Shown piece by piece: positions 1-64,000 of a stretch of 64,000 bases of DNA. Both the position numbers and the translations under genes were made by a program. The stretch spans positions 434,001-498,000 of the forward strand of contig NZ_JACBZJ010000001.1 of the NCBI RefSeq assembly GCF_013409305.1, given 5' to 3'. This stretch comes from Cellulomonas soli. Its GTDB lineage: Bacteria > Actinomycetota > Actinomycetes > Actinomycetales > Cellulomonadaceae. Position 1 is the first letter of the stretch. The number at the start of each line of letters is the position of its first letter. The notes beneath the pieces were generated by a model. That model did not search any database. It was not told where the DNA came from and saw nothing but the letters and a program-made list of their open reading frames with translations.

Positions 1-1325
1 TCGCCTCGGGCTGCACCGCCCTGACCGGCGTCGAGGCCGTCAGCAACGGGGTGCCGAACTTCCGGACGCCGAAGAGCAAGAACGCCGCCGGCACCCTCGG
101 CATCATGGCCGTGCTCACCGTGACGATGTTCGCGGGCCTGACCGCGCTGGCCCTGGTCTCGCACGTGCACATCGCCGACGACGCCGCCCGGCTCATCGGG
201 GCGCCCGAGGGGTACCACCAGCGCACCGTGATCGCCCAGGTCGCCGGGGCCGTGTTCGGCACCGGCAGCGTCGGCTTCTACGTGGTGCAGGTGTTCACCG
301 CGCTGATCCTCGTGCTCGCGGCCAACACGGCGTTCAACGGCTTCCCGGTGCTGGCCTCGATCCTCGGCCAGGACGGCTACCTGCCCCGCCAGCTCGCCCG
401 GCGCGGGGACCGCCTCGTGTTCAGCAACGGCATCATCATCCTGGCCTCGGCCGCCGTGGTCCTGCTCATGGCGTTCCGCGCGGACCCCAACAGGCTCATC
501 CAGCTGTACATCCTCGGCGTGTTCGTCTCGTTCACCCTGAGCCAGGCCGGCATGGTCCGGCACTGGACGAGCGAGCTGCGGCTCGCGCCGGCGGCCGCCC
601 GGGGACGAATGCGGCGCGCACGGGTCGTCAACGGCGGCGGGGCCGCGTTCACCGCGGTCGTGCTCGTCGTGGTCATCAGCACCAAGTTCACGCACGGCGC
701 GTACCTCGTCGTCATCGCGATGCCCATCCTGTACGCGGCCATGCAGGGGGTGCGCCGGCACTACACCCGCGCCGACGCCGAGGTCACCCCCGGTCCGGAG
801 GGCGTTCCGCTGCCGAGCCGCGTGCACGCGGTCGTGCTCGTCTCACGCATCAGCCGCCCCGCCCTGCGCGCCCTCGCCTTCGCCCGGGCGACCCGGCCGT
901 CGACGCTGCGGGCCCTGACCGTACGCACCAGCCCGGAGGAGACCGACCGGCTCGTCGCGGACTGGACCGCACGCGACGTGCCCGTGCCGCTCACCGTGCT
1001 CGACTCCCCCTACCGCGACATCACCCGACCGGCGCTCGAGCACATCGCGGCGATCCGACGGGACAGCCCGCGCGACGTCGTGGCGGTGTTCCTGCCCGAG
1101 TACGTCGTCGACCGCTGGTGGGAGCAGCTGCTGCACAACCAGAGCGCGCTGCGCCTGAAGACCCGGCTGCACTTCATGCCGGGGGTCATGGTGACGTCGG
1201 TGCCCTGGCAGGCGGGGTTCGACCCCGCGGACGGCGTCGCACCCCGGGTCGGGGTCGATCCCGGGACCGTGCGACCCGCGCAGGACGACCTCCCGATGGG
1301 CGCACCGGTCGTCGCGAGCCGGTGA
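1..1325 (+). CDS. kimA: KimA-type APC-superfamily potassium importer, 5' end outside window
   Basis: Imports K+ across the cytoplasmic membrane, by homology to Bacillus subtilis KimA (YdaO). The reading frame is open from base 3 to the stop at 1323-1325, so only the C-terminal 440 residues are present. The fragment opens with ALTGVEAVSNGVPNF, the conserved APC/KimA segment, and continues with LILVLAANTAFNGFPVLAS and RGDRLVFSN, all KimA-like. Several membrane helices fill roughly the first 250 residues. A cytoplasmic domain follows, containing LLHNQSALRLKTRLHF near the end, which matches the KimA C-terminus. A KdpD-like kinase gene begins 28 bp downstream, so the transporter and the two-component system are probably co-transcribed. 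Assignment to KimA rather than an amino-acid permease rests on the C-terminal domain; this is a strong family match. Substrate is inferred. Confidence 0.85.
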   Translation, partial: ASGCTALTGVEAVSNGVPNFRTPKSKNAAGTLGIMAVLTVTMFAGLTALALVSHVHIADDAARLIGAPEGYHQRTVIAQVAGAVFGTGSVGFYVVQVFTALILVLAANTAFNGFPVLASILGQDGYLPRQLARRGDRLVFSNGIIILASAAVVLLMAFRADPNRLIQLYILGVFVSFTLSQAGMVRHWTSELRLAPAAARGRMRRARVVNGGGAAFTAVVLVVVISTKFTHGAYLVVIAMPILYAAMQGVRRHYTRADAEVTPGPEGVPLPSRVHAVVLVSRISRPALRALAFARATRPSTLRALTVRTSPEETDRLVADWTARDVPVPLTVLDSPYRDITRPALEHIAAIRRDSPRDVVAVFLPEYVVDRWWEQLLHNQSALRLKTRLHFMPGVMVTSVPWQAGFDPADGVAPRVGVDPGTVRPAQDDLPMGAPVVASR

Positions 1326-1353
1326 GCAGGCGCCCGCGTGCCAGGCTGAGCAC

Positions 1354-2823
1354 ATGAGCAGCCCATCGGGGTACGCGACGAGCGCCGCGGCGTCGCGCCT
1401 GACCCGGCTGTCACGGACCCGGCGCGGCACCGCGGTCGTCGTGCTGCTGGTCGCGCTGCCCGTGCTGACCGCGGCGGTCGTGGGCAGCAGCGAGCTGTCG
1501 CTGGGCAGCGCCCTCATGCTCTACGTCCTGCTGGTCGTGGTCGTCGCCTCCGTCGGGGGCATCGGTCCCGGGGTGCTCGCGGCCGTCGCCTCGGCGCTCA
1601 CGGCGAACTGGTTCCTCATCCCGCCGCGGCACACGCTCGCGATCGAGAACCGGGACGCGGTCCTCGAGCTCGTGGTGTTCCTGGCCGTCTCGCTCATCGT
1701 GAGCGTCACGGTCGAGCTCGCGGCACGTGAACGCGCCACGGCGAGCCGCTCCGCACTGGAGGCGCGGGTGCTCGCCGACGTCTCGGCGCGCGCACCCGGG
1801 GACCTGCGGCCGGCCGACGTGCTCGAGGAGGTCCGCCGCGCGTTCGCGATGGTGGCGGTCGCCCTGGTCCGCACCCGCCCCGGACGGACGGAGGAGGTCG
1901 TGGCCTCGGTCGGCACGATGCCGGTCGGGCACGTACCCGCAGCGCCGCCGGTCGAGCGTTACTCCGGCGCCGTGCCTGCCGAGCCCGTCCAGCCGGCCGC
2001 GCGGCTGCGGGCCGGCGACGAGCTCGAGCTGGTCGCGTACGGCCCGGCGCTGTTCGCCGAGGACCGCGGCCTGCTGCAGCGCCTGGCGGCCGCGGCCGCC
2101 CGCGCGTGGGAGGGCCAGCGGCTCGCCGCGCACGCCGTGGAGCTGGCCGAGGCGGACCGGATGCGCGCGGCGCTGCTCGCCGCCGTCGGCCACGACCTGC
2201 GCACCCCGCTCGCCGGGCTCAAGGCCGCCGTGTCGAGCCTGCGGCAGGACGACGTGGACTGGTCGCCCGCGGAGCGCGCCGAGCTTCTCGGGTCGATCGA
2301 GGAGTCCACCGACCACCTGACCGACATCATCGCGAACCTGCTCGACATCAGCCGGATCGAGGCCGGTGCGGTCACCGCGCAGGTCGCCCCCGTCGCGCTC
2401 GACGAGGTCGTGGCCCGCACCCTGCTGCCCGTGCCCGCGGCCCAGGTCGACCTGGACCTGTCCGACACCCTGCCGCTCGTGCAGGCCGACGCCGGCCTGC
2501 TCGACCGCGTCGTCGCGAACCTCGTCGACAACGCCCGACGGCACACCCCGCCCGGCGTGCCCGTCGAGGTCCGCGCCCGGCTCGTCGGCGACCGCGTCGA
2601 CCTGCAGGTCCGCGACCACGGACCGGGTGTGCCGCGGGAGAAGTGGGAGACGATCTTCGTGCCGTTCCAACGTCTCGACGACAAGGCCGTCGGTGGTCAC
2701 ACGGGCCTCGGCCTGGCCATCGCCCAGGGGTTCTGCGACGCGATGGGTGCCGCCCTGACGCCCTCGCACACCCCCGGCGGCGGCCTGACGATGACGGTCC
2801 GGCTGGTGGTGGCCGCACCGTGA
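1354..2823 (+). CDS. KdpD-like membrane histidine kinase lacking the N-terminal KdpD domain
   Basis: Sensor kinase of 489 residues. The N-terminus has about four membrane helices between residues 25 and 125 (a DUF4118-type KdpD membrane module). A linker without a recognisable sensor fold follows. The dimerisation/H-box is AAVGHDLRTPLAG with the phospho-acceptor His at residue 280. The ATPase has an N-box LVDNARRHTP near residue 389, a G1 box DHGPGVP and a G2 box TGLGLAIA. Classical KdpD has a large cytoplasmic N-terminal Walker-A/Usp region of several hundred residues; it is absent here. The stop codon overlaps the GTG start of the response regulator by 4 bp, so they form one translationally coupled pair, and the gene follows the KimA-type importer. 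Probable role: sensing K+ limitation or turgor and controlling the neighbouring importer (inference). Confidence 0.88.
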   Translation: MSSPSGYATSAAASRLTRLSRTRRGTAVVVLLVALPVLTAAVVGSSELSLGSALMLYVLLVVVVASVGGIGPGVLAAVASALTANWFLIPPRHTLAIENRDAVLELVVFLAVSLIVSVTVELAARERATASRSALEARVLADVSARAPGDLRPADVLEEVRRAFAMVAVALVRTRPGRTEEVVASVGTMPVGHVPAAPPVERYSGAVPAEPVQPAARLRAGDELELVAYGPALFAEDRGLLQRLAAAAARAWEGQRLAAHAVELAEADRMRAALLAAVGHDLRTPLAGLKAAVSSLRQDDVDWSPAERAELLGSIEESTDHLTDIIANLLDISRIEAGAVTAQVAPVALDEVVARTLLPVPAAQVDLDLSDTLPLVQADAGLLDRVVANLVDNARRHTPPGVPVEVRARLVGDRVDLQVRDHGPGVPREKWETIFVPFQRLDDKAVGGHTGLGLAIAQGFCDAMGAALTPSHTPGGGLTMTVRLVVAAP

Positions 2824-3494
2824 CCACGATCCTCGTCGTCGACGACGACCCGGTGCTCGGCCGGGCGCTGTCGATCAACCTGCGCGCCCGGCACATCGAC
2901 GTCGACCTGGCCGTCGACGGTGCGAGCGCGCTGCACCGGGCGGCCACGAGCCCGTACGACCTGGTGATCCTCGACCTGGGCCTGCCGGACATGGACGGCG
3001 TCGACGTCGTGCACGGCCTGCGCGGGTGGTCCGACGTGCCGATCATCGTGCTGTCGGCGCGCGACTCGCAGTCGGCGAAGGTCGACGCGCTCGACGCGGG
3101 CGCCGACGACTACGTGACCAAGCCTTTCGGCATGGACGAGCTGCTGGCACGCGTGCGGGCGGCCCTGCGTCGCACCACGCACGAGCCCGACGCCCCGGTG
3201 GTGCGGACCGCGGCGTTCACGGTCGACCTCGCGGCGCACCGCGTCGAGCGCGACGGCTCCCCCGTGCGCCTGACCCCGACCGAGTGGCACGTGCTCGAGG
3301 TGCTCGTGCGGCACCCGGGCAAGCTCGTGACGCAGCGCGACCTGCTCCGCGAGGTGTGGGGGCCGGGGTACGAGCAGGAGACGAACTACCTGCGGGTGTA
3401 CCTGGCCCAGCTGCGGCGCAAGCTCGAGCCGGAGCCTGCCCGACCGCGCCACCTGGTCACCGAGCCGGGGATCGGGTACCGGTTCGAGCCGTGA
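2820..3494 (+). CDS. KdpE-like OmpR-family response regulator
   Basis: Cytoplasmic transcription factor of 224 residues, partner of the preceding kinase. The GTG start at 2820 overlaps the kinase TGA (GTGA). The receiver domain has the acidic pair at Asp8-Asp10, the phosphorylation site Asp52 in VILDLGLPDMDG, and the conserved Lys in VTKPFG near residue 101. The C-terminal half is an OmpR/PhoB winged helix with LTPTEWHVLEVLVRHPGK and ETNYLRVYLAQLRRKLE, closest to KdpE. No kdpFABC genes are visible, so the target is likely the adjacent KimA-type importer. The 3' end runs 38 bp into the convergent HAD gene. Confidence 0.88.
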   Translation: MTTILVVDDDPVLGRALSINLRARHIDVDLAVDGASALHRAATSPYDLVILDLGLPDMDGVDVVHGLRGWSDVPIIVLSARDSQSAKVDALDAGADDYVTKPFGMDELLARVRAALRRTTHEPDAPVVRTAAFTVDLAAHRVERDGSPVRLTPTEWHVLEVLVRHPGKLVTQRDLLREVWGPGYEQETNYLRVYLAQLRRKLEPEPARPRHLVTEPGIGYRFEP

Positions 3495-4161
3495 GCACGG
3501 GCCCCGCCAGCCCGAGCAGGTGCGCGAGCCCCCCGAGCCCGGGCAGGCGGACCAGGTGCGGGTGCGTGACGAGGTCGGCCGGCACGTCCTGCGTGGGGTC
3601 GACCTGGTACGTGCGCGCACCCGAGGCCAGGGCCGCGCGCACGCCCGTCGGCGAGTCCTCGACGGCCACGCAGACCACCGGGTCGACGCCCAGGCACGCC
3701 GCCGCCTGCAGGTAGCCGTCCGGTGCGGGCTTGGGGCGCCGCACGTCGTCGCCGGCCACCACCACCCGCACCGTGCCGGGTGGGGCGCACGCGGCGACCG
3801 CACGGGCCAGGCCGCCGTGCGTCGCGGTCACCCACGCGCACGGCACGCCCGCGGTCTGCAGCGCGACGAGCAGCTCGCGGGCACCCTCGCGCCACCGCAG
3901 CTCACGACGCAGCGTGCGACCCACGTGCGCGTGCAGCCGGTCGGTGAGCTCCTCGTCGCCGAGCGGGACGCCACGCCGACGCAGGTCGGTGCACAGCGCC
4001 GGGATCGACCAGCCCACGACCGCCCGGTCGTCGGCCGGGGTCCAGGGCAGGCCGTGGGCGCGGGCGACGTCGCCGACGGCCCGCGACCACGCCGGCTCGG
4101 AGTCGATCAGCGTGCCGTCCAGGTCGAGCAGGACGGCCGCGGGCCTCAGGAGACCAGCCAC
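3457..4161 (-). CDS. HAD-superfamily phosphatase (subfamily IA)
   Basis: Predicted cytoplasmic phosphatase of 234 residues. Motif I is LLDLDGTLIDSE with the nucleophile Asp13 and acid/base Asp15. The motif II Thr lies in AWVTATH, motif III is GDDVRRPKPAPDGY, and motif IV is AVEDSPTG. This is the beta-phosphoglucomutase/2-deoxyglucose-6-phosphatase type. The likely start is a GTG at 4161 lying inside the last codons of the upstream kinase gene (16-bp overlap), so the two are translationally coupled. The 3' end overlaps the response-regulator gene tail-to-tail by 38 bp. Context with a small-molecule kinase suggests it removes or scavenges phosphate from a related phospho-metabolite, but the substrate cannot be read from sequence. 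Confidence 0.8.
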   Translation of the reverse strand: MAGLLRPAAVLLDLDGTLIDSEPAWSRAVGDVARAHGLPWTPADDRAVVGWSIPALCTDLRRRGVPLGDEELTDRLHAHVGRTLRRELRWREGARELLVALQTAGVPCAWVTATHGGLARAVAACAPPGTVRVVVAGDDVRRPKPAPDGYLQAAACLGVDPVVCVAVEDSPTGVRAALASGARTYQVDPTQDVPADLVTHPHLVRLPGLGGLAHLLGLAGPVLTARTGTRSPAR

Positions 4162-5216
4162 GTCGGGCGGCGCAGGTACTTCTCGGCGACCTCGACCGTG
4201 CCGGAACGCTGCGCCGACCACAGCTCGGGGGGCAGGGCGTCCTCGCGGTGCGTGGTCGTCCAGCCGAGCATCTGCAGGCGGCGGAGCATGGACAGCGCGC
4301 ACGCGCGCTCCTCGTCGAGCACGTCGAGCGGACGGACCTGGGAGTAGCCCGACAGCCACTCCTTGGCCATCGCGTCGGCGTACGGCACGTGCTCCATGAA
4401 GGTCAGCGCGGCGGCGAAGTCGTAGGCGAACCAGCCGTACCCGCAGTCGTCGAAGTCGATGACCGTGAGCACGTCGCCGTCGATCATGATGTTCGAGGGT
4501 CGCAGGTCCGCGTGGATCAGCCCCCAGTACGACGGTGTGCGCGGGGCGTCGGCGAGCACCTCGAGCGCGGCCTGCTGCGCCCGACCGAGCAGCCTCACCG
4601 CGCCCGCGTCCAGGTCGGCGTCCTCCCACCGCCCCCAGCGGCACGTGGGCCCGACCATGTCGGCCAGCTCCCAGGAGTGCCTGCGGAACCCGGTCGGCGG
4701 CACCCAGGCCATCGCGTGCTCGTGCAGCTCGGCGGTCGTGCGCCCGATCTGCGCGTAGTACGGCACGGGGTCGGCGATGTCCTCCAGGATGCTGCCGGGC
4801 ACGAAGCCGAACGACACGCACGTCCACCGGTGGCCGGCGTCGTCGGGCACGTCCACGGCGAAGCCGCCCTCGACGCTGCGCAGCCCGGTCGGCACGTCGG
4901 CCGTGCCGTGCGCGGCGAGCGCCTCGACCCAGGCGAGCTCCGACTCGAACGCGGCCGGGTCGCCCATGTAGCCGGGGCGGGCCACGCGGGTGACCGCGAC
5001 CGGGCGCCCTGCCTGCCGGACCAGGAAGGTGGCGTTCTCCGAGACCGTGATGAGCGTGACCTGGGTGCGGCCGGGGTCGAACAGCCACGCGTCGACGATG
5101 CCGTCGCGCAGCCAGCGCGGGGCGGGGGCGCCCTGGGCGAGCGCGTCGAACGCGGCCAGCGACGCGGGGCCGGGCGCGGCAGCGGACGTGGGCGGGGAGA
5201 GCAGCTGATCGGTCAT
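4146..5216 (-). CDS. APH-fold small-molecule kinase, candidate ethanolamine/hydroxylysine-type kinase
   Basis: Cytoplasmic phosphotransferase of the aminoglycoside-phosphotransferase/choline-kinase fold, 356 residues. The catalytic loop is GLIHADLRPSNIMIDG (HxDxxxxN) near residue 234, followed by the metal-binding VIDFDDCGYGW. This loop resembles the HYKK/AGPHD1 and homoserine-kinase-like branch rather than antibiotic-resistance enzymes. It diverges across a 297-bp gap from a class III PLP enzyme of the ethanolamine-phosphate/phosphohydroxylysine phospho-lyase family and is coupled to a HAD phosphatase. Kinase plus phospho-lyase is the known logic for amino-alcohol breakdown: phosphorylation, then PLP elimination of phosphate and ammonia to leave an aldehyde. 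The ethanolamine substrate is inferred from the permease at 7669-9216; hydroxylysine is the main alternative. Confidence 0.75.
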   Translation of the reverse strand: MTDQLLSPPTSAAAPGPASLAAFDALAQGAPAPRWLRDGIVDAWLFDPGRTQVTLITVSENATFLVRQAGRPVAVTRVARPGYMGDPAAFESELAWVEALAAHGTADVPTGLRSVEGGFAVDVPDDAGHRWTCVSFGFVPGSILEDIADPVPYYAQIGRTTAELHEHAMAWVPPTGFRRHSWELADMVGPTCRWGRWEDADLDAGAVRLLGRAQQAALEVLADAPRTPSYWGLIHADLRPSNIMIDGDVLTVIDFDDCGYGWFAYDFAAALTFMEHVPYADAMAKEWLSGYSQVRPLDVLDEERACALSMLRRLQMLGWTTTHREDALPPELWSAQRSGTVEVAEKYLRRPTWLVS

Positions 5217-5513
5217 CGGAGCCCCTCACAGGTCGGGGCGGAGGCCGGGCGGGCGTGCCCATCGTGCGCGCCCGAGGTGGCCGGGCAGAAGGGGGCCGCG
5301 GCAGATTTCACGCGCCCGTCACAGAGCGAGCGGTCCGTGACCGGCCATTAACACCCGGGGGCCAGCGGTAACGCAGTTCTTACCTGCGCCCCTGACGGCG
5401 GGCGACCGCGCGGAGAACGATGGGCGTCATCCACGAGCGAGGGCCGGGCGGCCGACCGACGCGGACCGGGCGAGCACGCCCGCGCACCACCCACCACCTC
5501 GCGGAGGACCCCC
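5217..5513 (+). other. Divergent intergenic region of the kinase/phospho-lyase cluster
   Basis: 297 bp between divergent starts. It must hold promoters for both transcripts and probably the operator of the GntR regulator encoded downstream. A short stretch around 5340-5385, with TTAACA and AACGCAGTTCTTACC, is less GC-rich than its surroundings and is the likeliest promoter area. I see no clear palindrome, riboswitch or RNA gene. A good Shine-Dalgarno (GCGGAGGA, 5501-5508) serves the plus-strand gene. Confidence 0.4.
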
Positions 5514-6866
5514 GTGGCGACCCGTTCGACGATCATGGACACCAACAGCTTCCGCTCCGACGCCGGCGGTGAGCTGCCCTGGCCGACGGCGCAGCTGGTC
5601 CGCCGCCGCGAGCGCGTGCTCGGTCCCTCCTACCGGCTGTTCTACCGCCGCCCGGTGCACCTGGTGCGCGGCGAGGGTGCCCACCTGTACGACGCCGACG
5701 GCCTGCAGTACCTGGACGTCTACAACAACGTGGCCTCCGTCGGGCACTGCCACCCGCGCGTCGTGGCGGCGATCGCCGAGCAGGCCGCCGCGCTGAACAC
5801 GCACACCCGGTACCTGCACGACCGCGTGGTGCAGTACTCCGAGGACCTGCTGGCCACGATGCCGGACGAGATCGACCAGGTCATGTTCATGTGCACCGGG
5901 TCGGAGGCCAACGACCTGGCGGTCCGGGTCGCCCAGGCCGCGACGGGCGGCACGGGCGTGATCGTCAGCGCCGAGGCGTACCACGGCAACTCGGCGCTGA
6001 CCTCGCAGATGTCGCCCGCGCTGGGCACCGCGCAGCGGCTCGGCCTGGAGGTCCGCACGGTTCCGGTGCCGGACCCCCTGCGCACGGGAACCGACGACCC
6101 GGGCGCGTGGTTCGCGGCACGGATGGCCGAGGCGGTCGCCGACCTCGAGCGGCACGGCGTGAAGGTCGCGGCGTTCGTGGCCGACTCGATCTTCTCCTCC
6201 GACGGCGTCTTCCCCGACCCTGTCGGCTACCTGGCGCCCGCGGTCGACGTCGTGCGGCGGGCCGGCGGGGTGTTCGTCGCCGACGAGGTGCAGCCCGGCT
6301 TCGGGCGCACCGGGAGCGAGTTCTGGGGGTTCGCCCGGCACGGCGTGGTGCCGGACCTCGTCACGACCGGCAAGCCGATGGGCAACGGCATCCCCGTCTC
6401 GGCCATGGCGGCCCGCTCCGACGTGCTCGCCGCGTTCGGGGAGCAGATCCCGTACTTCAACACGTTCGGCGGCAACCCGGTGTCGATCGCCGCGGCCCAG
6501 GCCGTGCTCGCCGTCATCGCCGAGGAGCGGCTGCAGGAGCGGGCCGCCCGCACGGGCGCGCGGTTCCTCGACGAGCTGCGCACCCTCACGGCCGACCACC
6601 CGCTGATCGGCGACGTGCGCGGCGTCGGGCTCTACATCGGCGTCGACGTGGTCACCGACCGGGTGTCGATGGCACCGAGCACGCAGGTCGCGCTCGACCT
6701 GGTCGAGGCGCTGCGCGACCGTCGGGTGCTCACCAGCGTGTGCGGCGCGGGCGGCAACGTGCTCAAGCTGCGACCCCCGCTGGTCTTCTCCGACGACGAC
6801 GTCGACTGGTTCTGCGCCGCGTTCGCCGACGCGCTCGACGACGTGCTCGTGCCGGACCGTCCGTGA
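5514..6866 (+). CDS. Class III PLP enzyme, ethanolamine-phosphate/phosphohydroxylysine phospho-lyase family
   Basis: PLP-dependent enzyme of 450 residues. The GTG start has GCGGAGGA 5 nt upstream. The fold-type I aminotransferase class III core is complete. The Schiff-base Lys is K287 in TTGKPMGNG, preceded by DEVQPGFGRTG. Segments YFNTFGGNPVS, GDVRGVGLYIGVD and LKLRPPLVFS match the human ETNPPL/PHYKPL (AGXT2L1/2) branch, as does VYNNVASVGHCHPRVV near the N-terminus. Family members eliminate phosphate and ammonia from phosphoethanolamine (giving acetaldehyde) or from 5-phosphohydroxylysine. The gene leads an operon with a GntR regulator and an ethanolamine-type permease and diverges from a candidate kinase. 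A phospho-lyase role is better supported than ordinary transamination; the exact substrate is inferred. Confidence 0.82.
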   Translation: MATRSTIMDTNSFRSDAGGELPWPTAQLVRRRERVLGPSYRLFYRRPVHLVRGEGAHLYDADGLQYLDVYNNVASVGHCHPRVVAAIAEQAAALNTHTRYLHDRVVQYSEDLLATMPDEIDQVMFMCTGSEANDLAVRVAQAATGGTGVIVSAEAYHGNSALTSQMSPALGTAQRLGLEVRTVPVPDPLRTGTDDPGAWFAARMAEAVADLERHGVKVAAFVADSIFSSDGVFPDPVGYLAPAVDVVRRAGGVFVADEVQPGFGRTGSEFWGFARHGVVPDLVTTGKPMGNGIPVSAMAARSDVLAAFGEQIPYFNTFGGNPVSIAAAQAVLAVIAEERLQERAARTGARFLDELRTLTADHPLIGDVRGVGLYIGVDVVTDRVSMAPSTQVALDLVEALRDRRVLTSVCGAGGNVLKLRPPLVFSDDDVDWFCAAFADALDDVLVPDRP

Positions 6867-7672
6867 CCGCCGCGTCCGTCGACACCCTCTGCGTGCGGCT
6901 CCGGGCGCGGCTCGTCGCCGAGCAGCTCGGGCCGGGCGACCGGCTCGGTGACGAACGCTCGCTCGCCGAACAGCTCGGGGTGCCGCGCGGACAGCTGCGC
7001 GCCGCGCTCGACCGGCTCGAGGCGCAGGGCCTGGTCCGGCGGACCATCGGTCGCGGCGGCGGGGTGCAGGTGACCGACGGACGCATCGAACGGAACCTCA
7101 ACACCATCGAGGGCCTGCCGGACATCGCCCGCTACCAGGGCTTCCACGTCGACACCCGGGTGCTGCGCGTCGAGCTCACCACCGCCGGGGCGCGTGAGCG
7201 CCGGCTGCTGCGGCTGCCCGAAGGGGCGACCGTGCACCGGCTGTCCCGGCTGCGGCTGGCCGACGGGCGACCGCTGTCGCTCGAGGAGTCGCACCTGCCC
7301 GCCGACCTGTTCCCCGGCCTGGCCGCGCAGGACCTCGGCTCGCTCTACCGGACCCTGCGCACCGTGTACGGCGTCGAGCCCGAGTACAGCGACGAGAGCC
7401 TCGAGCTGGCGTTCGCCGACCACGACCAGGCCGCGCTCCTCGAGGTCGACGTGGGCTCTCCCCTCGTGCACGTGCGCCGCACCGCGACGGGCACGGGAGG
7501 GCGCCCGATCGAGGCCGCGCACGAGCACTTCGTCGGCACCCGCATGCGGTTCCACCTGCGCAAGTACGGGTACGTCCACCCGTCCACCACCCCACCGGAC
7601 CAGCTCACGCAGCCTGCACAACACCCCGCACAGCACCCTGCACAGCACCAGAACCCGAGGAGGACATCATGA
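6863..7672 (+). CDS. GntR/HutC-family transcriptional regulator with UTRA domain
   Basis: DNA-binding regulator of 269 residues. The GTG start at 6863 overlaps the upstream stop (GTGA). The N-terminal winged helix contains LGDERSLAEQLGVPRGQLR and RLEAQGLVRRTIGRGGG. The C-terminal UTRA ligand-binding domain runs from about residue 85 and includes the HutC-type pattern RRLLRLPEGATVHRLSRLR. The last 25 residues carry a short Pro-Ala-Gln-His repeat (bases about 7614-7650) outside the usual domain. Its stop overlaps the permease ATG (ATGA). It probably senses the imported amino alcohol or its phosphorylated form and represses the cluster, acting in the 5217-5513 gap (inference). Confidence 0.85.
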   Translation: MTAASVDTLCVRLRARLVAEQLGPGDRLGDERSLAEQLGVPRGQLRAALDRLEAQGLVRRTIGRGGGVQVTDGRIERNLNTIEGLPDIARYQGFHVDTRVLRVELTTAGARERRLLRLPEGATVHRLSRLRLADGRPLSLEESHLPADLFPGLAAQDLGSLYRTLRTVYGVEPEYSDESLELAFADHDQAALLEVDVGSPLVHVRRTATGTGGRPIEAAHEHFVGTRMRFHLRKYGYVHPSTTPPDQLTQPAQHPAQHPAQHQNPRRTS

Positions 7673-9216
7673 GCGCGACAACGACCAGGAGCGTCGCCGG
7701 CGTGACCTACGCCGCCGCCGACCAGACGTACTTCGACAAGCGGGGCCTGACACGCACGGCCGGGTTCTGGGGCCTGTGGGGCATCGGCATCGCCGCGGTC
7801 ATCTCGGGTGACTTCTCCGGGTGGAACTTCGGCATCGGCGAGGCCGGCTGGGGCGGGTTCATGGTCGCGACCGTGCTGGTCACGATCATGTACTTCGGGA
7901 TGCTCTTCTCGATCGGCGAGATGTCGGCCGCGATGCCGCACACGGGCGGCGCGTACTCCTTCGCGCGGGCGGCGATGGGCCCGTGGGGCGGGTTCGTGAC
8001 GGGCCTGGCCGAGACGGTCGAGTACGTGATGACGACCGCCGTCGTCGTCTACTTCTCGGGGCAGTACGCCGACTCGATCACCTCCGAGCTGTTCGGGGTG
8101 TCCCTGCCGGCATGGGCGTGGTGGCTGATCATCTACGGCGTCTTCCTCGCGCTGAACACGGCCGGGGCGGAGATCTCGTTCAAGTTCGCGTTCGTCGTCT
8201 CGCTGATCTCGATCGCGGTGCTCGTGGTCTTCGCCGTGATGGCCCTGGCCTCGTCCTCGCTCGACCTGGGCTCGCTCTTCGACATCGAGCCCGACCCGGG
8301 CCAGAGCACCTTCCTGCCGCACGGGTACGGGGCGATCTTCTTCGCGCTGCCGTTCGCGATGTGGCTCTTCCTGGGCATCGAGGAGCTGCCGCTGGCTGCC
8401 GAGGAGGCGCACACCCCCGCCAAGGACATCCCCCGGGCCGGCTTCTGGGGCATGGTCACGCTCGTCGTCACCGCCGCGGTCGTCGTCGTGCTCAACCCGG
8501 CGCTGACCGGGTCGGCCGCGCTGGCCGGCTCCGGCGAGCCCCTGCTCGACGGCTTCCGCGCGATGCTGCCCAGCGGCAACCTCGCCGCGGTCCTGTCCGC
8601 GTTCGCCCTGATCGGGCTGCTCGCCTCCACGCAGGGGATCATGTTCGCCTACGGCCGCAACATCTACTCGCTGTCGCGTGCCGGGTACTACCCGACCGCG
8701 CTGTCGCTCACGGGGGCCCGCAAGACGCCGTGGGTGGCGCTGCTCGTGGGTGCCGCGGTCGGCTTCGGCGCCCTCGCGCTCGTGGACTACGGCGTGGCCT
8801 CGGCCGGCTCGATCGTGCTGAACATCGCCGTGTGGGGCGCGGTGATCGCGTACCTGCTGCAGATGGCCTCGTTCGTGCTGCTGCGCCGCCGGTTCCCGCA
8901 GGCCGCGCGCCCGTACCGCAGCCCTGTGGGGGTGCCCGGGGCGGTCGTGGCCGGGCTGCTCGCACTCGCGATCTTCGTGGCGGTGATGCTCAACCCGGAC
9001 TACCGCTCGGCGATCATCGCGATCGGCGTGGTGTTCGCGGTGGCGCTCGCGGCGTTCGCCCTGTGGGGCCGCTCACGGCTGGTCCTCTCGCCCGAGGAGG
9101 AGTACGCGATGTCGGGGGGGCTCAGCGCACCGACCGTCGCGGAGCTCTCACCGGTGGACGACCTCGCCGCACCCGGAGCGCCGCTGGAGGACGAGGGCGA
9201 GCTGGTCTCCTCCTGA
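7669..9216 (+). CDS. APC-family permease of the ethanolamine permease type
   Basis: Integral membrane transporter of 515 residues with about twelve hydrophobic segments. It starts at the ATG overlapping the GntR stop, with a strong GAGGAGG at 7656-7662. Features of the ethanolamine/amino-acid APC branch include VISGDFSGWNFG near residue 45, IGEMSAAMPHTGGAYSFARA in the second helix pair and FLGIEELPLAAEEAHTPAKD near residue 230. The acidic, Ser/Pro-rich C-terminal tail is cytoplasmic. It is the last gene of the phospho-lyase/GntR operon and is followed by a hairpin terminator. The likely cargo is ethanolamine, from family resemblance and from the kinase/phospho-lyase neighbours; another amino alcohol or amino acid cannot be excluded. 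Confidence 0.78.
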   Translation: MSATTTRSVAGVTYAAADQTYFDKRGLTRTAGFWGLWGIGIAAVISGDFSGWNFGIGEAGWGGFMVATVLVTIMYFGMLFSIGEMSAAMPHTGGAYSFARAAMGPWGGFVTGLAETVEYVMTTAVVVYFSGQYADSITSELFGVSLPAWAWWLIIYGVFLALNTAGAEISFKFAFVVSLISIAVLVVFAVMALASSSLDLGSLFDIEPDPGQSTFLPHGYGAIFFALPFAMWLFLGIEELPLAAEEAHTPAKDIPRAGFWGMVTLVVTAAVVVVLNPALTGSAALAGSGEPLLDGFRAMLPSGNLAAVLSAFALIGLLASTQGIMFAYGRNIYSLSRAGYYPTALSLTGARKTPWVALLVGAAVGFGALALVDYGVASAGSIVLNIAVWGAVIAYLLQMASFVLLRRRFPQAARPYRSPVGVPGAVVAGLLALAIFVAVMLNPDYRSAIIAIGVVFAVALAAFALWGRSRLVLSPEEEYAMSGGLSAPTVAELSPVDDLAAPGAPLEDEGELVSS

Positions 9217-9221
9217 GCGCA

Positions 9222-9260
9222 GCTCCCGGGGCGCCGCGCCTGCTGCGGCGCCTCTGGAGC
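9222..9260 (+). terminator. Hairpin terminator after the permease
   Basis: Perfect 8-bp core, GGCGCCGC (9230-9237) and GCGGCGCC (9245-9252), with a 7-nt loop. An outer arm extends the stem to 9222-9260 with one mismatch. It lies between the plus-strand permease and the convergent nitroreductase gene, so it can serve both strands. No T-tract follows, as is usual in actinobacteria. Confidence 0.7.
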
Positions 9261-9301
9261 CCCGTCCCCGGCGCCTCCTGTCGCTCCGGACCCCGTCCGG
9301 G

Positions 9302-10600
9302 TCAGGCGACGAGGACGTCGTCGAGCTCCCGACGCGGGCTCGTGCCGCCGGTGCGAGCCGGGTACCCGATCCGCAGGGTGAGCAGGCCGCGGGTGCGCCC
9401 GTCGGGCACGAGCTCCTCCCACCGGCGGGCCAGGTCATCAGCCGTCGCCCGGTCACCGGCCGTGCCGTACGCGACGGCGTCGAGGTACTCGGTGACCTGG
9501 TTCATCGGCTGGGCGGCCAGCCCCGCGGCCGTGCACTCCAGGAGCAGGCGCTGCAGGACCGCTCCCCCGGCCACCTGTTGCACCGGGTCGGTCACGTCGT
9601 CGACGACGAGCACCGCGTAGGCCGCGGCCGTGGCCGTGTGCACGTCCCGCGTGCGACGGAGCCAGAACTCGTCGCCCGACCGACGCGAGGAGGCCGGGAG
9701 CACCTTCGCAGCGAAGGCGGTGCCGGCGTCGAGCCCCTGGCAGTCGAGCGTGAGGCCGTCCCGGTGCGCGTCGAGCTGCGAACGGTCGCCGCGGAACCAG
9801 GAGAACGCCTCGACCGACATCGCCTCGTCGGCCACGACGGCGGCCGTCGCGTCCACGACGAGCGCCCCGAGCGCGTCCCGCTCCTGCGGCTCGTGCAGCC
9901 ACAGCACCCGCACGCCGTCCTGCTCCGAGCGCGCAGCCAGGTCGGCCAGGACGTCTGCGCCCACGGCCTCGTCGGTGAACGCCCCACGGGCGGTGTGCCG
10001 CTGCGGCAGGACGGCCGCGAGCGCGGCGTCCCCTGCGGTGTCCGACCCCTCCGTGCCCGACTGCCCGAGCACGACCCGCGCGGCGGGACCGTGGGTGCCG
10101 TCGGGAAGATAGGCGGCGTGTGCGCCGACCTCGCGGCCGGCGGCCGCGACGAGCATGTTCGTCACGGCGCACCCGATGCCGGCGAGGTGCTCGCGGCCGG
10201 AGGCGTCGTTGACGGGCATCGTCCGGTCGGGGTCGGCATGCACGTCGATGGTCACCGTCGCACCGCCCGCGTCGGACGTCACCACGAACGTCCACGGCTG
10301 GGTGTTGTGCGGGTTGGCCGCGAGCACCCCGGCGGCCACCACGTGCCGCCCGAGGTCGTCGATGGCGTCCCACCCGGACCACAGCTCGTACGGCGCGCCC
10401 GAGCCGACCGAGAACGCCCCGTTGAGCCCGCCGCGCACGAGCGTGCCGAGCGACGCCGCGGCGACCAGCCCGCCGAGGCCGAGCGCGCCCCAGCGCAGCA
10501 CGGTCCGCCGGGTGGGCCCGGTCGCGTCCGGGGTCTCGCCCGACGTCTGGTCGTCCGGGACGTCCGGGACGTCCGGGGTGGTGGGCGTGCCGCCGGTCAT
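9302..10600 (-). CDS. Acg-family nitroreductase-like protein with N-terminal twin-arginine-like segment
   Basis: FMN-binding nitroreductase fold of 432 residues. NPHNTQPWTF near residue 95 is the hallmark of the Acg family (Mycobacterium tuberculosis Rv2032/Rv3131), as is the double-length two-repeat layout. After a Pro/Asp-rich leader, residues 30-55 read RRTVLRWGALGLGGLVAAAS. This looks like a twin-arginine signal or membrane anchor, so the protein may act on the outer face of the membrane. The ATG overlaps the stop of the upstream TetR gene (ATGA), which makes an autoregulated two-gene operon. Acg proteins are proposed to sequester flavin or to respond to hypoxic or nitrosative stress. Catalytic activity is uncertain. 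Confidence 0.78.
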   Translation of the reverse strand: MTGGTPTTPDVPDVPDDQTSGETPDATGPTRRTVLRWGALGLGGLVAAASLGTLVRGGLNGAFSVGSGAPYELWSGWDAIDDLGRHVVAAGVLAANPHNTQPWTFVVTSDAGGATVTIDVHADPDRTMPVNDASGREHLAGIGCAVTNMLVAAAGREVGAHAAYLPDGTHGPAARVVLGQSGTEGSDTAGDAALAAVLPQRHTARGAFTDEAVGADVLADLAARSEQDGVRVLWLHEPQERDALGALVVDATAAVVADEAMSVEAFSWFRGDRSQLDAHRDGLTLDCQGLDAGTAFAAKVLPASSRRSGDEFWLRRTRDVHTATAAAYAVLVVDDVTDPVQQVAGGAVLQRLLLECTAAGLAAQPMNQVTEYLDAVAYGTAGDRATADDLARRWEELVPDGRTRGLLTLRIGYPARTGGTSPRRELDDVLVA

Positions 10601-11286
10601 CGCGCGGCCTCCTGGTCGGTGAGCGCGGGCTGCTGCACGGCGGCGTCGGGCAGAGCGAGGGCGGCACGGCCACGCGCGGTCAGGTGGCCGAGCAGCGGCC
10701 CGGCCAGCACCTCGGCGGCCCGGGGGTCCTGCCCGTCCGGGGCGATCGCCTCGAGCAACCCCGGTCCGAGCTCGGCCAGCACCCAGCCGCCCACGACGAG
10801 GTCGCCCGTGGTCAGGGGCGGGTGCGCGGGACGGACGAGCCCGGCCTCGACGAGCGTGTCGACGGCACGGGTGAGGGTGGCCACGCGCGTGCGGTAGCCG
10901 GTGCGGTACGTCTGGGCGACCTCGGGATCGCTGCGCAGCAGGAAGACCAGCTCGCGGGCGAGCGGGCCGTGCCGGCGGTTCACCGCCGGCTGTCCACCGA
11001 GCACGGCTGCGACCGCGCGCAGGACCGCGACGGGGTCGCCGGAGCCCAGGTCGTCGGGGAAGACCGACTCCTCCTGCCACCGTTCGACCAGGGCGCGCAG
11101 GATCGCCGGCTTGCCGGAGAACCAGTAGTAGAGGTTCCCCGGGCTGATCCCGGCGCGCTCGGCGACGTGGTTGGTCGACACCGGGCCGATGCCACGTTCG
11201 TCGAACAGGGCCAGGGCGGCGTCGAGGATCTCCTCGCGCCGCCGGGTGCGGGTGGCGGGTGCGCCGTCGCGTCGGGTGCCGGTCAT
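10597..11286 (-). CDS. TetR-family repressor
   Basis: One-component repressor of 229 residues. The N-terminal helix-turn-helix includes REEILDAALALFDERG and VAERAGISPGNLYYWF (residues about 18-60). The C-terminal ligand-binding region is alpha-helical and not assignable to a known ligand class. It is the first gene of an operon with the Acg-type nitroreductase (ATGA overlap). A perfect inverted repeat sits 3 bp upstream of the start (11290-11309), so autoregulation and control of the nitroreductase are very likely. Confidence 0.88.
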   Translation of the reverse strand: MTGTRRDGAPATRTRRREEILDAALALFDERGIGPVSTNHVAERAGISPGNLYYWFSGKPAILRALVERWQEESVFPDDLGSGDPVAVLRAVAAVLGGQPAVNRRHGPLARELVFLLRSDPEVAQTYRTGYRTRVATLTRAVDTLVEAGLVRPAHPPLTTGDLVVGGWVLAELGPGLLEAIAPDGQDPRAAEVLAGPLLGHLTARGRAALALPDAAVQQPALTDQEAAR

Positions 11287-11289
11287 GCA

Positions 11290-11309
11290 ACTAGAGTAAA
11301 TGCTCTAGT
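11290..11309 (-). promoter_or_regulatory. Palindromic TetR operator
   Basis: ACTAGAG-TAAATG-CTCTAGT: perfect 7-bp arms around a 6-bp centre, strikingly AT-rich for this genome, immediately upstream of the TetR ATG at 11286. Position and symmetry fit a TetR dimer site overlapping the transcription start. No second copy was noticed elsewhere in the window. Confidence 0.75.
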
Positions 11310-11344
11310 CAAGCCCGGCCACCCTCCGCGCCTTGCCCGGCCCG

Positions 11345-12169
11345 CTACTCCTGACAGCCCGTGCAGAAGTAGACGCCGCCGCCCAGGTAGGTCTCCTTCA
11401 CGATCCGCCCCCCGCACCGCGGGCACGGCAGCTCGAGCGTCCGCCGGCTCAGCACCGTGCGATACCCGCCCGGCTCCCCCGACAGACCCTTCTCGGTGTC
11501 GCGTCCACCTCCGGCGACCATCGCCGCCAACGTCGAGCGCACGGTGTCGACCAGGTCGGCCCGCGCGGCCGCGTCCAGCGTGGCCACCGCGTGCCGCGGG
11601 TGCAGCCCCGCGTTCCAGCAGATGTCCTGCAGGACACCGTTGCCCAGGCCCGGGATGCGCTGCTGCGTCGCCAGGAACGCCTTCACCGACCCGCGCTCCA
11701 CACCCGGCTGCGCCCACAGCCCGGCCACCCACGCGTCGTCGAACGCCGACGACAGCGGTGACGGGGCGGCCAACGCCGCCGCCAGGAACCGGTTCGGCTC
11801 GTCCGGGCCCACCAGGTGCAGGCCGCCGTACATCTGGACCGTCACCGTCACGACCGACCCGTCGTCCAGGTCGAGCCGCAGCTGGTGCCGCCCCGGCACC
11901 TGGGCGCCCGGGGCGTGCAGCCGCGGATAGGCACCGTCGAACAACGCCAGGCGCTCACCGTCGCCGACGTCCAGGAGCACCAGCCCGCCGTACGCCGCGG
12001 CACCGACCACGACCCGGCCGGTCAGCCGTTCGCCGTACGAACCCGGGTCACCGGAGAAGGAGGCGAACCGGTGCGGGGTCGTCCCCGCCCGCACGTCCAC
12101 GAGCACGCGCCCGCTCAGCGCGGCATCCAGCCCAGCAGCGAAGGTCACGGCCTCAGGAAGCTCGATCAT
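11345..12169 (-). CDS. Fpg/Nei-family DNA glycosylase homologue lacking the N-terminal catalytic proline
   Basis: Base-excision-repair family protein of 274 residues. The ATG at 12169 gives MIELPEAV, whereas active Fpg/Nei enzymes begin M-P-E/G-L-P-E with Pro as the Schiff-base nucleophile after Met removal. Here Ile replaces it while Glu3 is kept. The helix-two-turn-helix region is present (QQRIPGLGNGVLQDICWNAG), as is a C-terminal zinc finger with CPRCGG and FCTGC. A related MIELPEA clade exists in other bacteria, so this is probably a stable variant and not a decayed gene. It could be a DNA-binding protein or a glycosylase with a different nucleophile. The gene lies downstream of gltD on the same strand; they are probably separate units because of the intervening 108 bp. 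Confidence 0.82.
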   Translation of the reverse strand: MIELPEAVTFAAGLDAALSGRVLVDVRAGTTPHRFASFSGDPGSYGERLTGRVVVGAAAYGGLVLLDVGDGERLALFDGAYPRLHAPGAQVPGRHQLRLDLDDGSVVTVTVQMYGGLHLVGPDEPNRFLAAALAAPSPLSSAFDDAWVAGLWAQPGVERGSVKAFLATQQRIPGLGNGVLQDICWNAGLHPRHAVATLDAAARADLVDTVRSTLAAMVAGGGRDTEKGLSGEPGGYRTVLSRRTLELPCPRCGGRIVKETYLGGGVYFCTGCQE

Positions 12170-12226
12170 GGACCCAGCCCACCGCGGCCCGCGGTCACCC
12201 ACCAGGGACGAAGGGACCGGACCGCA

Positions 12227-12301
12227 GTCAGGCGCGCAACGCCGCCCTGCCGTCAGGCGCGCAACGCCGCCCTGCCGTCAGGCGCGCAACGCCGCCGTGC
12301 C
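12227..12301. repeat. Three 25-bp tandem repeats at the gltD 3' end
   Basis: The unit GTCAGGCGCGCAACGCCGCC plus CTGCC occurs at 12227, 12252 and 12277; the last copy has one change (G for C near its end). The copy at 12277 contains the final codons and stop of gltD, so two extra copies of the gene end follow it downstream. The period of 25 does not preserve frame. This looks like replication slippage or a small tandem duplication of the gene terminus. Confidence 0.9.
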
Positions 12302-13750
12302 CGCCCGGATCGGCGAGGGAAGCTCCGTCAGGCCCGACAGGTACGTGTCCACCGACGCGGCCGCGGCACGGCCTTCGGCGATCGCCCACACGATGAGCGA
12401 CTGCCCGCGGCCGGCGTCGCCCGCGACGAACACGCCCGGCACGTCCGTGGCGAAGTCGTCACCGCGGGCCACTGTCCCGCGCGCGGTCGTCGCCACGCCC
12501 AGCTGCTCCAGCAACGGACCCTGCTCGGGGCCGGTGAAGCCCATGGCGAGCAGCACGAGCTGCGCGGGGATCTCCCGCTGCGAACCCTCGACCGGGGTGA
12601 AGCGCCCGTCGACGAGCTCGACCTCGACCAGCTGCAGCGCCCGCACCTGGCCGTCGTCGTCGGCGAGGATCTCCTGGGTGCTGACCGCGTAGACCCGCTC
12701 GCCACCCTCCTCGTGAGCGCTCGCGACGCGGTAGATCATCGGGTAGGTCGGCCACGGCTGCGAGGCCGGACGCTCCTGCGGCGGGCGCGGCATGATCTCC
12801 AGCTGCGTGACCGAGCGGGCCCCCTGCCGGATCGCCGTGCCGACGCAGTCCGCACCGGTGTCGCCGCCGCCGATCACCACGACGTCCTTGTCGGTCGCGA
12901 CGACCTGGTCGACGACCGCCTCGCCCCGCGCGACCTTGTTGGCCGGCACCAGGTACTGCATGGCCTGCAGCACGCCGCCGTGCTCGCGTCCGGGAACCGG
13001 CAGGTCGCGCGGCGTGGTGGAGCCGACCGCGAGCACGACCGCGTCGTAGCGCTCGCGCAGCTGCTGACCGGTGACGTCGGTGCCGACCGCGACACCGTTG
13101 TGGAACCGCGTCCCCTCGGCCTCCATGAGCGCCAGCCGACGGTCGACGTGCCGCTTCTCCATCTTGAACTCGGGGATGCCGTACCGGAGCAGGCCACCCG
13201 GATGGTCCGCCCGCTCGAACACCGCGACGGTGTGCCCGCAGCGCGTCAGCTGCTGCGCCGCGGCGAGCCCGGCGGGCCCGGAACCAACGACGGCGACCGT
13301 CTTGCCGGTCATCCACTGCGGCACCTGCGGCTGCACGAGGCCGCGGTCGAACGCCTCGTCGATGATCGTGACCTCGACGTTCTTGATGGTGATCGGCGGC
13401 TCGTTGATGCCGAGCACGCACGAGGTCTCGCAGGGCGCCGGGCACAGCCGCCCGGTGAACTCCGGGAAGTTGTTCGTCATGTGCAGGCGCTCGATGGCGT
13501 CGGCCCACTGACCGCGCCAGACCAGGTCGTTCCACTCGGGCATGACGTTGCCGAGCGGGCAGCCGTTGTGGCAGAACGGGATCCCGCAGTCCATGCAGCG
13601 GCCGGCCTGGCGGGTGATCATCGCCAGGTCGTCGGGGTTGCCGGCGCGGTGGGCGTGCACCTCGCGCCAGTCCAGGATCCGTACGTCGACGGGTCGGTCC
13701 GCGGGCAGCTCGCGCTGCCGGGTCGTCAGGAACCCTCGGGGGTCTGCCAC
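12278..13750 (-). CDS. gltD: Glutamate synthase small subunit
   Basis: NADPH-dependent glutamate synthase beta subunit, 490 residues, the family's usual length. It passes electrons from NADPH via FAD to the large subunit for glutamine-dependent glutamate synthesis. The GTG at 13750 has a strong AGGAGG 6-8 nt upstream. The N-terminal Fe-S region has CMDCGIPFCHNGCPLGN and CPAPCETSC. The FAD motif is VVGSGPAGLAAAQQL, the NADPH motif is VIGGGDTGADCVG, and GVFVAGDAGRGQSL closes the FAD site. The large subunit gltB, usually directly upstream, is not there: a 226-bp gap and then the glucanase operon lie upstream. Its 3' end is part of a 25-bp tandem repeat. Confidence 0.93.
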   Translation of the reverse strand: MADPRGFLTTRQRELPADRPVDVRILDWREVHAHRAGNPDDLAMITRQAGRCMDCGIPFCHNGCPLGNVMPEWNDLVWRGQWADAIERLHMTNNFPEFTGRLCPAPCETSCVLGINEPPITIKNVEVTIIDEAFDRGLVQPQVPQWMTGKTVAVVGSGPAGLAAAQQLTRCGHTVAVFERADHPGGLLRYGIPEFKMEKRHVDRRLALMEAEGTRFHNGVAVGTDVTGQQLRERYDAVVLAVGSTTPRDLPVPGREHGGVLQAMQYLVPANKVARGEAVVDQVVATDKDVVVIGGGDTGADCVGTAIRQGARSVTQLEIMPRPPQERPASQPWPTYPMIYRVASAHEEGGERVYAVSTQEILADDDGQVRALQLVEVELVDGRFTPVEGSQREIPAQLVLLAMGFTGPEQGPLLEQLGVATTARGTVARGDDFATDVPGVFVAGDAGRGQSLIVWAIAEGRAAAASVDTYLSGLTELPSPIRAGTAALRA

Positions 13751-13976
13751 GTCGCCGCCTCCTCCTGCCGGGCACCTCGCCCGTCCGTGCGCCGAGCGAC
13801 CGGGCCCGACCAGGACGCAGGCTACGGGGGCAGGTCCTGATCGGCCCAGCCGAAGGTCCCGGAACCGGGCACCGCTCGCCGCGCCGACGGCGTCGTCGCA
13901 GGTCAGAAGGGGTGAGGGGCCGCCGCGGGCGGGCACGTCCGCTGCCCGGTGCGTGAGACCGCGCCCTTCGGGGAGC

Positions 13977-16064
13977 TCACCCCGCGCGGGCCGGCGGCGC
14001 CGCGAGCCAGGCCTGCAGGTAGGTGCGCGAGTCCGCGTCGTCGATCGCGTCGTCGGGCAGGTCGGCAGCAGCCAGGGCCGCCGCCTGCGGGTCGACGAGC
14101 GCCAGGTATATCACGAGGTAGTCCCCGAACTGCACGTCGAACCCCGTCGGCGTCGCCTCGGCGACCGCGGCACGCACCTGGTCGGCGTCGGCCGCGAGCA
14201 GGCCGTCGACCGCGGGCATCGGCAGCAGCTGGATGCCCAGCATCGCCGAGGGCTCCGCGCTGAACCACGTCGCGTAGTCCCGCTTGGCGCCCCAGGACAG
14301 TGCCATCACCCGGTGCTCGAACCCCTGGGACGTGAGCCAGGACAGGTCGGGTTCGGTCCAGTACGCCCGCGCGCTGAACGCCTCGAGCGAGAGCAGCCAG
14401 GCGGCCTGCGTCCCCAGGTCGTCCTGCCCGCTCGCGCGCGCCCACAGACCCAGACCGTTCCAGGCGGAGGTTGCCTCCGCGGTCGACTCCTGGTTGTTCC
14501 CGTCGGCGAAGGGTGCGGTGCCCGAGGCCCACGAGTGCCCGCGGTAGACGTCCACGACCCGCAGCGCCGGGAACCACGCGGAGGCCTGTCCTGCCGCGAT
14601 GTCGAGGGCGAGCAGGTCCATCACGGGTGCCAGGTCGTCGGCCAGCGCCGGGTCGTCGGCGGCCATGAGGCCCGCGGCGCCGAGCAGATACCCGTAGTGG
14701 AAGTGGTGGTCGTTGAACAGCTCGGAGCCGAACGACGGTGTCAGACCGACGACCCCACGGGCGGCCTCGTCGTAGACGAAGCAGCGGGCGTCGCGCCGGG
14801 AGCAGCCGTCGGGCTCGGCCCACTCGCGCAGCGCGGCCTCCACCCGGTCGGCCAGCGAGGCCACCACGTCGTCGGCCCCGAGCGCGCGGCCGAGCGTGAC
14901 CAGCATCGCCGAGCGGTAGAGGGCCTTGCCGCCGAAGTAGGTGTCGGACGGGTAGGCACCCGTCGCGGCGACATCGGTGCGCAGCTGGTCCACGAGGGCG
15001 GCCCGGGTCGACCCGTCGACCCCGGCGACGTCGGGCGCCGCGGTCGGGGTGAGCGCCGGCACGCGGGTCACCAGGTCCGGCCCCGGGCAGAGCGTGAGGG
15101 TGCCGTACACGCTCGGATAGGTGCCCAGGTCGCAGCCACCGGTCGGCATGGCGCCTGCGGCGACGTGGTGCGGCATGGCGGCGAGCACGGTCGGCGTCCC
15201 GTCGGCGGTCGCGTAGCGCAGCGTCGTGCGGGCGACGCCGTCGCCCACGCCGTAGGTCACGGCCGTGCTCGTCACCGGGTCGGCGGCGGCTGCCGCGAGC
15301 ACCGCGAGCGCCTCGGTGCCGGCGTCGTCGGGCAGCGGGTACACGGTGGCGCGCCCCCCGGCCTCGAGCGTGACCCGACGACCGTCGAGCTCCCCCGTGG
15401 TCACCAGCGCCCAGGTGCGGCCGGCGACCTCGACCGTCGCCGGGTCCTGCGCGGTGCCCGCACCGTCGGCGAACGCGACGTCGGTCGTGAGGGTCAGACC
15501 CTGCTCGGCCGTGAACGCCACGAACGGCGAGCCCTCGGCGATCACGAGCCGCCCGAGCGGCGTGCCGGACGCATCGAGCTGGTCGATCGTCACCGACGCG
15601 GTGTCGTAGGCGCTCACGCGCGCCGAGCGGGCACCGGCGTCCATCGTCACCGCCGGCACGTGCGGGCCGACGACCGCGGCCGCGGACACGACCGGGTCGG
15701 GGAGCCCGACCGACCAGCCGCCGTCCGCGAGCGCGAACGAGACGGGCAGCGCGAACACCGGCTCGGGGTCCTGACCGAAGACCAGCCCGCTGAACCACCG
15801 GTTCGTCGGTGGGACCAGGCCGTCGGCGAGCCGCGCCGGGCCGAGGTCGCCCGGCGAGCCGTGGTCGACCGCGGCCACGAGCGTCTCGGCATCCAGGTCG
15901 GGCGGGTCCGCGTCCGGCGGGTCGCCCGACCCGAGGCCGACCACGCCGGATCCCGGGTCGCCCGGGTCCCCGCCGGTCACGCCGGGGAGGGCCAGCGCGG
16001 CGACCGCGGCACCGCTCACGAGCACCGCCGCCGCGCCGCACGCGACCAGCAGGCCGCGCCTCAT
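13977..16064 (-). CDS. GH81 endo-beta-1,3-glucanase
   Basis: Predicted exported glycoside hydrolase family 81 enzyme, 695 residues. The chosen ATG at 16064 overlaps the stop of the upstream gene (ATGA); a GTG at 16073 is the alternative. A signal peptide or anchor covers about residues 3-28 (RRGLLVACGAAAVLVSGAAV), followed by a Gly/Pro/Asp-rich spacer. PPTNRWFSGLVFG marks the N-terminal GH81 domain. The catalytic region GHSWASG and GNNQESTAEATSAWNG near residue 520 carries the family's acid residues. It is the third gene of an operon with a processive glycosyltransferase and a membrane-fusion-like protein. Co-expression with a synthase suggests editing or release of a beta-1,3-glucan, much as GH8 enzymes accompany cellulose synthases, in addition to possible nutritional use. 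Confidence 0.85.
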   Translation of the reverse strand: MRRGLLVACGAAAVLVSGAAVAALALPGVTGGDPGDPGSGVVGLGSGDPPDADPPDLDAETLVAAVDHGSPGDLGPARLADGLVPPTNRWFSGLVFGQDPEPVFALPVSFALADGGWSVGLPDPVVSAAAVVGPHVPAVTMDAGARSARVSAYDTASVTIDQLDASGTPLGRLVIAEGSPFVAFTAEQGLTLTTDVAFADGAGTAQDPATVEVAGRTWALVTTGELDGRRVTLEAGGRATVYPLPDDAGTEALAVLAAAAADPVTSTAVTYGVGDGVARTTLRYATADGTPTVLAAMPHHVAAGAMPTGGCDLGTYPSVYGTLTLCPGPDLVTRVPALTPTAAPDVAGVDGSTRAALVDQLRTDVAATGAYPSDTYFGGKALYRSAMLVTLGRALGADDVVASLADRVEAALREWAEPDGCSRRDARCFVYDEAARGVVGLTPSFGSELFNDHHFHYGYLLGAAGLMAADDPALADDLAPVMDLLALDIAAGQASAWFPALRVVDVYRGHSWASGTAPFADGNNQESTAEATSAWNGLGLWARASGQDDLGTQAAWLLSLEAFSARAYWTEPDLSWLTSQGFEHRVMALSWGAKRDYATWFSAEPSAMLGIQLLPMPAVDGLLAADADQVRAAVAEATPTGFDVQFGDYLVIYLALVDPQAAALAAADLPDDAIDDADSRTYLQAWLAAPPARAG

Positions 16065-16804
16065 CCGCGCCACCGCTCCCAGAGGGTGTGCACGGAGGCG
16101 GTGACCTCGTCGGTCACCGCGCTGACCACGCCGCTACGGCGCAGGTGCAGCTCGGCGTCGACGGGTGTGCCGGGGGCGACCAGCCCGTCGGCGGCGCCCC
16201 GGACGAGCCGGGCGCTGCCCACGGTGACGACGGCCTGCGCCACGCCGCCCGAGGACTGCACGGTCACGTCCGTGACCTCGCCCTCGATCCGGGTGCCGTC
16301 CGGGAGCGCGACGGTGACGGCGGCGTCGTCCTCCATCCGCGCGTACTGCTCGGGCGACAGCTCGTACTGCGCCGTGACGAAGAGCGTGCCCGCGCGTTCG
16401 ACCGTGGCCAGGACCGCGCCCGCCTGCACGAACGAGCCCGTGGTGGTGCGCAGGTCGGCGACGACCCCGTCGCCCGTGGCGGTGACGGTCAGCAGCCCGC
16501 TGGCGTCGATGGTCGCCGCGGACGTGTCGGGGTCGACCAGCCCGGCGGCGACGTCCTGGCGCAGGGCCGCGCTGTCGACGACGACGAGCGTGTCCCCTTC
16601 GGCGACCGTGTCGCCGACCGCCACGGGCTGCTCGACGACGAGCCCGGCGTAGGAGGTGCCCACGTCGTAGGTGAGCGTCCCGATCGACGCTTCCGTGCTG
16701 GCCACCCGGGCCTGCGCACGGTCGAGGTGCACCGTCAGGGCGGCCACCGCCGCGAGCACGAGCAGCAGCCCGAGCAGCAGCCGCAGCCGCGCGACGGCGG
16801 TCAT
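16061..16804 (-). CDS. Membrane-anchored HlyD-like protein with lipoyl-type hairpin
   Basis: 247 residues. One N-terminal membrane segment (residues 6-25, rich in Leu/Ala) is followed by an extracytoplasmic part. This contains a biotinyl-lipoyl-like region, GLVVEQPVAVGDTVAEGDTL, and a second half VTATGDGVVADLRTTTGSFV, the split-hairpin pattern of periplasmic adaptor/membrane-fusion proteins. Start and stop overlap its neighbours by 4 bp on both sides. There is no coiled-coil hairpin of the usual length, so it is a short version. In this operon it probably links the glucan synthase to the cell-envelope part of export (inference). Confidence 0.7.
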   Translation of the reverse strand: MTAVARLRLLLGLLLVLAAVAALTVHLDRAQARVASTEASIGTLTYDVGTSYAGLVVEQPVAVGDTVAEGDTLVVVDSAALRQDVAAGLVDPDTSAATIDASGLLTVTATGDGVVADLRTTTGSFVQAGAVLATVERAGTLFVTAQYELSPEQYARMEDDAAVTVALPDGTRIEGEVTDVTVQSSGGVAQAVVTVGSARLVRGAADGLVAPGTPVDAELHLRRSGVVSAVTDEVTASVHTLWERWRG

Positions 16805-18540
16805 GCCGCCCCCTCACGGGCGGCGACCAGCGCCGGACGCCTCGGCGCACGCGCACGGCGTGGGCCGTCGGGTGCCGCCGTGCGACGCGCCTGCCGGGCC
16901 TGCTGGGTCCGCCGGGCCTGCGCTGCCGTCCTCCTCTGCTCGCGCGCCGCCGTGACGACGAAGGAGCCGAGGATCAGTGCGTTGGTCGTGTTCCAGGCGA
17001 GCGCGAGGCTGAGCGTCCCGGTGCCCAGGTCACGCCAGAGCCCGACGACCGAGGTGAGGGACAGGAAGACGAAGAAGAGCACCTGGGGTGCGATGAACGC
17101 GAACGGGGAGACGGCGACCCCCTTGCGGCCCGTCACGTGCCAGCCCTTCTCGCGACGCAGCAGGGCGTCGACGAACGCACGGGCGTAGATCGGGAACGAG
17201 ACGGTGGCGAGCATGAGGGTCTCCCACCGGAACGTGCCGAGCGTGTAGAGGGCCAGGGCGATCTGCATGACGTAGAACCCGGCGTAGTAGAGGATCCAGG
17301 TGCCGGTCGAGGTGTCGATGGCCATCGGCGAGAGGCCGAAGTAGATCTGCAGCGGCGGGACGAGCAGCAGCAGGAGCGGGGTGATGCCCGTCAGGTAGTG
17401 CGTGGCGGTCACCGTGTACTGCAGCCGCTGGTCGAGCGTGAGCGTGCGGCGCCGCGACAGCGGGTTGTGCGTGAGCAGGATCTCGAAGCCGCCGGTGGCC
17501 CAGCGCTGCTGCTGCTTGGTGTAGGCCTCGATGGTCTCGGGGGTGTCGCCGACGGCGAGCGGCGTGGGGATGTAGACCGACCGCCAGCCGCGTTCGTGCA
17601 GCAGCAGCGAGGTCCAGACGTCCTCCGACTTGGAGTCGGTGTACATGCCGCCGATGTCCTCGATCGCGCTGCGGCGAAAGATGACGTTGGTGCCGACGCA
17701 GAAGGCCGCGTTGAACCGGTTCCGGCCCGGTTGGACGTACCGGTAGAACACGGCCTGCATGTACCCGGCGCCGCGCGAGATCAGGTTGTGCAGGTTGCCG
17801 TAGACCTGCGGGGTCTGCACGAACGCGACGTCGGTGGAGGCGAAGAAGGGCAGGGTCTCGCGCAGGAAGGCCGGGTCGGCGACGAAGTCGGCGTCGAGGA
17901 TGACGAAGAACTCCCCGTGCGTGAGCGAGAGCGCGTGGTTGACGTTCCCGGCCTTCGCCCCGCCGGAGGAGCGCCGACGCACGTACCGCACGCCGAGCTC
18001 GGCGGCGAGGTCCCGGATCTCGTCGGAGCGTCCGTCGTCGAGGACCCAGGTCAGGTGCGCGCCCTCGATGTCGCGGGCGGCCTCGAGCGTGCGGCGCACG
18101 ACCTGCGGGTCCTCGCCGTAGGTGGTGACGAACACGTCGACGTCGACGTACCGGTCGAGCAGGTAGGGCCGCCAGCGGCGCGGGTCGTCGCCGGCGCCGT
18201 CGCGCAGGATCTCGGGGGCGTCGAAGAGCCGGTCCTGCGCGTGGTGGAACGCGAACCCGCGCGGGTTGTGCCCGGCGGACATGATCGTCCACATCGACAG
18301 CAGCGCCTGGGCGACGAGCACGGTCTCCGCGGACATCACCATGAGGTACGGGACGAGGTCCCCGCGGTGGTCGGGGTCGAGCAGGAACGCGGCGTAGGCG
18401 AGCACTCCCGCGCTGGCGAGCAGCACGAGCAGCATGAGCGAGGGGGACTCGGCGGCGGAGTCGTCGGGGCGGGCGCCCGAGCGCGGGTCGTCGGTGCGCC
18501 GGGGGGTCGTGAGCAGTCGGTCGACATCGGTGAGGGTCAT
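16801..18540 (-). CDS. Processive family 2 glycosyltransferase, cellulose/curdlan synthase-like
   Basis: Membrane synthase of 579 residues. ATG at 18540 with GGAG about 6 nt upstream. Two helices flank residues 35-85, then the cytoplasmic GT-A domain: DD168-169 in VLDDGR, GGAKAGN at 193-199, DAD at 216-218, TNVIFRR, ED at 306-307 and Q343-QQRW. These are the D,D,D,Q-x-x-R-W residues of processive beta-glycan synthases. Several helices follow residue 370. There is no C-terminal PilZ domain, so direct c-di-GMP control of BcsA type is not evident. The C-terminal 45 residues form a basic Arg/Ala-rich tail. Because the operon partner is a beta-1,3-glucanase, the product may be a (1,3)-beta-glucan such as curdlan instead of cellulose (inference). 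Confidence 0.85.
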   Translation of the reverse strand: MTLTDVDRLLTTPRRTDDPRSGARPDDSAAESPSLMLLVLLASAGVLAYAAFLLDPDHRGDLVPYLMVMSAETVLVAQALLSMWTIMSAGHNPRGFAFHHAQDRLFDAPEILRDGAGDDPRRWRPYLLDRYVDVDVFVTTYGEDPQVVRRTLEAARDIEGAHLTWVLDDGRSDEIRDLAAELGVRYVRRRSSGGAKAGNVNHALSLTHGEFFVILDADFVADPAFLRETLPFFASTDVAFVQTPQVYGNLHNLISRGAGYMQAVFYRYVQPGRNRFNAAFCVGTNVIFRRSAIEDIGGMYTDSKSEDVWTSLLLHERGWRSVYIPTPLAVGDTPETIEAYTKQQQRWATGGFEILLTHNPLSRRRTLTLDQRLQYTVTATHYLTGITPLLLLLVPPLQIYFGLSPMAIDTSTGTWILYYAGFYVMQIALALYTLGTFRWETLMLATVSFPIYARAFVDALLRREKGWHVTGRKGVAVSPFAFIAPQVLFFVFLSLTSVVGLWRDLGTGTLSLALAWNTTNALILGSFVVTAAREQRRTAAQARRTQQARQARRTAAPDGPRRARAPRRPALVAAREGAA

Positions 18541-18712
18541 CGCAGCTCCCTGGAGGAGGGGGGCGGGGCGCTCGCACGGTGGGGCTGGCGGCGGGTGCGC
18601 GACGGCGGCGATGGCGGCGGCGACGAGTTCCCGGCATCTCGGACGAACCGGATCAAGGGGACGTTCCACGCCGACGGTACGAGCGGTGTGTGTCGACCAG
18701 ATGAACGCCGCG

Positions 18713-18728
18713 TGTGACCTAGGTCACG
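18713..18728. promoter_or_regulatory. CRP/GlxR-type cAMP-receptor site between glucan operon and MFS gene
   Basis: TGTGACCTAGGTCACG contains a perfect 14-bp palindrome GTGACCTAGGTCAC (18714-18727). It fits TGTGA-N6-TCACA with one end mismatch, and the central CC-TA-GG matches the actinobacterial GlxR preference. It lies in the 285-bp divergent region, 173 bp from the synthase start and about 98 bp from the MFS start, so it could act on either promoter. Confidence 0.6.
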
Positions 18729-18825
18729 ATCGAGCGCGTCATGGCGCGCGTGCACCAGGCCCCGCGGCACGCCATCGTGGACGGCGCGTGCGCCGCCCGC
18801 TCGCGCCCGACGAGTCAGGAGCCGC

Positions 18826-20022
18826 ATGCAGGACCCCGCTCCTCCCCCCGTTCCCGCAGCCGCCCCGGCAGCGCCGCGCACCCTCGCACCGCTCTACGCC
18901 GCCGGCTTCACCACGGCCTTCGGCGCCCACGGCGTCGCAGCCGCCATCGGCGCCCGCTCGGACGACCTCGGCCTCGCCCTGCTCACCTTCGGGCTGCTGC
19001 TGGCCGTCTACGACCTCGCCGAGGTCGTCCTCAAACCCGTCTTCGGCTCGTGGGCCGACCGCATCGGCATCCGCCCCGTGCTCGTCGGCGGGCTGCTCGC
19101 CTTCGCCGCGGCCTCGCTCGTCGCGGTCGGCTCGAGCGACCCGCTCGTCGTCGGTGCGGCACGGCTCGGCCAGGGGGCCGCGGCCGCGGCGTTCTCCCCC
19201 GCCGCCTCGGCGGCCGTCGCACGACTGACCGGACCGTCGACCCGCGGTCGCACCTTCGGTCGGTACGGGTCGTGGAAGAGCCTCGGCTACGCGCTGGGGC
19301 CGCTGCTCGGCGCCGGCCTCGTCGCGCTCGGCGGGCTGCCCGCCCTGTTCGTCGCGCTCGCCGCGACCGCCCTGGTCACCGGGCTGTGGGCCCGCGTCGC
19401 CCTGCCGGAGCTCCCCGTGCTGCCCCGCCCCCGCTACACCGTGCGCGACCTGCTGCGGCAGACGACCGACCGGGCCTTCCTGGTGCCCACCCTCGCCCTC
19501 GCGGCGACCACCGGCGCCCTGGGGGTGGCCGTCGGCTTCCTGCCCCTGCTGGGGACGCGGCTCGGCGCCGGAGTCCCGACGAGCATGGCCACGGTCACCG
19601 TGCTCGCACTGGCCTCGAGCGCCGTCCAACCCCTCGTGGGCCGGTGGCACGACGAGGGGCGCGTCGGCACGTCCACCGGCACCGCGGGCGGGCTCGTGCT
19701 CGTGGCCGCGGGCCTCGTGCTCGCGGCGCTCGTCCCCGGTGTCGCGGGGCTGTTCGCGGCCGCAGCCGTCCTCGGCACGGGCATCGGTACGACCACCCCG
19801 CTCGCCTTCGCGCACCTGGCCGCCACCACGCCGCACGAGCGGATGGGGCGGACCATGGGCAGCGCCGACGTCGGGCGCGAGCTCGGCGACGCCGGGGCAC
19901 CGCTCCTCGTCGGCGCCGTCGCGACCGTGGCCTCACCCGCCGCCGGGATCCTCGTGCTCGCCACGCTCGTGGCGGGCACCGCCGCGGTGTGCCGCACCTC
20001 GCTGCGCACACCCCCGCACTGA
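18826..20022 (+). CDS. MFS transporter
   Basis: Major facilitator of 398 residues with about twelve membrane helices. ATG preceded by CAGGAGCCGC. The loop 2-3 motif is GSWADRIGIRPVL near residue 75. RGRTFGRYGSWKSLGYALGP follows in the middle, and the repeat pattern of the second half is complete. The N-terminal 20 residues are Pro/Ala-rich and cytoplasmic. It reads like a drug/metabolite efflux-type MFS, but the substrate is not recognisable. It diverges from the glucan synthase operon. Confidence 0.8.
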   Translation: MQDPAPPPVPAAAPAAPRTLAPLYAAGFTTAFGAHGVAAAIGARSDDLGLALLTFGLLLAVYDLAEVVLKPVFGSWADRIGIRPVLVGGLLAFAAASLVAVGSSDPLVVGAARLGQGAAAAAFSPAASAAVARLTGPSTRGRTFGRYGSWKSLGYALGPLLGAGLVALGGLPALFVALAATALVTGLWARVALPELPVLPRPRYTVRDLLRQTTDRAFLVPTLALAATTGALGVAVGFLPLLGTRLGAGVPTSMATVTVLALASSAVQPLVGRWHDEGRVGTSTGTAGGLVLVAAGLVLAALVPGVAGLFAAAAVLGTGIGTTTPLAFAHLAATTPHERMGRTMGSADVGRELGDAGAPLLVGAVATVASPAAGILVLATLVAGTAAVCRTSLRTPPH

Positions 20023-20159
20023 GACCCGGGCCCGGGACCTTGGCTCCCGTGGCGCCCGGGGCCGGGGGCCTACCCTGGTCGGGTCACGGACCGCGGGAGC
20101 CCGGGTCCGGCGCAGTCGGCCCACCCGGTCGCCCACCGAGCACGGACGGAGCCTGGTCG

Positions 20160-21539
20160 ATGCGAGGCGAGCGCCTGCCTGCACCGGCGGGTGAGGCACC
20201 GCCCGTGCGGGCCCCCTCCGCACGCACCGCGACCGTCGTGCTCGTCGCGGCCGTCACCGCGTACTTCGTCGCGGTCGTGCACCGGACCGCGCTCGGCGTC
20301 GCGGGGGTCGAGGCCATCGACCGGTTCGACCTCAGCGCCACCGGGCTGGCCATGTTCTCGGTCACCCAGCTCACCGTCTACGCCGCGATGCAGATCCCCG
20401 CCGGCCGCCTGCTCGACCGGTTCGGCGTCCGGGCGATGATCGTCACCGGTTCGCTCGTGATGGCCTGCGGACAGCTGGTGCTCGCGCTCGCCACGGACGT
20501 CCCGGCCGCCCTGGTCGCCCGCGTGCTCATCGGCGGCGGTGACGCGGCCATCTTCATCAGCGTGTGCCGCCTCGTCGCCGAGTGGTTCCCGCCTCGCCGG
20601 GTCCCCGTGCTCGTGCAGACCACCGGGCTCATCGGGCAGGCCGGTCAGATCGCCTCGGCGATCCCGGTCGCCTGGTTGCTGCACCGGCAGGGCTGGACGA
20701 CGACCTTCGGCACGCTGGCCGCGCTGGGCCTGTTCGCCGCCTCCCTGTCGGCGTGGAAGATCCGCGACCGCGCACCGGACGCCACCAAGGCCGGCGCCGA
20801 GGCCGTCGCGCACGACGCGTTCTGGCCCGCCGTGCGCGAGTCCGTGCGGCCTGCCGCCACCCGGCTCGGGTTCTGGAGCCACTTCGTGTCCCCGTTCAGC
20901 GCGAACGTCATCGCGCTGCTGTGGGGCGTGCCGTTCTTCGTCACCGCGCAGCACCGCACCAAGGCCGAGGCGAGCCTGCTCCTCACCCTGCTGACCCTCA
21001 CGGCCATGACGGCAGGTCCGGTCATCGGCCACCTGACCTCGCGGCACCCCTTGCGACGCAGCTGGGTCGTGCTGACCAGCTCGGGGGCGACGCTGGCCGC
21101 ATGGGTCCTGCTCCTCGTGCACGACACGCCACGGCCGATGTGGCAGCTCGCGGCGTTCGTCGTGGTGATCGGCGTCGGCGGGCCCGTCTCGCTCGTGGGC
21201 ATGGACTTCGCCCGGTCCTCGGCACCGATGCGGCTGCTGGGCACGGCGACCGGGTTCGTGAACTCCGGAGGCTTCATCTCGACGATCACGGGCGTGCTGG
21301 CCGTCGGGCTCGTGCTGCAGGCCGTGTCGCCCCCGGGGGCCACCACCTACTCGCTCGACGCGTACCGGCTCGCCTTCAGCGTGCTTCTCGTGCCCTGGGT
21401 GGTCGGCGTGGTGGGGGTCCTGCGCAACCGTCGACGCGCCCGAGCCGTGCTGCGTGAGGCCGGCACGGTCGTCCCGACCGTGCGCGACGTCCTCCGTCGC
21501 CGCAGCTCGACCGATCCCGGCCCCGGCGACCCCGCCTGA
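20160..21539 (+). CDS. MFS transporter (nitrate/sugar-phosphate-like layout)
   Basis: Second major facilitator, 459 residues, about twelve helices. Translation from ATG at 20160 gives a cytoplasmic N-tail and then TATVVLVAAVTAYFVAVVHR. PAGRLLDRFGVRAMI is the loop 2-3 signature near residue 85. The LVAEWFPPRRVPVLVQTTG stretch is typical of MFS members related to sugar-phosphate and nitrate/nitrite carriers. The gene follows the previous MFS gene after 137 bp that contain a CCCGGGCCCGGG palindrome (20035-20046), so separate transcription is possible. Substrate unknown. Confidence 0.8.
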   Translation: MRGERLPAPAGEAPPVRAPSARTATVVLVAAVTAYFVAVVHRTALGVAGVEAIDRFDLSATGLAMFSVTQLTVYAAMQIPAGRLLDRFGVRAMIVTGSLVMACGQLVLALATDVPAALVARVLIGGGDAAIFISVCRLVAEWFPPRRVPVLVQTTGLIGQAGQIASAIPVAWLLHRQGWTTTFGTLAALGLFAASLSAWKIRDRAPDATKAGAEAVAHDAFWPAVRESVRPAATRLGFWSHFVSPFSANVIALLWGVPFFVTAQHRTKAEASLLLTLLTLTAMTAGPVIGHLTSRHPLRRSWVVLTSSGATLAAWVLLLVHDTPRPMWQLAAFVVVIGVGGPVSLVGMDFARSSAPMRLLGTATGFVNSGGFISTITGVLAVGLVLQAVSPPGATTYSLDAYRLAFSVLLVPWVVGVVGVLRNRRRARAVLREAGTVVPTVRDVLRRRSSTDPGPGDPA

Positions 21540-21564
21540 GCGTGCCGACGCGCGCAGGGTGCGC

Positions 21565-22380
21565 CTAGGCGCCCGAGCCTCCGACGAACCGGGCGACGAT
21601 CGCCTCCACCGCCGGCCGGTCGATGCCGAACCCCGTCACGCACGCGTCCACCACGCCGATCCCGGCGTAGACGCCGACGGGCACGAGCAGGAGCCACTCA
21701 CGCACCGAACCCGCATCGCCGAGCAGCGGGACCGACAGACGCCCGCTCGGCCGCCAGACGCTCCGCAGGCCCGGCACGCCACGCACCCACGCGGGTGACC
21801 GGGGCATCCACGGCCACAGCAGCGGCACGCCGCGCGTGGTGAGAAGGTCGCCCAGCACGTGCACCCCGGCACCCAGGCCCACCGCCAGCGGCAGCCAGTC
21901 GGTGCGGTCCGGCGCGGCGAACAGCACGAACACCGAGGCCGACACCGCCACGAACCACGGGCCGACGACGCCGTCACCGGTCAGCCGCCACACCCGTGCC
22001 GCGAAGGCCACGAGCAGCAACGACATCAGCGCCGCACCGACGGCCAGCTGGCCGGACGAGGTCTGCACCGTGACCTGGCCGAGCAGCGCCGCGAGGGCCG
22101 TGGCCAGCCCGACGCCGACGATCGAGTGCGTGCCGCGCCGGTGCCCGCCCGACACCTTCTCGACCGCCGCGCAGACCAGGTCGGAGACCGGCGGGAGCGA
22201 GCGCGCGACCGTCGCCGCACCGTGGTCGGCGTCAGGCAGCAGGGCCGCCCCGGCGCACACGAACGCCCCGGCGATCACACCCGCCGGCGAGACCGGGTGC
22301 CACCCGAACGCGAACGGTGCCGTGGACGTCACCGCCACCCACGCCGCCGCACCGGACAGCGCGTGGTGCCCGCCCATCAT
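21565..22380 (-). CDS. YdjM-like inner-membrane metal-dependent hydrolase family protein
   Basis: Polytopic membrane protein of 271 residues. Met1-Met-Gly-Gly-His-His begins the conserved N-terminal motif of the LexA-regulated YdjM family. The metal-site pattern LLPDADH (near residue 50), GTHSIVG and GVHVLGDLLTTRGVPLLWP follows. These His/Asp residues are the basis of the 'metal-dependent hydrolase' label; the reaction is unknown. The gene starts 7 bp after the stop of the PH-domain gene, in an operon begun by a 55-aa membrane protein. Confidence 0.82.
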   Translation of the reverse strand: MMGGHHALSGAAAWVAVTSTAPFAFGWHPVSPAGVIAGAFVCAGAALLPDADHGAATVARSLPPVSDLVCAAVEKVSGGHRRGTHSIVGVGLATALAALLGQVTVQTSSGQLAVGAALMSLLLVAFAARVWRLTGDGVVGPWFVAVSASVFVLFAAPDRTDWLPLAVGLGAGVHVLGDLLTTRGVPLLWPWMPRSPAWVRGVPGLRSVWRPSGRLSVPLLGDAGSVREWLLLVPVGVYAGIGVVDACVTGFGIDRPAVEAIVARFVGGSGA

Positions 22381-22387
22381 CGTCGCC

Positions 22388-23449
22388 TCACCTGCGAACC
22401 TCTCCGTCCGTCGTGCCCGGACCGCCCGGACGCTCCGGGGGGCCCTCCTGCGTGCCGCCGAGCTCGTCCTCCGGCTCGTCCGCGTCGTCGGCCGCGCTCC
22501 CGACCGGCACGAACGGCGTCCGGGGGCCGTCGACGTGCCAGGCCGGTCCGTCGTCCGGATCCGACAGCGGGCTCCCGCCACCGCTGTACGCGGCACGTGG
22601 CGGGACCTGGATGCTCAGCGGCTGCGTGTCGCCGACGTCGAACAGACCTGCGCGACCGCTCGCGCCGGGAGCACCCTCGCGTCCGCCCTCGGCCGAGGGT
22701 GGACGGAACGACGGCGGCAACCGGACGGCACCGGACGGATCGGACGACACGGGTGACACCCCATCACGCCCCACCGACACGCCTTCTCGCAGGTCAGCCG
22801 CACCGCCACCGCCACCGGGCGCCGCGCCACCTGCTCCGCCGGTCGACGCAGACGACCCCGCCGCGGCGGGCCCGCCCGGCCCACCGGGCAGCCCCGGCAC
22901 GCCGCGCGCCTGCCCGGGCGCGAAGATCGTCGCGCACAGCCGCCGGTAGGTCTCGTCCGGCCGGACGACCCAGCCGATCCGGCGCATCGCCTGGTCCTGC
23001 CCTGCGGACTCCAGCACGAACTCCCCGTACCCGAGCAACTGCCCGACGGGTGAGCGCGAGTAGCTCATGTCGGTCACCTTGTGCAGCGGCATCATGGCGA
23101 CGCGGTGCGTCACGAGGCCGGTGAGCAGGAGCATGCGGCGGTCGGTCGCGACGAACCACTCGATGCGCCACTCCAGCAGCCGCCACACGAACCGGCCGAC
23201 GGGCAGCAGGCCGAGCCAGAGCACGAGGACGCCGGGATCGCCGATCACCGTCTCGGCGCGATCGGCGAGGAACGCCGCCACCGCGACGCCGAGGACCGCC
23301 GTGAGCGCAGGTTCGGCGAGCCGCGCCCAGTGCCGCCGCACCGCGAGCACGACCCGCTCGTCGGCCAGCACGTACCGGCGGAAGCCCGCGTGCCGTGCGA
23401 CGACGTCGGCCGCGCCGGGCGCGGGGCCGACGGGCGGCTCGGCGGGCAC
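22388..23449 (-). CDS. Membrane protein with bacterial PH (DUF304-like) domain and long low-complexity tail
   Basis: 353 residues from a GTG that lies one base after the stop of the upstream small ORF. Two hydrophobic segments at about residues 48-90 precede a bacterial pleckstrin-homology domain (EWFVATDRRMLLLTGLVTHR, then MPLHKVTDMSYSRSP, to about residue 170). The remaining half is Gly/Pro/Ala/Ser-rich with acidic patches and no fold signature. Similar PH proteins are membrane-associated and mostly of unknown role. The tight spacing with both neighbours indicates a shared function. Confidence 0.8.
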   Translation of the reverse strand: MPAEPPVGPAPGAADVVARHAGFRRYVLADERVVLAVRRHWARLAEPALTAVLGVAVAAFLADRAETVIGDPGVLVLWLGLLPVGRFVWRLLEWRIEWFVATDRRMLLLTGLVTHRVAMMPLHKVTDMSYSRSPVGQLLGYGEFVLESAGQDQAMRRIGWVVRPDETYRRLCATIFAPGQARGVPGLPGGPGGPAAAGSSASTGGAGGAAPGGGGGAADLREGVSVGRDGVSPVSSDPSGAVRLPPSFRPPSAEGGREGAPGASGRAGLFDVGDTQPLSIQVPPRAAYSGGGSPLSDPDDGPAWHVDGPRTPFVPVGSAADDADEPEDELGGTQEGPPERPGGPGTTDGEVRR

Positions 23450-23450
23450 G

Positions 23451-23618
23451 TCAGGCGGTCAGGCTGTTGAAGAACCTGCCGAACCCGGCGAACGCCGCGG
23501 TGATCATGTCCCACACGGCCTGCACCACGTCAGCCGCCCGCTCCGGGCTCGTGATGACGGCGTACACGAGGAAGATGATGATGACCCAGATCAGGATGCT
23601 CTTGGCCTTGGGCGGCAT
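23451..23618 (-). CDS. Small 55-residue single-pass membrane protein
   Basis: Starts at ATG 23618 with GAGGA 5 nt upstream and ends at TGA 23451-23453, one base before the GTG of the PH-domain gene. The protein begins MPPKAKSILIWVIIIFLVYA: a short positive N-terminus and one strong membrane helix (residues 7-22). An amphipathic segment, VVQVWDMITAAF-like, follows (residues about 31-45). The Shine-Dalgarno, codon use and coupling support a real gene. I know no named family for it. Confidence 0.75.
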   Translation of the reverse strand: MPPKAKSILIWVIIIFLVYAVITSPERAADVVQAVWDMITAAFAGFGRFFNSLTA

Positions 23619-23686
23619 GGTGTCCTCACACGTCGTCGAACGCGGTCACGCGTCGGTACGGGGTGGTGGTGGGCGGGGATCTCGAA

Positions 23687-23722
23687 GGTCTGGCGAGGGG
23701 TCTGGCGAGGTGTCCGGCGAGG
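23687..23722. repeat. Three 12-bp direct repeats upstream of the small membrane protein operon
   Basis: GGTCTGGCGAGG occurs twice exactly (23687-23698, 23699-23710), followed by a third copy with two changes (23711-23722). It lies 69-104 bp upstream of the ATG at 23618. About 25 bp further is an inverted repeat, CGATA-N6-TATCG (23747-23762), in a less GC-rich patch. Together these are candidates for the operon's promoter and operator. The rest of the gap up to 23870 shows nothing else I can identify. Confidence 0.6.
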
Positions 23723-23870
23723 TTGGTCAGGGGCGACCGGCGGTGACGATACAGACATATCGGGCGGACGCGGTCACGACTCGCTCGACGCGCCCGGTGT
23801 GACGCGCGCGACGACGTCCGCCATGCGGTCGGGGGTTGTCCTCGCAGGTCCGGGCGGCCACCATCGACCC

Positions 23871-23978
23871 ATGCGCCGCGCCATCGCACCGTCCCCGGTG
23901 CTCGCGCGCGCCCTGACCGGCTCCCCCGTCGCGGGGTGCCCGGCGACGTCGTGTCGCCCGTGTCCGCGGTCCTGCTGA
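23871..23978 (+). CDS. Candidate cysteine-rich leader peptide (35 aa)
   Basis: Short ORF starting MRRAIAPSPV and ending CPATSCRPCPRSC-stop: four Cys in the last 13 residues (23, 28, 31, 35) including the final codon. A perfect hairpin (24003-24020) and then the luciferase-like gene at 24045 follow. Leader ORFs ending in Cys codons act as cysteine-responsive attenuators before sulfur genes in mycobacteria; this arrangement resembles them. No clear ribosome-binding site precedes the ATG, so a leaderless transcript would be required. It may be a chance ORF. Confidence 0.35.
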   Translation: MRRAIAPSPVLARALTGSPVAGCPATSCRPCPRSC

Positions 23979-24002
23979 CCGCACTCACGGCCCGACCGAC
24001 CC

Positions 24003-24020
24003 GCTGCCGCCGACGGCAGC
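24003..24020 (+). promoter_or_regulatory. Hairpin between the Cys-rich short ORF and the luciferase-like gene
   Basis: GCTGCCG-CCGA-CGGCAGC: perfect 7-bp stem with a 4-nt loop, 24 bp after the short ORF stop and 24 bp before the next ATG. It could be an attenuator or block the downstream ribosome-binding site, depending on ribosome position in the short ORF. Confidence 0.45.
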
Positions 24021-24044
24021 CCGCACCCCGGGAGCACCCTCCCC

Positions 24045-24545
24045 ATGTCGACCCTCACCCTTGACCGTGCCCGCTCGTCCCTCGCACTCGATGCCCTCGG
24101 CGTCGTCGACGGCGTCGACCGGACGACGGAGCCCGGCACCGCGCGCACGGACGTCGTCGTCTTCCACCCGCGCTCGGCGACCGCGGTGACGCTGGCCGCC
24201 GCACGCGCGGACGTGGTTCGGCTGGAGTTCAGCAGCGCCTGGCCGGACGTGCCCGCGTTGCGCGGCGCCGTCGCGATGCTGCGCGAGGAGCTGGACGCGC
24301 TCGGACGGCCGCGCGCCGAGGTGCGCGTCGAGCTCGCCGTCGAGGTCGTGGTGGTCGCCGACGCGCGCGCCGCCGCCACCACGAGGACGCGGTTCGAGAT
24401 GCTCGACGCCCTCGCCGGGGTAGCCCCGCACGTGACCCGCGGGAGCCTCGTGGGCACGAGCGACGAGCTCCGCACGCAGGTGCAGGCGCTCGCGCGCCGG
24501 GTCGGCGCGGACACCGTGGTCACCGTGCCGCTGGCCACCGCCTGA
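24045..24545 (+). CDS. Small protein resembling the C-terminal part of luciferase-like monooxygenases
   Basis: 166 residues. The order ADVVRLEFSSA, then a LREELDALGRPRAEVRVEL helix-strand, VVVADARAAA, and finally LVGTSDELRTQVQALARRVG and GADTVVTVPL follows the last third of LLM-class flavin oxidoreductases (NtaA/SnaA/DszA type). The N-terminal two-thirds, which hold most of the barrel and the FMN contacts, are missing. It is therefore either a stand-alone derived domain or a truncated relic that has kept its frame. LLM enzymes often sit in sulfur-acquisition operons, which fits the Cys-rich short ORF upstream. Identification is by pattern and remains tentative. Confidence 0.55.
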   Translation: MSTLTLDRARSSLALDALGVVDGVDRTTEPGTARTDVVVFHPRSATAVTLAAARADVVRLEFSSAWPDVPALRGAVAMLREELDALGRPRAEVRVELAVEVVVVADARAAATTRTRFEMLDALAGVAPHVTRGSLVGTSDELRTQVQALARRVGADTVVTVPLATA

Positions 24546-24626
24546 CGCCCCGCCGGCCAGGGCCCCGCCGGTCACGACCCCGCTGGGCACCACCCCCGAA
24601 CCGAGGGGCACCGTCGCGGCATCACG

Positions 24627-24648
24627 GAGGCACGGCCGCGGGTGCCTC
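24627..24648 (+). terminator. Hairpin between convergent genes
   Basis: GAGGCAC (24627-24633) and GTGCCTC (24642-24648), perfect 7-bp stem with an 8-nt GC loop, 82 bp after the luciferase-like gene and about 155 bp from the convergent CsoR-family gene. Probable terminator; the remaining intergenic sequence shows no gene. Confidence 0.5.
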
Positions 24649-24802
24649 AGCGGCGCAGCACGCGCCGGCCGTACAGGTGTGCCGAGGACCGGCGGCGCAG
24701 GGAGCGGGAACACGGTCGGTGCGCGGGCTCAGCACGCGGACGTCGTCGTGCGACGGTCCGGTGGTCTGACGAGATCGGGCAGGGCCTGCCCGGCGGCTGG
24801 GC

Positions 24803-26484
<1,682 letters not shown>

Positions 26485-26533
26485 GGAGCCGGACGACCCA
26501 CCGAGAGAACGAGTGCACGAGAGAGGGACCGCC

Positions 26534-26848
26534 ATGCCCGAGACCATGCTCGACGGCCACCGGATCCACGTCGACGCCGAGGGGTTCCTCACCGACCCTG
26601 CCGAGTGGGACGAGGAGCTCGCGGACGTCCTGGCCGCCCAGATCGGCCTGACGCTCACCGACGCGCATTGGAAGGCCCTGCACTTCCTGCGCGCCGACTT
26701 CGCCCAGCAGGGCGAGACCGCCACGCTGCGCCGCGTGTCCACCCTGGGGGCGATCCCCGTCAAGGAGCTGTTCGCGCTCTTCCCCGGCAAGCCGGCCAAG
26801 AAGATGGCCTACGTCGCCGGCCTGCCCAAGCCGCACGGGTGCGTCTGA
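26534..26848 (+). CDS. TusE/DsrC-family sulfur relay protein
   Basis: Small cytoplasmic sulfur carrier of 104 residues, ATG at 26534 after GAGAGGG. The family pattern is complete, ending VAGLPKPHGCV with the swinging-arm Cys103 as the penultimate residue. The second Cys found 11 residues earlier in true DsrC is Ala here, so this is the single-Cys type. It lies 49 bp after SQR and 26 bp before the DsrE-like gene, and presumably receives persulfide sulfur from one and passes it on. Confidence 0.88.
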   Translation: MPETMLDGHRIHVDAEGFLTDPAEWDEELADVLAAQIGLTLTDAHWKALHFLRADFAQQGETATLRRVSTLGAIPVKELFALFPGKPAKKMAYVAGLPKPHGCV

Positions 26849-26874
26849 GACGCACGAGGGATGAGGAGACCGTC

Positions 26875-27411
26875 ATGACCGTCCACGACACGACCACCGA
26901 CCGCGAAGCACCCGCGATCGTCCCGCAGTTCGACGCCGTCGACGAGGCCGCGCCCGGACGCAAGCTCGCGATCATCTGCTCCAAGGGCAACCTCGACATG
27001 GCCTACCCCGGCCTGATCCTGGCGAACGCCGCCCTGGGCGAGGGGGTCGAGACCCACCTGTTCTTCACGTTCTGGGGCTTCGACATCATCACGAAGAAGA
27101 CGATGGGGGACCTGAAGTTCACGATGCTCGGCAACACCGCGACCCACATGCCGCAAGGCCTGGGCGGGCTGCCGGGGATGACGGCCATGGCGACCTCCCG
27201 GATGCGCCGGTCGATCGCCGACATCGACGTGCCGACCGTGCCCGAGTTCCTCGAGCAGATCGTCGCGTCGGGCGGCCACCTGTGGGCGTGCCGGATGTCC
27301 GCCGACATGAACCACCTGACGACGGACGACCTGTACGACGACGTGGAGGCGATCATCAGCGCGTCGGACTTCATCGAGAAGACCGCCGGGGCGCAGCTGC
27401 TGTTCATCTGA
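26875..27411 (+). CDS. DsrE/DsrE2-like sulfurtransferase family protein
   Basis: 178 residues, ATG at 26875 after GAGGAGA. KLAIICSKGNLDMAYPGLIL opens the DsrE fold. ETHLFFTFWGFDIITKK is the typical DsrE2 strand-helix. The conserved Cys139 in GGHLWACRMSADM near the end is the expected persulfide carrier; Cys35 is a second thiol. Last gene of the SQR-TusE-DsrE operon. Likely a sulfane-sulfur transferase in sulfide detoxification or assimilation; no rhodanese or persulfide dioxygenase gene is visible in the window. Confidence 0.85.
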   Translation: MTVHDTTTDREAPAIVPQFDAVDEAAPGRKLAIICSKGNLDMAYPGLILANAALGEGVETHLFFTFWGFDIITKKTMGDLKFTMLGNTATHMPQGLGGLPGMTAMATSRMRRSIADIDVPTVPEFLEQIVASGGHLWACRMSADMNHLTTDDLYDDVEAIISASDFIEKTAGAQLLFI

Positions 27412-27557
27412 CGGCGGACGTCGCCGGCGGGGTGCCGTCGTGCCGCAGGGCCTGTCCGCAGAGTGAGGAGTCCCAGGTCGTCGGCCCGCGCTGCTCCTAC
27501 GATCGTGCGGGCCGACCGCCCGTGCCGGCCGCCGTCGAACCGAAGGAGCGGGCAGCC

Positions 27558-29216
27558 ATGCTGGGTCTGCACACCGAGTACCTCGTCGAGGAGCTGGACG
27601 AGGGCGGTGCACCCCGCTCGTTCTCGTTCACCTGTCCGGACACGTTCAACTTCGCCTACGACGTGGTGGACCGGCTCGGGCGCGAGACGCCGGACCGCCG
27701 GGCGCTGCGCTGGTGCAACGACCACGGCGAGGAGCGCACCTACACGTTCGCCGAGATCTCCCGGCTGAGCGACCAGGCGGCCGCGTACTTCCTGCAGATC
27801 GGCGTGCGCAAGGGCGACCGGGTGCTGCTGGTGCTCAAGCGGCACGCGCAGTTCTGGTGGGCGATCCTCGGCCTGCACAAGATCGGCGCGATTGCCGTGC
27901 CGGCCACCGACCAGCTCAAGACGTACGACCTGGTGTTCCGCCTGACCGAGGCGCGCATCTCGACGGTCGTGTGCACGCTCGAGGGTGGCGTCGCCGAGCA
28001 GGTCGACGGCGCACAGGCCGAGCTGGGCCGCCCGCTGACCCGCATCGGCGTGCGCGGCACCCGTGAGGGCTGGGCCGACTTCGACGCCGGTGTCGCCGCG
28101 GCGCCGGTGTTCGTGAAGCCCACGGGCGAGGACCTTCCCGTCGCGGCCGACCCGCTGCTCCTGTACTTCACGTCGGGCACGACCGCTCAGCCCAAGATGG
28201 TCCTGCACGACCACTCCTACCCGGTCGCGCACATCGCCACGGCCAAGTACTGGCACAAGGTCGACCCCGACGGCCTGCACCTGACCGTCTCGGAGACCGG
28301 CTGGGCCAAGTCCGTGTGGGGCAAGCTCTACGGGCAGTGGTTCCTGGAGACCTGCGTCGACGTCTACGACTTCGACCGGTTCGACCCGGACCGCCTGCTC
28401 ACGCACCTGCAGGACGCACGCGTGACGACGTTCTGCGCGGCACCGACCGTGTACCGGTTCCTCATCCAGCAGGACCTGTCCGGCTACGACCTGTCCGCGC
28501 TGCAGCACTGCACGATCGCCGGCGAGGCGATGAACCCCGTGGTCTACGAGACGTTCCGCGACCAGACGGGCATCGAGCTCAAGGAGGGCTACGGCCAGAC
28601 GGAGATGACCCTGGCGGTCGTCACCAACTGGTGGCAGGCCACCAAGCCCGGCTCGATGGGCCTGCCCTCCCCCGCCTACGACGTCGTGCTGCTCACCGAG
28701 GACGGCACGGAGGCCGGCCCCGACGAGGACGGCGAGATCTGCCTGCGGATCCCCGAGGGCACCCGCCCGATCGGCCTGTTCACCGGCTACGCCGACGACC
28801 CCGCCACGACGTCCTCGGTCTGGCACGACGGCTACTACCACACGCACGACCTGGCCCGCCGTGACGCCGACGGCTACCTCTGGTACGTCGGGCGCACCGA
28901 CGACATGATCAAGACGTCCGGCTACCGGGTCGGCCCGTTCGAGGTCGAGTCCGTCGTCATGGCGCACCCCGCCGTGCGCGAGTGCGCGGTCACCGGCGCC
29001 CCCGACCCGGTGCGCGGCGTGATCGTCAAGGCGACCGTGGTCCTCACCGCCGGCTACGAGCCCTCCGACGAGCTGGCCAAGGACATCCAGACCTTCGTCA
29101 AGGCACGCACCGCGCCCTACAAGTACCCGCGCAAGGTCGAGTTCGTCGAGGCGATGCCCACCACGATCTCGGGCAAGATCCGCCGGGTGCAGCTGCGCGA
29201 GACGTCCGAGGGCTGA
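27558..29216 (+). CDS. Acyl-CoA synthetase (AMP-forming, medium-chain/ACSM-like)
   Basis: Adenylate-forming ligase of 552 residues, activating a carboxylic acid to its CoA thioester. ATG at 27558 with AAGGAG upstream. P-loop YFTSGTTAQPKM near residue 205; A5 motif EGYGQTEMTLAV; A7/A8 region GYYHTHDLARRDADGYLWYV and GRTDDMIKTSGYRVGPFEVE; catalytic Lys in ISGKIRR. VSETGWAKSVWGKLYGQW is typical of the acetyl/medium-chain ACSM branch. It follows the sulfur operon after 146 bp and appears independently transcribed. The acid substrate cannot be told from sequence. Confidence 0.88.
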   Translation: MLGLHTEYLVEELDEGGAPRSFSFTCPDTFNFAYDVVDRLGRETPDRRALRWCNDHGEERTYTFAEISRLSDQAAAYFLQIGVRKGDRVLLVLKRHAQFWWAILGLHKIGAIAVPATDQLKTYDLVFRLTEARISTVVCTLEGGVAEQVDGAQAELGRPLTRIGVRGTREGWADFDAGVAAAPVFVKPTGEDLPVAADPLLLYFTSGTTAQPKMVLHDHSYPVAHIATAKYWHKVDPDGLHLTVSETGWAKSVWGKLYGQWFLETCVDVYDFDRFDPDRLLTHLQDARVTTFCAAPTVYRFLIQQDLSGYDLSALQHCTIAGEAMNPVVYETFRDQTGIELKEGYGQTEMTLAVVTNWWQATKPGSMGLPSPAYDVVLLTEDGTEAGPDEDGEICLRIPEGTRPIGLFTGYADDPATTSSVWHDGYYHTHDLARRDADGYLWYVGRTDDMIKTSGYRVGPFEVESVVMAHPAVRECAVTGAPDPVRGVIVKATVVLTAGYEPSDELAKDIQTFVKARTAPYKYPRKVEFVEAMPTTISGKIRRVQLRETSEG

Positions 29217-29282
29217 CCTCGACAGCGCCACCGTGGACGCCGCACGTCAGGGGCCTCGTCGCCGTCCCGGACAATGGGCGCC

Positions 29283-30929
<1,647 letters not shown>

Positions 30930-30955
30930 GCCGCACGCGGTCCGGCGCAGCACGA

Positions 30956-30999
30956 GGGAGAGGGCCCGTCCGACCGTGAGGTCAGACGGGCCCTCTCCC
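30956..30999. terminator. Strong bidirectional hairpin terminator
   Basis: Left arm GGGAGAGGGCCCGTC (30956-30970) and right arm GACGGGCCCTCTCCC (30985-30999) form a perfect 15-bp stem with a 14-nt loop between the convergent ABC-F and lactaldehyde reductase genes. Confidence 0.85.
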
Positions 31000-31028
31000 G
31001 TCGATGCGCGGGGCCGCAGCCCCACGGC

Positions 31029-32180
31029 TCACAGCAGCGAGCGGAACAGCTCCTCGATCTCGGCGACGGACGCCGGGCGCGGGTTGCCGCCGGCGCAGAC
31101 GTCCTCGAACGCGGCCTTGGCCAGCGCGGGCACGTCGGCCTCGGTGGCTCCGACCGCGGTGATGGACGTCGGGTTGCCCAGGTCGCGGGTCAGCGCGGCC
31201 ACGGCCTCGACGGCAGCGGCGCGGGCCTCCTCGAGCGGCATGGTGTGCGCACCCTCGACGCCGAACGCGGCGGCCACGTCGCGCAGCTTCTCACCGGTGG
31301 AGGCGGCGTTGAACGCCATCACGGGGGCGAGCAGGATGCCGTTGGCCACACCGTGCGGGGCGGAGTAGAACGCGCCGAGCGGGTGGGCCATGGCGTGCAC
31401 GAGGCCCAGGCCGACGTTCGAGTAGCCCATGCCGGCCACGTACTGCGCCAGGGCCATGTGCTCGGCCGCGGCCGGGTCGCCGTCGGCGGCGTCGCGCAGG
31501 GAGGCGGCGATGACCTGGATGGCCTTGAGGTGGAACAGGTCGGACAGCTCCCAGGCACCGGCCGTGGTGTAGCCCTCGATGGCGTGGGTGAGGGCGTCAA
31601 GGCCGGTCGCGACCTTGAGCGCACGGGGGGCGCTGGACATCATCTCGGGGTCGACGACGGCCATCACGGGGATGTCGTGCGGGTCGAAGCAGACGAACTT
31701 GCGCTGCCGCTCGACGTCGGTGATGACGTAGTTGATCGTCGTCTCCGAGGCGGTGCCGGCCGTGGTGGGCACTGCGATGATCGGCACGGACGGGTTCTTG
31801 GTGGCGGCGCCGCCCTCGAGCGAGCGCACGTCGGCGAACTCGGGGTTGGCCACGATGATGCCCACGGCCTTGCAGGTGTCCTGCGGGGACCCGCCGCCGA
31901 CGGCGATGAGCACGTCGGCACCGGCAGCCTCGAACGCCGCGACCCCGGCCTGCACGTTCTCGATGGGCGGGTTCGGCAGGACGTCGGAGTAGACCTCGTA
32001 GGGGAAGCCGACCCCGTCGAGGAGGGCCGTCACCCGGCCGGTCACGCCGGTCTCCACGAGCACCTTGTCGGAGACGACCAGGGCCTTGGTGAACCCGCGC
32101 CGGGCGAGCTCCTCGGGGATGACGGTGATCGACCCCGCGCCGAAGTACGCGGTCTGGTTCCAGATCATGCGCTGTGCCAC
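31029..32180 (-). CDS. fucO: Lactaldehyde reductase, iron-dependent alcohol dehydrogenase family
   Basis: Cytoplasmic NAD(H)-dependent enzyme of 383 residues that reduces L-lactaldehyde, the product of rhamnulose-1-phosphate cleavage, to 1,2-propanediol. The nucleotide site includes VGGGSPQDTCKAVGI. VPTTAGTASETT and the metal site DALTHAIEGY, HAMAHPLGAFY and PHGVANG give the His/Asp iron ligands of group III alcohol dehydrogenases. GTG 32180 is taken as start; ATG 32168 is possible. A TGAATCGATTCA operator lies 87 bp upstream, the same palindrome found before the rhamnose isomerase operon. This supports FucO as part of the rhamnose regulon, although it is 10 kb away. Confidence 0.87.
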   Translation of the reverse strand: MAQRMIWNQTAYFGAGSITVIPEELARRGFTKALVVSDKVLVETGVTGRVTALLDGVGFPYEVYSDVLPNPPIENVQAGVAAFEAAGADVLIAVGGGSPQDTCKAVGIIVANPEFADVRSLEGGAATKNPSVPIIAVPTTAGTASETTINYVITDVERQRKFVCFDPHDIPVMAVVDPEMMSSAPRALKVATGLDALTHAIEGYTTAGAWELSDLFHLKAIQVIAASLRDAADGDPAAAEHMALAQYVAGMGYSNVGLGLVHAMAHPLGAFYSAPHGVANGILLAPVMAFNAASTGEKLRDVAAAFGVEGAHTMPLEEARAAAVEAVAALTRDLGNPTSITAVGATEADVPALAKAAFEDVCAGGNPRPASVAEIEELFRSLL

Positions 32181-32266
32181 GTCGCACCTGCTCCGTTCTC
32201 GTGCGGCGCCCGTGCGCCGCCGTCCCGTCGCGCGCTCCCGTCCCGGGAGGCGTGACCTCGACTCGA

Positions 32267-32278
32267 TGAATCGATTCA
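32267..32278. promoter_or_regulatory. LacI-type operator, copy 1
   Basis: TGAATCGATTCA, a perfect 12-bp palindrome with central CG, 87 bp upstream of the fucO start. Copies at 42685-42696 (one mismatch) and 42816-42829 (perfect, 14 bp) flank the rhamnosidase/rhaI divergent promoters. The symmetry fits a LacI-family regulator, most simply the one at 38903-39940. Confidence 0.78.
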
Positions 32279-32407
32279 GTCATCCAACCAGCCGAAGGTG
32301 GCCGGCGCGCGGGGCGAAGGTCCCGGCAGCCTGCACGAACTCCCGCGCGAGCACACCCGGACGCACCGTCGCGCACCGCTGGCGGGCACCGGGCGTGCGC
32401 TGGACGG

Positions 32408-32436
32408 TTGACACCCCGGTGGCGCCGACCTACCGT
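32408..32436 (+). promoter_or_regulatory. Probable sigma-70 type promoter of the FGGY kinase operon
   Basis: A consensus -35 TTGACA (32408-32413), 17-bp spacer and TACCGT (32431-32436) as -10. Transcription would start near 32443, about 95 bp before the kinase GTG. The 356-bp fucO/kinase gap otherwise holds the fucO operator at 32267 and the AT-rich repeat at 32446-32470. Confidence 0.6.
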
Positions 32437-32445
32437 TGTGATCGT

Positions 32446-32470
32446 TGATTCATAGGCGAATTTTCATTCA
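32446..32470. promoter_or_regulatory. AT-rich imperfect inverted repeat at the kinase operon start site
   Basis: TGATTCA (32446-32452) and TCATTCA (32464-32470) bracket TAGGCGAATTT. It is markedly AT-rich for this genome and placed right at the predicted transcription start. Likely operator for the SorC-family regulator encoded at the end of the same operon; the half-site GATTCA also resembles the rhamnose palindrome, so cross-control is possible. Confidence 0.45.
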
Positions 32471-32536
32471 CGGCAGGGCGGGACCCGCGCAGGACGCGGT
32501 CCGCGCCAGGGCCGACGACTGCAGGCAGGAGGAACG

Positions 32537-34066
32537 GTGACCGACGTCGTCGTCGCGATCGACCAGGGCACGACCAACACCAAGGCGGTCGCCGTCGACC
32601 CCACCGGTGCCGTGCTCGCCCGCGCCTCCGCCCCCGTCGGCGTGCGCCACGGCGACCACGGGCACGTCGAGCAGGACCCGGCGCAGATCTGGCGCACGGT
32701 GCAGCAGGTCGTCGTCGACTGCCTCGCCGGGACGCCCGACCTGCACCCCGTCGGCGTCGCGCTGTCCACGCAGCGCGAGTCCGTCGTCGCCTGGGACCGC
32801 CGCGACGGGCGCCCGCTCGGACCCGTGCTCAGCTGGCAGGACGTGCGCACCGCGGACGACTGCCGGCGGCTGCTCGACGACCCGCGCGCCGCGCTCGTGC
32901 CCGCCCGCACCGGGCTGCCGCTCGACCCGATGTTCTCCGCACCGAAGCTGCACCGGCTGCTCGCCGACGCCGCCGAGGCCGGGTCCGACGTCACGCACGC
33001 CGCCGTCGGCACGATCGACTCCTGGCTGCTGTGGAACCTCACGGGCGGCGCCGAGCACGTCGTCGAGGCCGGCAACGCCTCCCGCACGCTGCTGCTCGAC
33101 CTCGACCTCGGCCGCAGCGCCAGCCCCAGCCCCAGCAGCGACAGGCTCGGCTGGGACGCCGAGCTCGCCGACCTGTTCGCGGTGCCGCAGGCCGCGCTGC
33201 CGCGCATCGCCGCCTCGACCGGGCCGTTCGGCACCGTGGCCGGCGACGGCCCCCTGCGGGGCCTGCCGGTGCTCGCGGTGCTCGCCGACTCGCACGCCGC
33301 CCTGCTCGGGCACGGCGCCACCGGCCCCGGCACGGTCAAGGCGACCTACGGCACCGGCTCGTCCGTCATGCGCCCCTGGGCCACGCCCGACGCGGTCCGC
33401 ACGGGCGTCTCCACCACGCTCGCCTGGCTCACCGACCGGCCCACGTACGCGCTCGAGGGCAACATCCGCTACTCCGGCGCCGCGCTCGACTGGGCCGCCT
33501 CGCTACTCGGGCTGACCGGTGGCGCCGCGCTCGGCGAGCTCGCAGCGACCGTCCCCGACGCCGGCGGCGTCACGCTCGTGCCCGCGTTCGGCGGGCTGGG
33601 CGCGCCGCACTGGGACGCCGACGCGGTCGGCCTGCTCACCGGTCTGACCGGTGGCACCACCCCGGCGCACGTGGCCCGCGCGGCCTTCGAGGCCGTGGCC
33701 TGGCAGGTCGCCGACGTCGTGGCCGCCATGAGCCCCGACGGTGCTCCCTCCCCCGACCTGCTCGTCGCCGACGGCGGGGCGAGCGCCAGCGCGCTGCTCA
33801 TGCAGCTGCAGGCCGACGCGCTCGGCTGCGAGGTCGTCACCTCGCGGCACCCCGAGCTGTCGGCCCTCGGCGTGGCCGGGCTCGCGGGCCAGGCGCTCGG
33901 CTGGGACCCCGCCCTGCGCGCCGACCCGCACGCCGGCGGAACCCGGTACGCGCCCTCGATCGGCTCCGACGAGCGCGCCGCCCGGCGAGCCCGCTGGGAC
34001 GCCGCCCTCCACCGGTCCCGCGGCCCGCAGGCCGACCGGGACCCCTCGACCTCACGCACGTCCTGA
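32537..34066 (+). CDS. FGGY-family sugar kinase (candidate D-apulose kinase)
   Basis: Cytoplasmic carbohydrate kinase of 509 residues; GTG start after GGAGGAACG. N-terminal phosphate motif AIDQGTTNTKAVAVD, QDVRTADDC, adenosine-side motifs KATYGTGSSVMRPW and VADGGASASALLMQLQADAL. It resembles glycerol/ketose kinases. A short Ser-Pro insertion (RSASPSPSSD, from a CAGCCC tandem repeat near 33120) interrupts the first domain. Co-operonic sugar isomerase and two transketolase halves indicate phosphorylation of a ketopentose whose phosphate is a transketolase substrate. The known pathway of this design is D-apiose to D-apulose to D-apulose-4-phosphate. Substrate inferred; other ketoses are possible. 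Confidence 0.72.
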   Translation: MTDVVVAIDQGTTNTKAVAVDPTGAVLARASAPVGVRHGDHGHVEQDPAQIWRTVQQVVVDCLAGTPDLHPVGVALSTQRESVVAWDRRDGRPLGPVLSWQDVRTADDCRRLLDDPRAALVPARTGLPLDPMFSAPKLHRLLADAAEAGSDVTHAAVGTIDSWLLWNLTGGAEHVVEAGNASRTLLLDLDLGRSASPSPSSDRLGWDAELADLFAVPQAALPRIAASTGPFGTVAGDGPLRGLPVLAVLADSHAALLGHGATGPGTVKATYGTGSSVMRPWATPDAVRTGVSTTLAWLTDRPTYALEGNIRYSGAALDWAASLLGLTGGAALGELAATVPDAGGVTLVPAFGGLGAPHWDADAVGLLTGLTGGTTPAHVARAAFEAVAWQVADVVAAMSPDGAPSPDLLVADGGASASALLMQLQADALGCEVVTSRHPELSALGVAGLAGQALGWDPALRADPHAGGTRYAPSIGSDERAARRARWDAALHRSRGPQADRDPSTSRTS

Positions 34067-34084
34067 TGAACGGAGAGAACGACC

Positions 34085-35077
34085 ATGTCTGAGCTGCCCC
34101 GCTTCGGTGCCGGCCTGTGGCACTTCGCGTCCTACGTGGACCGCTACGCCGTCGACGGCTACGCGCCGCCGCTGTCCACGCTCGAGCAGATCGCGCTCGC
34201 CGGGACGGTCGAGGACCTCTCGGTCGTCGACGTGCCGTACCCGTTCACCCCGGGCGTCACGGTCGACCAGGTCAAGAGCGCCCTGGCCGAGGCCGGGCTG
34301 TCGTGCATCGGCGTGACCCCCGAGATCTACCTGCGCAAGTTCGGCAAGGGCGCGTTCACCAACCCCGACCCGCAGGTGCGGGCCGAGGCGATGGAGCTGC
34401 TGCACGAGGCGAGCGGCGTGGCCAAGGAGCTCGGCGCCGACTACGTGAAGATCTGGCCCGGCCAGGACGGCTGGGACTACCCGTTCCAGGTCAACCACCA
34501 CGACCTGTGGAAGCTCGCCGTCGACGGCATGAAAGAGCTCGCCTCCGCGCACCCCGACCAGAGGTTCGTCATCGAGTACAAGCCGCGTGAGCCCCGCGTG
34601 AAGATGACCTGGGACTCCGCCGCCCGCTCGATCCTGGGCATCCAGCAGACCGGCTGCGACAACATCGGTGTGCTGCTCGACTTCGGCCACTCGCTGTACG
34701 GCGGGGAGTCGCCGGCCGACGCGGCCCAGCTGCTCATCGACCACGGGCTGCTGTGGGGCATGGACGTCAACGACAACCTGCGCGGTTGGGACGACGACCT
34801 CATGGTCGGCTCGGTGCACCTGACCGAGATCTTCGAGTACTTCTACACGCTCAAGATCAACGGCTGGGAGGGTGTCTGGCAGCTCGACCAGTTCCCGTTC
34901 CGTGAGGACACCGTCGAGACGGCCCGCGCCTCGATCCGGCTCCTCAAGGCGCTGCACCGGGCGCTCGACACGCTCGACATCCCGGCGCTGCGCGAGGCGC
35001 AGGCCCGGCAGGACGCCATCGGTGCCCAGCGGCTCGTCCAGGACGCGCTGCTGTCGTGCATGGGCGGTGGGCGATGA
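34085..35077 (+). CDS. Xylose-isomerase-like TIM-barrel sugar isomerase (candidate D-apiose isomerase)
   Basis: 330 residues, ATG at 34085 following GGAGAGAACG. The AP-endonuclease-2/xylose isomerase-like barrel is shown by [14 protein letters not shown] (metal Glu), [15 protein letters not shown] (Asp/His) and [16 protein letters not shown] (Asp). These are the usual divalent-metal ligands of ketose/aldose isomerases. It is 18 bp after the kinase and overlaps the transketolase A gene by 4 bp (ATGA). Neighbourhood logic makes it the first step, aldose to ketose, ahead of the kinase. Apiose specificity is inferred from operon composition only. Confidence 0.75.
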
Positions 35078-36036
35078 CGGTCACGGTCCCGCCGCTCGGG
35101 CTGGTGCACGACCCCGGACCCATCCCCCTGCTGCCGGCCCCCGACCGGGAGATCGCGGTGCTCGGCCGCACCCCCGTCGGTGCCGACCGGGACGCCGTCG
35201 TCGCGCACCTGGCGCAGGCCTCGTACGAGGTGCGCCGCAGGGCCGTGCAGACCGTGCACGACGCGGGCCTCGGTCACATCGGCGGCGAGTTCTCCATCAC
35301 CGACGTGCTGGTCACGCTGTACCTGCACGTGATGAACATCAGCCCGGAGCAGGTCGCCGAGGGCGACCCCGAGCGCGACCGGGTGGTGCTGTCCAAGGGG
35401 CACGCCGCCAACGCGCTCTACACGGTGCTCGCCGTCGGCGGGTACATCGCCCCGGAAGCGCTGCGCACGTTCATGCAGCCCGAGTCGATGCTCAACGGGC
35501 ACCCGGCCCGCGGGAAGATCCGCGCCGTCGAGGCGAACACCGGCCCGCTAGGGCACGGGCTGCCGATCGCGGTCGGCACGGCCGTGGCCGCGCAGATCGA
35601 CGGCTCGCCGCGGCGCACGTTCGTGCTGCTCGGTGACGGCGAGCTTCAGGAGGGCTCCAACTGGGAGGCCCTCATGACAGCCGGTCACCGGGGCCTGTCG
35701 AACCTGTGCGCGGTCGTCGACCGCAACCGGCTCCAGCAGGGTGCCCGCGTGGCCGACACCAACGACCTCGAGCCGCTGGCCGACAAGGTGCGCGCGTTCG
35801 GCTGGGACGTCGTCGAGGTCGACGGCCACGACCACGCGGCTCTGCTCGACGCGTTCGCCGGGGTGCCGGCCGCGTCCGGCCGACCGACGTTCGTCATCGC
35901 CCGCACCGACAAGGGCCACCCCGTCAGCTACATGCGCGACCACGTCGCGTGGCACCACAAGGTGCCCTCGGCCGAGCAGGTCACCCAGGCGCTCGCCGAG
36001 CTCGACGCCCTCGCGGGCGGGCAGGAGGAGAAGTGA
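35074..36036 (+). CDS. Transketolase N-terminal subunit (TPP-binding half)
   Basis: Split transketolase subunit A, 320 residues, starting at the ATGA overlap with the isomerase. The TPP/Mg motif is [17 protein letters not shown] through VVDRNRLQ, and catalytic histidines lie in [16 protein letters not shown] and [10 protein letters not shown]. The first 35 residues are an extra, Pro-rich extension. It needs the C-terminal half encoded immediately downstream (GTGA overlap). Dedicated split transketolases in sugar operons act on unusual ketose phosphates, for example apulose-4-phosphate, moving a two-carbon unit to glyceraldehyde-3-phosphate. Confidence 0.85.
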
Positions 36037-36995
36037 GCACCACGGCACTCCCGGTACCCCCGGCGCGCACGCTGCACGACTGCCGCGACGCGTGGGCCGC
36101 GACCCTGATCGAGGTCGCCGAGGCCGACCCGAGGGTCGTCGCGGTCGTCAACGACTCGGTGGGCTCCAGCAAGCTCGGCGGCTTCCAGGAGCGGTTCCCC
36201 GAGCGCACGGTCAACGTCGGCATCGCCGAGCAGGACATGGTCGGCGTGGCCGCCGGTCTGGCCAACGGCGGCAAGGTGCCGTTCGTCTCGGCGGCCGGCT
36301 GCTTCCTGACCGCCCGCGCGATGGAGCAGATCAAGGTCGACGCTGCGTACTCCGGGTACAACATCACGCTGGTCGGGCAGTCGCCCGGCATGGCGTACGG
36401 CGAGCTCGGCCCGACGCACCACTCGATCGAGGACCTGGCGTGGCTGCGCACGATCCCCGGCATGACGGTGGTGGTCCCGGCCGACCCGGCCGAGACGGCC
36501 CAGGCCGTGCGGTGGGCCGCGGCGCACGACGGCCCGGTGTACCTGCGGATCTCCCGCATGGGCGTGCCGGACGTCTACCCGGAGGGGTACCAGTTCGTGC
36601 CCGGCCGGGCGGTCACGCTGCGCGAGGGCACCGACGTCACGCTGATCGCCACGGGCACGACGGTCTCCCGCGCGCTCGACGCCGCCGACCTGCTCGCCGC
36701 GCGCGGTGTGCAGGCCCGGGTGCTGTCGATGCCGACGATCAAGCCGCTCGACGTGGAGGCCGTCGTGGCCGCCGCGCGCGAGACCGGCGCGATCGTCACG
36801 GTCGAGGAGGCCCTGGTCACCGGCCTGGGCGGCGCGGTCGCCGAGACGGTCGTGCAGCACCACCCGGTGCCCGTCCGGTTCGTCGGGATGCGCGACGAGT
36901 TCGCGATCACCGGCTCGGCCGAGTGGCTGCTCGACCACTACGGCATCAGCGCGGCCGGCGTGGCCGACACGGCCTCGGACCTGCTCGGACGCTGA
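36033..36995 (+). CDS. Transketolase C-terminal subunit (pyrimidine-binding half)
   Basis: Split transketolase subunit B, 320 residues, same length as subunit A. GTG at 36033 overlaps the upstream TGA, with AGGAGGAG 5 nt before. Catalytic Glu in NVGIAEQDMVGVAAGLA; GMAYGELGPTHHSIEDLAWL; LYLRISRMG-like and VTVEEALVTGLGGAVAE in the C-terminal domain. Last structural gene of the kinase-isomerase-transketolase set; a strong hairpin follows before the regulator gene. Confidence 0.85.
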   Translation: MSTTALPVPPARTLHDCRDAWAATLIEVAEADPRVVAVVNDSVGSSKLGGFQERFPERTVNVGIAEQDMVGVAAGLANGGKVPFVSAAGCFLTARAMEQIKVDAAYSGYNITLVGQSPGMAYGELGPTHHSIEDLAWLRTIPGMTVVVPADPAETAQAVRWAAAHDGPVYLRISRMGVPDVYPEGYQFVPGRAVTLREGTDVTLIATGTTVSRALDAADLLAARGVQARVLSMPTIKPLDVEAVVAAARETGAIVTVEEALVTGLGGAVAETVVQHHPVPVRFVGMRDEFAITGSAEWLLDHYGISAAGVADTASDLLGR

Positions 36996-37034
36996 TCGCG
37001 GCGTCCGGCGGCGGATAGAGTCCCGGGACGACGA

Positions 37035-37064
37035 GGTGCCGGTCCAGACCGCTGGACCGGCACC
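37035..37064 (+). terminator. Hairpin between transketolase B and the SorC regulator
   Basis: GGTGCCGGTCCAG (37035-37047), ACCG loop, CTGGACCGGCACC (37052-37064): perfect 13-bp stem. It should end or attenuate the metabolic operon so that the regulator gene is expressed at a lower level or from its own promoter. Confidence 0.8.
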
Positions 37065-37126
37065 CACCGGCATCCCTCGGTCCCCGTCTCGGGGCCGGCC
37101 GACCCCCAGGACCAGAGAGGCGCACC

Positions 37127-38131
37127 GTGACGGCGACCAGCGGAGCACCCCGAGGCGGACGACGCCTCGGGCACCCCGACGAGCAGACGCGCCTCATGGC
37201 CAAGGTCGCCCGCATGTACCACGAGCGTGGCCTGCGCCAGTCGGAGATCGCCGCCGAGCTGCACATCTCCCAGCCGCGCGTGTCCCGGCTGCTCAAGCGG
37301 GCCGTCGAGCTCGGCGTCGTGCGCATCACCATCTCCGTCCCGTCGGGCGTGCACACCGACCTCGAGGACGCCCTCGAGGCACGGTTCGGCCTGGCCGAGG
37401 CCGTGGTCACGGACACCGGCAGCAGCGACGCGGACGACGAGGGCAGCGTCGAACGCGCACTCGGTGCCGCGGCGGCGGTCTACCTGGAGACCACGCTCAT
37501 CGGCGGCGACTCCATCGGGATCTCGTCGTGGAGCTCGACGCTGCTCGCGGCCGTCGAGGCCATGCGCCCCTCGACCGGCCAGGTCGTCGAGGAGGTCGTC
37601 CAGCTCGTCGGCGGCGTCGGGGACCCGCGCGTGCAGGTCGAGGCCACCCGTCTGCTCTCCTCGTTCGCCTCGGCGACCGGGGCGACGCCGGTGTTCCTTC
37701 CGGCCCCCGGCCTGCTCGGCAGCAGCCAGGCGCGCGAGAGCCTCATGGGCGACCCGTCGGTCACCCAGGTGACGGCGCACTGGGCCGCACTGACCACCGC
37801 ACTGGTCGGCATCGGCACGCTCGACCCCTCCCCCTTGCTGCGCAGCAGCGGCAACGGGATCTCGGACGCCGACCAGGACCAGCTGCGCACGCTCGGTGCC
37901 GTCGGCGACGTGTGCCTGCGGTTCTTCGACGCCGAGGGTGTGCCCGTGGCGTCGGGCCTGGACGAGCGGGTCATCGGGGTCAGTGCCGCGGACCTGCGGC
38001 GCATCCCGCGCCGCATCGCGGTGGCGGGCGGCGTCCGCAAGGTGTCGGCCATCCGCGGCGCCCTGCGCGGCGGGTGGGCGAACGTGCTGGTCACCGATGT
38101 GACGGCCGCCCAGGTGCTGCTCGGCGGCTGA
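37127..38131 (+). CDS. SorC/DeoR-family sugar-responsive regulator
   Basis: 334 residues from a GTG start. The N-terminal helix-turn-helix includes ERGLRQSEIAAELHISQPR and VSRLLKRAVELGVV (residues about 28-62). The C-terminal sugar-phosphate-binding domain contains GGDSIGISSWSSTL and GIGTLDPSPLLRSSG, typical of SorC effector domains that bind phosphorylated sugars. It sits in the same direction as the kinase/isomerase/transketolase genes behind a hairpin, and probably regulates their promoter at 32408-32470 in response to a sugar phosphate of that pathway. Confidence 0.85.
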   Translation: MTATSGAPRGGRRLGHPDEQTRLMAKVARMYHERGLRQSEIAAELHISQPRVSRLLKRAVELGVVRITISVPSGVHTDLEDALEARFGLAEAVVTDTGSSDADDEGSVERALGAAAAVYLETTLIGGDSIGISSWSSTLLAAVEAMRPSTGQVVEEVVQLVGGVGDPRVQVEATRLLSSFASATGATPVFLPAPGLLGSSQARESLMGDPSVTQVTAHWAALTTALVGIGTLDPSPLLRSSGNGISDADQDQLRTLGAVGDVCLRFFDAEGVPVASGLDERVIGVSAADLRRIPRRIAVAGGVRKVSAIRGALRGGWANVLVTDVTAAQVLLGG

Positions 38132-38145
38132 CCGTCCGGCGGGCG

Positions 38146-38754
38146 TCAGCCCTCGCGGGCGGCGAGGTGCTCGCGCAGCTCCTCGATCGAGACGAGCGGC
38201 AGGCCGTGCCGCTGCGCGAACGCCGCGAGGTCCGCCCCGCGCAGCATCGTGCCGTCGTCCGCGGCGATCTCGCAGATCACGCCGGACGGGTCACGCCCGG
38301 CGAGCCGGGCCAGGTCGACGGCCGCCTCGGTGTGCCCGGGGCGCTCGCGCACCCCGCCCTCGACTGCGGCGAGCGGGAACACGTGCCCGGGCCGGGCGAG
38401 GTCGTCGGGGGTGCTCGCGGGGTCGACGAGCACGCGCACCGTAGTGGCACGGTCGGCCGCGCTGATCCCGGTCGTGATGCCGGCGGCCGCGTCGACCGAG
38501 ACGGTGAACGCGGTGCGGTGCGACTCGGTGTTCCGCGCGACCATCGGCGGCAGCGCGAGGCGGTCGAGGGCGCCCTGCGTCATCGGCACGCAGATCAGGC
38601 CACGGCAGTGGGTCATCATGAACGCGATGTGCGCGGCGATGATCGCGTCCGCGGCGACGACGAGGTCGCCCTCGTCCTCCCGGTCTGCCTGGTCGGTGAC
38701 CACGACGGCCCGCCCTGCGGCGATGGCCTCGACGGCGTCGTCGACCCTGGACAT
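38146..38754 (-). CDS. ribB: 3,4-dihydroxy-2-butanone-4-phosphate synthase, monofunctional
   Basis: Riboflavin biosynthesis enzyme of 202 residues converting ribulose-5-phosphate to dihydroxybutanone phosphate plus formate. ATG at 38754 with AGGAGG upstream. Catalytic motifs DREDEGDLVVAA, THCRGLICVPM, TAFTVSVDA, GHVFPLAA and RPGHTEAAVDLARLAG are all present. It has no fused GTP cyclohydrolase II domain. It stands alone between the SorC and LacI genes, away from other rib genes. The upstream 148 bp lacks the conserved pieces of an FMN riboswitch. Confidence 0.93.
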   Translation of the reverse strand: MSRVDDAVEAIAAGRAVVVTDQADREDEGDLVVAADAIIAAHIAFMMTHCRGLICVPMTQGALDRLALPPMVARNTESHRTAFTVSVDAAAGITTGISAADRATTVRVLVDPASTPDDLARPGHVFPLAAVEGGVRERPGHTEAAVDLARLAGRDPSGVICEIAADDGTMLRGADLAAFAQRHGLPLVSIEELREHLAAREG

Positions 38755-38902
38755 CCGACCTCCTGGTTACTGGCACACGCTGGAGCACCGGCGGGATCGA
38801 CGGGTCCCCGTCACCGTCCCAGCGCCCGCTGATCCTACCGAGCGATCACCGACCACCCGGTAGGCGTCCGGTCCGTGACCCGACCGGGTCCAGGCCCACG
38901 CC

Positions 38903-39940
38903 TCAGCGGGCGGGCTGGCTGGACGCCCGGACGACGAGCTCGGGCTGGAACACGACGTGGTCGGTCCCGGTCGCCGTCCCGGTCCGACGGGACAGCAGGA
39001 TGTCGGCGGCACGGAAGCCCAGCTCGTGCGTCGGCTGCCGCACCGAGGTCAGCGGCACGGCCAGCTCGGCGGCCACGTCGATGTCGTCGTAGCCGACCAG
39101 CGCCAGGTCGCCCGGCAGCGGGTGCCCGGCCCGGCGCAGCCCGCGCTGCGCACCGATCGCCACCAGGTCGTTCACGCAGAACAGACCCGAGGGGAGCCCG
39201 GCGCCGTCGCGCGCGAGCAGCGCGGTGATCGCCGCCTCGCCGCCGGCCGCGTCGAGCGTGGCCAGCGGGACCTCCTCGACGACCTCGTCCGGGTCGAGCC
39301 CGGCCGCGCGCACGGCCCGCAGCACGCCCTCGAACCGGTCGCGGCACTGCCGGATGCCGTGCGAGCCGTTGAGCACGGCGATCCGCCGGTGCCCGAGCTG
39401 CAGGATGTGCCGCGCGGCAGCCTCTCCCCCGGCGACGTCGTCGACCGCGACCGACGGGATCGAGGCGTCCGGCGACGGGGAGTCGAGCAGGACCACGTCG
39501 ACGCCGCGGTCCATGACCTCGCGCAGGTGCGACACGTCGTCCCCGGTGGTCACCACGAGCACGCCCGCGACCCCGTGCTCCTCGAACAGCCGCAGGAACC
39601 GCCGCTCACGCTCGGGGCTGTCGTCGGAGCTGGCGAGCATGAGCGTGAAGTCGTCCTGCGCGAGCCGGTCCTCGACGCCGCGGGCCATGTCGGTGAAGAA
39701 CGGGTTACGGATGTCGAGCACGACGACGCCGACGGTGGTGACCGTGCCGGCGCGCAGCTGACGCGCGGGGGCGTTCGGCACGAACGACAGCGCGGCGATC
39801 GCCTCGGTCACCCGGGCGCGCGTCTGCGGGGCGACCCGGTCGGGACGGTTGAGCACGTTGGACACCGTGCCGACGGACACGTGCGCCGCCCGCGCGACGT
39901 CCGTGATGGACGCGCGCCGTGGGCGTGCAGCCGGGACCAC
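38903..39940 (-). CDS. LacI-family regulator, probable rhamnose-regulon repressor
   Basis: 345 residues, GTG start at 39940. DNA-binding headpiece SITDVARAAHVSVGTVSNVL and hinge helix NAPARQLRAG at residues 10-62. Effector domain with VGVVVLDIRNPFFTDMARGVE, DSPSPDASIPSVAVDD and VGYDDIDVAAELAVPLTSVR. It lies 54 bp downstream of the rhamnosidase gene on the same strand and may be co-transcribed with it. The 12-bp CG-centred palindromes near fucO, the rhamnosidase and rhaI are its most likely binding sites. Confidence 0.87.
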   Translation of the reverse strand: MVPAARPRRASITDVARAAHVSVGTVSNVLNRPDRVAPQTRARVTEAIAALSFVPNAPARQLRAGTVTTVGVVVLDIRNPFFTDMARGVEDRLAQDDFTLMLASSDDSPERERRFLRLFEEHGVAGVLVVTTGDDVSHLREVMDRGVDVVLLDSPSPDASIPSVAVDDVAGGEAAARHILQLGHRRIAVLNGSHGIRQCRDRFEGVLRAVRAAGLDPDEVVEEVPLATLDAAGGEAAITALLARDGAGLPSGLFCVNDLVAIGAQRGLRRAGHPLPGDLALVGYDDIDVAAELAVPLTSVRQPTHELGFRAADILLSRRTGTATGTDHVVFQPELVVRASSQPAR

Positions 39941-39994
39941 CGTGGGACCTCGTTCTCCGCGACGACCTGCGTCGCTGGCTGGACCGGAAGGTGC

Positions 39995-42685
39995 TCAGGC
40001 TAGGCCACTCCTCGACGCCTCCCCCTCAGACACTCCTGACGCCACGACGGCCTCGGCGGGCAGCTCCACCGTGTGCTCACCGTGGCCGAGCGTGCGCGGC
40101 GCCTGCCCGGGAAGGTCGAGGACGGCCGTCGTGCCGACGGGGACGACGGCCGTCAGGACGAACCGTCCCGCGCTCACCCGCCAGTCGACCGACGCCGTGC
40201 CGTACGGGGTCAGGTGCGTCGCGCCGGCGTGCGTGAGGCCGCCGCCGGGCCGCGGGGCGACCCGGATCCGTCGGTAGCCGGGGGCGTCGGGTGCCAGACC
40301 GGCCACGACGCGGTGCAGCCAGTCGGCGACCGCCCCGAGCGCGTAGTGGTTGAACGAGGTCATGTCGCCGGGGTTGACCGTGCCGTCGGGCAGCAGGCTG
40401 TCCCACCGCTCCCAGGTGGTCGTGGCACCCATGGTCACGGGGTAGAGCCAGGACGGGCAGCGTCGCTCGAGCAGCAGCCGGTAGGCGCTGGTCACCGCAC
40501 CGCCGGCACTGAGGGCGTCGCACACCACGGGCGTGCCGGCGAACCCGGTGGCGATCGTGCCGCCCGACTCCTCGACGAGCCCGGCCAGCCGGGTCGCGGC
40601 GGCCGCGCGCGCACGCTCGTCGGGCAGCAGGTCGAAGACGAGCGCGAGCGCGTGACCCGTCTGGGTGTCCCCCGCGACGTGCCCGTCGGCGTCGACGTAC
40701 CGCGCGGCGAAGGCGTCGCGCACCTCGTCGGCGAGCCGGTCGAACCGGACCGCGTCCTCCTCGAGCCCGAGCACGGCGGCGCTCCGGGCGAGCACGCGGG
40801 CAGACCGGGCGAAGTACGCCGTGGCCACCAGGTGCGGGTCGGTGCGCGCCTGGAGCGGGTTCTCGGGCGGCGCGGTCGGGTCCAGCCAGTCGCCCAGCTG
40901 CAGGTTCTGGTCCCACACGCGGCCCGGACCGGCCAGCCCCTCGACCTGCTCGACCCACGCCTTGGCGCTCGGGTACTGCCGGGCGAGCAGGTCACGGTCC
41001 GCGAACCGCTCGTGCAGCGCCCACGGGGTCAGGGTGGCGACGTCGCCCCACACGGCCCCGGGCTTGGTCGGGTCCCACCAGTGCCCGCCCGGGATGAACG
41101 GCACGTACCAGGGCACGGTGCCGTACCGCTGCTGCTCGGCCGACACGCTGCGCAGCCACTCGGCGAGCATCCCGGCGGTGTCGTACAGGAACGAGGCCGT
41201 CGGGGTGAACACCTGGATGTCACCCGTCCAGCCGAGCCGCTCGTCGCGCTGCGGGCAGTCGGTGGGGATGTCGACGAAGTTCGACCGCAGGGACCACACG
41301 ACGTTCTCGTGCAGGCGCTCCACGTCGGGCTCGGAGCAGCGGAACCAACCGGTGCGCTCCATGTCGGTGTGCAGCACGCGCGAGACGACGTCGTCGGGTC
41401 CGAGCTCGCCGACCCAGCCGGTGATCTCGGCGTAGCGGTAGCCGTGGATGGTGAACCGGGGCTCCCACTCGTGCGGGCCGTCCTGGCCGAGCACGAGCAC
41501 GTCGGTGGCTGCGGCGCCGCGCAGCGGGCGCGTGCACAGCTCGCCGTCCTCGAGCACCTCGGCGTGCCGCAGCCGGATCGTCGTGCCTGCCGGTCCGTGC
41601 GGGCGGATGCGCAGCCGTCCGGCGTGGTTCTGCCCGAAGTCGAGCAGCAGCCGCCCGTCGGGGCGCCGGTCGACGCTCACGGGTCGCAGCTCGTCGGTGC
41701 AGCGCACGGGTGCGCCGTCCGGGGCGGCGAGCGTCGCCAGGTCGATCTCGGTGACCTGCACCGGCGCCCAGGCGGTGTCGTCGAACCCGGGCCGGGACCA
41801 CCCGGGCACGGCGAGCCGTTCGTCGTGGTGCTCGCCCTCGTAGAGCCCGGTCGAGACGAGCTCACCGACCGAGGTCCGCCACCCGGGGCCCGTCGCAAAG
41901 GTCTGCCGGGTGCCGTCGGCGAGCACGAGCTCGAGCTGGGCGAGCAGACCGATGTCGGAGCCGAAGTTGTCGTGCGTGCCGCCCTCGAACCCGATGTGCC
42001 CGCGGTACCAGCCGTCGGCCAGGCGTGCCCCGATCGCGTGCGGCCCGGCGGCGCCGAGCAGGTCGGTCACGTCGTACGTGAGGTAGCGCAGCCGGTGGGT
42101 GTAGCTGGTCCAGCCGGGCACGAGCTCGTCGCGCCCGACGCGGGCGCCGTCGATCTCGACCTCGACCAGGCCGTGCGCGGTGACGTAGAGCCGTGCGGAG
42201 CGGACCGGCTGGTCGACGCTCAGCTCGGTGCGGACCAGCGGCGGGCGGCGCCTGCCGGCGGCCGCCTCGTCAGCCGCTCCGGTGGGCTCGGGCTCCGCGG
42301 GGCCGACCATGCGGGCGACCCAGTCGGTCGCGTCGAGCAGCCCGACCTCGGCGGTCGCCCACCCGCTCCACGGGCTCCACGCGCCGTCCTCGCCGTCGCC
42401 TTCGACGCGGACCCGCAGGCGTACCGCGTCGCGCGAACGCAGGGGGGCCGAGGGCCACGGGACGAGGACCTGCTCACGCGAGTCGACCACGGCGTGCACC
42501 GCACGGCTGCTGCCGTCGGCGGACATGACCTCGCCCTCGACCTGGTAGCGCGCCTGCTCGTACCCCTCGGGGGCGTCGGGGACGTACCAGGACAGGCGGG
42601 GGCTGTGCTCCCCGATGCCGAGGGCTCCGGCTTCGTGGTGCTCGAAGCGCACGTGGACGGGAGCCGCCGGGGACGAGAGAACCAT
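39995..42685 (-). CDS. GH78 alpha-L-rhamnosidase
   Basis: Glycosidase of 896 residues releasing terminal L-rhamnose. The start is ATG 42685 (MVLSSPAAPV), which lies inside an operator copy. N-terminal beta-sandwich domains (VHVRFEHHEAGALGIGEHSP, RLSWYVPDAPEGYEQARYQV) lead to the Bac_rhamnosid (alpha/alpha)6 barrel. FVDIPTDCPQRDERLGWTGD holds the conserved acid residues, and WYVPFIPGGHWWD and SFNHYALGAVADWLHR follow. No signal peptide is visible, so it is probably intracellular and acts on imported rhamno-oligosaccharides. It diverges from the rhaI operon across a 185-bp gap carrying two operators. Confidence 0.9.
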   Translation of the reverse strand: MVLSSPAAPVHVRFEHHEAGALGIGEHSPRLSWYVPDAPEGYEQARYQVEGEVMSADGSSRAVHAVVDSREQVLVPWPSAPLRSRDAVRLRVRVEGDGEDGAWSPWSGWATAEVGLLDATDWVARMVGPAEPEPTGAADEAAAGRRRPPLVRTELSVDQPVRSARLYVTAHGLVEVEIDGARVGRDELVPGWTSYTHRLRYLTYDVTDLLGAAGPHAIGARLADGWYRGHIGFEGGTHDNFGSDIGLLAQLELVLADGTRQTFATGPGWRTSVGELVSTGLYEGEHHDERLAVPGWSRPGFDDTAWAPVQVTEIDLATLAAPDGAPVRCTDELRPVSVDRRPDGRLLLDFGQNHAGRLRIRPHGPAGTTIRLRHAEVLEDGELCTRPLRGAAATDVLVLGQDGPHEWEPRFTIHGYRYAEITGWVGELGPDDVVSRVLHTDMERTGWFRCSEPDVERLHENVVWSLRSNFVDIPTDCPQRDERLGWTGDIQVFTPTASFLYDTAGMLAEWLRSVSAEQQRYGTVPWYVPFIPGGHWWDPTKPGAVWGDVATLTPWALHERFADRDLLARQYPSAKAWVEQVEGLAGPGRVWDQNLQLGDWLDPTAPPENPLQARTDPHLVATAYFARSARVLARSAAVLGLEEDAVRFDRLADEVRDAFAARYVDADGHVAGDTQTGHALALVFDLLPDERARAAAATRLAGLVEESGGTIATGFAGTPVVCDALSAGGAVTSAYRLLLERRCPSWLYPVTMGATTTWERWDSLLPDGTVNPGDMTSFNHYALGAVADWLHRVVAGLAPDAPGYRRIRVAPRPGGGLTHAGATHLTPYGTASVDWRVSAGRFVLTAVVPVGTTAVLDLPGQAPRTLGHGEHTVELPAEAVVASGVSEGEASRSGLA

Positions 42686-42696
42686 GAAGCGATTCA
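42685..42696. promoter_or_regulatory. LacI-type operator, copy 2 (one mismatch)
   Basis: TGAAGCGATTCA overlaps the rhamnosidase start codon, a position where a bound repressor would block the transcript. It differs from the other copies at one base. Confidence 0.6.
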
Positions 42697-42815
42697 ACAC
42701 CGATGACGCCCCGATGACCAACAAGGATCGCCCGGCAGCACGCTCGGCCCGGCATCACGCCCTGAGTCCCCCGTGTCGACGGGCTTGCCCTGGGCCGCTG
42801 GACGTGGTTTCATCG

Positions 42816-42829
42816 ATGAATCGATTCAT
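42816..42829. promoter_or_regulatory. LacI-type operator, copy 3 (perfect 14-bp palindrome)
   Basis: ATGAATCGATTCAT, 41 bp upstream of the rhaI start and inside an AT-rich patch preceded by TTTCATCGATGA. It is identical in its 12-bp core to the fucO operator at 32267-32278. Confidence 0.78.
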
Positions 42830-42870
42830 TCCCGCCGCACACCGCGGCGCTCCGGTTCGAAGGAGATCCG

Positions 42871-44043
42871 ATGTCGCACTCCCTGCCCGCGCCCGCCGCG
42901 GAAGCCCTGCGGTCCCAGACGATCGAGATCCCGTCCTGGGCGTTCGGCAACGCGGGGACGAGGTTCAAGGTCTTCACCCTGCCCGGCGGCCCGCGCGACC
43001 CGTACGAGAAGATCGCCGACGCCGCCCAGGTGCACCGGTACACCGGCATCGCCCCGCGCGTCTCGCTGCACATCCCGTGGGACCGCGTCGAGGACTACGA
43101 CGACCTGGCCCGGCACGCCGCCGACCTGGGCGTGCAGATCGGTGCGATCAACTCCAACCTGTTCCAGGACGACGACTACCGGCTCGGCTCGCTCACGCAC
43201 GCCGACGAGCGGATCCGTGCCAAGGCGATCGCCCACCACCGCGAGTGCATCGACGTCATGCGCGCCACCGGCTCGCAGGACCTGAAGATCTGGCTGCCCG
43301 ACGGCACCAACTACCCCGGCCAGGACTCGATCCGCGCCCGCCAGGACCGCCTGGCCGACTCCCTCGCGCAGATCTACGCCGCGCTCGACGCCGACCAGCG
43401 GCTGATCCTGGAGTACAAGTTCTTCGAGCCGTACTTCTACACGATGGACATCCCCGACTGGGGCACCTCGCTGCTGCACTGCCTGGCCCTCGGCGAGCGC
43501 GCCCTGGTCGTCCTCGACACCGGCCACCACGCCCCGAACACCAACATCGAGTTCATCGTCGCCCAGCTGCTGCGGCAGGGACGCCTGGGGGCGTTCGACT
43601 TCAACTCGCGGTTCTACGCCGACGACGACCTCATGGTCGGGGCCGCCGACCCGTTCCAGCTGTTCCGGATCATGCACGAGATCGTGCAGGCCGGGGCTCT
43701 CTCCCCCGACTCGGGCGTCAGCTTCATGCTCGACCAGTGCCACAACATCGAGCCGAAGATCCAGGGGCAGATCCGCTCGGTGCTCAACGTGCAGGAGGCC
43801 ACCGCCAAGGCCCTGCTGGTCGACGTCGAGGCGCTGGGTGCCGCGCAGCGCGACGGCCAGGTGCTCGAGGCCAACGAAGCCCTCATGGACGCCTACCACA
43901 CGGACGTGCGCCCGATGCTGGCCGATCTGCGCGCCGACCAGGGGCTCGACCCCGACCCGATCGCCGCGTTCAAGGCCAGCGGGTACGTCGACCAGGTCGC
44001 CGACGCCCGCGTCGGTGGCGCCCAGGCCGGCTGGGGGGCCTGA
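42871..44043 (+). CDS. rhaI: L-rhamnose isomerase (RhaI type)
   Basis: Metal-dependent isomerase of 390 residues converting L-rhamnose to L-rhamnulose. ATG after GAAGGAGATCCG. Xylose-isomerase-like barrel of the Pseudomonas stutzeri/Gram-positive RhaI group, distinct from E. coli RhaA: WAFGNAGTRFKVF, DLKIWLPDGTNYPGQDS, LILEYKFFEPYFYTMD, VLDTGHHAPNTNIE and FDFNSRFYADDDLM, which bring the Glu, Asp and His metal ligands. First gene of the rhaI-rhaB-rhaD operon, with 6 bp to the kinase gene and an operator 41 bp upstream. Confidence 0.93.
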   Translation: MSHSLPAPAAEALRSQTIEIPSWAFGNAGTRFKVFTLPGGPRDPYEKIADAAQVHRYTGIAPRVSLHIPWDRVEDYDDLARHAADLGVQIGAINSNLFQDDDYRLGSLTHADERIRAKAIAHHRECIDVMRATGSQDLKIWLPDGTNYPGQDSIRARQDRLADSLAQIYAALDADQRLILEYKFFEPYFYTMDIPDWGTSLLHCLALGERALVVLDTGHHAPNTNIEFIVAQLLRQGRLGAFDFNSRFYADDDLMVGAADPFQLFRIMHEIVQAGALSPDSGVSFMLDQCHNIEPKIQGQIRSVLNVQEATAKALLVDVEALGAAQRDGQVLEANEALMDAYHTDVRPMLADLRADQGLDPDPIAAFKASGYVDQVADARVGGAQAGWGA

Positions 44044-44049
44044 GCGACC

Positions 44050-45585
44050 ATGGCGAGCACGACGGCCCCCGCGGGGGCCCCCCCGGGCACCTGCCGGGTC
44101 GTCGCGGTCGACCTCGGCGCGTCCAGCGGACGCGTCCTGTCGGTCCGCGTCGGCCCCGGCACGCTCGAGGCGCACGAGGAGCACCGGTTCCCCAACGAAC
44201 CCGTCACCGTTGGCGGCGCTGTCGGAGGCACGTTCGGCGGCACCCTGCACTGGGACGTGCTGCAGATCGTGCACGGCATCGAGACCGGTCTGCGCGCCGC
44301 CGCGACCTCCGGCCCGGTGGACGCGATCGCGATCGACTCCTGGGCCGTCGACTACGGCCTGCTCGACGCCGACGGCGCCCTGCTCGGCAACCCCGTCAGC
44401 TACCGCGACGACCGCACGCTGGGCGTCCTCGAGCGCGTGCACGCGGTCGTCGACCCCGCCGCGCTCTACGCCATCACCGGGCTGCAGCACCAGCGGTTCA
44501 ACACGCTGTTCCAGCTCGCCGCGCAGCACGGCAGCGCCCAGCTGGCGGCGGCCGACCGGCTGCTGATGATCCCCGACCTGCTGGCCTACTGGCTCACCGG
44601 CGTCGTCTCGGGCGAGGTCACCAACGCCTCGACCACCCAGCTCGTCGACGCGCGCCGCCGCGACTGGGACCCGGACCTGCTGGCGGTCGCGGGCCTGCGG
44701 CGCGAGCAGGTGCCCGACCTGCGCGAACCGGGGTCCGTGATCGGCACGCTCACCGAGGACGTCGCCCGCCGCACCGGCCTGGCCGCCGGCACCCCCGTGA
44801 TCGCGGTCGGCTCGCACGACACCGCGTCGGCCGTCGTCGGCGTCCCCGCCACCGGCGAGGACTTCGCCTACGTCTCGTGCGGCACCTGGTCGCTCGTCGG
44901 CCTGGAGCTGCCCGCGCCCGTCCTGACCGAGGACGCCCGCGCGGCCAACGCCACCAACGAGCTCGGCGTCGACGGCACGGTCCGGTTCCTGCGCAACACG
45001 ATGGGCCTGTGGATGCTGCAGGAGTGCCTGCGCACCTGGGCGCGCGACGGCCTGCCCTGCGACCTGCACGAGCTGCTGGCCGCGGCCGCCGCCGAGCCGA
45101 CGCTCGCGTGGACGGTCGACGCCGACGACGACACGTTCCTGGCCGCCGGTGACATGCCCGCCCGCATCGCCGCGGCGGCCTCCGCCGACGGTCGCCCCGC
45201 GCCTGCCACGCCCGCGCAGGTCGTGCGCTGCATCCTCGACAGCCTGGCCCTGGCGTACCGCGGAACCCTCCGCACGCTCGAGCAGCTCACGGGCCGCCAG
45301 GTCCGCACCATCCACCTGGTCGGCGGCGGCTCGCAGAACGCGCTGCTGTGCCAGCTGACGGCCGACGCGTGCGGGCTACCCGTCGTCGCCGGACCCACCG
45401 AGGCCGCAGCGCTCGGCAACGCCCTCGTGCAGGCCCGCACGCTCGGCGCCGTCCACGGCGACCTGGCCACCCTGCGCGACCTGGTCGTCCGGACGCACCC
45501 GCTGCCCACCTACCTCCCCCGCGACGAGCACCGCGCCCTGTGGGACGCCGCCGCCCGACGCACCACCGCGCAGTCCGTCCGCTGA
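44050..45585 (+). CDS. rhaB: Rhamnulokinase
   Basis: FGGY kinase of 511 residues phosphorylating L-rhamnulose to rhamnulose-1-phosphate. The N-terminal VAVDLGASSGRVLSVRVG is the RhaB version of the phosphate-1 motif. FNTLFQLAAQH, CGTWSLVGLELPAPV and HLVGGGSQNALLCQLTADAC complete it. Its order between isomerase and aldolase genes confirms the assignment. Confidence 0.92.
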   Translation: MASTTAPAGAPPGTCRVVAVDLGASSGRVLSVRVGPGTLEAHEEHRFPNEPVTVGGAVGGTFGGTLHWDVLQIVHGIETGLRAAATSGPVDAIAIDSWAVDYGLLDADGALLGNPVSYRDDRTLGVLERVHAVVDPAALYAITGLQHQRFNTLFQLAAQHGSAQLAAADRLLMIPDLLAYWLTGVVSGEVTNASTTQLVDARRRDWDPDLLAVAGLRREQVPDLREPGSVIGTLTEDVARRTGLAAGTPVIAVGSHDTASAVVGVPATGEDFAYVSCGTWSLVGLELPAPVLTEDARAANATNELGVDGTVRFLRNTMGLWMLQECLRTWARDGLPCDLHELLAAAAAEPTLAWTVDADDDTFLAAGDMPARIAAAASADGRPAPATPAQVVRCILDSLALAYRGTLRTLEQLTGRQVRTIHLVGGGSQNALLCQLTADACGLPVVAGPTEAAALGNALVQARTLGAVHGDLATLRDLVVRTHPLPTYLPRDEHRALWDAAARRTTAQSVR

Positions 45586-45632
45586 GTCACCGTCCCTCAA
45601 GTCACCCGCACCACCCGACAAGGAGCACCACC

Positions 45633-46274
45633 ATGAGCGCTGCGAGCACCCAGATCCGCGAGGAGATCCTCTACTGGTGCCGCGAGTCGGTCCGCACCGG
45701 CCTGAACTTCAACACCCAGGGCAACATCTCGGTGCGCCTGCCCGAGCACGAGGCGATCGTCATCACCCCGTCCGGCATCCGCTACGACGTGCTCACCCCC
45801 GACGAGATGGTCGTCGTCGGCTACGACGGCGTGGTCCGCGAGGGCGACCTGTTCCCCTCGACGGAGACCGACGTGCACCTGGCGCACTACCGCCGCCGCC
45901 CCGAGGTGAACGCCATCGTGCACACCGAGTCGCCGTACGTGAACGTGTTCGGCGCGCTCGGCAAGGACATCGACCCGGTGCTGCTCAACATGGTCCTGTA
46001 CGCCAAGGGCGCCGTGCCGGTCATGCCGTTCGAGTTCTCGACGAACTCCGCGTTCGGTGAGCGCTCGGCCGAGATCCTCGGCGACGCCGTCAACGCGGTC
46101 GTGTGGGCCAACCACGGCCTGCTGTCCGTGGGAGAGGACCTGCCCGGCGCGTTCAAGGTGGCCGTCGCCGTCGAGGCCAACGCCCAGGTGCTCGCCGGGG
46201 CGCTCGCCCTCGGCACGCCGCGCCTGCTCGACCTGGCCGAGATCGTCATCCCCGAGGGCGCACGCCTGCCCTGA
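45633..46274 (+). CDS. Class II aldolase, candidate rhamnulose-1-phosphate aldolase
   Basis: 213 residues, ATG at 45633 with AAGGAG upstream. The class II aldolase/adducin fold is shown by LNFNTQGNISVR, ITPSGIRYD, FPSTETDVHL (catalytic Glu) and VWANHGLL (zinc His). In the usual zinc motif H-x-H the second His is replaced: NAIVHTESPYV has His97 and Glu99. It would cleave rhamnulose-1-phosphate to dihydroxyacetone phosphate and L-lactaldehyde, the substrate of FucO. The small size is of the FucA/AraD type, not E. coli RhaD. Last gene of the operon; a long hairpin follows. Confidence 0.85.
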   Translation: MSAASTQIREEILYWCRESVRTGLNFNTQGNISVRLPEHEAIVITPSGIRYDVLTPDEMVVVGYDGVVREGDLFPSTETDVHLAHYRRRPEVNAIVHTESPYVNVFGALGKDIDPVLLNMVLYAKGAVPVMPFEFSTNSAFGERSAEILGDAVNAVVWANHGLLSVGEDLPGAFKVAVAVEANAQVLAGALALGTPRLLDLAEIVIPEGARLP

Positions 46275-46279
46275 TCCGG

Positions 46280-46326
46280 CAGGGACGGAGGGGCGGGGCC
46301 GCTCGGCGCCCGCCCCTCGGTCCCTG
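46280..46326 (+). terminator. Terminator of the rhamnose operon
   Basis: CAGGGAC-G-GAGGGGCGGG (46280-46297) pairs with CCCGCCCCTC-G-GTCCCTG (46309-46326): 17 pairs with a single G-G mismatch and an 11-nt loop, just after the aldolase stop. Confidence 0.85.
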
Positions 46327-46462
46327 AGGTGGCCCGGAGGCGCGGGCCCGTCGTCGGCGTGGCCATGCGGCCCACTCCCCGCGCTCGGTGGCTCAGCTAC
46401 TCGTCTCGTCGCCGTCGGCCAGGAGCAGGTCCGTGATCGCGGCGCCCGACGACCGGTCGGCC

Positions 46463-48106
46463 TCAGAAGGTGAACTGCGCGACGTCCGAGCGCAGGCCGT
46501 GGGCCACCTGCGCCAGCTCGTTCGCCGCCGTGTCCACCTGCACCATCGCCTCGTTGGAGGTTGCCGCCGCGGTCGCGACGCTCGTGATGTTGGTGGCGAT
46601 CTCACCGGCCCCGGCAGCAGCCTCGGCGACCGAGCGGGACATCTCGGCGGTCGTCGTGGTTTGCTCCTCGACGGCCGAGGCGATCGTCAGCTGGTAGTCG
46701 TTGATGCCGGCGATGATCGCGGAGATCTCGCCGATCGCCGTGACCGCGTCCTGGGTGTCGGCCTGGATGGCCTCGACCCGGCGGGCGATGTCCTCGGTGG
46801 CCTTCGCGGTCTCCTGTGCGAGCTCCTTGACCTCACCGGCGACGACCGCGAACCCCTTGCCGGCCTCACCCGCACGCGCCGCCTCGATCGTCGCGTTGAG
46901 GGCCAGCAGGTTCGTCTGCTCCGCGATGGACGTGATGACCTTGACCACGTTCCCGATCTCCTGCGAGGACGTGCCGAGCCGCAGGACCTTCTCGTTCGTC
47001 GAGGACGCGACCTGCGTCGCCTCGCCGGCGACCGTCGCCGCCTGCGAGGCGTTCTGCGCGATCTCGCGGATGCTCGCGCCCATCTGCTCGGCGCTCGCGG
47101 CCACCGTCTGCACGTTCCGGCTGACCTGCTCGGCCGCGGCCGCCACGACCCCGGCCTGCGTGGAGGTCTCCTCCGCGGTGGCCGACACCTGCGTCGAGGC
47201 GGCGGACATCTGCTCGGTGGCAGCCGCGACGGTCTGAGCGGTCTCGGCGACGCCCGCGATCGTGCGGCGCAGCGTTCGCTGGGCGGTGACCAGGGACGTC
47301 GTCATGCGCCCGAGCTCGTCGGCTGCCACCACGGGCGGCTCCCGGGTCAGGTCACCGTCGGCCATGGCACCCAGCGCGGACTGCACGCCTCGCACCCCGC
47401 GGAGGATGTCGCGCACGACCGCGACGGCGATCACGGTCGCGACCAGCAACGACACCGCGAGGACGAGCCAGACCGTGAGGATCGAGGTGCGGGCCAGGGC
47501 CGTGCCGTGGTCCGAGGTGGCGCCGGCCTTGTCGGCCAGAGCGGAGGACTCGGCCTCGATCGCGTCAGCGGTGGCCTGTCCGTTCGTGGCCAGCTCGCCC
47601 GTCACGTACCCGTCGACGGCCTCCTGGTCACCGGAGGTCAGGAGAGGCAGGAAGTTCTCCTTGGCCGCGGAGTAGTACGTGTCGATGGCTTCCTGCAGCG
47701 CGGCGAACGACTCCGGACTGGAGGCGGCCGCCTCGAGCTGCGACAGGTGCAGGTCGATCTCGTCCCGGTTGGCGTCGATCTTGTCGAGCAGGTCGGCCTG
47801 GGCGGCCTCGGTGTCGACGGCGGCGAGCCGGGTGAAGCGGACGCGGTCGCCGGTGAGGGCCTGCGACAGGTCGTTCAGGGAGGCGAGCGGCACGGCGGCC
47901 TCGGCATACATGAGGTCCTGCTCGGAGGACAGGTCGCGCAGCCGCACGCTTGCGACGGCGGAGATCGCGACGGCGACGACGGCGACGAGGCCGAGGCAGG
48001 CGCCGAGCTTGACGCCGATCGGCCGGTCGGCGAACCACCGCCGACGGGCGGCATCGGTCGTGGACCCGGCCCGGTCAGGGCGAGGTGCGTGGGTCTGGGA
48101 GGACAC
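46463..48106 (-). CDS. Methyl-accepting chemotaxis protein
   Basis: Transmembrane chemoreceptor of 547 residues. The GTG at 48106 is preferred because GGAG lies 6-9 nt upstream; an upstream ATG at 48184 has no such site. TM1 is at about residues 33-52; a helical periplasmic-side ligand domain of four-helix-bundle type spans 53-200; TM2 is at about 202-225; HAMP follows. The cytoplasmic signalling hairpin has its highly conserved tip, [20 protein letters not shown] and [16 protein letters not shown]. There is no C-terminal NWETF-type CheR tether. It indicates a chemotactic, probably flagellated organism; no che genes are in the window. Confidence 0.93.
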
Positions 48107-48159
48107 GCGAGGCTCCGTTTCGTCGACGGTTCGGTGGCGACCTCGTGCCGCCACGGTGC

Positions 48160-48438
48160 CTATCGCTTCACCCGCTCCTGACATGAGAATTCATCCGCCA
48201 ATTTCTCGATGGATGGCACCTCGGAACGCGAACCAAGAACCATGTCCGCCAGATTCTTCAGCAAGTCTGGCGATATTTTGGATTTGCGCCCGAGTGAATT
48301 CGACGCGACGGGGTAGACGGCGTGAACCTCGGTCGCGACAGGTCGCTCACCTGCGACTATCTCCTCGACGCGCGCCCCGAATTGATCGCGGGAACGCGTC
48401 GCGCACGGGTCCGATCGCATCGCGCCACGAACGAGCAC
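48160..48438 (-). CDS. Hypothetical protein in an AT-rich island
   Basis: 92 residues from GTG 48438, which has GAGGAG 6 nt upstream; ATG 48420 is an alternative. The C-terminal part, [20 protein letters not shown] and [20 protein letters not shown], is rich in Lys, Ile and Asn, unlike neighbouring proteins. Bases 48181-48300 contain 59 G+C of 120 (49%) in a genome that is otherwise far more GC-rich, so the gene is probably horizontally acquired or a fragment of such a gene. No family recognised. The stop is 53 bp before the chemoreceptor start, same strand. Confidence 0.42.
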
Positions 48439-48655
48439 GGCTGTCTCCTCGCACGTCAGTCGATCCGACGACCGGCCGCATTCGGGAGATCCCGAGGAAG
48501 AGTCCGTACCCCATGGGGCGCCTCCCCCGAATTCCGCATTGCCGTTCGGGGCTGCGCGCACGTCCTGCAGCAGGTGGGGGTCAGCGAGGCGTGACCGTAC
48601 CTGCGCAGGAACGCCTCGGTGGGCCAGAGCTCCGGGTCGACCAGGCCGCAGACGC
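48439..48655. other. Intergenic remainder beside the AT-rich island
   Basis: 217 bp between the hypothetical gene and the HAD gene. A minus-strand stretch around 48560-48655 reads CGLVDPELWPTEAFLRRYGH in one frame and then loses coding character, suggesting a possible remnant of a displaced gene. No hairpin, repeat ends or RNA gene seen. Confidence 0.3.
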
Positions 48656-49357
48656 CTACGGCCGCGCGTGACCGTCCAGCAGCCACCGCACGAGCGCCTG
48701 CGGGTCGGCGGCGTCCATGCCGCCGGCCACCACCAGGTCGGCCGCGGCGAAGCGCTCGTCCCACGGGTCGCTCACGCCTGGGATCGCGAGGCACCGCATG
48801 CCGGCGGCAGCGGCGGCCAGCACCCCGGGGACCGCGTCCTCGACCACGGTGCACGCCGACGGGGGCACGCCCAGACGCCCGGCCGCCTCCAGGAAGACGT
48901 CGGGTGCGGGCTTGCCGGCGGCCACCTCCTCGGCCGAGACCTGCACGGTGAGCACGTCGTCGAGGCCGACGACGTGCAGCGCCGCAGCGATGCCCTCACG
49001 CGAGTTCCCCGACGCGACCGCCTGCGGCACGCCGGCCGCGGCCAGCGCCCGCACCATGGCCGCGGTCGGCGCGAAGCCCCGCAGCGAGGGCGTCAGCTCG
49101 CGGAACACCTCGAGCTTGCGGGCGGCCAGCACGTGCAGGTCCACGTCGACCCCGAGGGCCGTGACGATCGCCGCGAGCACCTCGTGCCCACCCATCCCGA
49201 TGAACGGCCGCTTCGCCTCGGGCGTCAGCACCACGCCGTGCTCGGCGAACGCGACCCGCTCGGCCTCGTACAGCAGGCCCTCGGTGTCGACCAGCACTCC
49301 GTCGAGGTCCCAGAGCACCGCCACGGCCGGCTCACGGGCCACCGCCACCGGATCCAC
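48656..49357 (-). CDS. HAD-superfamily hydrolase, beta-phosphoglucomutase-like
   Basis: 233 residues; GTG at 49357 chosen for the GGGAG site upstream. Motif I VLWDLDGVLVDTE with Asp17/Asp19, motif II Ser/Thr in AVASGNSREG, motif III Lys in AAGKPAPDVFLEAAG, motif IV VVEDAVPGVLAA. The conserved cap domain is of the sugar-phosphate phosphatase/phosphomutase type. It is the last gene of the ABC importer operon, 13 bp after the nucleoside-hydrolase-like gene, so it may process a phosphorylated sugar from the imported material. Substrate unknown. Confidence 0.8.
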   Translation of the reverse strand: MDPVAVAREPAVAVLWDLDGVLVDTEGLLYEAERVAFAEHGVVLTPEAKRPFIGMGGHEVLAAIVTALGVDVDLHVLAARKLEVFRELTPSLRGFAPTAAMVRALAAAGVPQAVASGNSREGIAAALHVVGLDDVLTVQVSAEEVAAGKPAPDVFLEAAGRLGVPPSACTVVEDAVPGVLAAAAAGMRCLAIPGVSDPWDERFAAADLVVAGGMDAADPQALVRWLLDGHARP

Positions 49358-49370
49358 CCCGATCTCCCTC

Positions 49371-50420
49371 TCAGACGTCCGTCTCCGCCGCACCGGCCTC
49401 ACGCGTCGCCCAGACGGCGTGCTCGGCGAGCTTGAGGAACATGTCCTCGAACATCAGCCGGGTGTCGACCCGGGTGAGCACCCGGATCTCGCGTCCGTCG
49501 GGATCGGCGACGAAGCCGCCGTCGGGCCCCAGCCGCGGTGCGCGCCGCCGCACCCAGGACGACGACGACGCGTCGGGCTCGAACGCCGACTGCAGGGCCG
49601 TGGCCAGCACCAACGGCTGGTCGCCCAGAGCGTACGTCTCGCGGCGACCGCCCAGGTACTCCACGAGCCGGTCCTGCAGGGTGACGATCTCGCGGTACAG
49701 GTAGGCGCCCAGCGGACCGGCCGGCGCGACGCGGGCGCGCAGCTCGGCGTCCGAGACCAGGCACTGCCGGTAGGCGTCGCGCGGCACCTGCCACAGCGGG
49801 ACGGGCGAGGCGAGCAGCACCCGGCCGGCGGTCACGTCGATGCCCAGGTTGTACTCGAGCACGGGGGCGCCGGGTGGGGCGTCGGCCAGCTCGGGGTCCT
49901 CGGGGCCGCCGATCCACACGACCGTCAGCCGGTCGGCGATGGACGGCTCGACCAGGTACGCCGAGGCGATCTCGGTGAGCCCGCCGCCGCACACGACGAA
50001 CAGCGGTGCCGTGGTGTCCTCGCGCAGGGCCTCGGCCACGATGACGTCGACACCGGGCGAGGGCTGCGGGGTGCGCTCGTCGACCAGGGCGTCCTCGGTG
50101 CCGACCACGAGCAGGTCGTCGAGGTCGACGCCCATGACGTCGGCGAGCTCCCGGACCCGTCGCGCACCGTTCGCCGCGGCGTGCGGTCCGGGGTCGAACC
50201 CGTCGCCCGGCGCCAGGTGCGAGCTGATCACCGCGCGCAGGTCGACCGAGGGCGAGAGCAGGTGGTGGGCCAGCTGGAACAGGTCGTCCGGGTCGCCCGC
50301 GAAGTCGTTGTCGACGATCACCCGCACGGACGGGTGGTGCGGCCCGGGCAGCCAGGCCGGCCGGCCGGGGGCCCACCGGGCGGCGGGGGAACCGCCCGGT
50401 GGGCGTTCAGGCGACGGCAC
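49371..50420 (-). CDS. Nucleoside hydrolase-like protein
   Basis: 349 residues. The N-terminal metal-binding motif is VIVDNDFAGDPDDLFQLAHH, a variant of the DxDxxxDD signature of inosine-uridine nucleoside hydrolases. LTVVWIGGPEDPEL and LEYNLGIDVTAGRVLL follow as in the NH superfamily. The GTG start overlaps the upstream ATPase gene by 14 bp. Its DPDD variant resembles NH-like proteins found in carbohydrate loci, so hydrolysis of an N- or O-riboside other than a nucleoside is possible. Its position within an oligosaccharide-type Opp operon is unusual. Confidence 0.72.
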   Translation of the reverse strand: MPSPERPPGGSPAARWAPGRPAWLPGPHHPSVRVIVDNDFAGDPDDLFQLAHHLLSPSVDLRAVISSHLAPGDGFDPGPHAAANGARRVRELADVMGVDLDDLLVVGTEDALVDERTPQPSPGVDVIVAEALREDTTAPLFVVCGGGLTEIASAYLVEPSIADRLTVVWIGGPEDPELADAPPGAPVLEYNLGIDVTAGRVLLASPVPLWQVPRDAYRQCLVSDAELRARVAPAGPLGAYLYREIVTLQDRLVEYLGGRRETYALGDQPLVLATALQSAFEPDASSSSWVRRRAPRLGPDGGFVADPDGREIRVLTRVDTRLMFEDMFLKLAEHAVWATREAGAAETDV

Positions 50421-51330
50421 CGGCCTGCTCGTCCTGCTCGGCCTGGATCGCCAGCAGGCGCTGGCGCTCGGCGCGTCGGCGCATCTGCTCGTCGGGGTCG
50501 GGCACGGGTGCGGCCATCCAGAGCCGCTGCGTGTAAGGGTGCTCGGGCGTGCGGGTGACCGCGTCGGTCTCGCCCCACTCGACGATCTCCCCGTGGTACA
50601 TCACAGCGACCCGATGGCTGACGTGGCGCACCACCGTGAGGTCGTGCGTGATGAACAGGTAGGCGACGCCCGTGCGCTCCTGGATCTCGACGAACAGGTC
50701 GAGCACCCGCGCCTGCGTCGACAGGTCGAGGGCCGAGACCGGCTCGTCGCAGATGATCAGCCGCGGCTCGAGGGCCAGCGCGCGGGCGATCGCCACGCGC
50801 TGACGCTGCCCGCCGGAGAACTCGCGCGGCAGGCGGCCGAGCGCGTCGGAGGGGAGCCGGACCTGGTCGAGCAGGTCGCGCACGCGCGAGCGGGCCTCGC
50901 TGCGCGAGACGCCGTTGGCCGTGAGCGGCTCGGCGAGGATGTCGCCCACCGTCATCGAGGGGTTGAGCGAGGTGTAAGGGTCCTGGAAGACGACCTGGAT
51001 CTCGCTGCCCATCTTCCGGCGGGTGTGCCGGTCGGCGTGCGCGATGTCCGTGCCGCGGTAGTCGATCGTGCCGCTGGCGACCGGCGCGAGGCCGAGCACC
51101 GCACGGCCGAGGGTCGTCTTGCCGGAGCCGGACTCGCCGACCAGGCCCACGCACTCCCCCGGCCGCACGTCCAGGCTGACGCTCTTGAGCACGCGGAACG
51201 GGTCCTTGCGGTGGCCGGGACGCGGGTACTCCACGACCAGGTCGCGCACGTCGAGCAACGGCGCCGCGGCCGGGGCGCCCCCGACGGGCGACCCCCCGCC
51301 GGGCAGGTAGGTCGGCTGCGGTGTCGTCAT
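50407..51330 (-). CDS. Opp-type ABC transporter ATP-binding protein (OppF/DppF)
   Basis: Cytoplasmic ATPase of 307 residues energising import. Walker [16 protein letters not shown]-loop VVFQDPYTSLNPSMTVGDIL, signature REFSGGQRQRVAIARAL, Walker B LIICDEPVSALD, H-loop FITHDLTVVRHVS. The C-terminal oligopeptide-transport extension is HPYTQRLWMAAPVPDP. ATG overlaps the stop of the permease-ATPase fusion (ATGA). Confidence 0.9.
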   Translation of the reverse strand: MTTPQPTYLPGGGSPVGGAPAAAPLLDVRDLVVEYPRPGHRKDPFRVLKSVSLDVRPGECVGLVGESGSGKTTLGRAVLGLAPVASGTIDYRGTDIAHADRHTRRKMGSEIQVVFQDPYTSLNPSMTVGDILAEPLTANGVSRSEARSRVRDLLDQVRLPSDALGRLPREFSGGQRQRVAIARALALEPRLIICDEPVSALDLSTQARVLDLFVEIQERTGVAYLFITHDLTVVRHVSHRVAVMYHGEIVEWGETDAVTRTPEHPYTQRLWMAAPVPDPDEQMRRRAERQRLLAIQAEQDEQAGAVA

Positions 51331-53120
51331 CGACGTGCCTCCTGAGCTGCGGGGACGCCCTGCCGGGCGACGAACGTCGGGCGGATGCCGTCCTCGGACA
51401 GGATCGCGCCGAAGAGCTGACGGGTGTACGGGTGCTGCGGGTCGCGGAACACCTGGCGGACGTCGCCGGACTCCACGATCTCGCCCTCCTGCATGACCGC
51501 GACGCGGTCGCACAGGTCGGCGACGACCCCGAAGTTGTGCGTGACGAGCACCATGCCCATGCCGAGGTCGGCCTGCAGGCTGCGCAGCAGCTCGAGGATC
51601 TCGGCCTGCACGGTGACGTCGAGCGCCGTGGTGGGCTCGTCGGCGATCAGCAGGTCGGGCTCGCAGCTGATGGCTCCGGCGATGAGCACGCGCTGGGCCA
51701 TGCCGCCGGAGACCTCGTGCGGGTAGGACCGCATGGTGCGGGCGGGGTCGGGGATGCCGACGCGACGCAGCAGCGCCACGGCCCGCTCGCGGGCCTCCTT
51801 CTTGCCGATCTTCAGGTGCAGCCGCATGGGCTCGATGAGCTGGTGCCCGATGGTGAACGTCGGGTCGAGGTTGCTCATCGGCTCCTGAGGGATGTACGCG
51901 ATCTTGCTGCCGCGCATGGCGGTCATCTCGCGGTCGCCGAGCCCGGCCAGGTCGGTGCCCTTCCAGAGCACGCGCCCGCCGGCGATGGCGCCGCCCTCGG
52001 GGAGCAGCCGCATGATGCCGAACGCGGTCTGCGTCTTGCCCGAGCCGGACTCCCCGATCAGTCCGAGGACCTCACCGGCCCGCACGTCGAAGCTGATGCC
52101 GTGCACGACCTCCTTGGTGCCGCCGGCGTAGCCGATGCGCAGCTGCTGCACCCGCAGGATCACCGACGGGTCGTCGGCCGCGAGCACAGCACCGTGGGTC
52201 GTGGTGGCGGTGACGGGGACGAAGTCCGCGGCCACGCGGGTCGGACGCGCCTTCTTGGCCCCGGCCGTGCCCTCGAGCGCGTCACGCAGGGAGTTGGCGA
52301 CCAGCGACAGGGCGAGGCAGACGAACGCGATCATCAGGCTCGGCCAGAGCAGCAGGATCGGCGCCAGGTACATCTTCTGGAAGCCGTCGTTCAGCATGTC
52401 GCCCCAGGTGGGGATCGTCCGGTCGCCCAGGCCCAGGACCTCCAGACCGGCCTGGATGGCGATGGCCACCGCGGCGATCGAGGCGACCTGGATGATGATC
52501 GGCGCCCGGACCACGCGCAGCACGTGCCGGAAGATGATCCGCAGGTCGGACAGGCCGCTCACGCGGGCGGCGTCGACGTAGAGCTCGCCGCGCACCGACT
52601 GCACGGTGCTGCGCACGAGCCGGAAGACCGAGGCCGACAGCAGCACGCCGAAGATGCCCATCGCCCACCAGGCCGAGGGCCCGACGACCGAACGGGCCGC
52701 GAGCAGCACGACCATGGCCGGCAGGGCCATGAGGATGCTGGCCGCCCACGACGACAACTCGTCGAACCACTTGCCGAAGTAGCCGGCGATCAGGCCCGAG
52801 ACGGCGCCGATGGTGACCGCGAACGCGACCGCCAGCGCCGCGCCGAGCAGGCTGAACCGGCTGCCGTAGAGCAGGCGCGCCCACACGTCACGACCCGAGC
52901 TGTCGGCGCCCAGCAGGTGCTCGCCGCCCGGAGGGGCCAGCACGTCGGCCAGCACGGCCTCGTTCGGGTCGTGCGAGGTGAGCAGCGGGGCGAACACCGC
53001 GGCGAGCACGACGAGCAGCAGGAAGCCGAGCGCGGCCGCACCGAGCGGGTCGCGCAGCAGCCGGCGCGCGAGGGACGGCGTCGGCGCCGTCAGGTCTGGG
53101 GTGGTCGGGGTCGTGGTCAC
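51327..53120 (-). CDS. Fused Opp-type permease (OppC) and ATPase (OppD)
   Basis: 597 residues. Residues about 1-275 are an OppC-like permease: N-terminal helix [40 protein letters not shown], and the EAA-type loop [20 protein letters not shown]. Residues about 325-590 are an OppD-like ATPase: Walker [34 protein letters not shown], signature [19 protein letters not shown], Walker [14 protein letters not shown]. The fusion fixes one permease and one ATPase in the complex. The GTG overlaps the OppB stop (GTGA). Such permease/ATPase fusions are known in actinobacteria. Confidence 0.9.
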
Positions 53121-54058
53121 GAGATCCGCGCCTTCGGGTTGAGCCAGCCCTGGACGATGTCGATCACCAGGTTGACGACGAGCACGATGATCGCGACCAC
53201 CACGACGACGCCCATGATCACGGGGATGTCGCCCTGCGTGGTGGTCGAGACGGACAGCGAGCCGAGGCCCGGGATGGCGAACATCTGCTCGATGACGACG
53301 GCGCCGCCGAGCAGGCCGACGAAGAGCAGGGCGAGCACCGACAGCGCGGGGCCGGCGGCGTTGCGCAGCACGTGCTCGAGGATCACGCGGCGCTCGGGCA
53401 GCCCGCGGCTGCGCAGGGTGCGCACGTAGTCCTGGCGCAGGCCGTCGATCATCGACGAGCGCACCTGCTGGGCGACGCCCGCGACGCAGCCGATGGTCAG
53501 GGCGATCACCGGCAGGACGATCGAGGAGGCCCACCCGGCGAGGTCGTCCTGCGGACGCACGTAGCCGGTGGGGGCGACCCACGCGAGGTTGATCGCGACG
53601 ACCAGGACCAGGGCGATGGCCACGAGGTAGTTGGGGATCGCGGCGCCGACCAGGGAGACGATCTGCAGCACACGGTCGACCCAGCCGCGCTTGATCGCGG
53701 CCCAGACGCCGACCACGGTCGCCAGGACCGCGGAGATGAGGGTGGCGAGCACGACCAGCGAGAGCGTGACGCCGAGGCGGGCGGAGACCAGGTCGGTCAC
53801 CTGCGCCCCGGAGAACCACGAGACGCCGAGGTCGCCGCGGATCGCGCCGGACAGCCAGTCGACGTACCGCTGCAGGAGCGGCTGGTCGAGGCCGAGCTGC
53901 TGCGCCTTGAGGTCGACCGCCTCCTGCGAGGCGTTCTGACCGAGCAGCGTGCGGGCGATGTCCGCGCCGGTGAGGTAGATCAGGCCGTACGCGACGGTGC
54001 TGATCACGAAGAGCATGGCGACGCCGGAGACCAGCCGCCGCAGGAGGAACTTCAGCAC
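53117..54058 (-). CDS. Opp-type ABC transporter permease (OppB)
   Basis: Inner-membrane permease of 313 residues with six helices. N-terminal LLRRLVSGVAMLFVISTVAY; LLGQNASQEAVDLKAQQLGL and QPLLQRYVDWLSGAIRGDLG are OppB hallmarks. The EAA loop is RTLRSRGLPERRVILEHVLR. It lies 67 bp after the binding-protein gene, with a stable hairpin between them. Confidence 0.9.
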   Translation of the reverse strand: MLKFLLRRLVSGVAMLFVISTVAYGLIYLTGADIARTLLGQNASQEAVDLKAQQLGLDQPLLQRYVDWLSGAIRGDLGVSWFSGAQVTDLVSARLGVTLSLVVLATLISAVLATVVGVWAAIKRGWVDRVLQIVSLVGAAIPNYLVAIALVLVVAINLAWVAPTGYVRPQDDLAGWASSIVLPVIALTIGCVAGVAQQVRSSMIDGLRQDYVRTLRSRGLPERRVILEHVLRNAAGPALSVLALLFVGLLGGAVVIEQMFAIPGLGSLSVSTTTQGDIPVIMGVVVVVAIIVLVVNLVIDIVQGWLNPKARIS

Positions 54059-54084
54059 TGAGGACTCCCCAGGTTCTGACGGGT

Positions 54085-54118
54085 GGGCCGGGGCGGGCGG
54101 TGACGCCCGCCCCGGCCC
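54085..54118 (-). terminator. Hairpin between binding-protein and permease genes
   Basis: Perfect 15-bp stem: arms at 54085-54099 (GGGCCGGGGCGGGCG) and 54104-54118 (CGCCCGCCCCGGCCC), with a 4-nt loop reading TCAC on the transcribed minus strand. Placed right after the binding-protein stop, it probably stabilises or terminates most transcripts so that the binding protein is made in excess over the membrane parts. Confidence 0.8.
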
Positions 54119-54125
54119 TGTCCGC

Positions 54126-55655
54126 TCAGGAGGCGGGCTGGATGAGGTAGAGGTACGGCGTCGCGTTGTCCGCGGCCATCGTGACCTCGACCGTGGGCTT
54201 GGTGACGAACATGTTGTCGAGCCGGTACATCGGCACGAACCAGGCGTTGTCCGTCACGTAGGTGTTGAGCTCCTGCGCGGCGGCGGCGGCCTCGTCGTCG
54301 GTCCCGGTCTGCATCGTGGCGAGCATCGCATCGGTCTCGGCGGACTGCGTGCCGAGCGGGTTGAAGGTCGCGTTGGGCACGAGGGCCAGCTGGGCGAACT
54401 GCCAGTCGTTGGCCGAGGCCAGCTGCATCCACGAGCTCGTGTACTTGCCGGCCAGGAGGTCGGTGATGAAGTTCGCGCCGGTGTCCTCGTAGGTCACGGT
54501 GATGCCGACGTCGGCCAGCTCCTGCTGGATGGTGGTGAGCAGGCTCTGGTTGATGAGCGAGGACGAGGGCATCGTCAGCTCGAACCCGTCGGCGTAGCCG
54601 GCCTCGGCGAGCAGCTCCTTGGCCTTCTCCGGGTCGTAGGTGTAGGCGGTGTCGAGCGCCTCGTCGTAGCCGGCCGTGGTGGGGCCGAAGACCGAGCTGG
54701 TCACGGTGCCGTAGCCGAGCTGGATCGCCTTGAGGATGCCCTCGCGGTCGATCGCGTAGTTGAGCGCCTGGCGGACCTTGACGTCGCCGAGGGCCGGGTC
54801 GACCGCACCGTCACGGTCGAACAGGATGAGACCCATCCAGTCGAGCTGCGAGGTGTTGACCTTGTAGCCGGCGCTCTCGACCTGGGTCAGCGAGGAGACG
54901 TCGGAGAACGTCGCGGCGTCGACCTGACCGCCCTGGATCGCGTTGAGCAGGGCCGTCGGGCTCTCGTAGTAGTTGATCGTCAGCGAGTCGTAGACGTGGT
55001 ACGAGTCGTCCCAGTAGTCGGGGTTCTTCGTGTACACGTACTTGGAGCCGACGACGGTCTGGTCGGTGTCGAGCGTGTAGGGGCCGGTGCCGACCGGGTT
55101 CGTCGCGACGTCGGCGGCCGTGAAGGACGCCGGCGAGGCCATGAAGCCGAGCGAGCCGGTCATCCAGGTGAGCAGCATCGGGTCGGGCGCGGTCAGCGTG
55201 ATCGTCACGTGCGTGGCGTCGGTCGCGGTCGCCTCGGCGATGTACTGCGCGTTCGAGAGGTCCGGCGTCGCCGAGGCCTGGAAGTTCTTGATGTTCGCCA
55301 CGACCGCGTCGGCGTCGAACGCCGTGCCGTCGGTGAACGTGACGCCCTCGCGCAGCGTGAGCGTGAGCGTGGTGCGGGCGTCGTCGTACGCCCAGTCGGT
55401 CGCGAGGCCGGGCACGAGCATGCCGTCCCCGTCCTGGCGGACGAGGGTGTCGTAGACGGCCTGGAAGTAGGTGACGTAGTGGGCGATCGAGTACCCGTTG
55501 ACGTCGAAGGACGCCGGGTACGAGACCTCGCCGAGGGTGAGGGTCGCACTCTCGGAGGAGCCGCTGGTGCTGGTGGTGTCACTGCTGCCGCCCGAGCAGG
55601 CGGCCAGTGCGAGCATCACGGCGGTGGCGCCGAGTGCGAGGAGCCGTCGTCGCAT
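54126..55655 (-). CDS. ABC transporter substrate-binding lipoprotein, SBP family 5
   Basis: Surface lipoprotein of 509 residues. Two ATGs compete; AAAGGAG touches the first (55661) but is 6 nt from the second, so ATG 55655 (MRRRLLALG) is chosen. The signal peptide ends in the lipobox LALAACSGG. LTLTLREGVTFTDGTAFDADAVVANI-like text (residues about 90-120) and GTGPYTLDTD, VRQALNYAIDREGI, AGYADGFELTM identify SBP_bac_5. This family binds peptides but also oligosaccharides. The shared promoter motif with the GH42 gene favours an oligosaccharide here (inference). Confidence 0.88.
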   Translation of the reverse strand: MRRRLLALGATAVMLALAACSGGSSDTTSTSGSSESATLTLGEVSYPASFDVNGYSIAHYVTYFQAVYDTLVRQDGDGMLVPGLATDWAYDDARTTLTLTLREGVTFTDGTAFDADAVVANIKNFQASATPDLSNAQYIAEATATDATHVTITLTAPDPMLLTWMTGSLGFMASPASFTAADVATNPVGTGPYTLDTDQTVVGSKYVYTKNPDYWDDSYHVYDSLTINYYESPTALLNAIQGGQVDAATFSDVSSLTQVESAGYKVNTSQLDWMGLILFDRDGAVDPALGDVKVRQALNYAIDREGILKAIQLGYGTVTSSVFGPTTAGYDEALDTAYTYDPEKAKELLAEAGYADGFELTMPSSSLINQSLLTTIQQELADVGITVTYEDTGANFITDLLAGKYTSSWMQLASANDWQFAQLALVPNATFNPLGTQSAETDAMLATMQTGTDDEAAAAAQELNTYVTDNAWFVPMYRLDNMFVTKPTVEVTMAADNATPYLYLIQPAS

Positions 55656-55959
55656 TCCCATCTCCTTTGATGTGGATCGTCGAGCAGGTGACGCCTGGGT
55701 GTCGACATGAGGACCCACGTCACTGAAGGTCCCGCCTAGCTGCCAACTCAGTGCATATCTACTCAGTACGAAAGAGCCGATTCACTGTGACGTATAAGTG
55801 ACGGTACCTGCACCCGGCGCCGGATCGCAACACCCGGAAGGTCGCGGGAGGGTCACAGATCGATCACGCCGCGAGAGGCGCAGGGTCGCCCGCGAGCCGG
55901 CACGCAGGGCGCACCGACGACGCCGAGGAGCGCCCGACCAGCGCCCGGAGCGACTGCGC
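55656..55959. other. Upstream region of the ABC importer operon
   Basis: 304 bp between the binding-protein start and the LacI stop, both on the minus strand. An AT-richer patch (55741-55800) contains the motif at 55758-55772 and the likely promoter of the importer. The part from 55800 to 55959 shows no gene or clear hairpin. Confidence 0.5.
55758..55772 (-). promoter_or_regulatory. Promoter motif shared with the GH42 gene, importer copy
   Basis: Read on the minus strand: TTCGTACTGAGTAGA, followed by TATGCA, a fair -10. The GH42 promoter has TTCGTATGAGTAGA before TAAGCA. Same orientation and same placement just ahead of the -10 suggest one activator or repressor site controlling both. Confidence 0.55.
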
Positions 55960-56955
55960 TCAGGCGGAGTCGCGCCGCACGAGGGTCGCCCGCGGAGCGG
56001 CCGTGCCCTCCACGGTCCCACCCGTGATCGCGGTCAGCACCATCTGGGAGAGCAGGTCCGCGATGGCCGGCGAGTGGATGTCCACGGTCGTCAGCGCAGG
56101 GTGCGCGAACGGCGAGAGCTGCACGTTGTCGACGCCGACCACGGCCAGGTCGTGCGGCGCCGAGAGCCCGAGGACCCGCATGCCGGCCAGCAGCGCGAAG
56201 GCCTGCTCGTCGTTGTAGGCGCACACCGCGGTGATGCGCTCCTCCTGCGGCACCGACATCCACTCCGCCACGGCCGCCGCCGCCTCGGTGACGTCGAGCG
56301 GGAGCGGGACGACGACCGGCTCGGGCACGCGCGCCGCGGCGCACACCTCGCGCACGCCGGCGATCCGGCGCCCGTAGTAGCCGAACACCCGCTGGTCCAC
56401 CGGGGCGGCGTAACCGAGGCGGCGATGACCGCGTTCCAGCAGGTGAGCGGCCTGCAGGCGGCCGATCGCCATGTCCGAGATCGACAGCTTGCCGGGCCCC
56501 TCGTCGTCCATCGGCGCGCGCACGAGCACGATGCCGGCCGCCTCGATCTTCTCCTCGTCCTCGGCCGAGAAGGCGGCCAGGTTCACCAGGGCGGCGGGCA
56601 TGACCTCGCGCCAGGCGCGCTCGAGCATCGCGCTGCCCCGGTGCCGGCGGTACACGACCGAGTAGCCGTGCGGCTCGAGGTCGTCGCTGAGCCGATCCAT
56701 GACCATCGAGATGTTCGAGCCGATCGGGGCGTCCGGCAGCACCGCGAGGACCATCCGGCTCGCGCCGAGCCGCAGCGCCCGGGCGGCGGCGGAGGGGGCG
56801 TACCGCATCTCCTCCGCAGCCGCGAGCACGCGGGCACGGGTGGCCTCGGAGATCTTCTGGTTCGGGGTGTCGTTGAGCACGTAGCTGACCGTGCTCTGGG
56901 ACACACCGGCCTGACGTGCGACGTCCTTCGCGGTGACTCGCGCCCGTGCGACCAC
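55960..56955 (-). CDS. LacI-family regulator of the importer/glycosidase locus
   Basis: 331 residues from GTG 56955, chosen because AAGGGG lies 6 nt upstream; GTG 56976 is an alternative. Headpiece VTAKDVARQAGVSQSTVSYV and hinge APSAAARALRLGA; effector domain with VLAVLPDAPIGSNISMVMDR, GHRRLGYAAPVDQRVFGYYG and VVGVDNVQLSPFAHPALTTV. It is encoded between the importer operon and the divergent GH42-GH43-GH3 operon and is the obvious candidate to control both. Confidence 0.87.
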   Translation of the reverse strand: MVARARVTAKDVARQAGVSQSTVSYVLNDTPNQKISEATRARVLAAAEEMRYAPSAAARALRLGASRMVLAVLPDAPIGSNISMVMDRLSDDLEPHGYSVVYRRHRGSAMLERAWREVMPAALVNLAAFSAEDEEKIEAAGIVLVRAPMDDEGPGKLSISDMAIGRLQAAHLLERGHRRLGYAAPVDQRVFGYYGRRIAGVREVCAAARVPEPVVVPLPLDVTEAAAAVAEWMSVPQEERITAVCAYNDEQAFALLAGMRVLGLSAPHDLAVVGVDNVQLSPFAHPALTTVDIHSPAIADLLSQMVLTAITGGTVEGTAAPRATLVRRDSA

Positions 56956-56996
56956 ACCGACCCCCTTCTCGACCACCGGAGCCTACAGCGGCAAGG

Positions 56997-57010
56997 TCAC
57001 ATCGAGGTGA
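56997..57010. promoter_or_regulatory. Imperfect CG-centred palindrome, candidate LacI operator
   Basis: TCACATCGAGGTGA is symmetric except for one base pair and has the central TCGA usual in LacI-type sites. It sits between the LacI start and the GH42 promoter, 4 bp upstream of the predicted -35. Confidence 0.45.
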
Positions 57011-57014
57011 ACAC

Positions 57015-57044
57015 TTGCTGATTCGTATGAGTAGACGGTAAGCA
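57015..57044 (+). promoter_or_regulatory. Predicted GH42 operon promoter with shared motif
   Basis: TTGCTG (57015-57020), 18-bp spacer, TAAGCA (57039-57044). The spacer holds TTCGTATGAGTAGA (57022-57035), the counterpart of the motif before the binding-protein gene. The long leader to the ATG at 57152 has no other feature. Confidence 0.5.
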
Positions 57045-57151
57045 TAGGGATGTCGAGACCGCTTGTCGCGGTGTCCGACGCGACGGACGTCGCGGTCCCG
57101 GCACCCGATGCGCGCGACGACGCGCGCATCCCCCGCCCTGGAGGCAGACCG

Positions 57152-59359
57152 ATGACGTTCCCCGACGCCGCACACCCGTCGATCACCGACCGGGTGCTGT
57201 TCGGGGCCGCCTACTACCCCGAGTACGCCGCGCCGGGCGCCGAACCCCTCGACCCGCAGCGCGCACCCGACCGGGTGCTGCGCGACCTCGACCTCATGGC
57301 CGCCGCCGGGTTCACCGCGATCCGCGTCGGGGAGTCCGTCTGGTCCACCTGGGAACCCGAGGACGGCCGGTTCGACCTCGACTGGCTCGCGCCCACGCTC
57401 GACGCCGCGCACGAACGCGGCATCGCCGCCGTGCTCGGCACCCCCACCTACGCCGTGCCGCCCTGGCTCGCGCGCCGCTACCCCGAGATCGCCGGCGACA
57501 CCGCCACCGGACGACGCATGCCGTGGGGGTCGCGCCAGGAGGTCGACTTCACGCACGCGGCCTTCCGGCACCACGCCGAGCGCGTGATCCGCGCCGTCGT
57601 CGGCCGCTACCTCGACCACCCGGCCGTCATCGGCTACCAGGTCGACAACGAGCCCGGCATCCGGCTGCTGTCCAACGAGGGCGTCTTCCAGCGCTTCGTC
57701 GACGAGCTGCGCCACCGCCACGTCACGGTCGAGCGGCTCAACGAGGAGTGGGGACTGACCTACTGGTCGCACCGGCTGTCCACCTGGGCCGACCTGTGGC
57801 GGCCCGACGGCAACCTGCAGCCCGAGTACGACCTGGCCTGGCGCCGGTTCCAGGCCGGGCTGGTCACCGAGATGATCGGCTGGCAGGCCGACCTCGTCCG
57901 CACCCTCGTGCACCCCACGCACCCCGAACGGTTCGTCACCACCTGCCTCTCGTTCGACCAGCTCGGCGTGGCCGACGTGCCGCTGTCGGAGCACCTGGAG
58001 ATCACCGCAGGCAACGCCTACTACCGGATGGCCGACTCGCTCGCGCACCCGGCCACGACGCCCATGTCGCCCGACTGGATCGTCGAGGGCACCTGGGGCG
58101 TCTACCAGCTCGCCGACCTCATGTACTCGGCCAAGCAGGCGCCGTTCTTGGTCACCGAGACGAACGCCGCCTCCATCGGCCACGGCTCGACGAACTCCGT
58201 CGCGTACGACGGCCAGTGGCGGCAGGCCGCCTGGGCGCTCGTCTCACGCGGAGCCCGCATGGTCGAGTACTGGCACTGGCACACGCTGCACCACGGGACC
58301 GAGACCTACTGGGGCGGGGTGCTGCCGCACGACGGCCTGCCCGGCCGGGCCTACCTGGAGATGGCACGCCTGGGCGCCGAGCTCGCGGCCGCCGGACCTG
58401 TCGTGGCCCGGTCGACCCCCGACGCGGACGTCGCGTTCCTCTACTCCTCCGACGCCAAGTGGGCCCTCGGGTTCGCCACGCAGGCACCCCTGCCCGCCGC
58501 GAACGGCTGGGGCGACGCCGACGCGTACCGGCGTCTGACCCTCCCGTTCTACCGCGGGGCGTTCGACGCCGGCCTCCAGGTCGGCACGGTCCGGCCCGAG
58601 CAGCTGTTCGGCGACCTCACCGACACCGACGACGCTCCCCCGCCGACCGACCCGGCCGAGCTGGCCGCGCAGCGGCCCGTCCTCGTGGCGGTCGGCCTGT
58701 ACACCGCACGGGACCGCGACCTGGACTGGCTGTGCGCGTACGCCGCCGCGGGCGGGCACCTGATCATCGGCCCGCGCACCGGCTACGGCGACGAGGCCGG
58801 TCGGGCGCGCACCGACGTCAAGCCCGCACGGCTCGACGAGGCCGCCGGCGTCTCCTACCAGGAGTACGCCAACCTGCTCGAGCCGACACCCGTGCTCGCG
58901 CCCGACCTCGGCGACGGCCCGTTCGTCGCCACCGCGTGGAGCGACTACCTGCGGCCCGACGACGCCGACGTGCTCGCCCGGTACGAGCACCCGCACCTGG
59001 GACGCTGGCCGGCCGTCACCACACGGGCGCACGGCGACGGCCGGATCACCGTGGTCGGCACCGTGCCCGGCCAGGACCTGGCGCGCGCGCTGCTCGCCTG
59101 GGCGTGCCCCGCCCCGCTGCACGGGTGGCCCGACCTGCCCGCCGACGTCCGGGTCACCACCTCGACGGCCGACGACGGCCGCCGCATCGCGTACGTGCAC
59201 CACTGGGGCTGGGGCGACGCCGTCGTCACGACCCCCGTCGACCTCGTCGACGCGACCGACCCCGCTGTCCGCATCGCGGCAGGCAGCACCCTCACGCTCG
59301 GCCCGTGGGACGTCCGCGTCCTCGTCGGCGAGCCCACCACCCGGCAGGAGAACCGATGA
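57152..59359 (+). CDS. GH42 beta-galactosidase
   Basis: Glycoside hydrolase family 42 enzyme of 735 residues removing terminal beta-galactose (or alpha-L-arabinopyranose) from oligosaccharides. ATG 57152 has GGAGG 8-10 nt upstream; an in-frame ATG at 57050 would add a poorly conserved leader. FGAAYYPEYAAPG opens the barrel; acid/base Glu167 in YQVDNEPGI and nucleophile Glu336 in VTETNAAS match the family. C-terminal trimerisation and beta domains are present. There is no signal peptide, so it works in the cytoplasm on imported sugars. Stop overlaps the GH43 start (ATGA). Confidence 0.9.
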   Translation: MTFPDAAHPSITDRVLFGAAYYPEYAAPGAEPLDPQRAPDRVLRDLDLMAAAGFTAIRVGESVWSTWEPEDGRFDLDWLAPTLDAAHERGIAAVLGTPTYAVPPWLARRYPEIAGDTATGRRMPWGSRQEVDFTHAAFRHHAERVIRAVVGRYLDHPAVIGYQVDNEPGIRLLSNEGVFQRFVDELRHRHVTVERLNEEWGLTYWSHRLSTWADLWRPDGNLQPEYDLAWRRFQAGLVTEMIGWQADLVRTLVHPTHPERFVTTCLSFDQLGVADVPLSEHLEITAGNAYYRMADSLAHPATTPMSPDWIVEGTWGVYQLADLMYSAKQAPFLVTETNAASIGHGSTNSVAYDGQWRQAAWALVSRGARMVEYWHWHTLHHGTETYWGGVLPHDGLPGRAYLEMARLGAELAAAGPVVARSTPDADVAFLYSSDAKWALGFATQAPLPAANGWGDADAYRRLTLPFYRGAFDAGLQVGTVRPEQLFGDLTDTDDAPPPTDPAELAAQRPVLVAVGLYTARDRDLDWLCAYAAAGGHLIIGPRTGYGDEAGRARTDVKPARLDEAAGVSYQEYANLLEPTPVLAPDLGDGPFVATAWSDYLRPDDADVLARYEHPHLGRWPAVTTRAHGDGRITVVGTVPGQDLARALLAWACPAPLHGWPDLPADVRVTTSTADDGRRIAYVHHWGWGDAVVTTPVDLVDATDPAVRIAAGSTLTLGPWDVRVLVGEPTTRQENR

Positions 59360-60849
59360 CCAGCGTGCCCCCGAACCCCCTCGCCTCCGGCTTCCACCCG
59401 GACCCGTCCGTCGTCCGCGTCGGTGACGACTACTACCTGGCGAACTCGACGTTCGAGTACCTGCCGGGGATCCCGGTCCAGCACAGCCGCGACCTGGTGA
59501 CCTGGGAGCACGTCGGTCACGTCGTCGAGCGCGACGGCCAGCTCGACATCACCGACGTCCCCACGCTCGGTGGCGCCTGGGCCCCCACGATCCGGCACCA
59601 CGACGGCCGCTTCTGGATCGCCGTGACCGACGCGATGGGCCGCGGCACGCTCGTGTTCACCGCCGACTCCCCGGCCGGCCCGTGGAGCGACGGCGTGCTC
59701 GTCGAGGGCATGGACGGCATCGACCCCGACCTCGCGTGGGACGAGGACGGCACCTGCTACCTGACCTATTCAGCGCTGCGGCTGTCCGGCATGGGCCACG
59801 ACGGCATCGAGCAGTTCCGCGTCGACCCGCTCACCGGCCAGATGCTCGAGGAGCCGCGGCCGTTGTGGTCCGGCACCGGCCTGATGTTCCCCGAGGGGCC
59901 GCACCTCTACCAGCACGACGGCTGGTGGTACCTGTTCATCGCCGAGGGCGGCACCGAGCGTGGCCACTCCGTCTCGGTCGCACGCTCGACGCGCCCCGAC
60001 GGGCCGTTCGAGGGCTGCCCGGCGAACCCGCTGCTCACCGCCGCAGGGACCGACCGCCCCGTGCAGAACACCGGGCACGGCGACCTCGTGCAGGCCCCCG
60101 ACGGCTCCTGGTACCTCGTGCTGCTCGGCATGCGGGTGCGCGGCGGCACGCGCTCGTTCTCGCCGATGGGCCGTGAGACGTTCTGCACGCCCGTGACCTG
60201 GAAGGACGGCTGGCCGCAGATCGCGCCCGTCGTGCTCAGCGAGCCCGGGCCCGCCGTGGTCTGGGAGGACGACTTCGACGCGACCGTCTCGGACCCCGCG
60301 TGGCTGGCCGTACGCCGCCTGCCGGGCGACGTCGCCGACCTGACCAGCCGACCCGGGCACCTCGTGCTGCACGCCGACGGCTCGGACCTCGGCGACCTGC
60401 GCCCGGTGTTCCTCGGCATCCGGCAGGCGCACATGCGTTCCCGGTTCTCCGCTGTCGTCGACGCCTCCGCGGGCACCGGCGGCATCGCGATGCGCATCGA
60501 CGAGCTGCACCACGTGGGCATCGAGCTGTCGGGGCGGACCGTCGTCGCGCACGCCCAGGTCTCCACCTTCGGCGAGACCTGGAGCGCCCAGGTGCCGCAG
60601 GGGCCGGTCACGCTGTGGCTGGCCACCGACCCGATCGAGCCCGGCGGCGACTTCCTGGAGTCGATGTCGAGCGACCACCTGACGCTCGGCTACGACGGGC
60701 CCGACGGCCCGGTCACGCTGGCCCGCGTCGACGGCCGGTACTTCACCGCCGAGACGACCGCCTCGTTCGCCGGCCGCGTCGTCGGCCTGTACGCGACCGA
60801 CGGCACCCTCGCCGTGGACCGCGTCCGCTACGACGGCACCGACGCCTGA
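59356..60849 (+). CDS. GH43 beta-xylosidase/alpha-L-arabinofuranosidase
   Basis: Family 43 five-bladed propeller enzyme of 497 residues with a C-terminal beta-sandwich (from about residue 305), the layout of intracellular GH43 beta-xylosidases. General base Asp16 in FHPDPSVV, pKa-modulating Asp123 in GIDPDLAWDED, acid Glu180 in FPEGPHLY. NSTFEYLPGIPVQHSRDLVT is typical of the XynB-like group. No signal peptide. It is translationally coupled to GH42 and precedes GH3. Confidence 0.9.
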   Translation: MTSVPPNPLASGFHPDPSVVRVGDDYYLANSTFEYLPGIPVQHSRDLVTWEHVGHVVERDGQLDITDVPTLGGAWAPTIRHHDGRFWIAVTDAMGRGTLVFTADSPAGPWSDGVLVEGMDGIDPDLAWDEDGTCYLTYSALRLSGMGHDGIEQFRVDPLTGQMLEEPRPLWSGTGLMFPEGPHLYQHDGWWYLFIAEGGTERGHSVSVARSTRPDGPFEGCPANPLLTAAGTDRPVQNTGHGDLVQAPDGSWYLVLLGMRVRGGTRSFSPMGRETFCTPVTWKDGWPQIAPVVLSEPGPAVVWEDDFDATVSDPAWLAVRRLPGDVADLTSRPGHLVLHADGSDLGDLRPVFLGIRQAHMRSRFSAVVDASAGTGGIAMRIDELHHVGIELSGRTVVAHAQVSTFGETWSAQVPQGPVTLWLATDPIEPGGDFLESMSSDHLTLGYDGPDGPVTLARVDGRYFTAETTASFAGRVVGLYATDGTLAVDRVRYDGTDA

Positions 60850-60901
60850 TCCGCTGCACGCACCGACCCGACCTCACCGACCACCCAGCAAGGAAGACCT
60901 C

Positions 60902-63208
60902 ATGACCACCACACCCGACACGACCGGCGCCGTCGACGAGGCCGCGATCGACCGGCTGCTCGCCCAGCTCACGCTCGAGGAGAAGGCCGCACTGACGTCC
61001 GGCCAGGACTTCTGGACGACCGAGCCCGTCGACCGCCTCGGCGTCGCGTCCGTCATGGTGACCGACGGCCCGCACGGCCTGCGCAAGCAGACCGGCGCCT
61101 CCGACCACCTCGGCATCGGCAGCTCCGTGCCCGCCACCTGCTTCCCGCCGGCCGCGGCGCTCGGCTCGACCTGGGACGTCGACCTGCTGCGCCGCGTCGG
61201 CGAGGCGCTCGGTCGGGAGACCCGCGCCAACGAGGTCGCCGTGCTGCTCGGCCCGGGCGTGAACATCAAGCGCTCACCGCTGTGCGGCCGCAACTTCGAG
61301 TACTTCTCGGAGGACCCGGCGCTCGCCGGGGACCTCGGCGCCGCGATCGTGCAGGGCATCCAGAGCCAGGGCGTGGGCACCTCGCTCAAGCACTACGCGG
61401 CCAACAACCAGGAGACCGACCGCATGCGCGTGTCGGCCGACGTCGACGAGCGCACGCTGCGCGAGATCTACCTGCCGGCGTTCGAGCGGGTCGTGACCCA
61501 GGCCCAGCCGTGGACCGTCATGTGCTCCTACAACCGGATCAACGGCACCTACGCCTCCGAGGACCACTGGCTGCTCACGCAGGTGCTGCGCGACGAGTGG
61601 GGCTTCGAGGGCCTGGTCGTCTCGGACTGGGGCGCCGTCAGCAACCGGGTCGCCGCGGTCGCCGCCGGCCTGGACCTGGAGATGCCCGGCACCGGTGGTC
61701 GCACCGACGCCGAGGTCGTCGCCGCGGTCCGCGAGGGCCGGCTCGAGGAGTCGGTGCTCGACATCGCCGCGCGTCGCGTGCTGCGCATGGTCGCCCTGTC
61801 CGGCCCCGCCCTGGGCGACCCGGGCACGTTCGACGTCGAGACGCACCACGCGCTCGCCCGCGAGGCCGCGGCCGCAGGCTCCGTGCTGCTGAAGAACGAG
61901 CCGGTCGGCGGCGCACCGCTGCTGCCGTTGCGCCCGGGCGACTCGGCGGGCCTGCTCGTGGTCGGCGAGTTCGCGCGCACGCCCCGCTACCAGGGTGCGG
62001 GCTCCTCGCAGGTGAACCCGACCCGCCTGGACGACGCGCTGACCGCGCTGCGCACGGCCACCGGGACCGACGTGCCGTTCGAGGCGGGCTTCACGATCAC
62101 CGGCGGACCGGCCGGCGACGACGACGCACTGCTGGCCTCGGCGGTCGAGGCGGCCCGTTCGGCCGGGACCGTCGTGCTCTTCCTGGGCCTGCCGGCCGCG
62201 GACGAGTCCGAGGGCTACGACCGGACCACGCTGGCGCTGCCGGCCAACCAGGTGAGCGTCCTGGGCGCCGTCGCGCAGGTCTGCGAGCGGGTGGTCGTGG
62301 TGCTCGCCAACGGCTCGACCGTGACGGTCGAGTGGGAGGCCCTCGCGCCCGCCGTGCTCGAGACCTGGCTGGGCGGGCAGGCCGGCGGGTCGGCCGTCGC
62401 CGACATGCTCCTGGGCACCCTCGCCCCGGCCGGTCGGCTGGCCGAGACGATCCCGCACCGCATCGAGGACACCGCAGCGTTCGGCAACTTCCCCGGCGAG
62501 CTCGGGCACGTGCGCTACGGCGAGGGCGTCCTGGTCGGCTACCGCTGGTACGACACGCGCGACGTGGCCGTCGCCTACCCCTTCGGCCACGGCCTGGGCT
62601 ACACCACGTTCGGCTACTCCGACGTGCAGGCCACGGTGCGCGGCGAGGGCCCTGAGGCGAGCGTCGAGGTGCGCCTCACGGTCACCAACACCGGTGAGCG
62701 CGAGGGTTCCGAGATCGTGCAGGTGTACGTCGGCGACCCGCAGTCCTCGGTGCTGCGACCCGTCCGCGAGCTCAAGGCGTTCCGCAAGGTGAGCCTCGAG
62801 GCCGGTGCGTCGCAGGAGGTCGTCGTCACGCTCGACGCGCGTGACCTCTCCTTCTGGCACCCGGGCCTGGGCCGCTGGGTCGTCGAGTCCGGCACGTTCC
62901 GGGTCGAGGTCGGCGCCTCGTCCCGCGACATCCGCACCGCGACCGACGTCGAGGTGACCGGTGAGCCCCTGTGGGGCGTCCTGACCCCCGACTCCACCTA
63001 CACGGAGTGGACCACCCACCCCGTCGGCGGCCCGCTGCTGCAGGCCGCGCTGGCGCCCGAGGGTGAAGCACCCGAGGTCGACGAGACCCTCGCCTCGATG
63101 ATGGGCGACATGCCGGTGCGGGTGCTGGCCGGCTTCGGCCTGGCCGGCTTCGACCTGGACTCGCTCGACGCGCTGGTCACCGAGGTTGGCGGGATCCCGG
63201 TCGCCTGA
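60902..63208 (+). CDS. GH3 beta-glycosidase (beta-glucosidase/beta-xylosidase)
   Basis: 768 residues. N-terminal (beta/alpha)8 domain with SLKHYAANNQETDRMRV and nucleophile Asp242 in LVVSDWGAV; alpha/beta sandwich with GSSQVNPTRLDDAL and LFLGLPAADESEGYDR; C-terminal fibronectin-III-like domain VRLTVTNTGEREGSEIVQV. ATG after AAGGAAGACCTC. There is no signal peptide. With GH42 and GH43 it should finish cytoplasmic breakdown of galactosyl/xylosyl/glucosyl oligosaccharides; the exact beta-linkage preference is not readable. Confidence 0.9.
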   Translation: MTTTPDTTGAVDEAAIDRLLAQLTLEEKAALTSGQDFWTTEPVDRLGVASVMVTDGPHGLRKQTGASDHLGIGSSVPATCFPPAAALGSTWDVDLLRRVGEALGRETRANEVAVLLGPGVNIKRSPLCGRNFEYFSEDPALAGDLGAAIVQGIQSQGVGTSLKHYAANNQETDRMRVSADVDERTLREIYLPAFERVVTQAQPWTVMCSYNRINGTYASEDHWLLTQVLRDEWGFEGLVVSDWGAVSNRVAAVAAGLDLEMPGTGGRTDAEVVAAVREGRLEESVLDIAARRVLRMVALSGPALGDPGTFDVETHHALAREAAAAGSVLLKNEPVGGAPLLPLRPGDSAGLLVVGEFARTPRYQGAGSSQVNPTRLDDALTALRTATGTDVPFEAGFTITGGPAGDDDALLASAVEAARSAGTVVLFLGLPAADESEGYDRTTLALPANQVSVLGAVAQVCERVVVVLANGSTVTVEWEALAPAVLETWLGGQAGGSAVADMLLGTLAPAGRLAETIPHRIEDTAAFGNFPGELGHVRYGEGVLVGYRWYDTRDVAVAYPFGHGLGYTTFGYSDVQATVRGEGPEASVEVRLTVTNTGEREGSEIVQVYVGDPQSSVLRPVRELKAFRKVSLEAGASQEVVVTLDARDLSFWHPGLGRWVVESGTFRVEVGASSRDIRTATDVEVTGEPLWGVLTPDSTYTEWTTHPVGGPLLQAALAPEGEAPEVDETLASMMGDMPVRVLAGFGLAGFDLDSLDALVTEVGGIPVA

Positions 63209-63226
63209 CCTCGCTCCCACCCGACC

Positions 63227-63284
63227 AGCAGGTCACCGACCGACGACTCCCGCCCTCCCGGGAGGACCCGGTCGGTGACCTGCT
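63227..63284 (+). terminator. Large hairpin after GH3
   Basis: Arms AGCAGGTCACCGACCG (63227-63242) and CGGTCGGTGACCTGCT (63269-63284) form a perfect 16-bp stem. Its loop contains a 12-bp palindrome, CCTCCCGGGAGG (63254-63265). It ends 25 bp before the HxlR ATG and so also overlaps that gene's promoter region. Confidence 0.85.
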
Positions 63285-63309
63285 CGCGTCCGTGCGCCAC
63301 ACTGCAGGC

Positions 63310-63675
63310 ATGGGCAAGGCGTACGACATCATGGCCGCGACGTGCCCCAGCCGGGTGGTCCTCAACCGGATCGGTGCGCGCTGGTCGATCTTCGTGGTGA
63401 CCGCGCTGGCCGAGGACACCATGCGCTTCACCGAGCTCAAGCAGTACGTGCAGGGCATCACCCCCAAGGCCCTCACCGAGACCCTGCGCGCCCTGGAGCA
63501 GGACGGCCTGGTCCTCCGCGAGGCCTACGACGAGAACCCGCCACGCGTCGAGTACCGCCTGAGCCCGCTCGGCCGGTCCCTGCTCGTCCCCCTGCAGGGC
63601 GTGCGCGAGTGGGCCGAGTCCCACGTGCCCGAGATCCTCGACGCCCAGGACCGCTGGGACGTGCGCACCCCATGA
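63310..63675 (+). CDS. HxlR-family transcriptional regulator
   Basis: Winged-helix regulator of 121 residues from ATG 63310. The family Cys is Cys12 (MAATCPSR), followed by LNRIGARWSIFVVTALAE and RFTELKQYVQGITPKALTET. HxlR proteins of this form often sense electrophiles or oxidants through that Cys. Its stop overlaps the next ATG (ATGA). Confidence 0.88.
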   Translation: MGKAYDIMAATCPSRVVLNRIGARWSIFVVTALAEDTMRFTELKQYVQGITPKALTETLRALEQDGLVLREAYDENPPRVEYRLSPLGRSLLVPLQGVREWAESHVPEILDAQDRWDVRTP

Positions 63676-64000
63676 ACCGGACGCACGGCATCGCAGCGCT
63701 GGCCGTCGTGCTCGTGCTGGGCGCCGCCGCCACAGCGCTCGTCCCGGACCGAGAAGGTGTGGACGTGCCGGACGAGGGCCCGTGGACGATCGCCGTGGCA
63801 ACCGGCTTCCACGACCTCGACGACTGCCTCGACGACGAGGCCGTCGCGGTGGTCACCTCCAGCGCCGACCTGCCGTCCACGAGAACGGCGCTCACCTTCG
63901 TCGAGTCCGCCACCCGCTCGGACGTGGAGCGGGTGGCCTCGTGCCTGACGGGTCGGGTCGGGGCCGATGCCGTGATCGTCCTGACGACGGACGCCGGCTG
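63672..64000 (+). CDS. Exported protein of unknown function, 3' end outside window
   Basis: Open to the window edge, 109 complete codons. Signal peptide at residues 8-24 (AALAVVLVLGAAATALV), then a small acidic domain with Cys residues in DLDDCLDDEAV and VASCLTG. The start overlaps the HxlR stop by 4 bp, so the two are coupled and the protein may belong to the HxlR-controlled function. No family recognised. Confidence 0.6.
   Translation, partial: MNRTHGIAALAVVLVLGAAATALVPDREGVDVPDEGPWTIAVATGFHDLDDCLDDEAVAVVTSSADLPSTRTALTFVESATRSDVERVASCLTGRVGADAVIVLTTDAG

Follow-up and report, generated by a model that had tools for sequence, protein, structure and literature searches.

Which polysaccharide is produced by an operon that places a processive family 2 glycosyltransferase beside a short protein of HlyD type and an endo-beta-1,3-glucanase of family GH81, and what part would the hydrolase play in its synthesis? 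Such an operon is found in Cellulomonas soli, within a 64,000-nucleotide stretch of contig NZ_JACBZJ010000001.1 (the window, in whose positions all coordinates are given). An earlier note had read the pairing with GH81 as a sign that the polymer is a curdlan-like (1,3)-beta-glucan and that the hydrolase edits it.

A fixed unit of three genes

All three genes lie on the minus strand, beginning with a GT2 synthase of 579 aa (16801..18540), predicted from Pfam matches and motifs to be a processive beta-glucan synthase, followed by a short HlyD-like membrane-fusion protein of 247 aa (16061..16804), recognised by Pfam and by fold match, and by a predicted GH81 endo-beta-1,3-glucanase (13977..16064) that measures 695 aa from an ATG at 16064, a GTG at 16073 being a possible alternative start. 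The synthase and HlyD genes share an ATGA at 16801..16804, a 4-bp overlap that recurs in 70 of 80 relatives, and the HlyD and GH81 genes share another at 16061..16064, which is 4 bp long with the ATG start and 13 bp with the GTG; when a script picks the start codons, it is 4 bp long in 41 of 78 relatives. The linkage by 4-bp overlaps described in the earlier note is thus confirmed, given ATG 16064 for the second junction. A scan of positions 13700-18900 found no sigma-70-type promoter site; two terminator-like sites were seen in the same scan, both within the synthase gene.

The arrangement extends well beyond this genome. Related loci number 283, and in the best 80, which were examined for gene neighbours and most of which extend 7 kb to each side, an HlyD gene lies downstream of the synthase in every case and a GH81 gene in 78, both misses being contig ends. 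Among 121 genomes of the host's family, in which GH81 was searched genome-wide, 42 of 43 clade synthases have a GH81 gene downstream, the single miss again being a contig end, and none of the 20 GH81-minus genomes tested has the synthase. This linkage spans several families of Actinomycetota, and the genes flanking it are unconserved, with the commonest neighbour family present at 27 of 77 loci. Together, the three genes form one conserved, fixed unit, and the linkage counts exclude chance. In the source genome the operon GH81 is the only GH81 found and the operon GT2 the only full-length synthase match, three other GT2 proteins giving partial matches at 25-29% identity. Two exceptions count against the main reading given below: four genomes carry an operon-type GH81 with no synthase or HlyD gene nearby, and a second synthase-HlyD pair that lacks a GH81 of its own occurs in one genome.

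Six distant actinobacterial synthases (fetched regions L116-L121) have no adjoining HlyD or GH81 relative and were rejected as members of the system; the nine neighbouring genes scanned, eight of them from these regions, include one GH6 (L119) and one GH26 (L120). A link to nitrogen metabolism through a neighbouring gltD was likewise rejected, because just 2 of the 80 loci contain a gltD relative.

A synthase outside the known clades

The synthase matches Pfam GT2 families with up to 96.9 bits and carries the motifs of a processive enzyme as first described, namely D168/D169, D216xD218, an SED motif with D307 and Q343QQRW347, together with a gating-loop motif, WxVTG. The D, D, D, QxxRW set is invariant in 81 of 81 clade synthases; the QQQRW variant is a minority form rather than the clade norm (QQLRW in 72, QQQRW in 7, QQMRW in 2).

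Comparison with reference synthases does not single out one relative. The enzyme scores 174 bits against CrdS, with 34% identity over 395 residues, 170 and 175 bits against BgsA, and 166 and 181 bits against BcsA, the 181 bits of E. coli BcsA being the top score among the reference synthases compared. In two trees the synthase clade lies outside the CrdS, BgsA and BcsA clades, which rules out membership of the CrdS clade, and CrdS groups with BgsA and with the GH8-group synthases. The first tree held 25 operon rows and placed the outgroups NodC and PgaC far away; because the placement of these two, of GT2GH26_SmelSM11 and of Kocuria was unsure, all four sitting on long branches, they were dropped from the second tree, which held 14 of the 25 operon rows. 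Both trees were built without clostridial (CcsA), streptomycete and hyaluronan (HasA) synthases and RiGT2. The earlier concern that the enzyme might cluster with cellulose synthases is eased by its position outside the BcsA clade, but kinship with CrdS was not found either. Since the synthase lies outside all three clades, its product cannot be named by homology.

Individual residues are suggestive in part. Both the operon synthase and CrdS have the SED and F(C/S)VGT motifs, and at the active site SED together with V282 and T284 of F(C/S)VGT is common to these two and absent from BgsA and BcsA; a further match, Tyr247, is also present in three of the six distant actinobacterial synthases (L116, L118, L121), which counts against it. 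The overall residue signature gives no support as evidence of beta-1,3 specificity, for exclusive matches among residues conserved in the operon clade do not favour CrdS (CrdS 4, BgsA 8, BcsA 10, GH8 group 4); the same count with one sequence per group gives, in three sets, 14/13/11 for CrdS, 10/9/10 for BgsA and 14/22/14 for BcsA.

The top score of E. coli BcsA, and a match to TIGR03030 (257 bits, far below the 699-bit cut-off), would fit a synthase that makes some other polymer, such as cellulose, in which case the GH81 would be an enzyme of defence or digestion that rides along in the operon without a tie to the polymer. We regard this as very improbable. GH81 linkage at 42 of 43 and 78 of 80 across several families speaks against a passenger gene, as does the separation of operon GH81s from longer GH81s in a tree described below. 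Bcs systems have PilZ and BcsB, whereas a profile search found no PilZ match in the operon synthase, and neither BcsB nor a GH8 or GH6 hydrolase is among the three genes, GH81 standing there instead.

The partner proteins

The HlyD-like protein exceeds the HlyD_3 cut-off of 22.2 with 42.1 bits. Its structure model has one N-terminal helix, a strand-rich middle akin to that of membrane-fusion proteins and a C-terminal helix, and lacks the long coiled-coil hairpin; Foldseek matched the model to ZneB (2.8e-11, TM 0.55) and also to MexA, AcrA and BesA.

The hydrolase gives 167.2 bits with Glyco_hydro81C (cut-off 25.6), and its N-terminal domain, at the expected position, 16.4 bits, under the cut-off of 25.6. 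All 79 operon GH81s retain D452 and 78 of them retain E526 and E530, the exception being the frame-broken L074; following work on BhGH81, we take these to be the catalytic Asp and Glu residues. By eye, the protein has an N-terminal hydrophobic stretch, and among 78 operon GH81s a lipobox is predicted in 46, a hydrophobic helix in 30 and a weak signal in 2, so that most (76 of 78) are predicted to be membrane-anchored. Operon GH81s are about 690 aa long (median 693, n=78) and belong to the same catalytic family as longer GH81s of the same bacterial family, from which they differ in their shorter length and in the predicted lipobox or helix that most carry. In a tree of 26 of the 79 operon rows and 26 non-operon rows (20 chosen from 53 non-operon copies and six from named loci, with a 323-aa fragment dropped), the operon GH81s, together with four non-operon ones, split from the other 22 with 100/100 support. 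Those 22 have open frames of 1,017-1,672 aa; among six longer GH81s checked, CBM6 and fn3 domains occur in one and F5/8C domains in one other.

A precedent in plan, which counts in favour of the reading given below, is crdASC of Agrobacterium (L091), which also has three genes, encoding an HlyD-like CrdA, the GT2 CrdS and CrdC, an (alpha/alpha)6-toroid protein by prediction; GH81 has an (alpha/alpha)6 fold as a family (PMC8949617). The systems differ in gene order (A-S-C against synthase-HlyD-GH81), in synthase lineage, in gating loop (FxVTxK in CrdS) and in CrdA, which at 484 aa is twice the length of the operon protein and exceeds the same HlyD_3 cut-off with 23.9 bits. CrdC is not a GH81, having no Pfam GH81 match, and the operon has no CrdC homologue. 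The 50 fold matches listed for CrdC include no GH81 structure, a result to which we attach no weight; since terpene cyclases are listed as well, having this fold is not enough to class CrdC as a glycosidase.

The polymer and Cellulomonas curdlan

The best lead to a (1,3)-beta-glucan is the pairing with GH81, and the earlier proposal is partly supported: the unit is fixed, and the cognate GH81, with its catalytic residues retained and anchoring predicted for 76 of 78 enzymes, suggests a beta-1,3 product, but no kinship of the synthase to CrdS was found. We think it probable, from these comparisons, that the operon is a synthase-dependent exopolysaccharide system making a (1,3)-beta-glucan. The membrane GT2 would polymerise UDP-glucose at the cytoplasmic side and pass the chain through its own channel, at whose exit, on the outer face, the single-span HlyD-like protein would guide or stabilise it; a Gram-positive cell has no outer membrane onto which a hairpin could dock. 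The GH81, tethered to the membrane either as a lipoprotein or through an N-terminal helix, would sever beta-1,3 chains that have tangled or stalled and set the polymer free, much as has been proposed for GH8 BcsZ in cellulose synthesis and for GH5 CcsZ in Clostridia. Those systems, bcs and the clostridial ccsZABHI (PMC7710045), likewise join a GT2 to a cognate endo-glucanase; their hydrolases come from families other than GH81, and the operon synthase clade differs from BcsA.

CcsZ sets a precedent for deducing the polymer from its partner hydrolase (PMC7710045) and also shows why that inference is unsafe, since its activity is described there as 5-fold higher on mixed-linkage beta-glucan than on CMC, and C. 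ventriculi, which that paper cites for cellulose production, turned out to produce a (1,3;1,4)-glucan (PMC10374906). A mixed-linkage (1,3;1,4)-beta-glucan with beta-1,3 runs, as with BgsA or RiGT2, in which trimming by the GH81 is confined to the beta-1,3 stretches, deserves weighing here; we consider it unlikely. It has in its favour the arrangement of bgsBA of S. meliloti (L087), which likewise pairs a GT2 with an HlyD-like partner (PMC9495663), and synthase scores that are equally near for BgsA and CrdS. The synthase nevertheless falls outside the BgsA clade, and its F(C/S)VGT and SED motifs resemble those of CrdS and not the FCCGS and TED of BgsA. Moreover, the BgsA glucan is described as a strict alternation of 1,3 and 1,4 bonds (PMC9495663), which a GH81 dependent on beta-1,3 runs would not be expected to cleave. 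As a system, bgsBA shares the absence of a PilZ match and differs in its longer HlyD protein and in having no hydrolase in the 3.8 kb of L087.

Reports of curdlan-type polymers exist for Cellulomonas (in papers that PMC3544764 and PMC3035266 cite), and the candidates named in PMC3544764 are only GT2 genes with 35-39% identity to CrdS; Cfla_3154 and Cfla_2615 are listed there as CrdS-like. A link between the operon and curdlan producers is, at face value, contradicted by C. gelida (L029), which has the complete operon and which PMC3035266 describes as forming no curdlan EPS. Among the best 80 of the 283 loci and in two lists of the best 120, none was identified as that of C. flavigena, for which curdlan production has been reported; as these lists are cut, its absence does not follow. 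Aniline-blue staining can mislead in such work, because native Cellulomonas curdlan is described as staining only after alkaline extraction (PMC10819609).

The behaviour of C. flavigena also bears on the role of the hydrolase. Its curdlan is reported to vanish in nitrogen-rich, sugar-free medium (PMC10819609), and how it re-uses the polymer is called unclear in PMC3544764; the operon might then make beta-1,3-glucan as a carbon reserve that the GH81 mainly re-degrades rather than edits. This we judge improbable, because the gene overlap would be expected to co-express GH81 with the synthase, just when degradation would be futile, and because anchoring is predicted in 76 of 78 of the enzymes; whatever their functions, no flanking gene family reaches more than 27 of 77 loci.

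The wider proposal, that beta-1,3 specificity arose in a GT2 lineage apart from CrdS and serves a (1,3)-beta-glucan system that is widespread in actinobacteria and has the part list of crdASC (a synthase, an HlyD adaptor and a protein of (alpha/alpha)6 glucanase fold), is offered tentatively, as a serious possibility against which we would lean slightly. If true, it would make a dedicated beta-1,3-glucan editor a general part of curdlan synthesis, a role that CrdC would play in Agrobacterium. The operon itself, if it does make a (1,3)-beta-glucan, would offer a second GT2 lineage for studying how 1,3 bonds come to be chosen over 1,4, a further supply of genes for beta-1,3-glucan and a hypothesis about the roles of CrdA and CrdC. 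The matching GH81 could itself act as a probe of the polymer product. The genes for the curdlan reported from Cellulomonas are not established, and this operon, a concrete candidate found in several Actinomycetota families, would supply its genetic basis.

Conservation of the three-gene unit

The synthase-HlyD-GH81 operon is a real, strongly conserved three-gene unit. In C. soli it lies on the minus strand, where the GT2 synthase gene (18540-16801), the HlyD-like gene (16804-16061) and the GH81 gene (from an ATG at 16064, or a GTG at 16073, to 13977) each have a Pfam match, with the GH81 N-terminal domain scoring below the Pfam cut-off. Both junctions are ATGA overlaps, the second only if the ATG start is used, and with this proviso the earlier note was right that 4-bp overlaps join the three genes. 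The C. soli genome, searched as one contig of 4,257,813 bases, yielded a single GH81 copy and a single full-length synthase match, three other GT2s matching part of the length (25-29%).

Relatives were sought by scanning named genomes with a 22-sequence alignment as query, and the best 80 of the 283 stretches found were analysed. In all 80, the HlyD-like gene lies 3' of the synthase on one strand, and in 78 of the 80 GH81 lies 3' of the HlyD-like gene, again on one strand; in the other two loci, the contig ends 561 and 43 bases past the HlyD-like gene. With script-chosen starts, 4-bp overlaps recur at 70 of 80 synthase/HlyD junctions and 41 of 78 HlyD/GH81 junctions. By their labels, the hosts of the 80 loci are Cellulomonadaceae, Promicromonosporaceae, Sanguibacteraceae, Demequinaceae, Beutenbergiaceae, Microbacteriaceae, Nocardioidaceae and metagenome bins. 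A synthase from a bin labelled Acidobacteria (L057) nests among Actinomycetota in the tree, and one labelled Brevundimonas (P0254) has 80% identity to the C. persica synthase; both contigs are probably mis-binned. The Naasia aerilata locus (L074:9480-11532), counted among the 78, has open synthase and HlyD frames and a GH81 broken into three frames by a frameshift in the gene or the assembly.

No conserved flanking gene was found, the commonest neighbour family occurring in 27 of 77 loci, and since the three genes are kept, the conserved unit is exactly those three. The C. soli neighbours were rejected as conserved parts, having relatives in 2/80 and 0/80 loci respectively: a pyridine nucleotide-disulphide oxidoreductase gene with Fer4_20 directly downstream (12278-13936), which we take from its domain match to be gltD-like, and an MFS transporter gene upstream (18826-20022).

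The scan for relatives took the synthase as its query, so a GH81-first test was added, in which 121 genomes of the C. soli family were searched genome-wide for GH81; as their genome sets partly overlap, the two tests are distinct in approach but only in part in the genomes covered. GH81 was found in 61 of the 121 genomes (95 copies), and 43 of these 61, C. soli included, carry an operon-clade synthase. In 42 of the 43, a same-strand GH81 lies 1.7-2.1 kb downstream, and the exception sits 820 bases from a contig end. None of 20 genomes tested, out of the 60 without GH81, had the synthase, partial relatives (30-48%) occurring in three of them. Across the order, 8 of 59 sampled genomes (C. soli counted) have the synthase at at least 58% identity, and in each of the seven besides C. 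soli it is adjoined by HlyD and by GH81 in whole or in part. The operon is duplicated in tandem in two genomes of the order (L122 and L123); in L123, the second synthase-HlyD pair, with a synthase frame of about 1,100 aa, adjoins a complete operon, lacks a GH81 of its own and is followed by an EamA-like gene.

A separate synthase lineage

Two trees that included CrdS, BgsA, BcsA and further enzymes each unite the operon synthases in one group (support 98/95 and 100/100) that falls outside the group of those three enzymes, so that of the relationships against which the earlier note's curdlan-like reading was to be judged, neither clustering with cellulose synthases nor kinship with CrdS is seen. 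The CrdS reference, a plasmid-borne Agrobacterium gene, was accepted as such because its gene order and sizes fit crdASC (crdA is 1455 bp, compared with 1458 bp in PMC10819609) and it encodes Phe at position 3 and Lys at position 544, as given for AtumCrdS in PMC6821405. In BLAST, the C. soli synthase scores 181 (E. coli plasmid) and 166 (Rhizobium) bits with BcsA, 175 and 170 with BgsA, 174 with CrdS, and 172 and 166 with the GH8-group synthases.

Active-site motifs are suggestive of a CrdS-like site. F(C/S)VGT is the form found in the operon clade (with C in 72 of 81 and S in 9), along with SED and Tyr247 in 81/81; the CrdS counterparts are FCVGT, SED and a matching Tyr, whereas BcsA (FFCGS, TED, Phe) and BgsA (FCCGS, TED, Phe) differ. 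The Tyr247 counterpart also occurs in three of six distant actinobacterial synthases, and exclusive matches over all operon-conserved columns number 4 for CrdS, 8 for BgsA, 10 for BcsA and 4 for the GH8 group; because these counts do not favour CrdS, the agreement stays suggestive only. A mixed-linkage glucan is a possible product of the operon, with the BgsA scores on one side and the differing BgsA motifs on the other. The gating loop reads Wx(V/A)TG in place of FxVTxK (Trp467, Thr470 and Gly471 in 81/81), and a domain search of the C. soli synthase gave no PilZ match; on these sequence features, c-di-GMP control of the BcsA kind would not be expected.

The GH81 and HlyD-like partners

The C. 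soli GH81 motifs NDHHFHYG and GNNQESTAEA align with a solved Bacillus enzyme. D452, E526 and E530, which we take to be the catalytic residues, are present in 79/79, 78/79 and 78/79 sequences, the exception being the broken L074 gene. By simple rules that may include cleavable signals, 46 of 78 relatives (C. soli excluded) have a lipobox after a hydrophobic stretch, 30 a strong hydrophobic helix and two neither. A tree with 26 GH81 rows from operons and 26 from outside them has one 100/100 branch that parts the operon rows and four non-operon rows from the other 22, which have open frames of 1,017-1,672 aa; among six of these examined, one has CBM6/fn3 and one F5/8C domains. Six loci (L027, L032, L034, L039, L040 and L082, at about 11.5-15.4 kb) carry, immediately after the operon, a second and longer GH81 that belongs to the other group; the L082 copy has fn3 and CBM6 domains.

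The four rows grouped with the operon come from four genomes (L145:8703-10673, L146:8404-10374, L147:8619-10784 and L148:8806-10779; regional G+C 56-60%), nest among operon sequences and show that operon-type GH81 can exist without the synthase: the 19 kb regions retrieved contain no synthase or HlyD relative, and searches of the whole genomes gave no synthase match at E 1e-40. Among nine neighbouring genes examined across three of the four genomes are a luciferase-like monooxygenase (L145), VanY peptidases (L145 and L148), an MFS transporter, xanthine/uracil permeases (L145 and L147) and match-less genes; the neighbours differ in part between genomes.

In the predicted model of the HlyD-like protein (mean pLDDT 91.5, pTM 0.76), a strand-rich middle part lies between an N-terminal and a C-terminal helix, and structural matches include the membrane-fusion proteins ZneB, MexA, AcrA and BesA. 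The long helical hairpin is absent from the model, we infer because there would be no outer membrane to meet.

The product

The operon would work like crdASC, yet its synthase clade and its third gene, which is crdC there and GH81 here, both set it apart from that system. The predicted fold of CrdC (L091:6704-7984 from Agrobacterium, and P0132) is an (alpha/alpha)6 toroid, as in many glycosidases, and among solved structures the CrdC sequence gives just a weak match, to a beta-1,2-glucanase (E 0.0027). A parallel system of three genes, a GH8-HlyD-GT2 operon whose hydrolase is of the cellulase type, is found on a Pacificitalea manganoxidans plasmid (L092:2275-6644). On an S. meliloti SM11 plasmid (L105:2201-5650), a GH26 gene and DUF995 genes accompany a highly diverged GT2, perhaps forming a further synthase-hydrolase pair.

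Literature on curdlan synthase, GH81, Cellulomonas and C. flavigena KU, searched mostly outside subscription journals and as excerpts, yielded no published account of such an operon among the papers listed; PMC3544764 names GH81 once, under beta-glucan degradation. Against a curdlan-like product, C. gelida (L029) has the complete operon and is reported not to make curdlan EPS (PMC3035266), and no locus of C. flavigena was recognised among the matches listed. Thus, of the proposed curdlan-like operon with a built-in GH81, the three-gene unit stands and the curdlan-like product, with the synthase outside the CrdS group, is a candidate only. The best reading of the operon, with its separate GT2 lineage, is a set of genes for making, exporting and editing a (1,3)-beta-glucan.
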